In this document: piece after piece, positions 1 through 38,524 of the stretch
Layout: each line of letters starts with the position of its first letter
How positions within the stretch are numbered: position 1 is the stretch's first letter
Notes under the pieces: generated by a model
Told to the model about the DNA's origin: nothing
The model's database searches: none
What the model saw: the letters and a program-made list of their open reading frames with translations, nothing else
Source: Oscillospiraceae bacterium
GTDB taxonomy: Bacteria > Bacillota > Clostridia > Oscillospirales > Oscillospiraceae
NCBI GenBank assembly: GCA_902783035.1
Contig: CACZPK010000054.1
Span: 1 to 38,524 of the forward strand
Direction of reading: 5' to 3'
DNA length: 38,524 nucleotides
Made by a program: the position numbers and the translations under genes

Positions 1-204
1 GCAGACGTGGAGGTCAAAGTGCGTGTGCGCGTCGATGAAGCCGGGGAAGAGGTAGCAGCCGCTCACATCCACGACCTCGGTGTCCCATGGCGCCTTTGCC
101 ATGACGTGCCCGACGGCCTCGATCTTTTCCCCGTCGATGAGCACGTCCGCGCGTCTGGAGGACTTCCCGCTGACGACGAACCCGCCGCGAAGCAGAGTTT
201 TCAT
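1..204 (-). CDS. Dihydropyrimidinase/hydantoinase, N-terminal fragment
   Basis: The minus strand reads an uninterrupted 68-codon frame from an ATG at 204 down to the window edge, so only the N-terminus is present. The frame shows a beta-rich start (MKTLLRGGFVV), then a FPGFIDAHTHFDL segment. This is the first metal-binding HxH of cyclic amidohydrolases, placed near residue 60 as in dihydropyrimidinases, hydantoinases and allantoinases. An AAGGAG ribosome binding site lies just upstream of the ATG. Family members hydrolyse cyclic ureides such as dihydrouracil or hydantoins in the cytoplasm. The carboxylated lysine and the remaining ligands are outside the window, so the exact substrate cannot be assigned. 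It is transcribed divergently from the ABC transporter operon. Confidence 0.8.
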   Translation of the reverse strand, partial: MKTLLRGGFVVSGKSSRRADVLIDGEKIEAVGHVMAKAPWDTEVVDVSGCYLFPGFIDAHTHFDLHVC

Positions 205-239
205 AGGCGTTGCTCCTTTACACAAATGATTTCCCGTAT

Positions 240-278
240 AGGATAGCACAACTCGCCGAAGATTTCCATAGCGAGTTG
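240..278 (-). promoter_or_regulatory. Putative hydantoinase promoter with 8-bp inverted repeat
   Basis: On the minus strand TATCCT (240-245) is preceded by TG one base upstream, giving an extended -10 element. The -35 is poor. A perfect inverted repeat, CAACTCGC (249-256) and GCGAGTTG (271-278) with a 14-nt spacer, covers the spacer and -35 zone. That is where a repressor or activator would bind. The repeat is seen directly; its role is inferred. Confidence 0.35.
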
Positions 279-332
279 CATAAAGCGAACAGAGCATCTT
301 CATTAAACCATACAAAATCTACAACAAGATAC

Positions 333-360
333 TTGACTTTTTAGGCATAAGGACTATACT
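333..360 (+). promoter_or_regulatory. Sigma-A type promoter of the Fbp/Afu-like ABC operon
   Basis: TTGACT (333-338) and TATACT (355-360) are separated by 16 bp and lie 65 bp upstream of the lipoprotein start. A short palindrome, CCGAC-TATT-GTCGG (376-389), follows the predicted start of transcription and could be an operator or a 5' stem. The ribosome binding site AGGAGG is at about 412-417. Confidence 0.7.
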
Positions 361-424
361 AAGCCCTGTGAAGTTCCGACTATTGTCGGTACACATGAAA
401 TGAAAAAGTATAGGAGGAAGGAAC

Positions 425-1594
425 ATGAAGAAAGTATTTGCGATCGCACTGTCCCTGATTATGGTGCTGAGCCTGCTCGCCGGCTGCGGCGGCGGTGGCA
501 GCAGCGCACCCGCCGAAACCACCCCGGCGCCCGCCGCGACCACGCAGCCCGCCGAAACCGGCACGGAGCCCGCGCCTGCCGCCGACCCGATGGAAGAGCT
601 GATCGCCGCGGCGAAGGCCGAGGGCGAGCTGGTCGTCTACGGCTCCTGCGAGGAGGACTACCTCTCCGCCGCCTGCGCGAACTTTGAAAAGCTCTACGGC
701 ATCAAGACGCAGTATCAGCGCCTGAGCACCGGCGAGGTGCCGACCAAGATCGAAGAGGAGAACGGCAACCCCTCCGCGGACGTCTGGTTCGGCGGCACGA
801 ACAACCCCTATGATACCGCGGCGGCAAAGGGCCTGCTGGACAACAGCTATGTGCCTGTGAATGCCTCCCACCTGACCAAGGATATTTATAAGGACCCCAA
901 CGGCTACTGGTATGGCATTTACACCGGTATCCTCGGCTTCATGGTGAACAAGGACGAGCTGGACCGTCTGGGACTTCAGGCGCCGCAGACCTGGGACGAT
1001 CTGCTCAAGCCCGAGTATAAGGGCCTGATCTGGCTGTCCAACTACAACACCGCCGGCACGGCGAAGCTGGTTGTCAACACCATGCTCCAGATGAAGGGCC
1101 ATGATGCGGGTATCCAGTACCTTGCCGACCTCGACAAGAACATTCAGGTTTACACCAAGTCCGGTTCCGGCCCGAGCAAGAATGTCGGCACCGGCGAGTG
1201 CGTCATCGGCATCGGCTTCCTGCATGACGGCATCACCCAGATCGTGGACAACGGCTACGGAAACATCCAGCTTATCATTCCCGCGGACGGCACGTCCTGC
1301 GAGATCGGGCCGGTTGCCATCTTCAAGGGCGCGAAGCACCTGGAGGAAGCTAAGCTGTTTATGGAGTATGCCCTCAGCCCCGAATGCGTGGAGCTTGCGG
1401 CGAGCAACGGCTCGTATCAGTTCCTCGTCATCGACAACGCAAACCAGCCGCAGCAGGCCATTGATTTCGGCCTCGATCCCAGTCTCGTTTGGGACGGCTA
1501 CGACTTTGCGGACGCGGCGGCAAACACCGCCAAGTACGTCGAGGAAGTCATGGCGGCGCTCAACGGCGGCGACGACCGTTTCAAGACGGAATAA
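425..1594 (+). CDS. ABC transporter substrate-binding lipoprotein, Fbp/Afu family
   Basis: This 389-residue protein begins with a lipoprotein signal (hydrophobic stretch, then LLAGC with Cys21 as the lipidation site) and a Gly/Ala/Pro/Thr linker to about residue 57. The mature domain starts with ELVVYGS and carries features of the iron(III)/sugar-phosphate binding subgroup of extracellular solute-binding proteins: a YTGILGFMVNK segment and TWDDLLKPEYKG near residue 189. It would capture ligand outside the membrane and deliver it to the downstream permease. Annotation pipelines would probably call it iron(III)-binding, but the cotranscribed kinase and isomerase argue for a sugar or sugar phosphate. 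AfuA, a member of this family, binds hexose phosphates. Ligand choice is inference. Confidence 0.85.
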   Translation: MKKVFAIALSLIMVLSLLAGCGGGGSSAPAETTPAPAATTQPAETGTEPAPAADPMEELIAAAKAEGELVVYGSCEEDYLSAACANFEKLYGIKTQYQRLSTGEVPTKIEEENGNPSADVWFGGTNNPYDTAAAKGLLDNSYVPVNASHLTKDIYKDPNGYWYGIYTGILGFMVNKDELDRLGLQAPQTWDDLLKPEYKGLIWLSNYNTAGTAKLVVNTMLQMKGHDAGIQYLADLDKNIQVYTKSGSGPSKNVGTGECVIGIGFLHDGITQIVDNGYGNIQLIIPADGTSCEIGPVAIFKGAKHLEEAKLFMEYALSPECVELAASNGSYQFLVIDNANQPQQAIDFGLDPSLVWDGYDFADAAANTAKYVEEVMAALNGGDDRFKTE

Positions 1595-1629
1595 TTCCAC
1601 ATCAAAATCAACTGGATCAATCGCGAACG

Positions 1630-1663
1630 AGCGGGGGACGACGGTACACCGCCGTCCCCCGCT
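1630..1663 (+). other. Intercistronic stem-loop between lipoprotein and permease
   Basis: AGCGGGGGACG (1630-1640) pairs perfectly with CGTCCCCCGCT (1653-1663), with three further inner C/G pairs possible. No T-run follows, so it is unlikely to be a terminator. Such stems often protect the abundant binding-protein mRNA from 3' exonucleases and lower downstream expression; that role is inferred. Confidence 0.6.
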
Positions 1664-1703
1664 TCCATGTTCCCCTCATGTGTGAAAGGAGGAGTCCCCC
1701 GAT

Positions 1704-3413
1704 ATGGCAACGACGCAAGGCGCGGCGCTGGATCGGAAAAAGCTGATGGCCGACCCCATCATGGTGACCACCATCGTCGTACTGATAACGTTTTTGACGC
1801 TGTTCATTCTGTACCCTCTTGCCATTTTGCTGATCGACAGCCTGTACGGCGCGAACGGGCTGTCGCTTGATACTTTCCGGCGCGTGCTCGCGATGCCGAC
1901 GTTTACGCGCGCGATCAGCAACACACTCAAGGTCGGCTTTGTGGTTGGCATCCTCTCCACGCTCATCGGGCTGCTGTTTGCCTATGTGGAGGTCTATGTG
2001 AAGCTGCACGCCGTTGCGGGCGGGCTTTTTAAGGTCGTTTCGATGCTGCCCGTTGTTTCGCCGCCGTTCGTGCTTTCTTTGTCCATGATCATGCTCTTCG
2101 GCAAGGCGGGGCTTATCACGCGCTTCGTGCTGGGCATCTATGACAACAATGTCTACGGCTACTGGGGCATCGTCATCGTACAGACGCTGACGTTTTTCCC
2201 CGTGTGTTACATGATGCTCAAGGGTCTGCTCAAGAACATCGATCCCTCGCTGGAGGAGGCTGCGCGCGATATGGGAGCGAGCCGCTGGAAAGTGTTCACG
2301 GATGTGACGTTCCCGCTGATGCTGCCGGGTCTCGGCAATGCGTTCCTCGTTACGTTTATCGAGTCCATTGCGGACTTTGCAAACCCGATGATCATCGGCG
2401 GCTCCTACGACACGCTGGCGACGAGCATCTACCTTCAGATCACCGGCGCGTTCGACAAGGAGGGCGCGGCGGCGATGGCAGTGGTGCTGCTTTGCATCAC
2501 ATTGGCAATGTTTGCTGTGCAGAAATATTACCTGGAATCCAAAACAGCCGCGACGCTGACGGGCAAAGCGTCCCGCGCGCGCATGCTCATCGAGGACAAG
2601 AGCGTCAGCATTCCGCTGACCGTTCTCTGCTCGATTTCGGCGCTGTTTGTTATCATGATGTATATTTGCGTGCCCATCGGCGCGATGTTCCCGACATGGG
2701 GCTATAAATTTACGCCGCTGACCTTCAAGTGGTTTGGGCAGGTCTTCAGTAAGTACAAAGGACTCAAGGCGTTCCGTGATTCGTTCATGCTGTCTCTGAT
2801 CGCATCGCCCATCACGGCGCTGCTGTCGATGATTATTTCCTACCTCGTCGTCAAGCGCAAGTTCAAGGCGAAGGGCTTCATCGAAGCGGTTTCCATGCTG
2901 GCGATGGCGGTGCCCGGCACGGTGCTCGGCGTCGGTTATATCCGCGGTTTCTCCGGCGGACTGTTCCACACGGGGTTCCTCGGCGGTATCTATGGTACGG
3001 GCCTGATCCTGATCATCGTGTTCGTCGTGCGCTCGCTGCCGACCGGCACGCGCAGCGGTATTTCCGCCCTGCGCCAGATCGACAAGAGCATTGAGGAATC
3101 CGCCTACGACATGGGCGCAGACAGCCTGAAGGTGTTTATGACTGTGACGCTGCCGCTCATCAAGGATTCGTTCCTCAGCGGACTTGTGACCGCGTTTGTG
3201 CGTTCGATCACGGCAATTTCCGCCATCATCCTGCTCGTGACGCCGTCGTATCTGCTCATCACGGTGCAGATCAACGAGTTTGCGGAGAAGGGAGCGTTCA
3301 GCATCGCCTGCGCGTTTGCAACGATCCTGATCCTCATCACCTATGGCTCCGTGCTATTGATGAACGTGTTGATGAAGTACTTCGGGACCAGCCGCAAAAT
3401 CAAGGAGGAATAA
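1704..3413 (+). CDS. ABC transporter permease, fused two-module Fbp/Afu type
   Basis: This integral membrane protein of 569 residues contains two binding-protein-dependent permease modules in one chain, as in FbpB/AfuB proteins. Each half has several hydrophobic helices and one EAA loop, the contact with the ATPase: EEAARDMGAS at 184-193 and EESAYDMGAD at 464-473. The second loop is followed by VTLPLIKD. The ATG has AAGGAGG about 11 bases upstream. With the ATPase at 3547 and the lipoprotein at 425 it makes a complete importer. No truncation is visible. Confidence 0.9.
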   Translation: MATTQGAALDRKKLMADPIMVTTIVVLITFLTLFILYPLAILLIDSLYGANGLSLDTFRRVLAMPTFTRAISNTLKVGFVVGILSTLIGLLFAYVEVYVKLHAVAGGLFKVVSMLPVVSPPFVLSLSMIMLFGKAGLITRFVLGIYDNNVYGYWGIVIVQTLTFFPVCYMMLKGLLKNIDPSLEEAARDMGASRWKVFTDVTFPLMLPGLGNAFLVTFIESIADFANPMIIGGSYDTLATSIYLQITGAFDKEGAAAMAVVLLCITLAMFAVQKYYLESKTAATLTGKASRARMLIEDKSVSIPLTVLCSISALFVIMMYICVPIGAMFPTWGYKFTPLTFKWFGQVFSKYKGLKAFRDSFMLSLIASPITALLSMIISYLVVKRKFKAKGFIEAVSMLAMAVPGTVLGVGYIRGFSGGLFHTGFLGGIYGTGLILIIVFVVRSLPTGTRSGISALRQIDKSIEESAYDMGADSLKVFMTVTLPLIKDSFLSGLVTAFVRSITAISAIILLVTPSYLLITVQINEFAEKGAFSIACAFATILILITYGSVLLMNVLMKYFGTSRKIKEE

Positions 3414-3439
3414 CGCAGCCGCGCTGTATTTGAAATGCC

Positions 3440-3509
3440 GCATTTTCCGCTGCCGGCGCGGCAGCCGGAAATGCATGGCGCAAACCTGCCGTATGGAGGT
3501 GCTTGCGCC
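3440..3509 (+). other. Two tandem stem-loops between permease and ATPase genes
   Basis: The first stem (3440-3454 with 3460-3474, loop GGCGC) pairs at about 14 of 15 positions. The second is GGCGCAA (3477-3483) with TTGCGCC (3503-3509). Neither is followed by a T-run. They occupy most of the 133-bp gap before the ATPase gene, whose AAGGAGG lies at about 3531-3537. They may tune the expression ratio or mRNA stability; nothing else is seen in this gap. Confidence 0.5.
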
Positions 3510-3546
3510 GGAACGGCGTTTTGAAAGATAAGGAGGAATTTACATC

Positions 3547-4623
3547 ATGGCAAAAGAGAAAAAAGGCGTGCGCCTCGATCATATTTCCAAGATCTATCAG
3601 GACCCCAAAACACACAAGGACTTTTACGCCGTGCACGACACCTCACTGGAGATTGAACCCGGCTCGTTCGTTACGCTGCTTGGCCCCTCCGGTTGCGGCA
3701 AGACCACGACGCTGCGCATGATCGCGGGCTTTGAAAGCCCTGACGAGGGCGAGATCTACCTCGGCGGCGAGCCGATCAACGCCCTGACGCCCAACAAGCG
3801 CGACACGGCGATGGTGTTCCAGAGCTACGCGCTGCTGCCACACTACAATATCTTCGATAATGTCGCCTACGGACTCAAACTGCGCAAGCTGGACAAGGAT
3901 ACCATCCATACGAAGGTGCTCGATATCCTCAAGCTCGTCGGACTGGAGGGCATGGAGGCGCGTATGACCAACCAGCTCTCCGGCGGGCAGCAGCAGCGCG
4001 TCGCGCTTGCGCGCGCACTTGTGCTGGAGCCGGGCGTGCTGCTTTTCGACGAGCCGCTTTCCAACCTCGACGCAAAACTGCGCGTTTCGATGCGTACGGA
4101 GATCCGCCGCATCCAGCAGGAGGCGGGCATCACCGCCGTCTACGTTACCCACGACCAGAGCGAGGCAATGGCGCTGTCCGACAAGATCATCATTATGGAG
4201 AAGGGCGTCGTGTCCCAGATGGGTACGCCGCAGGAGATCTACTACCACCCGAAAAACGAATTTGTGGCGGACTTTATCGGCGATGCGAACTTCCTCAAGG
4301 GGAAAATGCTCCGCCATGAGGGCTCGGACGGCATCGTGAGCCTTGGCGGCACGGAGGTGCGTGTCGCGGCGGCAGAGAACGTGACCGACGGCGCGGAGAC
4401 CACGGTCGTGCTGCGTCCGGAATCCACAGTGCTGGGCGACACGGGGTATTTCCCGGTCAAGGTCGTGGTGTCCAGCTTCATGGGCGCGTATCAGCTCTAT
4501 CATGTCATGCTGGGAGACGTGAAGCTCATCATCCATGAGTACAACCCGAAGGGCAAGAAGATCTACGCCATGGGGGAGACCGCGTACATTCACTTCGAAC
4601 CGGGCAACGCCCACTGCATTTGA
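3547..4623 (+). CDS. ABC transporter ATP-binding protein, Fbp/Pot type
   Basis: The 358-residue ATPase energises the importer encoded just upstream. Walker A is GPSGCGKTT (46-54), the signature LSGGQQQR begins near 143, Walker B LLFDEP near 165, and the switch histidine lies in YVTHDQSEAM. After the nucleotide-binding domain (to about 240) a C-terminal beta domain of the TOBE type follows, including the segment VVLRPESTVLGDTGYFPVKV. This layout fits FbpC, PotA and UgpC relatives. The end is three bases from the next gene, so cotranscription with the kinase-like gene is very likely. Confidence 0.9.
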   Translation: MAKEKKGVRLDHISKIYQDPKTHKDFYAVHDTSLEIEPGSFVTLLGPSGCGKTTTLRMIAGFESPDEGEIYLGGEPINALTPNKRDTAMVFQSYALLPHYNIFDNVAYGLKLRKLDKDTIHTKVLDILKLVGLEGMEARMTNQLSGGQQQRVALARALVLEPGVLLFDEPLSNLDAKLRVSMRTEIRRIQQEAGITAVYVTHDQSEAMALSDKIIIMEKGVVSQMGTPQEIYYHPKNEFVADFIGDANFLKGKMLRHEGSDGIVSLGGTEVRVAAAENVTDGAETTVVLRPESTVLGDTGYFPVKVVVSSFMGAYQLYHVMLGDVKLIIHEYNPKGKKIYAMGETAYIHFEPGNAHCI

Positions 4624-4626
4624 ACC

Positions 4627-6363
4627 ATGCTGCGGGACATGCTGATTACCGCGCGCGCCGGACAGCCGCTTTGGCTGCCCGACGTGCGCGCGTCGTTCGC
4701 GGCGGAAGCGGACGGCGCGCCGCTCATGCTGCGCCTGCGCTCCTTTGACGGCAAGACGCGGACTTGGGAGCACCGCCTGCCGCGCTGGCATGACGGCGAG
4801 GAGCGTGCATTGGTGCGCGACTATCTCTGTGCGACGATATACAACACGCTGTCCACATGCGGTGGCGATGCGCTGTATCTGTATGCGGACACGGCTGATG
4901 CGGATGTGTCGGCGCTGCTTGCGGAGCTGCCGGAGTTGTTTCAGATGGATGCGCCGCGCCGCTGCGGGCTTGGCAAGGTCGTGAGCATTGCCGAACGCAT
5001 GAGCCGTGCCTTTGGGGGAGACGGCTTTGCGTTCCGCGTGTGTGCCCTGCGGGAGTTTGTGCCTGTTTCGCCGGAACCGGAACGGATGCCCGGCGGACTT
5101 GCGCCGCGCCTGCGCGCACTCTGTGATGCGGCGGCGGGAAAAAACCTGGTGGGCATTGACGTCGGTGGTACGGATATCAAGCTGGCGGCGTCGAAGCAGG
5201 GACGGCTGGTCGCCGTGAAGGAGTACGATTGGAACCCCGCTTTGTTTACGACGGCGGAGGAAATTGCCGCGCCGATCCTGTTGCTTGCACGGCTGATGCG
5301 CGCCTGCATCGCATCGGACGGGACGGACGAAATGCTTGCGCGTGCGCTGCGCAAGGATGCGAGCGAGGCGGAGATGGAGGCGGCGGTCGCCGCCGCGGAA
5401 GAAAAACTGGACGTCGGCGTTTTGGATGCGGTGGGGCTCAGCTTTCCGGACATTGTGTTGCATGACCGCATCGTCGGCGGTGAGACACCCAAGACCGACG
5501 GCATCCGGCGCAATCGTGCCGTGGATTACAAAACGGAGTTTGCCGGGCTTTCCGCCCTGCGGGAGCGGCTGCTGCCTTTGTGCCGCGGCGCGGGCCGCTG
5601 CCGCATCGTCAACGATGGCAACATAGCGGCGTTCACTGCCGCGATGGAGCTTGCCTGCGGCGGCGCGGACGCGCGCATCGCGCACGGCGTATTTGCGCAC
5701 AGCCTCGGCACTGACCTTGGCACGGGCTGGCTGGATGCGCGGGGCGCCATCCCGCAGATGCCGCTGGAGCTGTATGATCTTTGGCTCGATCTGGGCAGTG
5801 CACCTTCCGCTGCGCTGCCGCCGGCGGATCTGCGCAGCACCCGCAACGAAAATTCGGGACTGCCCGGCGCGCGGCGCTATATGGGGCAGGCGGCGGCATA
5901 TCGCATGGCATACGAACTGGACCCGCGGCTTCTGGACGGCTTTACGGAGGAGAAGAACGGCGTTTTGCGCATACGCACGGCGCCGGAGGATTTGCGCAAG
6001 CCCTGTCTGGAGCATCTGATGCGCTGCGCGGGCGATGGAAACGCCGCCGCACAGGAAGTGTTCCGGCGGATCGGAGAAAACCTTGCAGTGGTGAGCCGCG
6101 AGGCGGAGTACCTGCTGCGAACCGGAACGGATGCGCGTTTCCTGTTTGGGCGCTTTGTGAAGTCGGAGCGCTGTTTTGAATTGCTGTGCGAGGGATTTTC
6201 CAGAGGAGGCGCGGGAAACGTGACCTTGGAGAACGGCGGGGGAGACCTTGCCGAAACACCGTTGATGCGTCAGCTTGCACAGCGGGAGGATGTGACGGTC
6301 GCCCAGTTTGCACAGGCGGTGGGCGGGTTCTATTTTGCCTTGACGGAGGAGGAAACCGTATGA
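4627..6363 (+). CDS. ROK-family sugar kinase-like protein with N-terminal extension
   Basis: The protein is 578 residues. Its C-terminal 400 residues look like a ROK/hexokinase-fold sugar kinase: the phosphate-1 loop IDVGGTDIK at 177-185, NDGN at 329-332 and SLGTDLGTG at 359-367. The usual ROK zinc motif (CxCGxxGC) was not seen. The first 170 residues form an extra domain that I do not recognise. It follows the ABC ATPase by 3 nt and overlaps the lyxose isomerase start (ATGA), so it should phosphorylate a sugar brought in by the transporter, or the ketose made by the isomerase. The ATG at 4627 lacks a clear ribosome binding site and probably depends on translational coupling. Confidence 0.7.
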   Translation: MLRDMLITARAGQPLWLPDVRASFAAEADGAPLMLRLRSFDGKTRTWEHRLPRWHDGEERALVRDYLCATIYNTLSTCGGDALYLYADTADADVSALLAELPELFQMDAPRRCGLGKVVSIAERMSRAFGGDGFAFRVCALREFVPVSPEPERMPGGLAPRLRALCDAAAGKNLVGIDVGGTDIKLAASKQGRLVAVKEYDWNPALFTTAEEIAAPILLLARLMRACIASDGTDEMLARALRKDASEAEMEAAVAAAEEKLDVGVLDAVGLSFPDIVLHDRIVGGETPKTDGIRRNRAVDYKTEFAGLSALRERLLPLCRGAGRCRIVNDGNIAAFTAAMELACGGADARIAHGVFAHSLGTDLGTGWLDARGAIPQMPLELYDLWLDLGSAPSAALPPADLRSTRNENSGLPGARRYMGQAAAYRMAYELDPRLLDGFTEEKNGVLRIRTAPEDLRKPCLEHLMRCAGDGNAAAQEVFRRIGENLAVVSREAEYLLRTGTDARFLFGRFVKSERCFELLCEGFSRGGAGNVTLENGGGDLAETPLMRQLAQREDVTVAQFAQAVGGFYFALTEEETV

Positions 6364-7046
6364 AACGAAGTGCGATCAATGCCGCGCTGCGGGAGATGGA
6401 GAGCATGATCCGGACGTATCGGGTCTCCCTGCCGGACTTTTGCCATTTCACGCCGGAGGACTGGAAGACAAAAGGGCATGAATACGACGAAGTGCGCGAC
6501 AACATGCTGGGCTGGGACATCACGGACTACGGGCTCGGCAAGTTCGACGAGCTGGGCTTTTCGCTTATTACGCTGCGCAACGGGAATCTCAAACTGCGCG
6601 ACAAATATGCCAAAACATATGCGGAAAAACTGCTTTACCTCAAGGAGGGGCAGTACGCGCCGATGCACTTCCACTGGTCGAAGATGGAGGATATTATCAA
6701 CCGTGCGGGCGGCAATGTGCTGATCCGCGTTTACAACTCGGATGCAAACGAGCAGATCGACCGTGAAACACCCGTCACCGTTCATACGGACGGACGCACC
6801 TATACCGTTCCCGCTGGGACACAGGTGTGCCTGACGCCCGGACAGAGCATCACGATCACGCCGCTGCTGTACCACGACTTCACGGTGGAGACGGGCGGCG
6901 GGCCTGTGCTGCTGGGCGAGGTCAGCCAGTGCAACGACGACAACACAGACAACCGCTTTGAACCGCCAATGGGCCGTTTTCCTGCCATTGAGGAAGACGA
7001 ACCGCCCTATCGTCTGCTTTGCAACGAATATCCGCCGGCGCGCTGA
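6360..7046 (+). CDS. D-lyxose isomerase
   Basis: This 228-residue cupin-fold protein matches the D-lyxose ketol-isomerase family over its whole length. Family members interconvert D-lyxose and D-xylulose, and often D-mannose and D-fructose, with a bound divalent metal. Likely metal ligands are His103, His105 and Glu110 in PMHFHWSKMED, and His172 in LLYHDF. The ATG at 6360 overlaps the kinase-like stop codon and is preceded by GGAGGA. It is the last gene of the operon and is followed by a strong terminator. Its presence makes a carbohydrate the likely substrate of the ABC transporter. Confidence 0.85.
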   Translation: MKRSAINAALREMESMIRTYRVSLPDFCHFTPEDWKTKGHEYDEVRDNMLGWDITDYGLGKFDELGFSLITLRNGNLKLRDKYAKTYAEKLLYLKEGQYAPMHFHWSKMEDIINRAGGNVLIRVYNSDANEQIDRETPVTVHTDGRTYTVPAGTQVCLTPGQSITITPLLYHDFTVETGGGPVLLGEVSQCNDDNTDNRFEPPMGRFPAIEEDEPPYRLLCNEYPPAR

Positions 7047-7066
7047 TACGCAATCAAAGAAAAAAC

Positions 7067-7107
7067 GCCGTCCGGAACCGATGCTGGTTCCGGACGGCAT
7101 TATTTTT
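7067..7107. terminator. Bidirectional intrinsic terminator
   Basis: A perfect 13-bp stem (7067-7079 with 7086-7098, loop GATGCT) has a T-rich run on the plus side (TTATTTTT) and an A-run (7060-7065) that serves as the T-run on the minus strand. It ends both the lyxose isomerase operon and the convergent acyl-CoA ligase gene. Confidence 0.93.
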
Positions 7108-7112
7108 GCCGG

Positions 7113-8747
7113 TTATGCCTGGCTCTGTGCCTCGACGAGGCGCACGCCGCAATACTGTTCGCGCAGCTTGGGCTTTTCGATCTTGCCCGTTGGATTGCGC
7201 GGCACTTTGGCAAAGATGATCTTGCGCGGGCGTTTGTAACGCGGCAGCTCGATGCAGAAGTCGTTGAGCTCGTCCTCGGTCAGCTCCATGCCTTCCTTGA
7301 CCTGCACGATCGCCGCGGCGATTTCACCGAGACGCTTGTCCGGCAAGCCGATGACCGCAACGTCGTGAATTTTCGGATTTGCCGCGAGAAAGTCCTCGAT
7401 CTGCACGGGATAAAGGTTTTCGCCGCCGGAGATGATGACGTCTTTTTTGCGGTCAACCAAAAAGATGAAGCCATCTTCGTCCTGCCGCGCCATGTCGCCG
7501 GTGTGGAGCCAGCCGTCCTTGAGCACCGCGGCCGTTGCCTCGGGATCGTGGTAGTAGCAGCGCATGACGCCCGGGCCCTTGACACACAGCTCGCCGACAT
7601 CGCCCTGCCTGACAAGCTCACCCTGTTCGTCGACGATCTTGCACTTCCAGCCGAAACCGGGCACACCGATGGCACCGACCTTGTTGACATTTTCCATGCC
7701 GAGGTGGACGCAGCCCGGACCCGTGGACTCGGACAGGCCGTAGTTCGTGTCGTACTTGTGATCGGGGAAATACTGCAGCCAGTGCTTGATGAGGGACGGC
7801 GGTACGGGCTGCGCACCGATGTGCATCAGGCGCCACTGGGAGAGCGTATAGTCCGCGAGCCTGAGGTCGCCGCGGTCGAGCGCTGCGAGGATGTCCTGCG
7901 CCCAGGGCACCAGCAGCCATACGATGGTGCATTTTTCCTGAGAGACTGCATCGAAAATCGCCTGTGGGGAATTGCCCTTGAGCAGTACCGCGCGGCTGCC
8001 GGTGAACAGTGAACCGAACCAGTGCATCTTTGCGCCCGTGTGGTAGAGGGGAGGGATGCAGAGGAACACGTCGTCGTGCGTCGTTTCGTGATGCGTTGCC
8101 TCCATGCGCGCCGATTGCAGCAGCGCCGTATGGTCGAGCAGGATCGCCTTCGGAAAACCGGTGGTGCCGGATGAATAGTAGATCGCGGCTTCATCCGTGT
8201 CCTCAATCAGCACCTTCGGCGCGCTGGAAGGACAGTTGGCGGTCAGGTCATGGTAGCTCTCGGCAAAGGTGGGGCGCATCTCGCCGACAAAAATCAGCAT
8301 GCGGTTTTTGCCGATCTCCTCGGCAATGTCTTCCACACGCCCGATAAACTCCTGCCCGAAGAACAAAATGTCCGCATCCGCCAGCTCGACGCAGTATTTG
8401 ATCTCATCGGCCGTATAGCGGAAGTTGAGCGGTACGGCGACTGCGCCGGTCTTGAGGATGCCAAAGTAGATGGGCAACCACTCCAGACAATTCATCAGCA
8501 GGATCGCGACCTTCTGTCCCTTGCGCACACCGCGGGAGAGCAGCATGTTCGCCACGCGGTTCGCTTTTTCGTCAAACACGCTCCAAGTGATCTCACGGCG
8601 GTAGGGCGCGGCGGCGGAGGGCTGGATCAGCTCAAACTCCTTCCAGGTCACACGCGGGCGCTCCTGTACCGCGGGGTTGATCTCGACCAGAGCCACCTCG
8701 TCGCCGTAGAGCTTGCTGTTGCGTTCCAAAAGATCGGTAATAGGCAT
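7113..8747 (-). CDS. AMP-forming acyl-CoA ligase (class I adenylate-forming enzyme)
   Basis: The protein is 544 residues. It activates a carboxylic acid to acyl-AMP and then to acyl-CoA in the cytoplasm. The P-loop YSSGTTGFPK lies at 191-200, the hinge segment VDRKKDVIISGGENLYP near 445, and the C-terminal lysine in NPTGKIEKPK. The frame extends 35 codons further upstream, but the ATG at 8747 is preferred: GAAAGGAA lies at the right distance and the upstream part would run through the promoter. The overall look is that of medium/long-chain or aryl acid ligases; the substrate is not determined. It is divergent from iorAB, and its leader carries a palindrome shared with two other promoters in the block. 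Confidence 0.88.
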   Translation of the reverse strand: MPITDLLERNSKLYGDEVALVEINPAVQERPRVTWKEFELIQPSAAAPYRREITWSVFDEKANRVANMLLSRGVRKGQKVAILLMNCLEWLPIYFGILKTGAVAVPLNFRYTADEIKYCVELADADILFFGQEFIGRVEDIAEEIGKNRMLIFVGEMRPTFAESYHDLTANCPSSAPKVLIEDTDEAAIYYSSGTTGFPKAILLDHTALLQSARMEATHHETTHDDVFLCIPPLYHTGAKMHWFGSLFTGSRAVLLKGNSPQAIFDAVSQEKCTIVWLLVPWAQDILAALDRGDLRLADYTLSQWRLMHIGAQPVPPSLIKHWLQYFPDHKYDTNYGLSESTGPGCVHLGMENVNKVGAIGVPGFGWKCKIVDEQGELVRQGDVGELCVKGPGVMRCYYHDPEATAAVLKDGWLHTGDMARQDEDGFIFLVDRKKDVIISGGENLYPVQIEDFLAANPKIHDVAVIGLPDKRLGEIAAAIVQVKEGMELTEDELNDFCIELPRYKRPRKIIFAKVPRNPTGKIEKPKLREQYCGVRLVEAQSQA

Positions 8748-8782
8748 TCGAATCGTTCCTTTCACAGCGGGTTCTTTAACCG

Positions 8783-8796
8783 TTTTATGCATTAAA
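8783..8796. promoter_or_regulatory. Candidate operator, copy 1 (TTTTATGCATTAAA)
   Basis: This 14-mer lies just downstream of the predicted start of transcription of the ligase gene. It differs by one base from the site in the symporter promoter (16224-16237, opposite strand) and resembles the one at 11366-11379. A flanking run of tandem TTTAGTG-like units (about 8797-8814, minus strand) is also present. Binding by a common regulator is inferred. Confidence 0.45.
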
Positions 8797-8814
8797 GCAC
8801 TAAACACTAAAAGC

Positions 8815-8843
8815 ACGATACTACAGAACGGAAAAATTGTCAA
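8815..8843 (-). promoter_or_regulatory. Promoter of the acyl-CoA ligase gene
   Basis: On the minus strand TTGACA (8838-8843) and TATCGT (8815-8820) are 17 bp apart, about 70 bp before the chosen ATG. The -35 is a perfect consensus. Confidence 0.7.
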
Positions 8844-8852
8844 GAAAAACAA

Positions 8853-8884
8853 TTTACCCTTTTCGGAAATCGTGCTAAGATAAT
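8853..8884 (+). promoter_or_regulatory. Probable iorAB promoter
   Basis: TTTACC (8853-8858) and TAAGAT (8876-8881) are 17 bp apart; GATAAT at 8879-8884 is an alternative -10. It lies back to back with the ligase promoter, leaving about 88 nt of leader before iorA in which I see no special structure. Confidence 0.45.
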
Positions 8885-8971
8885 GACTGCCGACCAGAAT
8901 GGATTCCGTTTGCGGGATGGGTTTTGTTCGGTATGAACAAAAGGCAACATCAGGTCAAGGAGAGATCAGCC

Positions 8972-10717
8972 ATGAAACAGTTGATGCTGGGCAACGCTGC
9001 CGCTGCGCGCGGGCTTTACGAAGCGGGCGTCGCCGTCGTATCCAGTTATCCCGGTACGCCGAGTACGGAGATCACGGAGGAACTCGCCAAATATGACGAG
9101 GTATACAGCGAGTGGGCGCCCAACGAGAAGGTTGCGATGGAGGTTGCCTTCGGCGCCAGCCTTGCGGGTAAGCGGAGCTTCTGCGGCATGAAGCATGTCG
9201 GCCTCAATGTCGCCGCCGACCCGCTGTTTACCGTTTCTTACACGGGCGTGAACGGCGGCATGGTCATTGCGGTGGCGGACGATGCGGGCATGCATTCCAG
9301 CCAGAACGAGCAGGATTCCCGCCATTACGCCCGCTCGGCCAAGCTGCCGATGCTGGAACCCGCAGACAGCGCGGAGGCGCTTGCCTTTGCCAAGCAGGCT
9401 TATGAGATATCGGAAACGTTTGATTGCCCGGTCCTGTTGAAGATGTGCACGCGCATCGCGCACTCCCAATCCGTTGTGGAGACGGGCGAGCGCGTCGAAC
9501 CGCAGGCAAAGCCCTATGAAAAGAATATCGCCAAGTACGTTATGACGCCTGCCAACGCCATTCGCCGTCATCCCCATGTTGACGAGCGCATGGAAAAGCT
9601 GGCGGCGTTCGCGGAGACGAGTGCGCTCAACCGTGTGGAGGAGGGGACGGATCATGCGACGGGCATCATCACGTCCTCCACGAGCTATCAATATGTGAAG
9701 GAAGTCTGCGGCGACCGTTTCCCGATCCTCAAGCTGGGTATGGTCTGGCCGCTGCCGGAGCAGAAGATCCGCGACTTTGCCGCCTCCGTCACCACACTGA
9801 CCGTGGTGGAGGAACTGGACGGCTTTATCGAGACCTATGTGCGCGAGCTTGGTATCCCCTGCGGAGGCAAGGCATTCTTCCCGCAGCTCGGCGAATTCTC
9901 ACAGAACCTTGTGGCGGAAAAGATCGGCTTGCCCGTCCACAAGGGCACGGCGCTGGATGAGACGATCCCGCCGCGCCCGCCTGCCATGTGCGCAGGTTGC
10001 CCGCACCGCGGCATGTTCTATACACTCAGCCGCAATAAATGCACGGTGCTCGGCGATATCGGCTGCTATACCCTCGGCGCCGCCGCACCGCTCAACGCCA
10101 TTGAAATGACGCTGTGCATGGGTGCGTCGGTGAGCAGTATCCACGGCTACAACAAGGCCCTCGGCACGCAGAGCGAGCATAAGACCGTTGCCGTTATCGG
10201 CGATTCGACCTTTATGCATTCCGGTATGACGGGACTTGCCAACATTGCTTACAACCAGTCGAACAGCACGGTCATCATTCTCGACAACTCCATCACCGGC
10301 ATGACAGGCCACCAGCAGAATCCGACCACGGGCTACAACATCAAGGGAGATCCCGCCGGCAAGATCGATCTGGAAGCATTGTGCCATGCGATGGGCTTCC
10401 GGCGCGTCCGCGTCGTCGATCCCTATGATCTCGACGCCTGCGATCAGGCGGTACGCGAGGAGCTGGCGGCAGATGAGCCGTCGGTCATCATTTCCCGCAG
10501 ACCCTGTGCGCTGCTGAAGTATGTCAAGCACAAGGCGCCGCTGCGCGTAGATCCGGACAAGTGCGTGGGCTGCAAGTCCTGCATGCGCATCGGCTGTCCG
10601 GCGCTTTCGTTCAAGGACGGCAAGGCGCGCGTCGATGCGACACTGTGTGTCGGCTGCGGCGTTTGCTCGCAGCTGTGCAAGGCCGGCGCGTTTGAGAGCA
10701 CCGCAAAGGAGGGATGA
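8972..10717 (+). CDS. iorA: Indolepyruvate:ferredoxin oxidoreductase, alpha subunit
   Basis: This 581-residue subunit carries the thiamine diphosphate chemistry that interconverts aryl pyruvates and aryl-acetyl-CoA with ferredoxin. The N-terminal pyrimidine-type domain begins with LGNAAAARGLYEAGV and SSYPGTPSTEI. The pyrophosphate-binding domain includes PAMCAGCPHRG and GDSTFMHSGMTGL. The C-terminus has two [4Fe-4S] ferredoxin motifs (CVGCKSCMRIGCP and CVGCGVCSQLC). The ATG at 8972 is chosen because AAGGAGAG lies just upstream; the frame itself opens 16 codons earlier. The stop overlaps the possible first start of iorB. Confidence 0.95.
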   Translation: MKQLMLGNAAAARGLYEAGVAVVSSYPGTPSTEITEELAKYDEVYSEWAPNEKVAMEVAFGASLAGKRSFCGMKHVGLNVAADPLFTVSYTGVNGGMVIAVADDAGMHSSQNEQDSRHYARSAKLPMLEPADSAEALAFAKQAYEISETFDCPVLLKMCTRIAHSQSVVETGERVEPQAKPYEKNIAKYVMTPANAIRRHPHVDERMEKLAAFAETSALNRVEEGTDHATGIITSSTSYQYVKEVCGDRFPILKLGMVWPLPEQKIRDFAASVTTLTVVEELDGFIETYVRELGIPCGGKAFFPQLGEFSQNLVAEKIGLPVHKGTALDETIPPRPPAMCAGCPHRGMFYTLSRNKCTVLGDIGCYTLGAAAPLNAIEMTLCMGASVSSIHGYNKALGTQSEHKTVAVIGDSTFMHSGMTGLANIAYNQSNSTVIILDNSITGMTGHQQNPTTGYNIKGDPAGKIDLEALCHAMGFRRVRVVDPYDLDACDQAVREELAADEPSVIISRRPCALLKYVKHKAPLRVDPDKCVGCKSCMRIGCPALSFKDGKARVDATLCVGCGVCSQLCKAGAFESTAKEG

Positions 10718-10722
10718 CCGGT

Positions 10723-11295
10723 ATGGAAACGAAGAATATCATGATCGTCGGCGTCGGCGGGCAGGGCAGCCTGCTGGCCAGCAAGCTGCTGGGCCACCTC
10801 CTGCTGGAGCAGGGCTACGACGTCAAGGTCTCCGAGGTGCACGGCATGAGCCAGCGAGGCGGCAGCGTCGTGACCTACGTGCGCTACGGCGACAAGGTCG
10901 CCTCTCCGGTGATCGACAAGGGCGAGGCAGACTACATTGTTTCCTTTGAACTGCTGGAAGCGGCACGCTGGATGGAATACCTCAAGCCCGGCGGGCAGAT
11001 CGTTACCTCGACGCAGCAGATCGACCCGATGCCCGTCATCACGGGCGCGGCGACGTACCCGGAGAACCTTGTGGAAAAAATGCGCACGGCGGGTGCAAAG
11101 GTCGACGCCCTAGACTGCCTTGCCCTTGCGGAGCAGGCGGGCAGCGTGAAGGCGGTCAACATTGTGCTGATGGGGCGGCTGTCGCACTATTTTGACCTCC
11201 CGGAGGAGGCGTGGCAGAAGTCGCTGGAGGCAATGGTGCCCGCAAAATTCCTGGAACTCAACCGCAAGGCGTTTGCGCTTGGCAAGAACGCCTGA
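10723..11295 (+). CDS. iorB: Indolepyruvate:ferredoxin oxidoreductase, beta subunit
   Basis: The 190-residue gamma-type domain partner of IorA begins KNIMIVGVGGQGSLLASKLLG, the glycine-rich start of 2-oxoacid oxidoreductase gamma domains, and has EVHGMSQRGGSVVTYVR, a typical motif of this subunit. An ATG at 10714 overlaps the iorA stop, but the AAAGGAGG at about 10705-10712 is far better spaced for the ATG at 10723. With IorA it forms a soluble oxygen-sensitive complex. No terminator directly follows; the next element is the promoter at 11361. Confidence 0.93.
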   Translation: METKNIMIVGVGGQGSLLASKLLGHLLLEQGYDVKVSEVHGMSQRGGSVVTYVRYGDKVASPVIDKGEADYIVSFELLEAARWMEYLKPGGQIVTSTQQIDPMPVITGAATYPENLVEKMRTAGAKVDALDCLALAEQAGSVKAVNIVLMGRLSHYFDLPEEAWQKSLEAMVPAKFLELNRKAFALGKNA

Positions 11296-11360
11296 CCGGA
11301 AGTGGTCAAAACGCACGGAAACAGCTCAATATATTGTTGCCGTTTTAGCTAAGAAGTATA

Positions 11361-11389
11361 TTGACTTTAACGCGTTAACACGCTATACT
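11361..11389 (+). promoter_or_regulatory. Strong promoter of the Phe leader transcript
   Basis: TTGACT (11361-11366) and TATACT (11384-11389) are separated by exactly 17 bp. The spacer holds the perfect 12-bp palindrome TTAACGCGTTAA (candidate operator at 11366-11379). Transcription would begin near 11396, about 20 nt before the leader peptide ATG. Confidence 0.8.
11366..11379. promoter_or_regulatory. Candidate operator, copy 2 (TTTAACGCGTTAAC)
   Basis: The site sits between -35 and -10, so a bound protein would block RNA polymerase. It contains a perfect 12-bp palindrome and shares the TTTAAYGCRTTAAA pattern with sites at 8783-8796 and 16224-16237. Confidence 0.45.
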
Positions 11390-11416
11390 GCCAAAAAACG
11401 GGAAAGGGGTACGGCA

Positions 11417-11506
11417 ATGAACAAGCTGAGCAATCGGTTTTTCGGCTTTAGCAGCGGCTTTTTCTTTGGCCGCTTTTTCGCCATGCCGCAAACCGACTGC
11501 CCGTGA
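11417..11506 (+). CDS. Phenylalanine-rich leader peptide (29 residues)
   Basis: A 30-codon frame starts at an ATG preceded by GGAAAGGGG. It encodes a 29-residue peptide with eight Phe codons, arranged FF, F, FFF and FF within residues 8-21. No globular function is expected. Its position between a strong promoter and a strong terminator, ahead of phenylacetate-CoA ligase, is that of an attenuation leader such as PheL. The codon run lies inside a long potential stem: TCGGTTT (11434-11440) and CGGC (11443-11446) can pair with GCCG (11485-11488) and AAACCGA (11490-11496). A stalled ribosome would prevent that pairing. The TGA at 11504-11506 lies 3 nt before the 5' arm of the proposed antiterminator. 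Confidence 0.75.
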   Translation: MNKLSNRFFGFSSGFFFGRFFAMPQTDCP

Positions 11507-11509
11507 GAA

Positions 11510-11580
11510 GAGCGCGTACCGTTGAACGCATCCGTTCAGACGCGGTCTCGTCCTTGTGGGCGGGACCGCGTTTTTGTTTT
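11510..11580 (+). terminator. Attenuator: alternative antiterminator and terminator helices
   Basis: The terminator is a 13-14 bp stem (11540-11553 with 11558-11571, loop TTGT, two G-T wobbles) followed by TTTTGTTTTG. The competing antiterminator pairs GAGCGCGT (11510-11517) with ACGCG and CTC (11540-11549, GT bulged) and encloses a perfect hairpin TGAACG-CATC-CGTTCA (11523-11538). Both cannot form together because they share 11540-11549. A ribosome finishing the leader at 11506 would cover 11510-11517 and favour termination. Confidence 0.75.
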
Positions 11581-11590
11581 GCCTTTTGTT

Positions 11591-11660
11591 TTTTCGCGGT
11601 GGCGCCGCCGCGGAAAAATAGAAAGATACTATAGCTATTTCCAAAGCACTATGTTATAAT
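11591..11660 (+). promoter_or_regulatory. Imperfect palindrome and extended -10 promoter before paaK
   Basis: An imperfect 27-bp palindrome (11591-11617, arms TTTTCGCGGTGGC and GCCGCCGCGGAAAA) is followed by an extended -10 element, TGTTATAAT (11652-11660), with no good -35. A transcript from it would start about 18 nt before paaK and bypass the attenuator. Activity is inferred from the -10 only. Confidence 0.4.
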
Positions 11661-11684
11661 CAAAAAAAGAGAGGAATGATCCGC

Positions 11685-12986
11685 ATGGAGCGCTATTACC
11701 AGCCCGAGATCGAAACCGCGTCCCGCGAGCAGATCACCGCATGGCAGAGCGAACGGCTTGTTCGACAGGTCAGGCACGTTTGGGACAACGTACCCTGCTA
11801 CCGCAAGAAAATGGAGGAGAAGGGCATTACGCCCGACGATATCCACGGCGTTGAGGATCTGCACAAGCTCCCCTTCGTCACAAAGGCGGATCTGCGTGAC
11901 CAGTATCCCTACGGCTTGCTTGCCGTTCCGCTGAACGACTGCGTACGCATTCACTCCACTTCCGGCACGACGGGCAAGCGCGTCGTTGCGTACTATACGC
12001 AGGAAGACGTTGACCTGTGGGAGGATTGCTGCGCCCGCGCGCTGACCGCCGCGGGGGCAACGGAAGAAGACGTGTGCCAGGTCGCATACGGCTACGGCTT
12101 GTTTACCGGCGGCGCCGGACTGCACGGCGGCAGCCACAAGGTCGGCTGCCTGACGCTGCCGATGTCCTCCGGCAACACCGAACGTCAGATCATGTTTATG
12201 CGCGACCTGAAGTCGACCATCTTGTGCTGCACGCCCTCATATGCCGCCTATTTGGGCGAGACGATGAAGGAGATGGGGCTCACACCCGACGAGATTCCGC
12301 TCAAGGCGGGCATCTTCGGCGCAGAGGCGTGGAGCGAGGAGATGCGCCGGGATATTGAGAAAACGCTGGGTATCAAGGCGTATGACATCTATGGGCTTAC
12401 GGAGCTTTCCGGCCCCGGCGTTGCCTTTGAGTGCTCTGCGCAAAACGGCATGCACATCAATGAGGACCACTTCATCGCGGAGATCATCGACCCGGAGACG
12501 GGTGAGCCGCTGCCCGACGGAGAACAGGGCGAGCTGGTCTTTACCTCCCTTACCAAAAAGGCGTTCCCGCTCCTGCGCTACCGCACCCGCGACGTTTGCG
12601 TGCTCAACCGCGGAAAGTGTTCCTGCGGCCGTACGCACGTCAGAATGGCGAAACCGCGCGGCCGTACGGACGATATGCTCATCATCCGCGGCGTGAACGT
12701 GTTCCCGTCCCAGATAGAAACGGTTCTGATCAACCTCGGCTACGGCGCGAACTATCAAATCATTGTCGACCGCGTCAACCACACCGATACGCTCGATGTG
12801 CATGTGGAAATGACGCCGGAGATGTTTACCGACAATATGGGCGAGATCGCCGCGCGGCAGAAGAAGATCGTCGAAGGGCTGCGCTCTATGCTCGGCCTTG
12901 CTGCGAAGGTCACACTGGTTGCACCGAAGTCCATCGTACGCAGCGAGGGCAAAGCGGTGCGCGTGATCGACAACCGCAAAATTTGA
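11685..12986 (+). CDS. paaK: Phenylacetate-CoA ligase
   Basis: The 433-residue protein has the hallmarks of AMP-forming phenylacetate-CoA ligases: an N-terminal SERLVRQVRHVWDNVPCYR helix region, the P-loop STSGTTGKR at 91-99, YDIYGLTELSGPG in the middle and RGRTDDMLIIRGVNVFPSQIE at the C-domain hinge. It converts phenylacetate or related aryl acids, CoA and ATP to aryl-acetyl-CoA. The ATG at 11685 is preferred over that at 11676 because AGAGAGG ends 10 nt before it. It sits downstream of iorAB and of the Phe attenuator, and 16 nt before the ACT-domain gene, an arrangement frequent in anaerobic Firmicutes and archaea. Confidence 0.93.
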   Translation: MERYYQPEIETASREQITAWQSERLVRQVRHVWDNVPCYRKKMEEKGITPDDIHGVEDLHKLPFVTKADLRDQYPYGLLAVPLNDCVRIHSTSGTTGKRVVAYYTQEDVDLWEDCCARALTAAGATEEDVCQVAYGYGLFTGGAGLHGGSHKVGCLTLPMSSGNTERQIMFMRDLKSTILCCTPSYAAYLGETMKEMGLTPDEIPLKAGIFGAEAWSEEMRRDIEKTLGIKAYDIYGLTELSGPGVAFECSAQNGMHINEDHFIAEIIDPETGEPLPDGEQGELVFTSLTKKAFPLLRYRTRDVCVLNRGKCSCGRTHVRMAKPRGRTDDMLIIRGVNVFPSQIETVLINLGYGANYQIIVDRVNHTDTLDVHVEMTPEMFTDNMGEIAARQKKIVEGLRSMLGLAAKVTLVAPKSIVRSEGKAVRVIDNRKI

Positions 12987-13002
12987 GAAAGGGGAGAGCG
13001 AT

Positions 13003-13434
13003 ATGAGCGTTAAGCAGATTTCCGTATTTCTCGAAAACAAGCCCGGCGCGCTGCTGGGCATGACCCGCGTGCTGGCGGAGCAGAACATCGATATGCGTGC
13101 GTTCTCATTGGCTGAGACGAGCGATTTCGGCATTGCGCGCATCATCGTCAACGACGTGGCCAAGACCACGGCGGTTTTGCAGGAGGCGGGCTTTGTCCAC
13201 AATGTTACGCCCGTCATCGCCGTCGCCGTCTCCAACACACCCGGAGGACTGAACCGGGCGCTGACCGCCCTGAGCGAGGCGTCGGTCAACGTGGAGTATA
13301 TGTACGCCTTTGTCGGCGGGCGAGAGGAAAGCGCCTACATGATCTTCCGTGTGGCGGACAATGAAAAGGCTGCCGCAGCGCTGCACGCCGCCGGTATCCG
13401 GCTGGCCGAGCAAGAGGAGATCGCAACACTGTAA
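13003..13434 (+). CDS. Double ACT-domain protein
   Basis: The 143-residue protein consists of two ACT domains, about 5-66 (QISVFLENKPGALLGMTRVL) and 72-140 (AVAVSNTPGGLNRALTAL), each with the Gly-containing ligand loop after the first strand. ACT domains bind small ligands, usually amino acids. This type regularly accompanies paaK and is often annotated only as an amino-acid-binding protein. It may sense an aromatic amino acid and adjust PaaK or IorAB activity; that is inference. AAAGGGGAG precedes the ATG. Confidence 0.85.
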   Translation: MSVKQISVFLENKPGALLGMTRVLAEQNIDMRAFSLAETSDFGIARIIVNDVAKTTAVLQEAGFVHNVTPVIAVAVSNTPGGLNRALTALSEASVNVEYMYAFVGGREESAYMIFRVADNEKAAAALHAAGIRLAEQEEIATL

Positions 13435-13504
13435 CCCGTAAGATTTCGGGAGGCTTCTCGGATCTTGTAAGAAAACATTGGCTGAAAAGGAAAGGAGAAT
13501 TATC

Positions 13505-13693
13505 ATGTACAGATTTTTTGTCGACAATTCCACGATCCGCCCGACCTTTGTGTTCAACGAGATGGAAAAGACGCCCGAGGAGGGGGATGTGTTCAAGGTG
13601 GATCGCGACGTCTTTGAAATTTATGACGTCCATCACCACCTCGAGAACCATGTCCTTTATCTCGACGCGCATCTGAGGCCGCTGGAGGAGTGA
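13505..13693 (+). CDS. Small protein of unknown function (62 residues)
   Basis: The frame starts at an ATG with AAAGGAG about 10 nt upstream and ends just before a terminator, which supports a real gene. The product is acidic, has no signal peptide or membrane segment, and contains a triple histidine (YDVHHHLENHVLYLDAH) in which five His and several acidic residues could bind a metal. I do not recognise a family. The 70-nt gap after the ACT gene has no clear promoter, so it is probably the last gene of the paaK transcript. Confidence 0.65.
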   Translation: MYRFFVDNSTIRPTFVFNEMEKTPEEGDVFKVDRDVFEIYDVHHHLENHVLYLDAHLRPLEE

Positions 13694-13715
13694 TCCTCCA
13701 CCCGATTTCTGAAAA

Positions 13716-13751
13716 GAGGGCTGCCCCGCAAGGGACAGCCCTCTTGTTATG
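13716..13751. terminator. Bidirectional terminator between small protein and amidohydrolase
   Basis: GAGGGCTG (13716-13723) pairs with CAGCCCTC (13736-13743), extended by three C-G pairs past one mismatch, loop GCAA. TTGTTATGTT follows on the plus strand and a short A-run precedes it (13712-13715). Confidence 0.8.
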
Positions 13752-13766
13752 TTGTGTGATGCGGCC

Positions 13767-14621
13767 TTACAGTCCCAAAAGCCGCTGCGCGTTGCCGCCG
13801 AGGATGGCGGCCTGCTCCGCGGGCGTGAAGGGCAGGGCACGGAATTGGCGCAGCCCTTCGCTTTGCCCGCCCCAGGGAGAGTCGGTGCCAAATAGCACCC
13901 GTTCTGCGCCGAAAGCACGCGCAAGGCGGACGAATCGTTCGGCATCCAGCAGGGAAAGGCTTTCCGGTGTTTGGTAGTATCCGTCGCCGTTGGGCGTCAT
14001 CTTGCCGAGCGCAAAGGAGGTGTCGATCCAAACGCCGGTTTCGGGCAGAATACGTTCCACATCGTCCCACTGACGCCAGCCGCCCATGTGTGCGCAGACC
14101 AACGTAACACCGTCGGTCTGGCGCACTGCGTTTGCAATCTGCGCGGGGGAGGCGTAGTCCGCGGCGTCGGGATAGCCGACGTCCCGTCCTGCGTGTGTCA
14201 GAACCACCAGCCCCAGTTCCGCACAGCGGTCGAGGATGCGCAGGTAGCGTACGTCATCAAAGGCAACGCCCTGATAGACCGGATGCAGCTTGATCCCGCG
14301 GATACCGCCCGATGCGAGGCGGGACAGTTCAGCGCCGGCACCGTCGAAATCCGGATGCATGCAACCGAAGGACAGCACGCCGGTCTCCGCGCCCTGCGCA
14401 TTGAGCGCGAGCGAGGCGTCATTGACGTGCGGCACCTGCCGCGCGTTCGTGGCGACGGGGAGCACGAGGGATACGTCTACGCCCGATCGTGCCATCTCGG
14501 AACTCAGCCCGCCTGCCGTGCCGTCGGTGAAGGGCTTTGTATGGGACATGCCCTGCAATTTGTCCACCGTTCGCGCGGCGAGTGTGTCGGGAAAGGTGTG
14601 GGTGTGGAAATCGACGATCAT
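13767..14621 (-). CDS. Metal-dependent amidohydrolase (amidohydrolase-2 family)
   Basis: The 284-residue TIM-barrel protein opens with VDFHTHTFPD (HxH metal ligands at 6 and 8). It continues with GIKLHPVYQG, LTHAGRD and CAHMGG (further histidines), and ends with FGTDSPWGG, whose Asp is the catalytic and metal-binding residue. The family covers decarboxylases and hydrolases of aromatic or other carboxylates; the substrate is not predictable here. Its start overlaps the stop of the symporter gene (ATGA), so the two are translationally coupled and probably serve the same compound. Confidence 0.8.
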   Translation of the reverse strand: MIVDFHTHTFPDTLAARTVDKLQGMSHTKPFTDGTAGGLSSEMARSGVDVSLVLPVATNARQVPHVNDASLALNAQGAETGVLSFGCMHPDFDGAGAELSRLASGGIRGIKLHPVYQGVAFDDVRYLRILDRCAELGLVVLTHAGRDVGYPDAADYASPAQIANAVRQTDGVTLVCAHMGGWRQWDDVERILPETGVWIDTSFALGKMTPNGDGYYQTPESLSLLDAERFVRLARAFGAERVLFGTDSPWGGQSEGLRQFRALPFTPAEQAAILGGNAQRLLGL

Positions 14622-16174
14622 GCCTCGTCACCCAGCGCCTCGCTCTGGCGCACCGTGACACGCTTGTCATAGCAGGAGAACGCGTCTTCGACCAGCCGGG
14701 CCTCCGGCGCTGCGGTGAAGGAGCTGACCAGCGGTACGATCACAAGGCCCGCAAGCATGCAGAACGCACCGGCGTTGATGGGGGACTGGAGCAGCTTGGG
14801 GAAACTGGAACGGACAAAGATGTTGGCGATCATTACTGCGCTGGAGAATACGAAACTCGTTGCACAGGCGGCCTTTGTCGTGCGCTTCCAGTACAGGCCA
14901 AAGAGGAAGGGGGCGAGGAACGCGCCCGCCAGCGCGCCCCAGCTCACGCCCATGAGCTGCGCAATGAAGGTGACGCTGGACTTGTACTGAATGATGGCGA
15001 GCACCACGGAAATGGCAATAAACACTACGATCAGTGCACGCATGACGGTGAGCTGCTTCTTGTCATCCATGTCCTTGACAATGCTGCCCTTGAGGAAATC
15101 CAGCGTCAGCGTGGAACTGGATGTCAGCACAAGAGACGAGAGCGTGGACATCGAGGCGGAGAGCACCAGAATGACCACCACCGCGATAAGCAGATCGGGA
15201 AGACCGGAGAGCATCGTCGGCACCACTGCGTCAAAGCCGCCGGTGGGGACGCCGTTGGTGGGGTTGAGCTGTTCCGTGAACAGACGGCCGAACCCGCCGA
15301 GGAAGTAACAGCCGCCCGCGACGAGGAAGGCAAAGATGGTGGAGATGACCATGCCCTTGTTGACCTGCGATTCGTTCTTGATGGCGTAGAATTTCTGAAC
15401 CATCTGGGGCAGTCCCCAGGTGCCGAGCGAGGTGAGGATCACGACGCCGAACAGATTGAGCGGGTCCGGACCGAAGAACGAGTTGAACACGCCGGGCGCG
15501 GCGGAAACGGTCGGGTCGCTGACGGCGGCGAGGCCGTTGAGCGCCGCGAGAAAGCCGCCCTGCGATTTGAGCACCGCGGCGATGACCGCGACGATGCCGA
15601 AGATCATAATGATGCCTTGAATGAAATCGTTGATGGCGGTTGCCATGTAGCCGCCCGCGATGACATAGATGCCGGTAAGGATCGCCATGGCGATGACACA
15701 GACGGAGTAATCAATGTTGAACGCCATACCGAACAGTCGGCTCAGGCCATTATACAGCGATGCGGTGTAGGGGATCAGGAACACAAAAATGATGACCGAC
15801 GCCCAGAGCTTGAGCGCGGGGCTTCCGAAACGCTTGCCGAAAAACTCAGGCATTGTGGCGCTGGAAAGATGCTGGGACATGATACGCGTCCGGCGGCCCA
15901 AAACAGCCCACGCCATCAGCGAGCCGATGAGCGCGTTGCCGATGCCGACCCAGGTCGAGGCAATGCCGTACTTCCAACCGAACTGGCCGGCGTAACCGAC
16001 GAAGATGACCGCGGAAAAATATGAAGTACCGTAGGCGAAGGCGGTCAGCCATGGGCCGACACTGCGTCCGCCGAGTACGAAACCGTTGACGTCGGTGGCG
16101 TGACGGCGGCAATACAGGCCAATGCCGATCATGACGCCGAAAAACACCACAAGCATGAGAACTTTGATTAACAT
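14618..16174 (-). CDS. Sodium:solute symporter (SSS family)
   Basis: This 518-residue membrane protein has about 13 hydrophobic segments. The family fingerprint is seen in VNGFVLGGRSVGPWLTAFAYG near the start, GYAGQFGWKYG after it, and GTWGLPQMVQKFYAIKN in the middle. SSS proteins use the sodium gradient to take up sugars, amino acids, pantothenate, acetate or other acids. The substrate is unknown; coupling to an amidohydrolase and a promoter site shared with the aryl acid genes make a carboxylate plausible. AGGAAAGG precedes the ATG on the minus strand. Confidence 0.87.
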   Translation of the reverse strand: MLIKVLMLVVFFGVMIGIGLYCRRHATDVNGFVLGGRSVGPWLTAFAYGTSYFSAVIFVGYAGQFGWKYGIASTWVGIGNALIGSLMAWAVLGRRTRIMSQHLSSATMPEFFGKRFGSPALKLWASVIIFVFLIPYTASLYNGLSRLFGMAFNIDYSVCVIAMAILTGIYVIAGGYMATAINDFIQGIIMIFGIVAVIAAVLKSQGGFLAALNGLAAVSDPTVSAAPGVFNSFFGPDPLNLFGVVILTSLGTWGLPQMVQKFYAIKNESQVNKGMVISTIFAFLVAGGCYFLGGFGRLFTEQLNPTNGVPTGGFDAVVPTMLSGLPDLLIAVVVILVLSASMSTLSSLVLTSSSTLTLDFLKGSIVKDMDDKKQLTVMRALIVVFIAISVVLAIIQYKSSVTFIAQLMGVSWGALAGAFLAPFLFGLYWKRTTKAACATSFVFSSAVMIANIFVRSSFPKLLQSPINAGAFCMLAGLVIVPLVSSFTAAPEARLVEDAFSCYDKRVTVRQSEALGDEA

Positions 16175-16221
16175 GGGAATCAGAACCTTTCCTACGCGTC
16201 TTTGACGCTTTGATGTGTTGA

Positions 16222-16250
16222 AGTTTAACGCATAAAATCATTAAAGTCAA
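16222..16250 (-). promoter_or_regulatory. Promoter of the symporter/amidohydrolase operon
   Basis: On the minus strand TTGACT (16245-16250) and TAAACT (16222-16227) are 17 bp apart, about 50 bp before the symporter start. The -10 and the adjoining spacer are covered by operator copy 3. Confidence 0.7.
16224..16237. promoter_or_regulatory. Candidate operator, copy 3 (TTTAACGCATAAAA)
   Basis: The site overlaps the -10 element of the symporter promoter. On the minus strand it reads TTTTATGCGTTAAA, one base different from copy 1. A longer shared frame is also visible: TTTAAC, ten bases, ATTAAAG, both here (16224-16246) and at 8775-8797. Confidence 0.45.
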
Positions 16251-16297
16251 GAGGAAAAATGCCATGTACGTTATTTTTGTCGCTCTGACGGGAATGG

Positions 16298-16326
16298 TTG
16301 CATTTCTCGACACAATATGCTATAAA
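16298..16326 (+). promoter_or_regulatory. Promoter of the cobalamin operon
   Basis: TTGCAT (16298-16303) and TATAAA (16321-16326) are 17 bp apart. Transcription would begin about 10-12 nt before the first pairing arm of the riboswitch. Confidence 0.65.
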
Positions 16327-16344
16327 TTGTATAAATCTGAAAAT

Positions 16345-16457
16345 CGGACATGCTCTCGCCGTTTCGGACGGCAGGGGGAATGGGGTGAAAAGCCCCGCGA
16401 GTCGGTCACTGTGATGCCTCCGTACGAGGATGAGTCAGAATACCTGAGAGCTGTCGG
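16345..16457 (+). promoter_or_regulatory. Cobalamin (B12) riboswitch aptamer
   Basis: The class is recognised from its conserved core: GGGGGAATGGGGTGAAAAG, CCCCGCG, then GGTCACTGTGA, and the B12-box part GAGTCAGAATACCT. The closing stem P1 can be drawn between CGGACA-t-GCTCTC (16345-16357) and GAGAGCTGTCGG (16446-16457). Binding of adenosylcobalamin or another cobalamin would lower expression of the 19-gene operon downstream. Confidence 0.93.
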
Positions 16458-16479
16458 CGTTTCCGCCGGAACCGGAAAG

Positions 16480-16561
16480 CGCGTCAATACGGCTGCGCCG
16501 CTGCGGCGGTACAGCCTGTTGGACGCGTTCGCCGTTTGCAGTGGGCAAGCGGGGAACGCGT
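16480..16561 (+). promoter_or_regulatory. Riboswitch expression platform
   Basis: A long hairpin forms from ACGCGTTC (16523-16530) and GAACGCGT (16554-16561), with an inner stem CGTTTGC/GCAAGCG. It lies just before the cbiK ribosome binding site. Its 5' arm can instead pair with CGCGTC (16480-16485), using GACGCG (16522-16527), so two exclusive folds exist. The run after the hairpin (ACTTTATATA) is weak for an intrinsic terminator; control of translation is also possible. Confidence 0.55.
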
Positions 16562-16590
16562 ACTTTATATAAGTAAGGAGAAAACAGAAC

Positions 16591-18339
16591 ATGAAAAGAA
16601 TTTGGTGCGGCATGCTGGTGCTTGCCTTGCTGTGCGGCCTCCTGACCGGTTGTGCCGGAGCGGAGCAGACCCCGACGCAGGAACCGGAAACGGAGCAGGA
16701 TGAGGAGAACTATGATACCGGCGACGCTTCGCTGGACGATCCGCGCAATCAGGACGGCATCGGTGCGAGCGAGCTGCTGGTGGTAAGCTTTGGCACGAGC
16801 TACAACAATAACCGCCGCGAAACCATCGGCGCCATTGAGGGCGCGCTGGCGGACGCGTACCCGGATTGGAGCGTGCGCCGCGCGTTCACCAGCCAGATCA
16901 TCATTGACCATGTCAAATCCCGTGACGGCGAGGTGATCGACAATGTGGGCGAGGCACTGAATCGCGCCGTATCGAACGGCGTCCGGACACTTGTGGTACA
17001 GCCGACGCATTTGATGGACGGGCTGGAGTACAACGACCTTGTCAATGAGATCGCGCAGTACAGCGACGCCTTTGAACACGTTTGCATCGGCGCGCCGCTG
17101 CTGAGCACAGATGAGGACTTCCAGGCGGTCGCGAACGCCGTCGTCGAGGCGACGAAGCAGTACGACGACGGCAACACTGCCATCTGCTTCATGGGACATG
17201 GCACTGAGGCGGCGTCGAACGGCATCTATGCGAAAATGCAGAAGGTGCTGGCCGACAAGGGAATGCACGACTACTTCATCGGTACCGTTGAGGCGGAGCC
17301 TTCCCTTGACGATGTGCTTGCAGCGGTCAAAACGGGCAATTACCGGCGCGTCGTCCTGCGTCCGCTGATGGTTGTCGCGGGCGACCATGCCAACAACGAC
17401 ATGGCGGGCGACGATGCAGACAGCTGGAAGTCCGCTTTTACGGCGGCGGGCTATGAGGTCGAATGTGTCGTCGAGGGACTTGGCAGCGTTGAGGCGATCC
17501 AGCAGCTCTATGTTGCGCATACGAAGGAAGCCATGGCGTCGCTTGACAATACTTCGCAGGTCGCGGATGCGGCGCAATCGGCGGAGGCACACGCTGTCGG
17601 CACGGAGGATATGCAGCCTGTTTTTGCCGCCGCGTTGAAGGACGGCACTTATCCCGTCGCGGTGGATTGCGGCTCTTCGATGTTCAAGATCGCAAGCTGC
17701 ACGCTGACCGTTGCAGACGGAGCGATGCGCGCGCAGATGACCATGAGCAGCGACAGCTACGGTTATCTTTACCCCGGTACGGCGGAGCAGGCCGCCGCAG
17801 CGCCGGCGTCCGATTATCTGGTGCCCGTGGTGGAAAACGGTGTCGGTACATTTATGTTCCCGGTTGCGGCGCTCGATCAAAAGACCGACTGTGCGGCATG
17901 GAGCCGCAAGAAGGAATTGTGGTACGACCGCACGCTTGTTTTCCGCGCGGATTCCCTGCCGATGGACGCGTTTGCGGATGGCGCGCTCGTTACGGCAGAT
18001 GTGCTCGGCCTCGCGGATGGCCCGTATCTTGCAGAGGTGGCGCTGGCGGGCGGTTCCGGTAAGGCGAGCGTGCAATCCCCGGCCGAGCTGTGGGTTGAAA
18101 ACGGACAGGTGCTGGCGAACCTTACCTGGAGCAGTGCAAATTACGACTACATGACGGTGGACGGAAAGCGCTACGACGCAAAGATCGTGGATGGTGCGTC
18201 GCGGTTTGAGAAGATCCCTGTGGCGGCGTTTGACCGTCCGCTGGCCATTACCGCGGATACCACCGCTATGAGCCAGCCGCATGAGATCGACTATACGCTG
18301 ACCTTTGATTCGTCGACGCTGCGGCAATTCCAATGGTGA
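16591..18339 (+). CDS. cbiK: Exported CbiK-type cobaltochelatase lipoprotein with two C-terminal repeats
   Basis: The protein is 582 residues. Residues 1-21 are a lipoprotein signal (LALLCGLLTGC, Cys21), followed by an acidic linker. Residues 60-318 match the anaerobic sirohydrochlorin cobaltochelatase CbiK: LLVVSFGTSYNNNRRETIGAIE, QPTHLMDGLEYNDL, MGHGTEAASN with His203, and VVAGDHANNDMAGDD with His266. These two histidines correspond to the metal-site pair of the family. The extra 260 residues hold two similar beta-rich units, about 351-455 and 478-573, each with a V.[DN]G...A.[ML] strand, SS..Y.Y, and F..PVAA[LF]D. I do not recognise that domain. A periplasmic CbiK paralogue is known in Desulfovibrio. 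It is the first gene behind the riboswitch and overlaps the binding-protein gene that follows. Confidence 0.85.
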   Translation: MKRIWCGMLVLALLCGLLTGCAGAEQTPTQEPETEQDEENYDTGDASLDDPRNQDGIGASELLVVSFGTSYNNNRRETIGAIEGALADAYPDWSVRRAFTSQIIIDHVKSRDGEVIDNVGEALNRAVSNGVRTLVVQPTHLMDGLEYNDLVNEIAQYSDAFEHVCIGAPLLSTDEDFQAVANAVVEATKQYDDGNTAICFMGHGTEAASNGIYAKMQKVLADKGMHDYFIGTVEAEPSLDDVLAAVKTGNYRRVVLRPLMVVAGDHANNDMAGDDADSWKSAFTAAGYEVECVVEGLGSVEAIQQLYVAHTKEAMASLDNTSQVADAAQSAEAHAVGTEDMQPVFAAALKDGTYPVAVDCGSSMFKIASCTLTVADGAMRAQMTMSSDSYGYLYPGTAEQAAAAPASDYLVPVVENGVGTFMFPVAALDQKTDCAAWSRKKELWYDRTLVFRADSLPMDAFADGALVTADVLGLADGPYLAEVALAGGSGKASVQSPAELWVENGQVLANLTWSSANYDYMTVDGKRYDAKIVDGASRFEKIPVAAFDRPLAITADTTAMSQPHEIDYTLTFDSSTLRQFQW

Positions 18340-19484
18340 AAGTAAAGCATCGGCATCTTCTGCTGTTTCTTCTCATTTTGCAGCTGACCGGCTGCGCCGC
18401 AAAGCAGGCTCTGCCGCCGCAGCCGGATGCAGCGCCCGCGACGTCAGCACCCACCGGACATATGGACTTGCAGTATGCGACGCAGTTTGCGGTCGACACC
18501 TTTGCAGACGGCGCAGCGCTCGTTACCATCGCCGGGGAGGAACGCTACCTGCTCGTACCCGCGGGGGCGGATATGCCCGATATTGCGCAAATGCCCTCAT
18601 TTGCGGATGCGACGGTGCTGCGTACGCCGCTACAGAGGATGTACCTTGCCTCCTCGGGCGCGATGGATGCGTTCCGCCGGCTGAACGCCATGGACTGCCT
18701 GCGCTTTACGAGCACGGCGGCGGAGGACTGGAGCATCGAAGAGGCGCGCCGCGCGCTGCATGACGGGACGTTGCTCTATGCGGGGAAGTACCGCTCGCCG
18801 GACTATGAGCTGTTGGTTTCGGAGGGATGTACGCTGGCGATTGAGAACACGATGCTGTTCCATAACCCTGCAACGCGCGAACAGCTGGAGTCGCTGGGGA
18901 TTCCCGTTTTGGTGGAGCGCTCAAGCTATGAGACGCATCCGCTCGGACGCATGGAGTGGATCAAGCTCTATGGCCTGCTGACAGGAAAGGCTGATGAGGC
19001 GGAGGCGTTCTTTGCACGCGAGACCGCGGCGCTGGAACCGATCCTGAACGCGGAAAGCACAGGGAAAACGGTAGCGTTTTTCTATCGCAGCCCAAGCGGC
19101 AGCATCAATGTGCGCCGCCCGGGGGATTACCTGTCCGCCATGCTTACGCTGGCGGGCGGGATTTACGTTCCGGCGGAGCTGGACGCGGCGGACAATGCGC
19201 TCTCGACCGTCAACATCCAGCCCGAGGCGTTTTATGCCGGCGCGAAGGATGCGGACGTACTGATTTACAACAGCAACATCTATCCGTTGGACAGCCTTGC
19301 GCAGCTTTTGGCGATGGATGAGCTGTTTGCGGACTTTAAGGCGGTTCGCGAGGGTAATGTCTGGTGTGCCGGCGCAAATGTTTTTCAGGAGACCACAGCA
19401 GTCGGCGGCATGATCGCGGATTTCCACGCGGTGCTCAGCGGAACCGCGTCGGATGATCTGACGTATTTACACAAATTAAAATAA
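18333..19484 (+). CDS. ABC transporter substrate-binding lipoprotein (Fe/B12/metal-chelate type)
   Basis: The 383-residue protein has a short lipoprotein signal (LLLFLLILQLTGC) and the two-lobe layout of class III binding proteins (BtuF/FhuD/TroA-like) that serve FecCD permeases. The segment LGIPVLVERSSYETHPLGRMEWIKLYGLLTGKADEAE-type helix around residues 190-230 is typical. The C-terminus (AVREGNVWCAGANVFQ) resembles the end of iron-siderophore binding proteins. The ATG overlaps the cbiK stop by 7 nt. With the permease and ATPase downstream it makes a complete importer under riboswitch control, so the ligand should be cobalt, a corrinoid or a metal-tetrapyrrole. Confidence 0.82.
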   Translation: MVKVKHRHLLLFLLILQLTGCAAKQALPPQPDAAPATSAPTGHMDLQYATQFAVDTFADGAALVTIAGEERYLLVPAGADMPDIAQMPSFADATVLRTPLQRMYLASSGAMDAFRRLNAMDCLRFTSTAAEDWSIEEARRALHDGTLLYAGKYRSPDYELLVSEGCTLAIENTMLFHNPATREQLESLGIPVLVERSSYETHPLGRMEWIKLYGLLTGKADEAEAFFARETAALEPILNAESTGKTVAFFYRSPSGSINVRRPGDYLSAMLTLAGGIYVPAELDAADNALSTVNIQPEAFYAGAKDADVLIYNSNIYPLDSLAQLLAMDELFADFKAVREGNVWCAGANVFQETTAVGGMIADFHAVLSGTASDDLTYLHKLK

Positions 19485-19503
19485 AAATTGGGGTGAGCAG
19501 ACA

Positions 19504-20517
19504 ATGGAACGTAAAACGAGGTATGCGTTTGCCTTTGTTCTGCTCATCTTTCTGCTTTTGGCGCTGTTGGCGGCGGGTTTTGCCATCGGCAGCGTATCCA
19601 TTGAGCCGGGGACGGTGCTCGCGGCGCTGCGCGGCCGCGAAACAGACGACGTTGCCGCGCGGATCGTTGATCTGCGGGCGCGCCGTGTGCTGGCGTCGGC
19701 ATTGCTGGGCGGCGCACTGGCGGTCTCGGGCTTTTTGCTCCAGACATTCTTTGCCAATCCCATTGCCGGCCCCTTCGTGCTCGGTGTTTCATCGGGGGCA
19801 AAGCTGACCGTGGCGCTGGCGATGGTGAGCTTCCTCAGCCGCGGCGTTCTGCTGAATTCGGCGGAGCTGTACGGCGCTGCGTTTCTCGGCTCGATGCTGG
19901 TGATGCTGCTCATTCTGATCCTCTCCGCGCGTGTGCGGCAGATGTCGCTGTTGGTGGTCTGTGGCGTCATGATCGGCTATATCTGCTCGGCGATCACGGA
20001 TCTGGTCGTGACCTTTGCCGATGATTCCAACATTGTCAATCTGCGCGCATGGTCGCTCGGCAGCTTTTCGGGCGTCAGCTGGGCAAATGTGCGCATCATG
20101 GCGCCCATTGTGTGCGCGGGCCTGATATGGAGCTTTTTGCTCTCCAAGCCCATGAGCGCCTATCAGCTCGGCGAAGCCTATGCCCGAAACATGGGCGTGC
20201 GCCTTCGGAGCCTGCGTTTGCAGCTGATTTTGCTCTCGAGCGTACTTTCCGCCTGTGTGGTGGCATTTGCGGGGCCGATCTCCTTTGTCGGGATCGCCGT
20301 GCCGCATTTGATGCGAAGTTTGCTGCGCGCCTCAAAACCGATCCTGATGGTGCCGGCCTGCTTCCTCGGCGGAGCGGTGTTTTGCCTAGGATGCGATTTG
20401 ATCGCGCGCACGATTTTTGCGCCGACGGAGCTGGCGGTCAGCTCTGTGACGGCCGTGTTCGGCGCGCCGGTGGTGATTTGGATGCTGGTGTCGCGCAGAA
20501 AAGGGGTGGACGCATGA
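19504..20517 (+). CDS. FecCD/BtuC-type ABC transporter permease
   Basis: The 337-residue membrane protein has about nine to ten hydrophobic segments. FecCD family features are LRARRVLASALLGGALAVSG near residue 58, FFANPIAGPFVLGVSSGA near 83, and VAFAGPISFVGIAVPHLMRSL near 255. The last is the signature loop of vitamin B12 and siderophore permeases. It would form a homodimeric channel with the ATPase, whose gene overlaps its stop codon (ATGA). The start follows a weak GGGGTGAG site. Confidence 0.9.
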   Translation: MERKTRYAFAFVLLIFLLLALLAAGFAIGSVSIEPGTVLAALRGRETDDVAARIVDLRARRVLASALLGGALAVSGFLLQTFFANPIAGPFVLGVSSGAKLTVALAMVSFLSRGVLLNSAELYGAAFLGSMLVMLLILILSARVRQMSLLVVCGVMIGYICSAITDLVVTFADDSNIVNLRAWSLGSFSGVSWANVRIMAPIVCAGLIWSFLLSKPMSAYQLGEAYARNMGVRLRSLRLQLILLSSVLSACVVAFAGPISFVGIAVPHLMRSLLRASKPILMVPACFLGGAVFCLGCDLIARTIFAPTELAVSSVTAVFGAPVVIWMLVSRRKGVDA

Positions 20518-21569
20518 CAGAGACGATTTTGCGCGCGGCAGACCTGATCGCCGGATACGATGGAAAAGCCGTGGTACATGACGTCAGCTTCGCCGTTCGC
20601 CCGGGGGAGATCGTAACGCTCCTTGGTCCAAACGGCGCGGGAAAGTCGACCCTGCTCAAGGCCGTGGCACGGCAGCTCAGCCCTCTTGCGGGAACGGTGT
20701 TTCTCGGCGAAAGAGATGCCGAGAAAATAGACCCAACAGAATATGCAAAGAAATTGTCTATCCTGACAACGGACCGCGTGCGTGTGGACCGCCTGACGGT
20801 GCGCGACGTGGTGGGGATGGGACGATATCCGTATACGGGCGCGCTGGGGATACTTTCCGCACAAGACCGCACAGTGACGGAGGAGACCATGGAGCGGATC
20901 GGTATTATGCCGCTTGCTGAACGGGATTTCATGACCTTGAGCGATGGGCAGAGGCAGCGCGTCATGCTGGCGCGTGCGCTGTGTCAGCAGCCGGAGGTGC
21001 TGGTGCTGGACGAGCCGACCTCCTATCTGGATGTACGCTATCAGCTGGAGCTGCTGACGCTCCTGCGGGAGCTGTCACGGGAACAGCGCTTGGCGGTGGT
21101 GCTGTCCCTGCACGAGTTGGAACTGGCTCGCCGCATTTCCGACACGGTCGTCTGCGTGCGTGACGGGAAAATAGACCGGGCGGGAAATCCAATGGAAATC
21201 CTAGTAGACCAATATGTAGACGAACTCTATCAAATGGAGCCGGGAAGCTGTGCAAAATTCTACGGAATTGGGAACATTCCGCAGAATGAAGCGATGAATA
21301 GCCAATCGTTTTTTCAAAACAGGTCCTGCCCCAAATTCCCCTGCCACAGTGGTGTGGCGGAGGAAGCGTTTAACTGCCTGTTCTGCTATTGCCCGCTCTA
21401 TGCGCTGGGGGAGCGCTGTGGCGGAAACTATCATTATACGGAAAAGGGCTATAAAAGCTGCATAGACTGTGCATTTCCCCATTTGCGCGGGCATTATGGC
21501 GCAGTGCTGGCACGATATCCGGAGCTGGCTGCGCTGGCAAAGAAGGGAGAGGGCGCCGATGGCGTTTGA
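20514..21569 (+). CDS. ABC transporter ATPase fused to a C-terminal cysteine-rich domain
   Basis: Residues 1-255 are a FepC/BtuD-like ATPase: Walker A GPNGAGKST at 38-46, signature TLSDGQRQR at 141-149, Walker B VLVLDEP near 162 and the switch His200 in LSLHELELA. Residues 262-335 form a separate domain with eight cysteines (272, 277, 288, 291, 293, 302, 316, 319) in the order FFQNRSC, FPCHSG, FNCLFCYCPLY, RCGGN and CIDCAFPH. This matches the 'cysteine-rich small domain' often found alone in cobalamin and metal loci. The fusion puts a probable metal-binding module on the cytoplasmic face of the importer. The frame opens far upstream, but the ATG overlapping the permease stop is the coupled start. 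Confidence 0.88.
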   Translation: MTETILRAADLIAGYDGKAVVHDVSFAVRPGEIVTLLGPNGAGKSTLLKAVARQLSPLAGTVFLGERDAEKIDPTEYAKKLSILTTDRVRVDRLTVRDVVGMGRYPYTGALGILSAQDRTVTEETMERIGIMPLAERDFMTLSDGQRQRVMLARALCQQPEVLVLDEPTSYLDVRYQLELLTLLRELSREQRLAVVLSLHELELARRISDTVVCVRDGKIDRAGNPMEILVDQYVDELYQMEPGSCAKFYGIGNIPQNEAMNSQSFFQNRSCPKFPCHSGVAEEAFNCLFCYCPLYALGERCGGNYHYTEKGYKSCIDCAFPHLRGHYGAVLARYPELAALAKKGEGADGV

Positions 21570-22692
21570 GCACTACCTGCGCAGCGGGCAGAGGCGCCTT
21601 CGCTGCGGCTATACGACCGGCTCCTGTGCGGCGTTGGCCGCCGCGGGGGCGGCACGGCTTCTGCTCACGGGCGAAATGCCTGAAACGCTGCGGCTTGTGA
21701 CGCCGAAAGGAGTTGCGGTGGAGACTGCGCCGGCGTTTTGCGATTCGGACGGCATCGCGGCGCGCTGTGGCGTCCGAAAGGACGCGGGCGACGATCCCGA
21801 TGTGACGGATGGCTGCATCGTCTGCGCGGAGATACGAAGGGCAGTGACCCCGGGCGTAACCGTTGACGGCGGGGTAGGCGTTGGGCGCGTAACGAAGCCC
21901 GGGCTTGATCAACCGGTGGGCGCGGCGGCAATCAACAGCGTACCGCGGCGGATGATTGCCGCGGCAGTGGAAGAGGTCTGCGCGGACGCAGATTACGGCG
22001 GAGGACTGTCCGTTATGATCTCGGTACCGGAGGGGGAAGTGCTGGCACAAAAGACCTTCAATCCCCTGCTGGGTGTGGAAGGCGGCATATCTATCCTCGG
22101 TACGTCCGGCGTGGTGGAGCCGATGAGCGAGCGCGCCATTGTGGATACGATCGAGGCAGAGCTGCGTCAGCGCCGCGCGGAGGGTGCGGCGCGGGTGATT
22201 CTGACGCCGGGGAATTACGGCGCGGACTTTCTGCGGGAGCATTCGCTGCTTCCGGCGGGACTGCGCTCTGTGCGCTACGCCAATTTTCTGGGTGACGCGC
22301 TTGACCTTGCGGCGATGCTCGGCTTTACGGAACTGCTGGTCGTGGGGCATATCGGTAAGCTGGTGAAACTTGCGGGGGGCGTGATGAACACGCACTCGCG
22401 CTGGGCAGATTGCCGTACGGAGTTGTTTTGTGCCCACGCCGCGGTCTGCGGCGCGGATACGGCAACCTGCCGCCGGCTGATGGATGCAGCAACGACCGAC
22501 GCCTGTCTCGCGGTGCTTGACGAGGCTGGGCTGCGCGGTGTCGTGCTGAACAGCCTGCTTGCGGCGATGCAGCGGCAGCTTGACCGGCGTGTGGGCACAC
22601 TGCGCGCGGGCGCAGTGGTGTTTTCCAATGCGTACGGCCTGCTGGGCAAGACGGAAACGGCAGAGCTGCTGCTCAGGGAATGGAACGCATGA
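21559..22692 (+). CDS. cbiD: Cobalt-precorrin-5B C1-methyltransferase
   Basis: The 377-residue protein carries out the C1 methylation after ring contraction in the anaerobic cobalamin route. Family features include RRLRCGYTTGSCAALAAAGA at the N-terminus, VTKPGLDQPVGAAAIN near residue 110, GGISILGTSGVVEPMSERA near 174, and GNYGADF with LVVGHIGKLVKLAGGVMNTHS further on. The ATG overlaps the end of the ATPase gene by 11 nt and has GGGAGAGG upstream. The length is normal for CbiD. Confidence 0.95.
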   Translation: MAFEHYLRSGQRRLRCGYTTGSCAALAAAGAARLLLTGEMPETLRLVTPKGVAVETAPAFCDSDGIAARCGVRKDAGDDPDVTDGCIVCAEIRRAVTPGVTVDGGVGVGRVTKPGLDQPVGAAAINSVPRRMIAAAVEEVCADADYGGGLSVMISVPEGEVLAQKTFNPLLGVEGGISILGTSGVVEPMSERAIVDTIEAELRQRRAEGAARVILTPGNYGADFLREHSLLPAGLRSVRYANFLGDALDLAAMLGFTELLVVGHIGKLVKLAGGVMNTHSRWADCRTELFCAHAAVCGADTATCRRLMDAATTDACLAVLDEAGLRGVVLNSLLAAMQRQLDRRVGTLRAGAVVFSNAYGLLGKTETAELLLREWNA

Positions 22693-22714
22693 ACAAGAGC
22701 GATTGATAAGATGT

Positions 22715-22747
22715 GGCGCCTTGGATCGATTTGCCGCACAAGGCGCC
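22715..22747 (+). other. Stem-loop between cbiD and cbiFG
   Basis: GGCGCCTT (22715-22722) pairs with AAGGCGCC (22740-22747) across a 17-nt loop in the 100-nt gap. This is the longest non-coding gap inside the operon. No T-run follows. It may be a processing or stabilising stem; nothing else is seen in the gap apart from the AAAGGAGCAGGG binding site. Confidence 0.45.
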
Positions 22748-22792
22748 GGAAACCGGCGGTTTTGCAGCCGCGATCGCAAAGGAGCAGGGATA

Positions 22793-24589
22793 ATGGTACA
22801 TTTTGTCGGCGCCGGTCCGGGCGCGCCCGATCTCATCACACTGCGCGGCGCGGCGCTGCTGGCGGATGCGGACGTGGTGGTCTACGCGGGTAGTCTTGTG
22901 AACCCGGCTTTGCTGGAACGCTGCAAACCGGATTGTGTCCTGCACAACAGTGCGGAGATGACGCTGCCCGAGGTGATTGCGGTGCTGGAGAGCGCGGAAG
23001 CCGCCGGACTGGAAAGTGTGCGCCTGCACACAGGCGACCCGAGCCTCTACGGTGCGATCCGTGAGCAGATGGATGCACTTGCGGCACGGGGCATTGCCTA
23101 TGACGTAACGCCGGGGGTGTCGAGCCTGTTCGGCGCGGCGGCGGCGCTGGGGGCGGAATTTACGCTTCCCGGCGTAAGCCAGAGCCTGATTGTCACGCGC
23201 ATGGCGGGACGCACAGACGTGCCGGAGCGTGAAACGCTTCGGTCCTTTGCACGGCATGGCGCGTCGATGGCACTGTTTCTCTCCGCGGGAATGCTGGAGC
23301 GTGTACGGGACGAACTGCTTGCGGGCGGCTTTGCACTGCAGACCCCGGCGGCGATCGTCTACAAGGCGACCTGGCCGGACGAAACCGTACTGCGCTGCAC
23401 GGTCGGCTCGCTGGCGGAGACAGGTGCGTTGGCAGGTATACGCAAGACGGCGCTGGTGCTGGTCGGCGATTTTTTGGACGCGCCTTATGAGAAAAGCAAG
23501 CTCTACGACCCGGCGTTTACCACGGAATTTCGTCAGGGAAGCGGCGAAATTCCGCCGGAACCTGCGGAAAACACTTCCGAATGCGCCAAAGACGGGATTG
23601 CGTACCTCTCTTTCACGGAGCGCGGGCGCATGTTGGCAGAGCGCCTTTGCAATGCGCTGGGCGGCGAGGTGGCCTGCACCCGGGACGGTGTGGGACTGCG
23701 GGACTGGACGGCGCGGCAGTTCCCGCGTGCGCGTGCGCTGGTCTATGTCGGGGCGGCAGGAATTGCCGTACGCGCCATTGCGCCGCACCTGATCGGAAAG
23801 GCGAGTGACCCCGCCGTGGTTGCCGTGGATGAACGGGGGCAGTATGCCATACCGCTTGCGTCTGGGCATCTGGGTGGAGCAAACGAACTGGCGCGGCGCA
23901 TCGCACATGTGATCGGCGCGTCTGCGGCCATTACCACCGCGACGGATGTGAACGATGTATTTGCCGTGGATGAATGGGCGCGCGTCCAGAACTGCGCCGT
24001 GGCGGGCATACCCCATATTCGCACGGCGTCTGCAAAATTGCTGGACGGATCGGAAATCAGTGTCCGTTCATCGTGTGCCATTGACGGAAATCCGCCGCAG
24101 GGCGTTTGCCTTACGCAGACCGGGGAAAAGCCTGACGTCTGGGTAGACTTTCACCCGCATGCGGGGCTGGTGGTTGTGCCGCGCATGCTGGTGCTCGGGA
24201 TCGGGTGCCGCAGGGGCGTGACAAGCGCAACGCTGGAGGCGCGTTTTGCCGAATTCTGCCGCAGCGCCGATGTGCTGCCGGAGGCAATTTGCAGTGCGGC
24301 AACAATAGACCTAAAGAAAAATGAAAATGGATTGCTGGAGTTTTGCGCAGCGCACGGATGGCGGCTGATTACCGGCTCGGCGGAAGAACTGTCCGCTGTG
24401 GCGGGAACGTTTACCGCATCGGATTTTGTGGCTAAAACGACGGGCGTGGACAATGTCTGCGAGCGTGCGGCGCTGTATGCGGCAGGGGAAAACGCAGTGC
24501 TCTTGCATGGCAAATTTGCTGGTGAAGGGATCACCTTTGCCTTGGCAAAACGGCCGGTTTTGCTGGATTGGAAGTGGAAAAATGGGTGA
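22793..24589 (+). CDS. cbiFG: CbiF-CbiG fusion: cobalt-precorrin-4 methyltransferase and cobalt-precorrin-5A hydrolase
   Basis: Residues 1-250 are CbiF, a SAM-dependent C11 methyltransferase: VHFVGAGPGAPDLITLRG, VVYAGSLVNP, HTGDPSLYGAIREQMD and VTPGVSSLFGAAAALG. A linker of about 20 residues leads to CbiG from about residue 268: AYLSFTERGRMLAERL, YVGAAGIAVRAIAPHL, PLASGHLGGANELARRIA, and the C-terminal LGIGCRRGVTSATLEARF. CbiG opens the delta-lactone and releases acetaldehyde right after the CbiF step, so the fusion joins consecutive reactions. The frame opens earlier, but the ATG at 22793 has AAAGGAG at the right distance and begins with the family N-terminus. Confidence 0.93.
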   Translation: MVHFVGAGPGAPDLITLRGAALLADADVVVYAGSLVNPALLERCKPDCVLHNSAEMTLPEVIAVLESAEAAGLESVRLHTGDPSLYGAIREQMDALAARGIAYDVTPGVSSLFGAAAALGAEFTLPGVSQSLIVTRMAGRTDVPERETLRSFARHGASMALFLSAGMLERVRDELLAGGFALQTPAAIVYKATWPDETVLRCTVGSLAETGALAGIRKTALVLVGDFLDAPYEKSKLYDPAFTTEFRQGSGEIPPEPAENTSECAKDGIAYLSFTERGRMLAERLCNALGGEVACTRDGVGLRDWTARQFPRARALVYVGAAGIAVRAIAPHLIGKASDPAVVAVDERGQYAIPLASGHLGGANELARRIAHVIGASAAITTATDVNDVFAVDEWARVQNCAVAGIPHIRTASAKLLDGSEISVRSSCAIDGNPPQGVCLTQTGEKPDVWVDFHPHAGLVVVPRMLVLGIGCRRGVTSATLEARFAEFCRSADVLPEAICSAATIDLKKNENGLLEFCAAHGWRLITGSAEELSAVAGTFTASDFVAKTTGVDNVCERAALYAAGENAVLLHGKFAGEGITFALAKRPVLLDWKWKNG

Positions 24590-25310
24590 ACTTTTTATAG
24601 TGGGAATCGGTTCTGGAAAGTCAAATAGCTTGACAGGAGAGGCGCGCGCGGCCCTCGCTGCTGCGCAGCTGATCTGCGGCTATACGGTGTACGTTGAGCA
24701 GGCGGCGGAAATGTTTCCGGGGAAAGCCGTCTATGCCACGCCGATGATGCGCGAATTGGAGCGCTGTCACTATGCACTCGCCGAGGCACAAAAGGGTAAG
24801 TCTATCGCCATGGTGTGCAGCGGGGACGCGGGGGTTTACGGTATGGCGGCACCGGTTTTGGAGCTGCTGCCGCAGTATCCCGGCGTTACGGTGCGCGTTG
24901 TTGCGGGTGTGACAGCGGCGCTTTCCGGCGCGGCGCTGCTGGGTGCGCCGCTGGGGCATGATTTCTGCGTAATATCCCTCTCCGACCTGCTGACGCCGTG
25001 GGAGACCATCGAAAAGCGTCTTCGCTGTGCGGCAGAGGGCGACTTTGCCATCGCACTTTACAATCCGTCCTCCAAACGGCGAAGCGCGCACCTGCGCAAA
25101 GCCTGCGACGTGTTGCTGGAAACGCGGCGCGGCGAGACGGTCTGCGGCATCGTCCGCAATGCGGGGCGCGACGGCGAATCGGCGCGGCTGCTGACGCTTG
25201 CGGAGCTGCGTGATACGGAGGTCGATATGTTGACGACGGTATTTATCGGTTCTTCCCAGACGAAGGACATCGGGGGCCGCATGGTGACGCCGCGCGGGTA
25301 CGGGCTGTGA
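24582..25310 (+). CDS. cbiH: Cobalt-precorrin-3 C17-methyltransferase
   Basis: The 242-residue SAM-dependent enzyme methylates C17 and drives ring contraction. It begins LFIVGIGSGKSNSLTGEARAAL, has GYTVYVEQ, MVCSGDAGVYGMAAPVLEL, the CobJ-type LGAPLGHDFCVISLSDLLTPW, and ALYNPSSKRRSAHL, and ends RMVTPRGYGL. This set separates CbiH from CbiL, CbiF and CbiE. The start ATG overlaps the cbiFG stop by 8 nt. Confidence 0.93.
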   Translation: MGELFIVGIGSGKSNSLTGEARAALAAAQLICGYTVYVEQAAEMFPGKAVYATPMMRELERCHYALAEAQKGKSIAMVCSGDAGVYGMAAPVLELLPQYPGVTVRVVAGVTAALSGAALLGAPLGHDFCVISLSDLLTPWETIEKRLRCAAEGDFAIALYNPSSKRRSAHLRKACDVLLETRRGETVCGIVRNAGRDGESARLLTLAELRDTEVDMLTTVFIGSSQTKDIGGRMVTPRGYGL

Positions 25311-26050
25311 AAATCCTTCTTTTCGGCGGTACGACCGAGGGACGCATCCTTTCGCGGCGCCTTGCGGATTGCGGCGCGGCGGTTACGGTTTGCGTTGCAA
25401 GCGAATACGGGGCGGAGGAACAGGGCGCGTATCCGGGAATTGCGGTTTTGACGGGGCGCAAGTCACAGCAGGAGATGGAAGCGCTTTTGCCGGATACGGA
25501 CGTATGCGTGGATGCGACGCACCCTTACGCTGCGGAGGCGTCTCACAATATCCGCGCGGCATGTGAGAAGGCGGGGGTGCGGTATTTGCGCCTGCTGCGG
25601 CGCCCGAGCGAGGCGGACGGCGCAACATTCGTTGCCGATGCGGCGGAGGCGGCAGCCCGGCTTCGTGGTGGAATGGGACGCGTGATGCTTGCAACCGGGA
25701 CGAAGGAACTGCCTGCCTTTGCCTCACTGGATGCATCGCGGCTCTATCCGCGCGTGCTTCCCTCTCCGGAGGGCATTGCGGCATGTGAGGCGGCCGGTGT
25801 GCCGCACCGCAATATCATTGCGATGCAGGGGCCGTTTTCGCAGGAATTGAACGAGGCGCTGCTGCGTCAGTATGAGATCCGCAGTTTGGTGACGAAGGAT
25901 GGCGGCGCTGCGGGCGGCTTTCCGGAGAAAGCGCGTGCGGCGCGTGCGTGCGGCGTGGAGCTGATCGTGATTCGTCGCCCGGAGGAAACGGGGATGACGA
26001 TGGAAGAGGTCATGAAAGCAATCATGGAGGTGAACGCGGCATGCAAGTGA
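25307..26050 (+). CDS. cbiJ: Cobalt-precorrin-6A reductase
   Basis: The 247-residue NAD(P)H-dependent reductase begins KILLFGGTTEGRILSRRL (nucleotide-binding start), followed by DVCVDATHPYAAEASHNI and LRLLRRPSEA. Near the end it has SLVTKDGGAAGGFPEK, all typical of CbiJ/CobK. The start is GTG within GTGA, overlapping the cbiH stop codon; there is no better upstream start in frame. It acts between CbiD and CbiET. Confidence 0.92.
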   Translation: MKILLFGGTTEGRILSRRLADCGAAVTVCVASEYGAEEQGAYPGIAVLTGRKSQQEMEALLPDTDVCVDATHPYAAEASHNIRAACEKAGVRYLRLLRRPSEADGATFVADAAEAAARLRGGMGRVMLATGTKELPAFASLDASRLYPRVLPSPEGIAACEAAGVPHRNIIAMQGPFSQELNEALLRQYEIRSLVTKDGGAAGGFPEKARAARACGVELIVIRRPEETGMTMEEVMKAIMEVNAACK

Positions 26051-27249
26051 CATTGCTGGGCGTCGGCGGTGGAACACCGGAGGGAATGAGCGGGGAGGCG
26101 CTGGCGGTGCTGGAGCGCGCAGGGCTTGCCGTGGGGGCGGAGCGTTTGCTCGCCGCGCTTCCGGAGATTGCCGGACAACGCCGATGCGCTGCCGTCCGCG
26201 CCGAGGAGATCGCGGCTTTGCTGGAGGCCGCGAACGAATCGCGCGCGTGCGTGGTGCTCAGCGGCGACACGGGTTTTTGGTCCGGAGCGCGGACATTACT
26301 GCCTCTGTTGCGTGAGCGTGGGATCGAGCACCGTGTGCTGCCGGGCCTTGCCAGCGTACAGCTGCTTGCCGCGCGGCTCAAACGTCCGTGGCAGGACTGG
26401 ACGCTTTGCTCTGCCCACGGTGCGGAATGCGATCCCGTTACGGCCCTCCTGCGCGGTAAGTGCGCGTTTTTTCTGACGGGCGGAGACCGGACGCCCGCAA
26501 CGCTTTGCCGGGAGTTGACGGAAGCAGGGCTTGGCGATGTGCGCGTAACGGTGGGGGAGAACCTCTCCTATGCGGAGGAACGCATTGTGGAAACCACTGC
26601 CGCAGCCTGCGCGCTCATGCGCTTTGAATCGCTCTCGGTGCTGCTGGTCGAGGCGATCCCACTGCCCGATTGTCCCGTGGGTGGACTGGCGGACGAGCAA
26701 TTCGTGCGCGGTGACGTGCCGATGACAAAGCAGGAGGTGCGCGCGGCGGCCCTGTCCAAGCTGGCGGTTCGCCGCGGCGATGTGATTTGGGACGTCGGCG
26801 CGGGTACGGGCAGCGTATCGGTGGAGCTGGCGCTGGCGGCGCGCGAGGGACACGTTTTCGCCATAGAGCGGGATGAGGCGGCATGTGCGCTCGTTGAGAC
26901 GAATCGCCGCCGTTTCGGGGCATGGAACCTGCGTTTGCTGCGCGGTACGGCGCCGGAGGAGCTGGTGTCGTTGCCGAAACCGGACGCGGTGTTTATCGGT
27001 GGCTCCGGCGGCAACCTCCGCGGCATCATTGCAGCGGCGCTTGCGGCGAATCCTTCGGCGCGGCTGTGTATCAGCGCCATCGCGCTGGAGACCGTTTCGG
27101 ATGCGATACAGTGCTGCAAAGAAATGGACTTAGAGATTGAAGTGACACAGATTTTTGCGAGCCGTACGCGCCCCGCGGGCGAACTGCATCTGCTGATGGC
27201 AAACAATCCGGTCTTCTTGCTCACGGCGCAGCGGGGAGAGACGATATGA
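26041..27249 (+). CDS. cbiET: CbiE-CbiT fusion (cobalt-precorrin-6B/7 methyltransferase and decarboxylase)
   Basis: The 402-residue protein joins CbiE (1 to about 215: TLLGVGGGTPEGMSGEAL, VVLSGDTGFWSGARTLLPLL, CSAHGAE) and CbiT (from about 225: MTKQEVRAAALSKLAVRRGD, then the SAM motif WDVGAGTGSVSVELA at 250-264 and VFIGGSGGNLRGII). Together they methylate C5 and C15 and decarboxylate the C12 acetate chain, as CobL does in the aerobic pathway. The ATG overlaps the cbiJ stop by 10 nt. Confidence 0.93.
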   Translation: MQVTLLGVGGGTPEGMSGEALAVLERAGLAVGAERLLAALPEIAGQRRCAAVRAEEIAALLEAANESRACVVLSGDTGFWSGARTLLPLLRERGIEHRVLPGLASVQLLAARLKRPWQDWTLCSAHGAECDPVTALLRGKCAFFLTGGDRTPATLCRELTEAGLGDVRVTVGENLSYAEERIVETTAAACALMRFESLSVLLVEAIPLPDCPVGGLADEQFVRGDVPMTKQEVRAAALSKLAVRRGDVIWDVGAGTGSVSVELALAAREGHVFAIERDEAACALVETNRRRFGAWNLRLLRGTAPEELVSLPKPDAVFIGGSGGNLRGIIAAALAANPSARLCISAIALETVSDAIQCCKEMDLEIEVTQIFASRTRPAGELHLLMANNPVFLLTAQRGETI

Positions 27250-28604
27250 TACAGATCATGCTGGCCGCGCCGCGCTCCGGATCAGGCAAGACGACGGTGG
27301 CCTGCGCATTGCTGCGTCTGCTGCGGCGCCGGGGGATGGAGCCTTGCGCGTTCAAATGCGGGCCGGATTATATTGATCCGATGTTCCATCGCGCGGCGCT
27401 CGGCGTGGAGAGCCACAATCTCGACCTCTTTTTGAGCGACGAGGCGCGGGTGCGTGCATGCTATGCCCGCGCATGCCAGGGACATGGTGCGGCAGTGGTA
27501 GAGGGCGTGATGGGGTATTACGACGGCCTCGGCGGTACAAGCGACCGCGCAAGCGCGTGGCATGTTGCCGACACATTGGACTTGCCCGTGGTTCTGGTGC
27601 TGGAGCCAAAGGGGGAGAGCCTGACGCTCGCGGCAGAGCTGCGCGGGCTGTGCGCCTTCCGGCAAAACAGCCACATTATCGGAGTGATTCTCAACCGATG
27701 TACGCCAAAGCTGTGCGACATGCTTGCCCCTGCGCTGGAGCGGGAGAGCGGTACGGCGGTGCTCGGCTGCCTGCCGCCGCTGGAGACGGCGCGGTTCGAC
27801 AGCCGTCACCTTGGCCTGTGCATGGCGCAAGAGATCGAGGGGCTGGACGCGCGGCTGGACACACTTGCCGACGCGCTGGAGCAGCACCTTGACTGGTCGC
27901 GTTTTTTGCGGCTTTGCGCACGCGAAATGCCGGAGAATCTGCCTGAAAAATCCACGTTGAAACACAAAAAAATCCGTGTGGCTGTCGCTGATGACAAGGC
28001 ATTTAACTTTACATATACGGAGACGCTGGAGACACTGCGCGATTGCGGCGTGGAAACTGTTCCCTTCAGCCCGTTGGCAGATGTGGAACTGCCGTCCCAA
28101 AGCAGTGGGCTATATCTGCCGGGCGGGTATCCGGAGCTCTACGCCAAAGCACTTTCTGCCAACGAAAATATGCGTAAGTCTATTGCTGCGGCGGTGCGCG
28201 GCGGGATGCCAACAGTGGCGGAGTGCGGCGGTTTTCTTTATCTTGGCGAAGCTTTGTGCGATAAAAATGGAGAGATGTTTCCCATGGCGGGCGTACTGCC
28301 GGGACGCGCGGCAAATGCAGGACATTTGGTGCGCTTTGGATATGAAACGCTTTGCGCCGAGGCGGACAGCCTGCTGTTCCGTGCGGGTGAGTGTTTCCCC
28401 GCACATGAGTTTCACCACTGGGAGTCTACCGATTGCGGGAATGGCCTCTGTGTGCGAAAAAATGGCCGTGTCTGGCGCTGCGGCTATGTGAGCGATACGC
28501 TCTATGCGGCGTTTCCGCACCTTTATTTTGCGGGGCGTCCGGAGCTTGCGGAGCGTTTTGCTGCGGCAGCAAGACGCTATGGAGAAGAGCATGGAATTAT
28601 GTAA
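27246..28604 (+). CDS. cbiA: Cobyrinate a,c-diamide synthase
   Basis: The 452-residue ATP- and glutamine-dependent amidotransferase has a P-loop APRSGSGKT at 8-16 and FKCGPDYIDPMFH soon after, VVEGVMGYYDGL in the middle, and a C-terminal type-1 glutaminase domain. That domain includes YLPGGYPELYAKALS, the nucleophile Cys327 in VAECGGFLYLGE and EFHHWE near the end. It amidates the a and c side chains. The start shares ATGA with the end of cbiET. Its TAA stop (28602-28604) lies inside the first TTATGTAAA repeat. Confidence 0.95.
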   Translation: MIQIMLAAPRSGSGKTTVACALLRLLRRRGMEPCAFKCGPDYIDPMFHRAALGVESHNLDLFLSDEARVRACYARACQGHGAAVVEGVMGYYDGLGGTSDRASAWHVADTLDLPVVLVLEPKGESLTLAAELRGLCAFRQNSHIIGVILNRCTPKLCDMLAPALERESGTAVLGCLPPLETARFDSRHLGLCMAQEIEGLDARLDTLADALEQHLDWSRFLRLCAREMPENLPEKSTLKHKKIRVAVADDKAFNFTYTETLETLRDCGVETVPFSPLADVELPSQSSGLYLPGGYPELYAKALSANENMRKSIAAAVRGGMPTVAECGGFLYLGEALCDKNGEMFPMAGVLPGRAANAGHLVRFGYETLCAEADSLLFRAGECFPAHEFHHWESTDCGNGLCVRKNGRVWRCGYVSDTLYAAFPHLYFAGRPELAERFAAAARRYGEEHGIM

Positions 28605-29646
28605 ACTGATAAAGCGAATCGGACCGACGGACGAAGCGGCCCGCGCCGCGGCGAGGGCGCGTTGGAATGCCTGCGCAAAGCCATTGGGAAGCCTTGGGCT
28701 GCTGGAAACGGCGATCGAGGACATTGCGGCGCTGACCGGCAGCGCGGACGTTTCGGTGCACAAGCGAGCGGTTTTGGTGCTCTGTGCCGATAACGGCGTG
28801 GTACGCCAGGGTGTGACGCAGACGGACAGCAGTGTGACGGCTGCCGTTGCACGTCAGCTGGCATTGGGGCGTACTTCCGTTTGCCGCATGGCGGAGCTTG
28901 TGCGATGCCGCGTTGTTCCGGTTGATATGGGAATAGCTGACTTTGACGGTTGTGACGGCGTTCTGGATCGTCGCGTGGGTAATGGCACGTCGGATTTTAC
29001 CGAAGGTCCCGCCATGACCCGTCATCAGGCGGAATGTGCAATCATGGCGGGAATCTCGCTGGCGCGGGATGAATCGGCGCGCGGAACGCAGCTGATCGCG
29101 ACGGGGGAAATGGGAATCGGCAATACGACGACCGCCGCGGCAGTGGCGAGCGTCCTGCTGGAACGTCCGGCGGAGGAGATGACGGGGCGCGGCGCGGGAC
29201 TCTCCGACGCAGCACTTGCGCGGAAAATCGAAGTTGTCCGACGGGGCGTGGCGTGCAATGCGCCCGACCCGGCAGATCCGGTGGATGTGCTGGCAAAGGT
29301 CGGCGGGTATGATCTGGCGGGGCTTTGCGGTGTGTTTCTCGGTTGCGCGCTCTGCCGCGTGCCTGTTTTTATCGACGGTTTTCCGAGCGCGGTGGCGGCG
29401 CTTTGTGCTTATCGGATCTGCCCTGCCGCAGGCGCAGCGATGTTGGCGAGCCATGTTTCCGCCGAGCCTGCGGGCGCTTTGGTGCTGTCGGCGCTGGGAA
29501 AGCGTGCGCCGATCCATGCGGAGATGCGCCTTGGCGAAGGCACCGGGGCGGTGGCGGCAATATCGCTGCTGGATATGGCGCTGGCGGTTTACAACGGCGC
29601 ATACACCTTTGCGGAGGGCGGCATTGAGCCGTATACACCGCAATGA
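28591..29646 (+). CDS. cobT: Nicotinate-nucleotide:dimethylbenzimidazole phosphoribosyltransferase
   Basis: The 351-residue enzyme activates the lower-ligand base to its alpha-ribotide. It has AKPLGSLGLLETAIEDIA near the start, LCADNGVVRQGVTQTDSSVT, GEMGIGNTTTAAAV in the middle, and LGEGTGAVAAISLLDMAL with the catalytic Glu near the C-terminus. The ATG at 28591 is preferred because GGAG ends 6 nt before it; another ATG lies at 28579. It overlaps cbiA by 14 nt. Confidence 0.94.
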   Translation: MELCKLIKRIGPTDEAARAAARARWNACAKPLGSLGLLETAIEDIAALTGSADVSVHKRAVLVLCADNGVVRQGVTQTDSSVTAAVARQLALGRTSVCRMAELVRCRVVPVDMGIADFDGCDGVLDRRVGNGTSDFTEGPAMTRHQAECAIMAGISLARDESARGTQLIATGEMGIGNTTTAAAVASVLLERPAEEMTGRGAGLSDAALARKIEVVRRGVACNAPDPADPVDVLAKVGGYDLAGLCGVFLGCALCRVPVFIDGFPSAVAALCAYRICPAAGAAMLASHVSAEPAGALVLSALGKRAPIHAEMRLGEGTGAVAAISLLDMALAVYNGAYTFAEGGIEPYTPQ

Positions 29647-30173
29647 CGACGTTGGTGATCGGCGACGCGGCAAGCGGAAAGAGCGCATACGCAGAAAGAA
29701 TATTATGTAAACAATCTGGAGACTTGCCGCGCTTTTACATTGCCACGATGCAGCCATTTGGTGAAGAAGCGGAACGGCGCATCGCACGCCACAGAGACAT
29801 GCGCCGGGAGAAGAACTTCAACACGATAGAATGTTATGTAAATCTATCCGGCGCCGATGTCACACAAAATAGTGCGCTGCTGTTGGAGGATATCGGAAAC
29901 CTGTGTGCAAATGAGCTGTTTTCACCGTCCGGCAGCGGAGAGAATGCCGCAGAAGCGATTTTGCACGGGATAGAGCGCCTTCAGGCACGCTGCCAAACGC
30001 TGGTGATCGTTTCAAACGAAGTGTTCTGCGGTGGAACAGACTACACGGGCGAGACGATGCGCTATTTAAGCATATTATCTTATGTAAACCGAAAAATTGC
30101 CACACTTGCGGATAACGTCTGCGAGGTCTGTTGTGGGATTGCCTCATTTTATAAAGGAAGGGAACCGCGCTGA
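29643..30173 (+). CDS. cobU: Adenosylcobinamide kinase / adenosylcobinamide-phosphate guanylyltransferase
   Basis: The 176-residue protein has the P-loop GDAASGKS at 7-14, the segment RIARHRDMRR (His50 is the likely guanylylated residue), LLLEDIGNLCANELF, and the C-terminal SNEV...YVNRKIATLADNVCEVCCGI typical of CobU. It phosphorylates adenosylcobinamide and converts it to the GDP form. The gene is visibly richer in A+T than its neighbours and holds three of the six TTATGTAAAY copies. ATG overlaps the cobT stop by 4 nt. Confidence 0.88.
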   Translation: MTTLVIGDAASGKSAYAERILCKQSGDLPRFYIATMQPFGEEAERRIARHRDMRREKNFNTIECYVNLSGADVTQNSALLLEDIGNLCANELFSPSGSGENAAEAILHGIERLQARCQTLVIVSNEVFCGGTDYTGETMRYLSILSYVNRKIATLADNVCEVCCGIASFYKGREPR

Positions 30174-30949
30174 TGTGGATATTGGAAACGGTTGCAGTGG
30201 CGTTCGGAATGTACTCGGCGCTGCCGACGCCGCGGGTGGAGTGGAACGAGAAAAACATGCGCTGGGCGCTTGCGGCTTTCCCGATTCTTGGCGTCGTACA
30301 GGGACTTGGCTGGTGGGGCGTCTGTGCATTAAGTGCGACGGCGGCGCTGCCGGAACTCCTGCGCGGCGCGTTGCTGTGCGTGTGGCCCGCGCTGATGACG
30401 GGCGGTATCCACCTCGACGGCTACGCTGATGTATCCGATGCGCTGGCAAGTCACGCAGAACCGGCGCGCAAACGCGAGATTCTGCACGATTCGCATATCG
30501 GTGCGTTTGCGGCGATCCGCCTGTGCCTCTACTTTGTGGTTTATCTGGGGCTTTGCTGCGCCATGGCGACAACGGAGGCGGCGCTTTGGTGCATGGGATT
30601 GGGCTTTGTGCTTTCGCGGGCGCTGTCCGGACTGTTGTTGACGCAACTGTCTGTTGCGGAGGGCTCCAGCCTTGCACGTCTGTTTGCGGACGCGGCGGAC
30701 AAGCGGCGTGCCGGACTGGTGTTGGGCGGAATGAGCGCAGGGCTTGCGGCGGCAATGATCTGCCTTTGCGGAGCGGCCGGCATAGCGGCGGACTGCGCCG
30801 CGCTGCTGGTGATGTGGCGCTATATCCGCGTGGCACGGCGGGAGTTCGGCGGCGTGTCGGGAGACCTTGCGGGCTGGTTTCTGGTAAAGGCGGAATTCTG
30901 GATGCTTGTGGTGATCGTTGCCGTGCAGTATGGGGAGAGCGTGGTATGA
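30173..30949 (+). CDS. cobS: Adenosylcobinamide-GDP ribazoletransferase
   Basis: This 258-residue membrane protein with several hydrophobic helices joins alpha-ribazole (phosphate) to adenosylcobinamide-GDP. Family motifs are MYSALPTPRVEW near the start, GGIHLDGYADVSDAL at about 83-97, and HDSHIGAFAAIRLCLYF. The start overlaps the cobU stop (TGATG) and AAGGAAGGG lies upstream. Partners CobU, CobT and CobC are encoded on both sides. Confidence 0.93.
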   Translation: MWILETVAVAFGMYSALPTPRVEWNEKNMRWALAAFPILGVVQGLGWWGVCALSATAALPELLRGALLCVWPALMTGGIHLDGYADVSDALASHAEPARKREILHDSHIGAFAAIRLCLYFVVYLGLCCAMATTEAALWCMGLGFVLSRALSGLLLTQLSVAEGSSLARLFADAADKRRAGLVLGGMSAGLAAAMICLCGAAGIAADCAALLVMWRYIRVARREFGGVSGDLAGWFLVKAEFWMLVVIVAVQYGESVV

Positions 30950-31284
30950 TTTTTGTCTTCGGGCCGCTGTGGAGCGGCAAGCGCACCGTTGCGAAAGCAC
31001 TGCTTGGCTGCGACGATGCGGAATTTGCGCGCCGCGCTGCGTGGGACGTGCAGGAGCTGGTACACGACGAAGTCGACTTAGAAGAATTTGCAAATAGATT
31101 GTCTGCGCATGATGTGGTGATTGCCACGGAGATCGGCGGTGGTATTGTGCCGATCGATGCAGCAGAGCGTGCCATGCGGGAACGCGCCGGCCGGCTGAAT
31201 TGCTTGCTGGCGGCGCGCGCGGACAAAGTGGTGCGAGTTTTTTGCGGCATCGGACAGGTGATCAAAGGGGGAGAAAACGCATGA
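30946..31284 (+). CDS. Short CobU-like protein (112 residues)
   Basis: The N-terminus has a P-loop-like FGPLWSGKRT (5-14). The C-terminal half (about 61-108) matches the end of CobU: TEIGGGIVPIDAAERAMRE, GRLNCLLAARADKV and GIGQVIKGG. About 60 middle residues of a normal CobU are missing, including the RHxxRR segment with the guanylylated His. The frame is intact, with an ATGA overlap to cobS and to cobC, so it is an expressed paralogue rather than a decaying copy. It might bind nucleotide as a kinase-only or regulatory partner of CobU; this is inference. Confidence 0.75.
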   Translation: MIFVFGPLWSGKRTVAKALLGCDDAEFARRAAWDVQELVHDEVDLEEFANRLSAHDVVIATEIGGGIVPIDAAERAMRERAGRLNCLLAARADKVVRVFCGIGQVIKGGENA

Positions 31285-31889
31285 AGATCTGGCTTTTGCG
31301 CCATGGACGCACGCATTTTAACGATGAGCGGCGCTATCAGGGGCAAATGGATATCCCCCTTTCCGAGGCGGGAGCGGCAGAGTTATATGCTGCGCAGAGA
31401 CAACCGGAAACAGTATATGTTTCGCCGCTGTGCCGCGCACGGCAGACGGCTCTGCGCATTTTTCCGGATGCGCGGCAGATTGTTGTTGAAGATTTTCGGG
31501 AGATGGATTTTGGCGTATTCGACGGGCGCACAGCCGATGAAATGGCGCATGACACGGCTTATCGCGCGTGGGTGGACGGCGGCTGCGTCGAGGCCTGTCC
31601 GAGCGGGGAGCGGCGCGCAGACTTTTGCGCACGCACTTGCGGGGCCTTTGTGCCGTTGGTGGAAGAGGCGGCGCATAGCGGCACGGAGTGGCTGGTCATC
31701 GTTGCCCACGGCGGTACGCAGCGCGCACTGATGGAGCATTTTGCCCTGCCGGAGCGTGATTATTACGCCTGGATGACGGGCAATGGCCGCGGGTATGCGC
31801 TGGACTGGGATGAAACGCTGTGGCGTGAGAAGCGCAGAATTCGTTTTGCGCAAGAGCTTTGCTTTGTGCGGGGAGCGTACGTATGCTGA
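31281..31889 (+). CDS. cobC: Alpha-ribazole phosphatase (histidine phosphatase family)
   Basis: The 202-residue protein starts KIWLLRHGRTHFNDERRYQG, the catalytic RHG motif, and has VSPLCRARQTA, FREMDFGVFDGRT with the catalytic acid, and IVAHGGTQRAL with the second His. These features fit CobC-type phosphoglycerate mutase-like enzymes that remove the 5'-phosphate of alpha-ribazole or cobalamin phosphate. Location between cobS and cbiB supports the assignment. ATG overlaps the previous stop by 4 nt. Confidence 0.85.
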   Translation: MKIWLLRHGRTHFNDERRYQGQMDIPLSEAGAAELYAAQRQPETVYVSPLCRARQTALRIFPDARQIVVEDFREMDFGVFDGRTADEMAHDTAYRAWVDGGCVEACPSGERRADFCARTCGAFVPLVEEAAHSGTEWLVIVAHGGTQRALMEHFALPERDYYAWMTGNGRGYALDWDETLWREKRRIRFAQELCFVRGAYVC

Positions 31890-32848
31890 TCTTGTACGCC
31901 GCAGCGGGCGGTTTTGTTTTGGACATGCTCTTCGGCGATCCCGCATGGCTGCCGCACCCGGTTGTCGCGATGGGTCGATACATTACAAAGTTCGAACAGT
32001 CTATTCGCAAGCGCCTGCCCAAGACGCCGCGGGGAGAACTGCTGGGCGGTGCGCTGCTGGCGTTGAGCCTGCCTTTGCTGACGCTTGCAATAACAGGCGG
32101 TGTGTGTCTGCTGGCACGGCACATCCACCCCTGCGCGGAACTTGCGATACAAACGCTTTGGTGTGCTCAGGCGCTCGCCGCGCGCGGATTGGCGACGGAG
32201 AGCCGAAGGGTTTACCGGGAACTGCAGGCGGGCAATCTTTTCGCGGCGCGTGAGGCAGTGGCGCGTATTGTCGGGCGGGACACCGACAGGCTGGACGCCG
32301 AGGGCGTGGCAAAGGCTGCGGTTGAAACGGTGGCGGAAAACTTCTCCGATGGGGTTGCCGCACCGATGCTCTTTATTTTTCTCGGTGGAGCACCACTGGC
32401 AATAATGTATAAGTCTATCAATACGATGGACAGTATGGTGGGCTATCGGAGCGAAGCATACCTTTATTTTGGACGCTGGGCGGCAAAACTGGACGATGCG
32501 GCGAATTTTATTCCCGCGCGGATCGCGGCGTTGTGTCTGATTGTTGCGGCAGCCTTGACAGGGCAGGATGCGCGGCGTGCATGGCAAATATGGCGGCGCG
32601 ATGCAAAACGCCATCTCAGCCCCAATGCCGGACAGACGGAGGCGGCATGCGCGGGCGCCTTGCGCATACAGCTTGGCGGGGACGCATGGTATTTTGGGCA
32701 GCGCCATGAGAAGGCGACGCTGGGCGACGCGCTGCGCGCGACGGAACCGGAGGACATTATAACGGCCAATCGCATGATGTACGCTGCGAGCGCAGTTTTG
32801 TTTTTCCTGTGCGCAGTGTTGCGATGGGTGATTGTGAGGATGGTTTGA
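31883..32848 (+). CDS. cbiB: Adenosylcobinamide-phosphate synthase
   Basis: The 321-residue membrane protein attaches aminopropanol phosphate or a related linker to adenosylcobyric acid. Family motifs: LDMLFGDPAWLPHPVVAMG near the start, AVETVAENFSDGVAAPMLF near 150, and INTMDSMVGYRSEAYLYFG near 183. The ATG at 31883 overlaps the cobC stop by 7 nt; the frame opens 8 codons earlier without a better site. It works with CobD, encoded next. Confidence 0.93.
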   Translation: MLILYAAAGGFVLDMLFGDPAWLPHPVVAMGRYITKFEQSIRKRLPKTPRGELLGGALLALSLPLLTLAITGGVCLLARHIHPCAELAIQTLWCAQALAARGLATESRRVYRELQAGNLFAAREAVARIVGRDTDRLDAEGVAKAAVETVAENFSDGVAAPMLFIFLGGAPLAIMYKSINTMDSMVGYRSEAYLYFGRWAAKLDDAANFIPARIAALCLIVAAALTGQDARRAWQIWRRDAKRHLSPNAGQTEAACAGALRIQLGGDAWYFGQRHEKATLGDALRATEPEDIITANRMMYAASAVLFFLCAVLRWVIVRMV

Positions 32849-33936
32849 TGAAGAGGACACACGGCGGAAACTGGGCCGGCTATCAAAAAGAATATGGCGC
32901 AGAGCCGCTGGATTTTTCGGCGAATATCAGCCCGTTGGGTGTGCCGGACGGCGTGCGAAAAGCCATCATGACTGCCGCGGAAGAAGCAGACCGCTACCCA
33001 GACCCGGATTGTAATGCGCTCAGGGAAGCGATTTCCCGGCATGAGGGGGTGTGCAGTGAGCAGGTCCTTTGTGGGAACGGCGCGTCTGATCTGATCTGGC
33101 GCACGATTTACGCGGCAAAACCGCGTCGTGTCTTCGTCACCGCGCCCTGCTTCGGGGAGTATGAGGCCGCAGCCGCGGCGGCGGGATGCGCTGTGGTTCG
33201 CATCGCATTGGACAGCAGCTTTCATTTGCCGGAGGAGTTCCTGCAGGAGATTAACGATAATCAGGATATAGTAATATTATGTCAACCAAACAACCCGAGC
33301 GGGATATCCATTGACCCAAAGATTCTGCGGAAAGTTGTGCTGCGCTGTTCGGCGACGGGGACCAGATTGCTGCTGGATGAATGCTTTGTCGGCTTTTTGG
33401 ACGAGCCGGAGCAATTCGCGGCAACCTGCGTTCTGGCACAGCGGGGACAGAGCGCCTCTGATGTGCTGGTGCAGCATCCCAATTTGCTGATTCTGAAGGC
33501 ATTTACGAAGTTGTATGCCCTTGCCGGTGTGCGGTTGGGGTATCTGATGTGCGGAGATACAACATTTTTGGAGGCGATACAGTGTGCAGGGCAGCCCTGG
33601 GCGGTATCGAGCATCGCGCAGACGGCAGGCATTGCAGCTTTGCAGGAAATAGATTATGTAAATCAACTTCACGCGATGATTCATTCGGAAAGAACATGGA
33701 TCTATAATGAACTAAAAAGAATAGGTCTACTTACTTTGCGCGGAGAGGCTAATTTTCTTCTTTTTCGCGCTGCAAAGCCGCTGGATGCGGCCTTGCGCGC
33801 ACACGGCATTTTGCTGCGCGGGTGCGGCGACTATGCGGGATTGGACGAGTGCTGGCACCGTGTTGCGGTTCGTACGCATGCGGAAAACAAGCGGCTTATC
33901 GCAGCGCTTTGCGCTGTTTTGGAGGAAAGAGCATGA
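32848..33936 (+). CDS. cobD: Threonine-phosphate decarboxylase (class I aminotransferase fold)
   Basis: The 362-residue PLP enzyme makes aminopropanol phosphate for the nucleotide loop. It begins THGGNWAGYQKEYG, typical of CobD, followed by LDFSANISPLGVP, NGASDLIWR, CQPNNPSG, LLDECF, and the PLP lysine Lys221 in KAFTKLYALAGVRLGY. The start TGATG overlaps the cbiB stop. Stretches of low GC around 33265-33290 and 33650-33730 stand out from the rest of the gene. Confidence 0.9.
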   Translation: MKRTHGGNWAGYQKEYGAEPLDFSANISPLGVPDGVRKAIMTAAEEADRYPDPDCNALREAISRHEGVCSEQVLCGNGASDLIWRTIYAAKPRRVFVTAPCFGEYEAAAAAAGCAVVRIALDSSFHLPEEFLQEINDNQDIVILCQPNNPSGISIDPKILRKVVLRCSATGTRLLLDECFVGFLDEPEQFAATCVLAQRGQSASDVLVQHPNLLILKAFTKLYALAGVRLGYLMCGDTTFLEAIQCAGQPWAVSSIAQTAGIAALQEIDYVNQLHAMIHSERTWIYNELKRIGLLTLRGEANFLLFRAAKPLDAALRAHGILLRGCGDYAGLDECWHRVAVRTHAENKRLIAALCAVLEERA

Positions 33937-35414
33937 GCAGAGCAAAGCTCATTATGGTGCAGGGTACCATGTCTGGCGTGGGAAAAAGCCTGTTGTGTAC
34001 GGCTTTGTGCCGCATTTTGCGGCAGGACGGCTATCGTGTTGCACCGTTCAAAAGTCAGAATATGGCGCTCAACAGTGGCGTGACCCGTGACGGACGAGAG
34101 ATCGGGCGGGCACAAATCGCACAGGCGGAGGCAGCGGGCGTGGAACCGGACGCACGCATGAACCCGGTCTTGCTCAAACCCTGCAGCGATACAGGCAGTC
34201 AGGTTATCGTGAATGGCCTTGCCCGCGCACAGATGGACGCGGCGGCATATATGCCCTACAAACGGGAACTGGTCCCTGAGATCCTTTCCGCCTATGACAG
34301 CCTAGCCGAAGAATATGACGTGATTGTTGTGGAAGGCGCCGGTAGCCCTGCGGAAATCAAGCTGCGTGAAAATGACATCGTCAACATGGGGCTGGCAGAG
34401 CTGATCGACGCGCCGGTATTGTTGGCGGGCGACATCGACCGGGGCGGTGTGTTTGCCCAGTTGTATGGCACGGTGCAACTGTTGGAGCCTGCGGAGCGCG
34501 CAAGGATCAGAGGGCTGGTTATCAATAAGTTCCGTGGAGACGTGTCGCTTCTGCGCCCGGGACTGACGCAGATCGAGGCCATGACGGGAATCTCTGTTTT
34601 GGGTGTCATACCCTATCTGCATATCGATCTTGACGACGAAGATTCCCTTGCCACTCGCTTGTCTGCTTCAAAAAATGATAAGTCAATTGATGTTGCGGTC
34701 ATCAGGCTTCCGCATATCTCCAACTTTACCGACTTTGCACCATTGGAATTGAATCAATATTTGGGAATACGTTATGTAAACTCTACACGTGATTTCGGCA
34801 AGCCGGACTGCGTGATCCTGCCCGGGACGAAGAGCACCACGGGAGATTTGCTTTGGCTGCGGCGAAACGGATTGGAGGCGGCAATCCTGCGCCTTGCCGG
34901 AAACGGGACGCCTGTGCTGGGCGTTTGCGGCGGATATCAGATGCTGGGCGAGGAGCTGCACGACCCCGACGGCGTGGAGGGAGCCGAACCAATGCTGCGG
35001 GGCATGGAACTGCTGCCCTGCAGGACAGTATTTGCCGCGGACAAGACGCTGACGCGCGTGACGGGGACCATTGCGGCGCCGCACCTGTCCGGCGCGCGCG
35101 TTGAAGGCTATGAGATACACAGTGGAGTGACTGAGGCGCGGGGCGAGGCGTTTTGCCGCCTTGCGGACGGCTCGGAAGACGGCTGCTGTGCCGGCAACGT
35201 GATGGGGACATATTTGCACGGACTGTTCGACAGCGGGGAGGCGTCAGACCGCTTGTGTGCGTGGCTGTGCGCGAGAAAAGGCGTTGCGGCGGAGCAGGCG
35301 GTGGCGGAGCCGCGCCGTGCTTATCGCGAGCGGCAGTACGACTTGCTGGCGGAAGGGGTCAGAGCGGCGTTGGACATGGATGCGGTGTACCGCATCATCA
35401 GAGGAGAAGCGTGA
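33933..35414 (+). CDS. cbiP: Cobyric acid synthase
   Basis: The 493-residue glutamine-dependent amidotransferase amidates the b, d, e and g side chains. The P-loop GTMSGVGKS lies at 11-19. It is followed by PFKSQNMALNSGVT, MNPVLLKPCSDTGSQV, VVEGAGSPAEIKL and DIDRGGVFAQLYGT, then LPGTKSTTGDL, the glutaminase nucleophile Cys332 in GVCGGYQMLGE, and the C-terminal YLHGLFDS. Length and order are normal. The ATGA overlap with cobD indicates coupling. Confidence 0.95.
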   Translation: MSRAKLIMVQGTMSGVGKSLLCTALCRILRQDGYRVAPFKSQNMALNSGVTRDGREIGRAQIAQAEAAGVEPDARMNPVLLKPCSDTGSQVIVNGLARAQMDAAAYMPYKRELVPEILSAYDSLAEEYDVIVVEGAGSPAEIKLRENDIVNMGLAELIDAPVLLAGDIDRGGVFAQLYGTVQLLEPAERARIRGLVINKFRGDVSLLRPGLTQIEAMTGISVLGVIPYLHIDLDDEDSLATRLSASKNDKSIDVAVIRLPHISNFTDFAPLELNQYLGIRYVNSTRDFGKPDCVILPGTKSTTGDLLWLRRNGLEAAILRLAGNGTPVLGVCGGYQMLGEELHDPDGVEGAEPMLRGMELLPCRTVFAADKTLTRVTGTIAAPHLSGARVEGYEIHSGVTEARGEAFCRLADGSEDGCCAGNVMGTYLHGLFDSGEASDRLCAWLCARKGVAAEQAVAEPRRAYRERQYDLLAEGVRAALDMDAVYRIIRGEA

Positions 35415-36070
35415 TGGAATACCTGAAACCGGCGGAAATTGAGCGTGAGAGCATGGCGATCATAGCGCGCGAGCTGTCGCTGCGCGGCATTGCGCTGCCT
35501 CCGGAACAGGCGGCGGTGGTGAAACGCGTGATCCATACGACGGCTGATTTTGACTACGCCGCGGCATTTCGATTTACAGCGGAAGCGGTTGCCCTGGGGG
35601 CGGAAGCGCTGCGCGGCGGGGTGCTTGTGACGGACACCAATATGGCGCGCGCCGGCGTGAGCGAACGCGCGGCGGCGAAACTGGGCTGTACGGTACGCTG
35701 CTATATGGCGGACGCGGACGTTGCGGAAGAAGCGAGGCGCCGCGGCGTTACGCGGGCGACCGTATCCATGGAGCGGGCGCTGGCGGAGCATCCGCATGCG
35801 GTGTTTGCAATCGGCAACGCGCCGACGGCGCTGCTGCACCTGACGGCAGCCATCGAGGCAGGCGCACGACCTGCGCTGATCATCGGTGTTCCCGTGGGTT
35901 TTGTCCATGTGGTGGAGAGCAAGGAAGGCGCCCTGGCGGCTTGCGAGAAATACTGTGTACCCGCGATTGTGGCGATGGGCCGCAAGGGCGGCAGCAATGT
36001 TGCGGCGGCGATCTGCAATGCGCTGCTTTACACGGCGGCGGGGCTGCTCGATCCATCCGCGCGCGAATAA
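35414..36070 (+). CDS. cbiC: Cobalt-precorrin-8 methylmutase
   Basis: The 218-residue enzyme moves the C11 methyl group to C12, forming cobyrinate. It has IERESMAIIARE near the start, VIHTTADFDYA with the catalytic His, VLVTDTNMARAGV, AIGNAPTALLHL and IIGVPVGFVHVVESKE. The TAA at 36068-36070 ends the operon. No hairpin with T-run follows directly, so transcription may continue into larE. The start overlaps cbiP (TGATG). Confidence 0.95.
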   Translation: MEYLKPAEIERESMAIIARELSLRGIALPPEQAAVVKRVIHTTADFDYAAAFRFTAEAVALGAEALRGGVLVTDTNMARAGVSERAAAKLGCTVRCYMADADVAEEARRRGVTRATVSMERALAEHPHAVFAIGNAPTALLHLTAAIEAGARPALIIGVPVGFVHVVESKEGALAACEKYCVPAIVAMGRKGGSNVAAAICNALLYTAAGLLDPSARE

Positions 36071-36096
36071 AGCGGCGAAAGCGGCGTATACGGGCG

Positions 36097-36125
36097 TTGA
36101 CGGGGAACAGAACGTGGGATATACT
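36097..36125 (+). promoter_or_regulatory. Promoter of larEB
   Basis: TTGACG (36097-36102) and TATACT (36120-36125) are 17 bp apart, giving about 50 nt of leader before larE. It allows larEB expression independent of the cobalamin riboswitch. Confidence 0.7.
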
Positions 36126-36182
36126 ATTATATATTAAACGATTACGTAGCTTTTCAATCACTTGATGGACGGAGGTGCGACT

Positions 36183-36932
36183 GTGACGCTGGACGCCTTT
36201 TTTCAGGATCATCCGCGCGCGGCGCTTGCCTTTTCGGGTGGCACGGATTCGTCGTATCTGCTTTTTGCGGCGCTGCGCGCGGGAGCGGACGTATGCGCCT
36301 ACTATGCGCGGTCCGCTTTTCAGCCCGCCTTTGAACTGGAAGACGCGCAGCGGCTGTCGCATGAGCTGGGTGCGGCGCTGGTCGTTCTGGACATAGACGT
36401 GCTCGATGATGCGAACGTGACGTCGAATCCGCCGGAGCGCTGTTATTACTGCAAAAGGCATATTTTTGAGACGATCCGGGACGCTGCCCGGCGGGACGGT
36501 TACGGATTGCTGCTTGACGGCACCAACGCCTCGGACGATGCCGGCGACCGGCCCGGTATGCGCGCGCTGGCGGAACTGGAGGTGCGCTCGCCGCTGCGCG
36601 AGTGCGGTCTGACGAAGGCGGAGGTGCGCCGGCTGTCCCGGGAGGCGGGGCTTTTTACCTGGGACAAGCCCGCCTACGCCTGTCTTGCCACGCGGATTCC
36701 GACGGGGACGCCGATCACGGCGGAAGCGCTTGCGCGTACGGAGCGTGCGGAGGATCATTTGCGTGCGCTGGGTTTTTCCGATTTTCGTGTGCGCTGGCTG
36801 GACGGTGCGGCAAAGCTGCAGCTGCCGGAATCGCAGCTTCCCCTGCTGTTGGAGCGGCGTGAGACGGTGCTTGCGGTACTCAAGCGCGATTACAGCAGCG
36901 TGATGCTGGATCTGGAGGTGCGGCATGAGTGA
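36183..36932 (+). CDS. larE: LarE-type sulfur transferase for the nickel-pincer cofactor
   Basis: The 249-residue protein adenylates and thiolates pyridinium-3,5-biscarboxylate mononucleotide in nickel-pincer cofactor synthesis. The PP-loop ATP motif LAFSGGTDSSYLL is at 15-27. Further motifs are NPPERCYYCKRHIF (Cys87, Cys90), LLDGTNASDDAGDRPG, SPLRECGLTKAEVR and DKPAYACLATRIPTG (Cys167). The start is GTG at 36183 because GGAGG ends 7 nt before it; ATG 36165 and TTG 36162 lie upstream without a proper site. Three cysteines instead of a single sacrificial one suggest the iron-sulfur-dependent LarE type. It overlaps larB by 8 nt. Confidence 0.9.
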   Translation: MTLDAFFQDHPRAALAFSGGTDSSYLLFAALRAGADVCAYYARSAFQPAFELEDAQRLSHELGAALVVLDIDVLDDANVTSNPPERCYYCKRHIFETIRDAARRDGYGLLLDGTNASDDAGDRPGMRALAELEVRSPLRECGLTKAEVRRLSREAGLFTWDKPAYACLATRIPTGTPITAEALARTERAEDHLRALGFSDFRVRWLDGAAKLQLPESQLPLLLERRETVLAVLKRDYSSVMLDLEVRHE

Positions 36933-37692
36933 TGTGAGGAACATACTGGAGCAGGTGCGCGACGGTACGCTGCGTGTGGAGGATGCGCTGCTTGCCCTGA
37001 AACAGGAACCGTTTGCGGATCTGGGCTATGCGAAGGTAGATCTGCACCGTGCCATCCGGCAAGGGGCTGCGGAGGTGGTCTATGGCGCTGGGAAGACGCC
37101 GGAGCAGATCGTCGGCATTGTAGAGACGCTGCGCGGACACGGGGTGTCGCCCGTGTTGGTCACGCGGCTCGGCGCGGAGGCGGCGGAGCAGGTGGGGGCG
37201 CATGTGCCGCTTGCCTACCATGCGCAGGCGCGGCTCGGCATTTCGGGCGATCTGCCGGAGCCGGACGGAGTGGGGCGCATCGTTGTGGCGACGGGCGGAA
37301 CCTCGGACATTCCGGTGGCGGAAGAGGCGGCACTGACCGCAGAGGCGTTGGGCAATGAGGTCACGCGGTTGTACGACGTGGGTGTGGCGGGACTGCACCG
37401 TCTGCTTGCCCATGCGGATGAGATCATGAACGCCAGCGTCATCATCGCGGTTGCCGGGATGGAGGGCGCGCTCGCCAGCGTGATCGGCGGGCTGGCTGAA
37501 TGCCCGGTCATTGCGGTGCCGACCAGCGTTGGGTACGGTGCATCCTTCGGGGGTGTTTCGGCATTGCTGTCGATGCTCAACTCCTGTGCGTCCGGCGTCT
37601 CGGTGGTGAACATCGATAACGGTTTCGGAGCCGGATTCCTGGCCAGCCGGATCAACCACATTGGACAGAAAAATGCTGATTTGTCACGTTGA
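36925..37692 (+). CDS. larB: Pyridinium-3,5-biscarboxylic acid mononucleotide synthase
   Basis: The 255-residue protein carboxylates and hydrolyses nicotinic acid adenine dinucleotide, the first step of nickel-pincer cofactor synthesis. Its C-terminal half resembles PurE. Features: LGYAKVDLHRAIRQGAAEVV, YGAGKTPEQIVGI, VVATGGTSDIPVAEEAALTA, YDVGVAGLHRLL, GMEGALASVIGGL, and PTSVGYGASFGGVSALLSML at the end. The cofactor serves lactate racemase and related epimerases. larC, the nickel-inserting enzyme, is not in the window. No terminator with a T-run follows. Confidence 0.93.
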   Translation: MSDVRNILEQVRDGTLRVEDALLALKQEPFADLGYAKVDLHRAIRQGAAEVVYGAGKTPEQIVGIVETLRGHGVSPVLVTRLGAEAAEQVGAHVPLAYHAQARLGISGDLPEPDGVGRIVVATGGTSDIPVAEEAALTAEALGNEVTRLYDVGVAGLHRLLAHADEIMNASVIIAVAGMEGALASVIGGLAECPVIAVPTSVGYGASFGGVSALLSMLNSCASGVSVVNIDNGFGAGFLASRINHIGQKNADLSR

Positions 37693-37753
37693 CGGTTTTC
37701 ACAGGAAACTTTTGTTTGTTGTGATGAAAAATATTCGATTGGTATCAACCCAT

Positions 37754-37782
37754 TTGACTTTTCAGACAAATAATGTTACTTT
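37754..37782 (+). promoter_or_regulatory. Promoter of the MglB-like gene
   Basis: TTGACT (37754-37759) is followed after 17 bp by TACTTT (37777-37782) with TG one base upstream (extended -10). The rest of the 149-bp gap shows only an AAAAGGAG ribosome binding site near 37826-37833. Confidence 0.5.
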
Positions 37783-37841
37783 ATTTAAGTCGGAAGAGTT
37801 GGATGCCTTCCGGCAAAAAGACTGAAAAGGAGAAAAGAAGT

Positions 37842-38524
37842 ATGAAAAAAGCACTTGCACTGATCCTTGCGATGACCATGGTGTTTGCGCTTGTCGCCTG
37901 CGGCGGCAACACCAGCACCACCACGACCGAGACCCCGGCCGCCACGACCGAGACCCCGGCTGCCACGACTGAGACCCCGGCCGCTCCCGCTGCCGAGGCC
38001 AAGACCTACAAGGTCGGCGTTGCCATCTACCAGTTCGACGACAACTTCATGACCCTGTACCGCAATGAGCTGCTCAGCTACTTCGACAGCCTGAGCAACG
38101 ACTCCGTCAAGTATGACGTCACCATCGTCGACGGCAAGAACGACATGGCGGAGCAGAACAACCAGATCGACAACTTCATCACGCAGGGCATGGACGCCAT
38201 CATCCTCAACCTCGTCCAGACCTCTTCCGCTGACGCTGCGATCGACAAGATCGTTGCCGCCGGCATCCCCCTGATCCTCATCAACCGTGAGCCGCTCGGC
38301 GACAATGGCGACGAGTCCTACAAGGGCATCCTCGACAACGCCAACGTCTGCTATGTCGGCGCTGACGCCCGCCAGTCCGGTACCTATCAGGGCGAGATCA
38401 TTGCCGAGCTTGCCAACCACGGCGACGTGAACGGCGACGGCAAGGTCAGCTACATTATGATCGCGGGCGACCCCGAGAACGTCGACGCCCAGTATCGCAC
38501 CCAGTTCTCCATCAAGGCGCTGCA
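37842..38524 (+). CDS. Galactose-type (MglB-like) sugar-binding lipoprotein, N-terminal part
   Basis: The frame runs off the window end after 227 codons. It has a lipoprotein signal (MVFALVAC, Cys20), a Thr/Pro/Ala linker with a three-fold repeat, and the start of a periplasmic-binding-protein type 1 sugar-binding fold: KVGVAIYQFDDNFMTLYRNE, MAEQNNQIDNFITQGMDAII and IPLILINREP. The calcium-site loop DVNGDGKVSYIMIAGDPEN is the mark of the glucose/galactose-binding protein. The MglA and MglC partners would be expected beyond the edge. Confidence 0.88.
   Translation, partial: MKKALALILAMTMVFALVACGGNTSTTTTETPAATTETPAATTETPAAPAAEAKTYKVGVAIYQFDDNFMTLYRNELLSYFDSLSNDSVKYDVTIVDGKNDMAEQNNQIDNFITQGMDAIILNLVQTSSADAAIDKIVAAGIPLILINREPLGDNGDESYKGILDNANVCYVGADARQSGTYQGEIIAELANHGDVNGDGKVSYIMIAGDPENVDAQYRTQFSIKAL
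37923..37985 (+). repeat. Three tandem 21-bp repeats in the lipoprotein linker
   Basis: Units at 37923-37943, 37944-37964 and 37965-37985 differ by one to a few bases and each encode TTETPAA-type residues. They form the flexible spacer between the lipid anchor and the binding domain and could change copy number by slippage. Confidence 0.85.

Follow-up and report, generated by a model that had tools for sequence, protein, structure and literature searches.

A probable phenylalanine-codon attenuator in front of paaK in an Oscillospiraceae bacterium, and related leaders of other aromatic amino-acid genes

The paaK-like gene of an Oscillospiraceae bacterium is preceded by what is probably a ribosome-mediated transcription attenuator (we put the probability at roughly 0.8). 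It would read charged tRNA-Phe and control the distal genes, paaK-ACT, of the module iorAB-paaK-ACT; this gut bacterium appears to switch on a phenylalanine-making gene only when phenylalanine is short. The window, i.e. the whole stretch of DNA that was analysed, comprises 38,524 nucleotides. A sequence-only reading of it had proposed a Phe-codon leader peptide and an alternative terminator before paaK. That proposal held in comparative tests (all 8 paaK-bearing genomes of the genus, no T-box), except for the antiterminator arm that it named.

The leader and its conservation

The elements of the leader lie on the forward strand and agree with those first described, namely a consensus promoter, a 29-residue frame with eight Phe codons and a ribosome binding site, and a strong intrinsic terminator with a T-run. 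Promoter P1 (TTGACTTTAACGCGTTAACACGCTATACT, 11361-11389), found by promoter scan, reads TTGACT-17-TATACT (10 of 12 consensus letters) and overlaps a dyad found by promoter comparison, a putative operator at 11364-11389. Four promoter-like sites occur on the two strands of 10700-13500, against a shuffled mean of 0.9. A Shine-Dalgarno sequence, AAAGGGG (11403-11409, read directly), precedes an ORF of 29 codons (11417-11506) encoding MNKLSNRFFGFSSGFFFGRFFAMPQTDCP. Eight of its 29 residues are Phe, which is beyond chance (P = 1e-5 for at least 8 of 28, assuming a Phe frequency of 4%). The terminator has a predicted energy of -28.9 kcal/mol; its 5' arm (region 3, 11539-11553) and 3' arm (region 4, 11558-11572) recur across the genus, and T-rich sequence continues behind them as far as about 11580. 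Leader folds and alignments place a further hairpin inside the ORF, with its 5' strand (region 1) at 11453-11459 and its 3' strand (region 2) at 11468-11474, and the predicted fold of the leader as a whole (11393-11585) has a z score of -4.08.

Transcription would start from P1, and a ribosome would enter the 29-codon ORF behind RNA polymerase. As long as tRNA-Phe is charged, this ribosome would read through, the terminator at 11539-11572 would form and transcription would stop. When it is uncharged, the ribosome would stall at the first Phe cluster (codons 8-11) and cover region 1. Phe8, Phe9 and Phe11 (11438-11449) are the putative control codons, on the basis of alignment and geometry. Region 2, thus freed, may then capture the 5' arm of the terminator, and the polymerase would continue into paaK; region 2 is able to pair with 11542-11547 and is the candidate antiterminator arm.

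Within the genus, paaK is carried by 8 of 18 genomes, and in all eight the leader lies upstream: a short ORF with a Shine-Dalgarno sequence and Phe clusters, the ORF hairpin, and an intrinsic terminator between ORF and paaK. Both the Phe codon run and these two stems are kept in relatives, the kind of conservation that the first proposal had asked for, the stems with some compensatory changes; the antiterminator pairing of 11510-11517 was not supported in the same way (see below). In the alignment, all 9 paaK leaders have Phe at the positions of Phe9 and Phe11, and 7 of the 9 at that of Phe8. Three of 15 terminator pairs have changed on both sides among eight paaK leaders; in a wider set of 15 leaders the same holds for 7 of 15 terminator pairs and 4 of 7 ORF-hairpin pairs. 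Folding the paaK set gave a helix that joins the Shine-Dalgarno region to GCCAUGCC; the wider set did not have it in its consensus structure, and it was discarded. The pN/pS ratios of leader ORFs, which are confounded by RNA structure, are 0.64 (paaK), 0.73 (aroF) and 0.81 (ABC transporter) and weakly suggest purifying selection on the ORF, and hence its translation. The non-Phe residues of the peptide are likewise similar across the genus, largely where they coincide with RNA hairpin strands.

The combination of elements, too, exceeds chance. A mechanical rule asked for a Shine-Dalgarno sequence, an ORF of 10-45 codons in which Phe or Tyr number at least 5 and make up at least 18%, and a terminator 35-110 bases past the stop; it returned four ORFs in 783,647 bases per strand, covering the window and 80 relatives. 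Of these four, the window and L059 supply one paaK leader each, and the other two are L020 and L034. Leaders in which Phe falls short of 18%, L011 among them, escape the rule. For the comparisons in general, the 80 best of at least 595 loci were kept, and 80 were fetched from a second list of places.

Downstream of the terminator there is a possible second promoter, P2, with an extended -10 element (TGTTATAAT, 11652-11660, forward strand, by eye). Since a P2-like element lies past the terminator in 6 of 8 genus loci, a leader-independent transcript of paaK may exist. P1, ORF and terminator might then form an independent small gene for a micropeptide or sRNA, with paaK driven by P2 only, a reading with which the similarity of the non-Phe residues also agrees. 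We regard it as very unlikely: that similarity lies largely on hairpin strands, L004 and L009 have no P2, and the position of leaders before aromatic genes, with aromatic residues that vary with the gene, does not follow from a function shared by the peptides.

A second GC-rich hairpin, flanked by a T-run on its 5' side and an A-run on its 3' side, is found at 11589-11618, where Rfam matches are at noise level; similar hairpins stand behind the terminators of L208, L209 and L210 (by eye). In the 'AMD' leaders L059, L086 and L133 the sequences GCGATGGAT and ATCCACCGC are invariant. A search of 394 genomes of the order for this motif gave no match, a search without a positive control because G123, the source of L133, was not among the rows listed.

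Candidate antiterminators

The antiterminator arm first named, 11510-11517 (forward strand), can pair with 11540-11549 through 5 + 3 pairs with a bulge, but 165 of 1000 shuffles did as well, swapped arms gave p 0.07, and a scan of windows along the paaK leaders gave no signal after the stop (+3, n=8, z -0.40; +8, n=7, z -0.31). An attenuator that works through this segment, covered by a ribosome at the stop codon, is the less attractive form of the model, and we consider it unlikely. With the ribosome placed at the stop instead of at the last Phe codon, predicted arm pairing fell in 8 of 11 leaders and was equal or higher in the other three (L009, L086, L133); a shorter free segment is expected to account for part of the fall. 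Long complementarity occurs in L003 and L006 (16 and 51 of 1000 shuffles as good), and GAG/CUC in L001 against GAA/UUC in L008 appears compensatory by eye; in 6 of the 8 genus leaders, on the other hand, 165-992 of 1000 shuffles were as good.

In the same scan, the terminator 5' arm found its best partner 42 nt ahead of the stop codon in the paaK leaders (z -1.99) and again in the aroF leaders (z -1.81), with no peak at this position in the ABC set (z -0.82). Each leader's own region 2 also paired better with its arm than with swapped arms in the paaK set (p 0.017), but not in the aroF set (0.996), the ABC set (0.977) or all 35 leaders (0.92); for L258 the script chose another hairpin. The 35-leader set omits the near-identical L215, L214/L269 and L219, as well as L265 (ORF by eye only), L278 and L304-L306 (later or from elsewhere). 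Since the swap test fails for aroF, ABC and the whole set, the 3' strand of the ORF hairpin was rejected as a general antiterminator of all classes. With a stalled ribosome, predicted pairing between region 2 and the arm averages 2.0 nt in paaK, 1.8 in aroF and 3.9 in ABC leaders. In 32 of 32 paaK, aroF and ABC leaders, under a tolerance that we set ourselves, an aromatic codon sits where stalling would put region 1, but not region 2, under the ribosome. Pairing is stronger still for a stop-proximal window of the aroF set (z -2.32), whose partner is the 3' arm of the terminator, a pairing that the proposed model does not use. The classical arrangement, through the hairpin inside the ORF, thus seems to fit better than the post-stop arm and is the better, though unproven, candidate; no antiterminator is established for these leaders.

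Related leaders and a shared promoter dyad

A covariance model built from paaK leaders alone, R1, matched two further leaders in the bacterium's own genome (E 4e-30 and 5e-29). Under this model the leaders of paaK, of a YkvI-like transporter gene and of one ABC transporter score 102-105 bits, and their common descent is well supported. R1 scores aroF leaders like bare terminators (38.6 versus 38.2 bits), so the case for their common descent with these three is weaker; it is suggested by the second model and the shared promoter.

A census was restricted to this second model, R2, at E<=1e-7, a cut chosen after the R1 results, because R1 matches below about 40 bits included bare terminators, on both strands. 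R2 found 31 places in 29 of 300 genomes of the family. Ten are rows of its own alignment and match by construction; 21 lie outside it, some of them near-identical to R2 rows (e.g. G104 to G174, G197 to G134). At all 31 places an aromatic-rich ORF (that of L265 by eye) precedes an aromatic amino-acid gene: aroF-tyrA in 16 cases, a TrpX-like ABC transporter in 10, paaK in 4 and a YkvI-like transporter in one. The census is a lower bound, because the leader of G010 escaped R2 and was found through its promoter. In another family 3 of 3 places likewise have an aromatic-rich ORF (the third by eye) before aromatic amino-acid genes. A leader with Phe/Trp codons precedes a TrpB-like-paaK-ACT operon.

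The codons of the leaders match their targets, with Phe for paaK, Tyr for aroF-tyrA and mixtures for the transporters. Phe codons number 4-8 in 9 paaK leaders and 0-3 in 14 aroF leaders; Tyr codons number 0-2 and 4-8, respectively (p ~6e-5 for each comparison, between species that are not independent). We suggest, at odds only a little better than even, that these leaders go back to a single ancestral cassette. Copies of it would have spread inside genomes and from one genome to another among Oscillospiraceae and their relatives, and changes of the control codons would have given them new targets; most of them would sit on top of a common repressor operator, which would make a regulon of two levels for aromatic amino acids. 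The control codons would be Phe in front of paaK, Tyr in front of aroF-tyrA, Phe/Tyr for an ABC transporter, Phe/Tyr/Trp for the YkvI-like gene and Phe/Trp for TrpB-like-paaK. If true, this change of target would be the leader-peptide counterpart of specifier switching in T-boxes.

The dyad of P1 suggests that the shared promoter is also a repressor site. Across 33 leader promoters, four spacer pairs are complementary in 51.5% of cells, against 26% after shuffling. Promoter comparison places a P1-like promoter without a leader before the neighbouring Na+/solute symporter gene (16222-16250, reverse strand); P1-type sites stand before similar symporters in G007 and G016 (likeness by eye), and leaderless P1-type promoters before the ABC transporter in G004, G008 and G017. 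Of the 18 genus genomes, 17 have TrpR-family genes; among 169 fetched loci, such genes lie close to ior or paaK in 18. All this would agree with control mainly by a repressor at the dyad, e.g. a TrpR-family protein, with the attenuator secondary or decaying. Such a balance is unlikely, given that ORF and terminator are kept in 8/8 genus paaK leaders and that the three leaders of the other family have no P1-type promoter (by eye). Moreover, both layers are able to coexist, as repressor and attenuator do in the trp operon of E. coli.

The paaK module, T-boxes and known attenuators

The module reads in the forward direction. iorA (8972-10717, start by eye), for the alpha subunit of indolepyruvate ferredoxin oxidoreductase, scores 713.4 bits against TIGR03336, above the cut-off, and is followed by iorB (10714-11295, profile match). 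No leader was seen upstream of iorA in the window. The paaK-like phenylacetate-CoA ligase gene (11685-12986, start inferred from relatives; listed ORF start 11676) scores 531.8 bits against TIGR02155, under the equivalog cut-off of 646.3, and an ACT-domain protein follows (13003-13434, match to ACT_8). Most likely the module makes phenylalanine from phenylacetate: PaaK would convert phenylacetate to phenylacetyl-CoA, Ior running in reverse would yield phenylpyruvate, and transamination would give phenylalanine. The direction of ior-paaK is not settled by sequence alone. The leaders are regulatory evidence for synthesis of phenylalanine from phenylacetate by ior-paaK modules, as opposed to degradation. 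Devices of this kind stand at genes for supply or use of aromatic amino acids: leaders before aroF-tyrA, the TrpX-like ABC transporter and TrpB-like-paaK-ACT, and UUC T-boxes on paaK or iorA in relatives. For Bacteroides, enzyme assays suggest the synthesis direction (PMC13285125), and synthesis of phenylalanine from phenylacetic acid in rumen bacteria is mentioned in PMC7356843, citing Allison 1965. Prephenate dehydratase is present in 3 of 8 genus genomes with paaK (including the window's own) versus 7 of 10 without it, a distribution that is suggestive only, several of the 18 genomes being incomplete. The enzyme's presence in those three genomes counts against the proposed role of the module, as does the score of PaaK under its cut-off. 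At 11 genus prephenate dehydratase loci no Phe-rich short ORF was like the leader by eye (four listed; L174, L177).

For control of their amino-acid genes, Firmicutes are best known to use T-boxes, and the enterobacterial Phe attenuator has its own Rfam family, Phe_leader. The Rfam scan of the window gave nothing at gathering. With the threshold loosened to E 10, seven matches appeared between 11200 and 11800; even the best of them, at E 0.12, was far under gathering, as were the other six. None was a T-box, which bears out the original non-T-box reading, and none was Phe_leader. The sequence GGGACCGCG in the terminator 3' arm merely resembles a T-box motif; RF00230 was not matched. In relatives, a T-box precedes paaK or iorA at no fewer than 15 loci, 13 of them above the Rfam gathering score, with UUC at the specifier position in 14 of 15 (by eye); the 15 are a lower bound because a sequence pattern preselected the loci for Rfam. 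Control of paaK in the window by a T-box or another known riboswitch, for which these relatives might speak, is nevertheless extremely improbable in view of the Rfam result, and the six T-box matches in the bacterium's own genome are all on contigs other than that of paaK. The 15 T-box loci of relatives contradict the suggestion that Phe control on paaK would be unusual. What is unusual is the leader device, together with similar leaders carrying other aromatic codons before other aromatic genes.

Phe attenuators are known from E. coli in pheL (of pheA) and pheM (of pheST). The leader resembles them in its Phe-codon ORF, its intrinsic terminator and the proposed read-out of charged tRNA-Phe; it differs in phylum, in its paaK target, in having no Rfam match and in having relatives with other aromatic codons. 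Attenuation of pheA and pheST is also stated in PMC11802643, which describes the aroR leader of aroF in C. glutamicum (Neshat 2014), with Phe-Tyr-Phe codons. That actinobacterial leader, too, is an aromatic-codon leader before a DAHP synthase gene, whereas the aroF leaders here have 4-8 Tyr and 0-3 Phe, and similar leaders are also found on paaK, transporter and TrpB-like genes. The uORFC-13-1 motif upstream of Acholeplasma aroF, known from Acholeplasma and environmental DNA, is alike in layout as described in PMC8632094: a uORF with a promoter, a Phe codon and a terminator behind. His leader-peptide attenuators predicted in some Firmicutes lineages (PMC9413887) also came to light through comparative work and occur alongside control of the same genes by T-boxes and the TrpR-family protein HisR, but have His codons, serve his operons and occur in other lineages. 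Among the papers listed by full-text searches of the open-licence literature, none dealt with the present leaders, as judged by titles and the beginnings of abstracts.

The leader-peptide set serves aromatic amino-acid genes in gut bacteria. The Phe T-boxes of relatives, and the T-box preceding trpX in S. suis (PMC9382623), share with it their targets (ior-paaK and a TrpX-type transporter, respectively) and the signal of charged tRNA. In T-boxes, unlike in the present leaders, the tRNA binds the RNA directly, without a leader ORF. The ior-paaK genes come under one device or the other and allow the two to be compared. As the specificity of a leader is readable from its codons, the predictions made here can be tested by codon swaps.

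The leader between iorB and paaK

The 389-base gap between iorB, which ends at 11295, and the paaK-like gene (ATG at 11685) contains a promoter (P1, 11361-11389), an SD sequence, an ORF of 29 codons, eight of them Phe (11417-11506), and a terminator with a 15-pair stem and a T-rich tail (11539-11580). Rfam gave no match at gathering in the whole window, and the 7 matches found between 11200 and 11800 up to E 10 were all far under gathering (best E 0.12). The gene order of the module is iorA, iorB, paaK, ACT protein. As the PaaK protein scores 531.8 bits against TIGR02155, under the model's cut-off of 646.3, its name is based on similarity and context.

When 18 genomes of the genus were searched for PaaK (E<=1e-60), the gene was found in 8, and all 8 have kept the leader (L011, the same record as L005, was left out of the count). 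The leader ORFs comprise 29-35 codons, with the start chosen by us, and have FSFTSGYFFSRFFAMP in common, with variations. In the consensus fold of the paaK-leader alignment, the terminator is accompanied by a hairpin within the ORF and by a helix close to the SD. Of the 39 pairs of this fold, 6 are changed on both sides, three each in the terminator and the SD helix. A mechanical leader rule applied to each strand of 783,647 bases returned four ORFs, of which those of the window and of L059 are paaK leaders.

The hairpin within the ORF is present in 35/35 collected leaders. In all 32 leaders of the three main classes, and likewise in the remaining three, an aromatic codon is placed such that a ribosome stalled on it would mask the 5' strand of the hairpin but leave its 3' strand free; given our own choice of ribosome-coverage limits and the large number of aromatic codons, this agreement is a consistency check only. 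In the paaK and aroF sets alike, the 5' arm of the terminator pairs best at window -42, i.e. with the 3' strand of the hairpin. At the outer pair of this helix, 2 of 8 members of the paaK set have C-G in place of U-A, a change of both partners, and arm swapping favours the helix in that set only. The window scan showed no -42 pairing peak in the ABC set, and in aroF leaders the stop-adjacent window pairs better with the 3' arm of the terminator (z -2.32). We therefore commit to a classical stall-and-release attenuator, to which we assign a probability of roughly 0.8, with the 3' strand of the ORF hairpin as no more than a candidate antiterminator.

Following the terminator there is a second GC-rich hairpin (11589-11618); by eye, similar ones follow the terminators of L208, L209 and L210. 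By eye, an extended -10 lies between terminator and paaK at 11652-11660 and in 5 other loci of the genus, possibly a promoter independent of the leader.

A wider family of leaders

A covariance model built from 8 paaK leaders was run on 300 genomes of the family, and gave two further matches in the window's own genome (105 and 102 bits). One leader, MVKLSNKFYGFFYGWWCSRPLSCPKSEP, precedes genes for a Dabb protein and for a transporter-like protein that has neither a Pfam nor an NCBIfam match and that we take to be YkvI-like; the other, MSPLANDKAFSFTYGYGYSRHFVMPDLEM, precedes an ABC transporter whose binding protein matches PF04392 and, under cut-off, the TrpX model. A second model built from 15 leaders (E<=1e-7) found 31 places in 29/300 genomes and 17/106 genera, 10 of the places being rows of the model itself. 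All 31 were inspected, 19 by tblastn; the others include the paaK loci of the own genome, G002 and G007, and for the remaining places the ORFs were read and Pfam was run on L208, L209 and L212. Downstream are DAHP synthase and then TyrA (16), an ABC transporter (10), paaK (4) or a YkvI-like gene (1). Every place has an aromatic-rich ORF, e.g. MALYFGYAYGYYRYYRSGYFACP before aroF-tyrA; among the 19 checked by tblastn it was found by script in 16, by a later scan in L257 and L264, and by eye in L265. G010 has a leader absent from this list.

A search of 388 genomes of the order gave matches in 11, 8 from this family and 3 from one genus of another family. The latter three leaders carry Phe/Trp codons (e.g. 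MKHERNNGFFGFINGFWFSRSFVVPGMEQ); two are followed by a TrpB-like gene (TIGR01415, above cut-off), paaK and ACT, and the third has a similar start by eye, its contig ending soon after. On the minus strand of L034, near position 88, a short Tyr-rich ORF, VKRSAYSYYYYCFAACKVHRPRL, is followed by a terminator and is possibly another leader of the same kind.

The codons of the leader follow the target gene. Phe codons number 4-8 in paaK leaders (n=9) and 0-3 in aroF leaders (n=14), whereas Tyr codons number 0-2 and 4-8, respectively; rank tests give about 6e-5 for each, values that are inflated because 8/9 paaK leaders come from one genus. ABC leaders (n=9) are mixed (Phe 1-6, Tyr 0-6), and both YkvI-like leaders have 3 Phe, 2 Tyr and 2 Trp codons. 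A Pro codon precedes the stop in 5/9 paaK, 12/14 aroF and 0/9 ABC leaders.

Control and function of the module in relatives

Regions upstream of paaK (165) and iorA (84) were scanned, some records being present twice (e.g. L017 and L095). Phe-containing candidates before paaK were found in the 8 genus members, L011, L059, L086, L133, L073 and L115; the last two were read as chance. The leader of L210 (G289) was missed by the scan and recovered by the covariance model. L059, L086 and L133 represent a separate, 'AMD' type. These distant Phe leaders upstream of paaK contain (S/T)AMD, and their invariant GCGATGGAT and ATCCACCGC are complementary apart from one mismatch; paaK may here have an independent Phe attenuator.

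Fifteen loci have a T-box before paaK or iorA, 13 of them above the Rfam gathering score (L087, at 92.1 bits, and L149, at 67.9, are under it). By eye, the specifier position reads UUC in 14/15, the exception being L149. Thus, T-boxes make the module in relatives responsive to tRNA, most likely tRNA-Phe.

Prephenate dehydratase gave no match in 5/8 paaK genomes, namely G007, with a completeness of 100%, and four others with 75-89%; both routes are present in the genome of the window. These absences, together with tRNA-based control by either device, favour phenylalanine synthesis from phenylacetate as the role of the module. Near a TrpB-like gene of the own genome, L186 (G000:C6:9810-10094, minus strand) is a T-box match under threshold (60 bits); T-box and leader peptide may thus serve aromatic genes side by side.

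A dyad in the promoter and TrpR-family genes

Promoters were compared for 33/35 leaders (L259 and L261 lie outside the stretch covered). All 33 contain TTGACTT, the first four letters being required by the search. The axis of a dyad, which covers 11364-11389 in the window, falls between bases 16 and 17 of the 29 compared: 64% of the cells of 10 pairs are complementary across the 33 promoters, against 9-31% with the axis shifted. The four spacer pairs are 51.5% complementary versus 26% in shuffles (0/2000 shuffles), and in five aroF promoters 9/10 dyad pairs are complementary. The dyad overlaps the promoter, is common to paaK, aroF, ABC and YkvI-like leaders, and looks like a repressor site.

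TrpR-family genes are present in 17/18 genus genomes. Relatives of one such protein occur in 18/169 paaK loci (L012, L013, L014, L015 and L017 among them; L017 and L095 are the same record). In 17/18 the gene is immediately upstream of iorA or paaK and in the same orientation; in L003 it is downstream on the other strand. We infer that the TrpR-family protein may bind the promoter dyad.

Allowing up to 2 mismatches, the site pattern was found at 23 places in 16/18 genus genomes, and the reversed pattern gave zero matches in the same 18. Some sites lack a leader: in G004, G008 and G017 they precede the same ABC transporter, in G007 and G016 a Na+/solute symporter (by eye); the matches in L287 and L288 seem unrelated. 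In the window, a P1-like promoter without leader (16250-16222, minus strand) belongs to a Na+/solute symporter adjoining the module; as a candidate member of the same regulon, it may transport phenylacetate or an aromatic compound.
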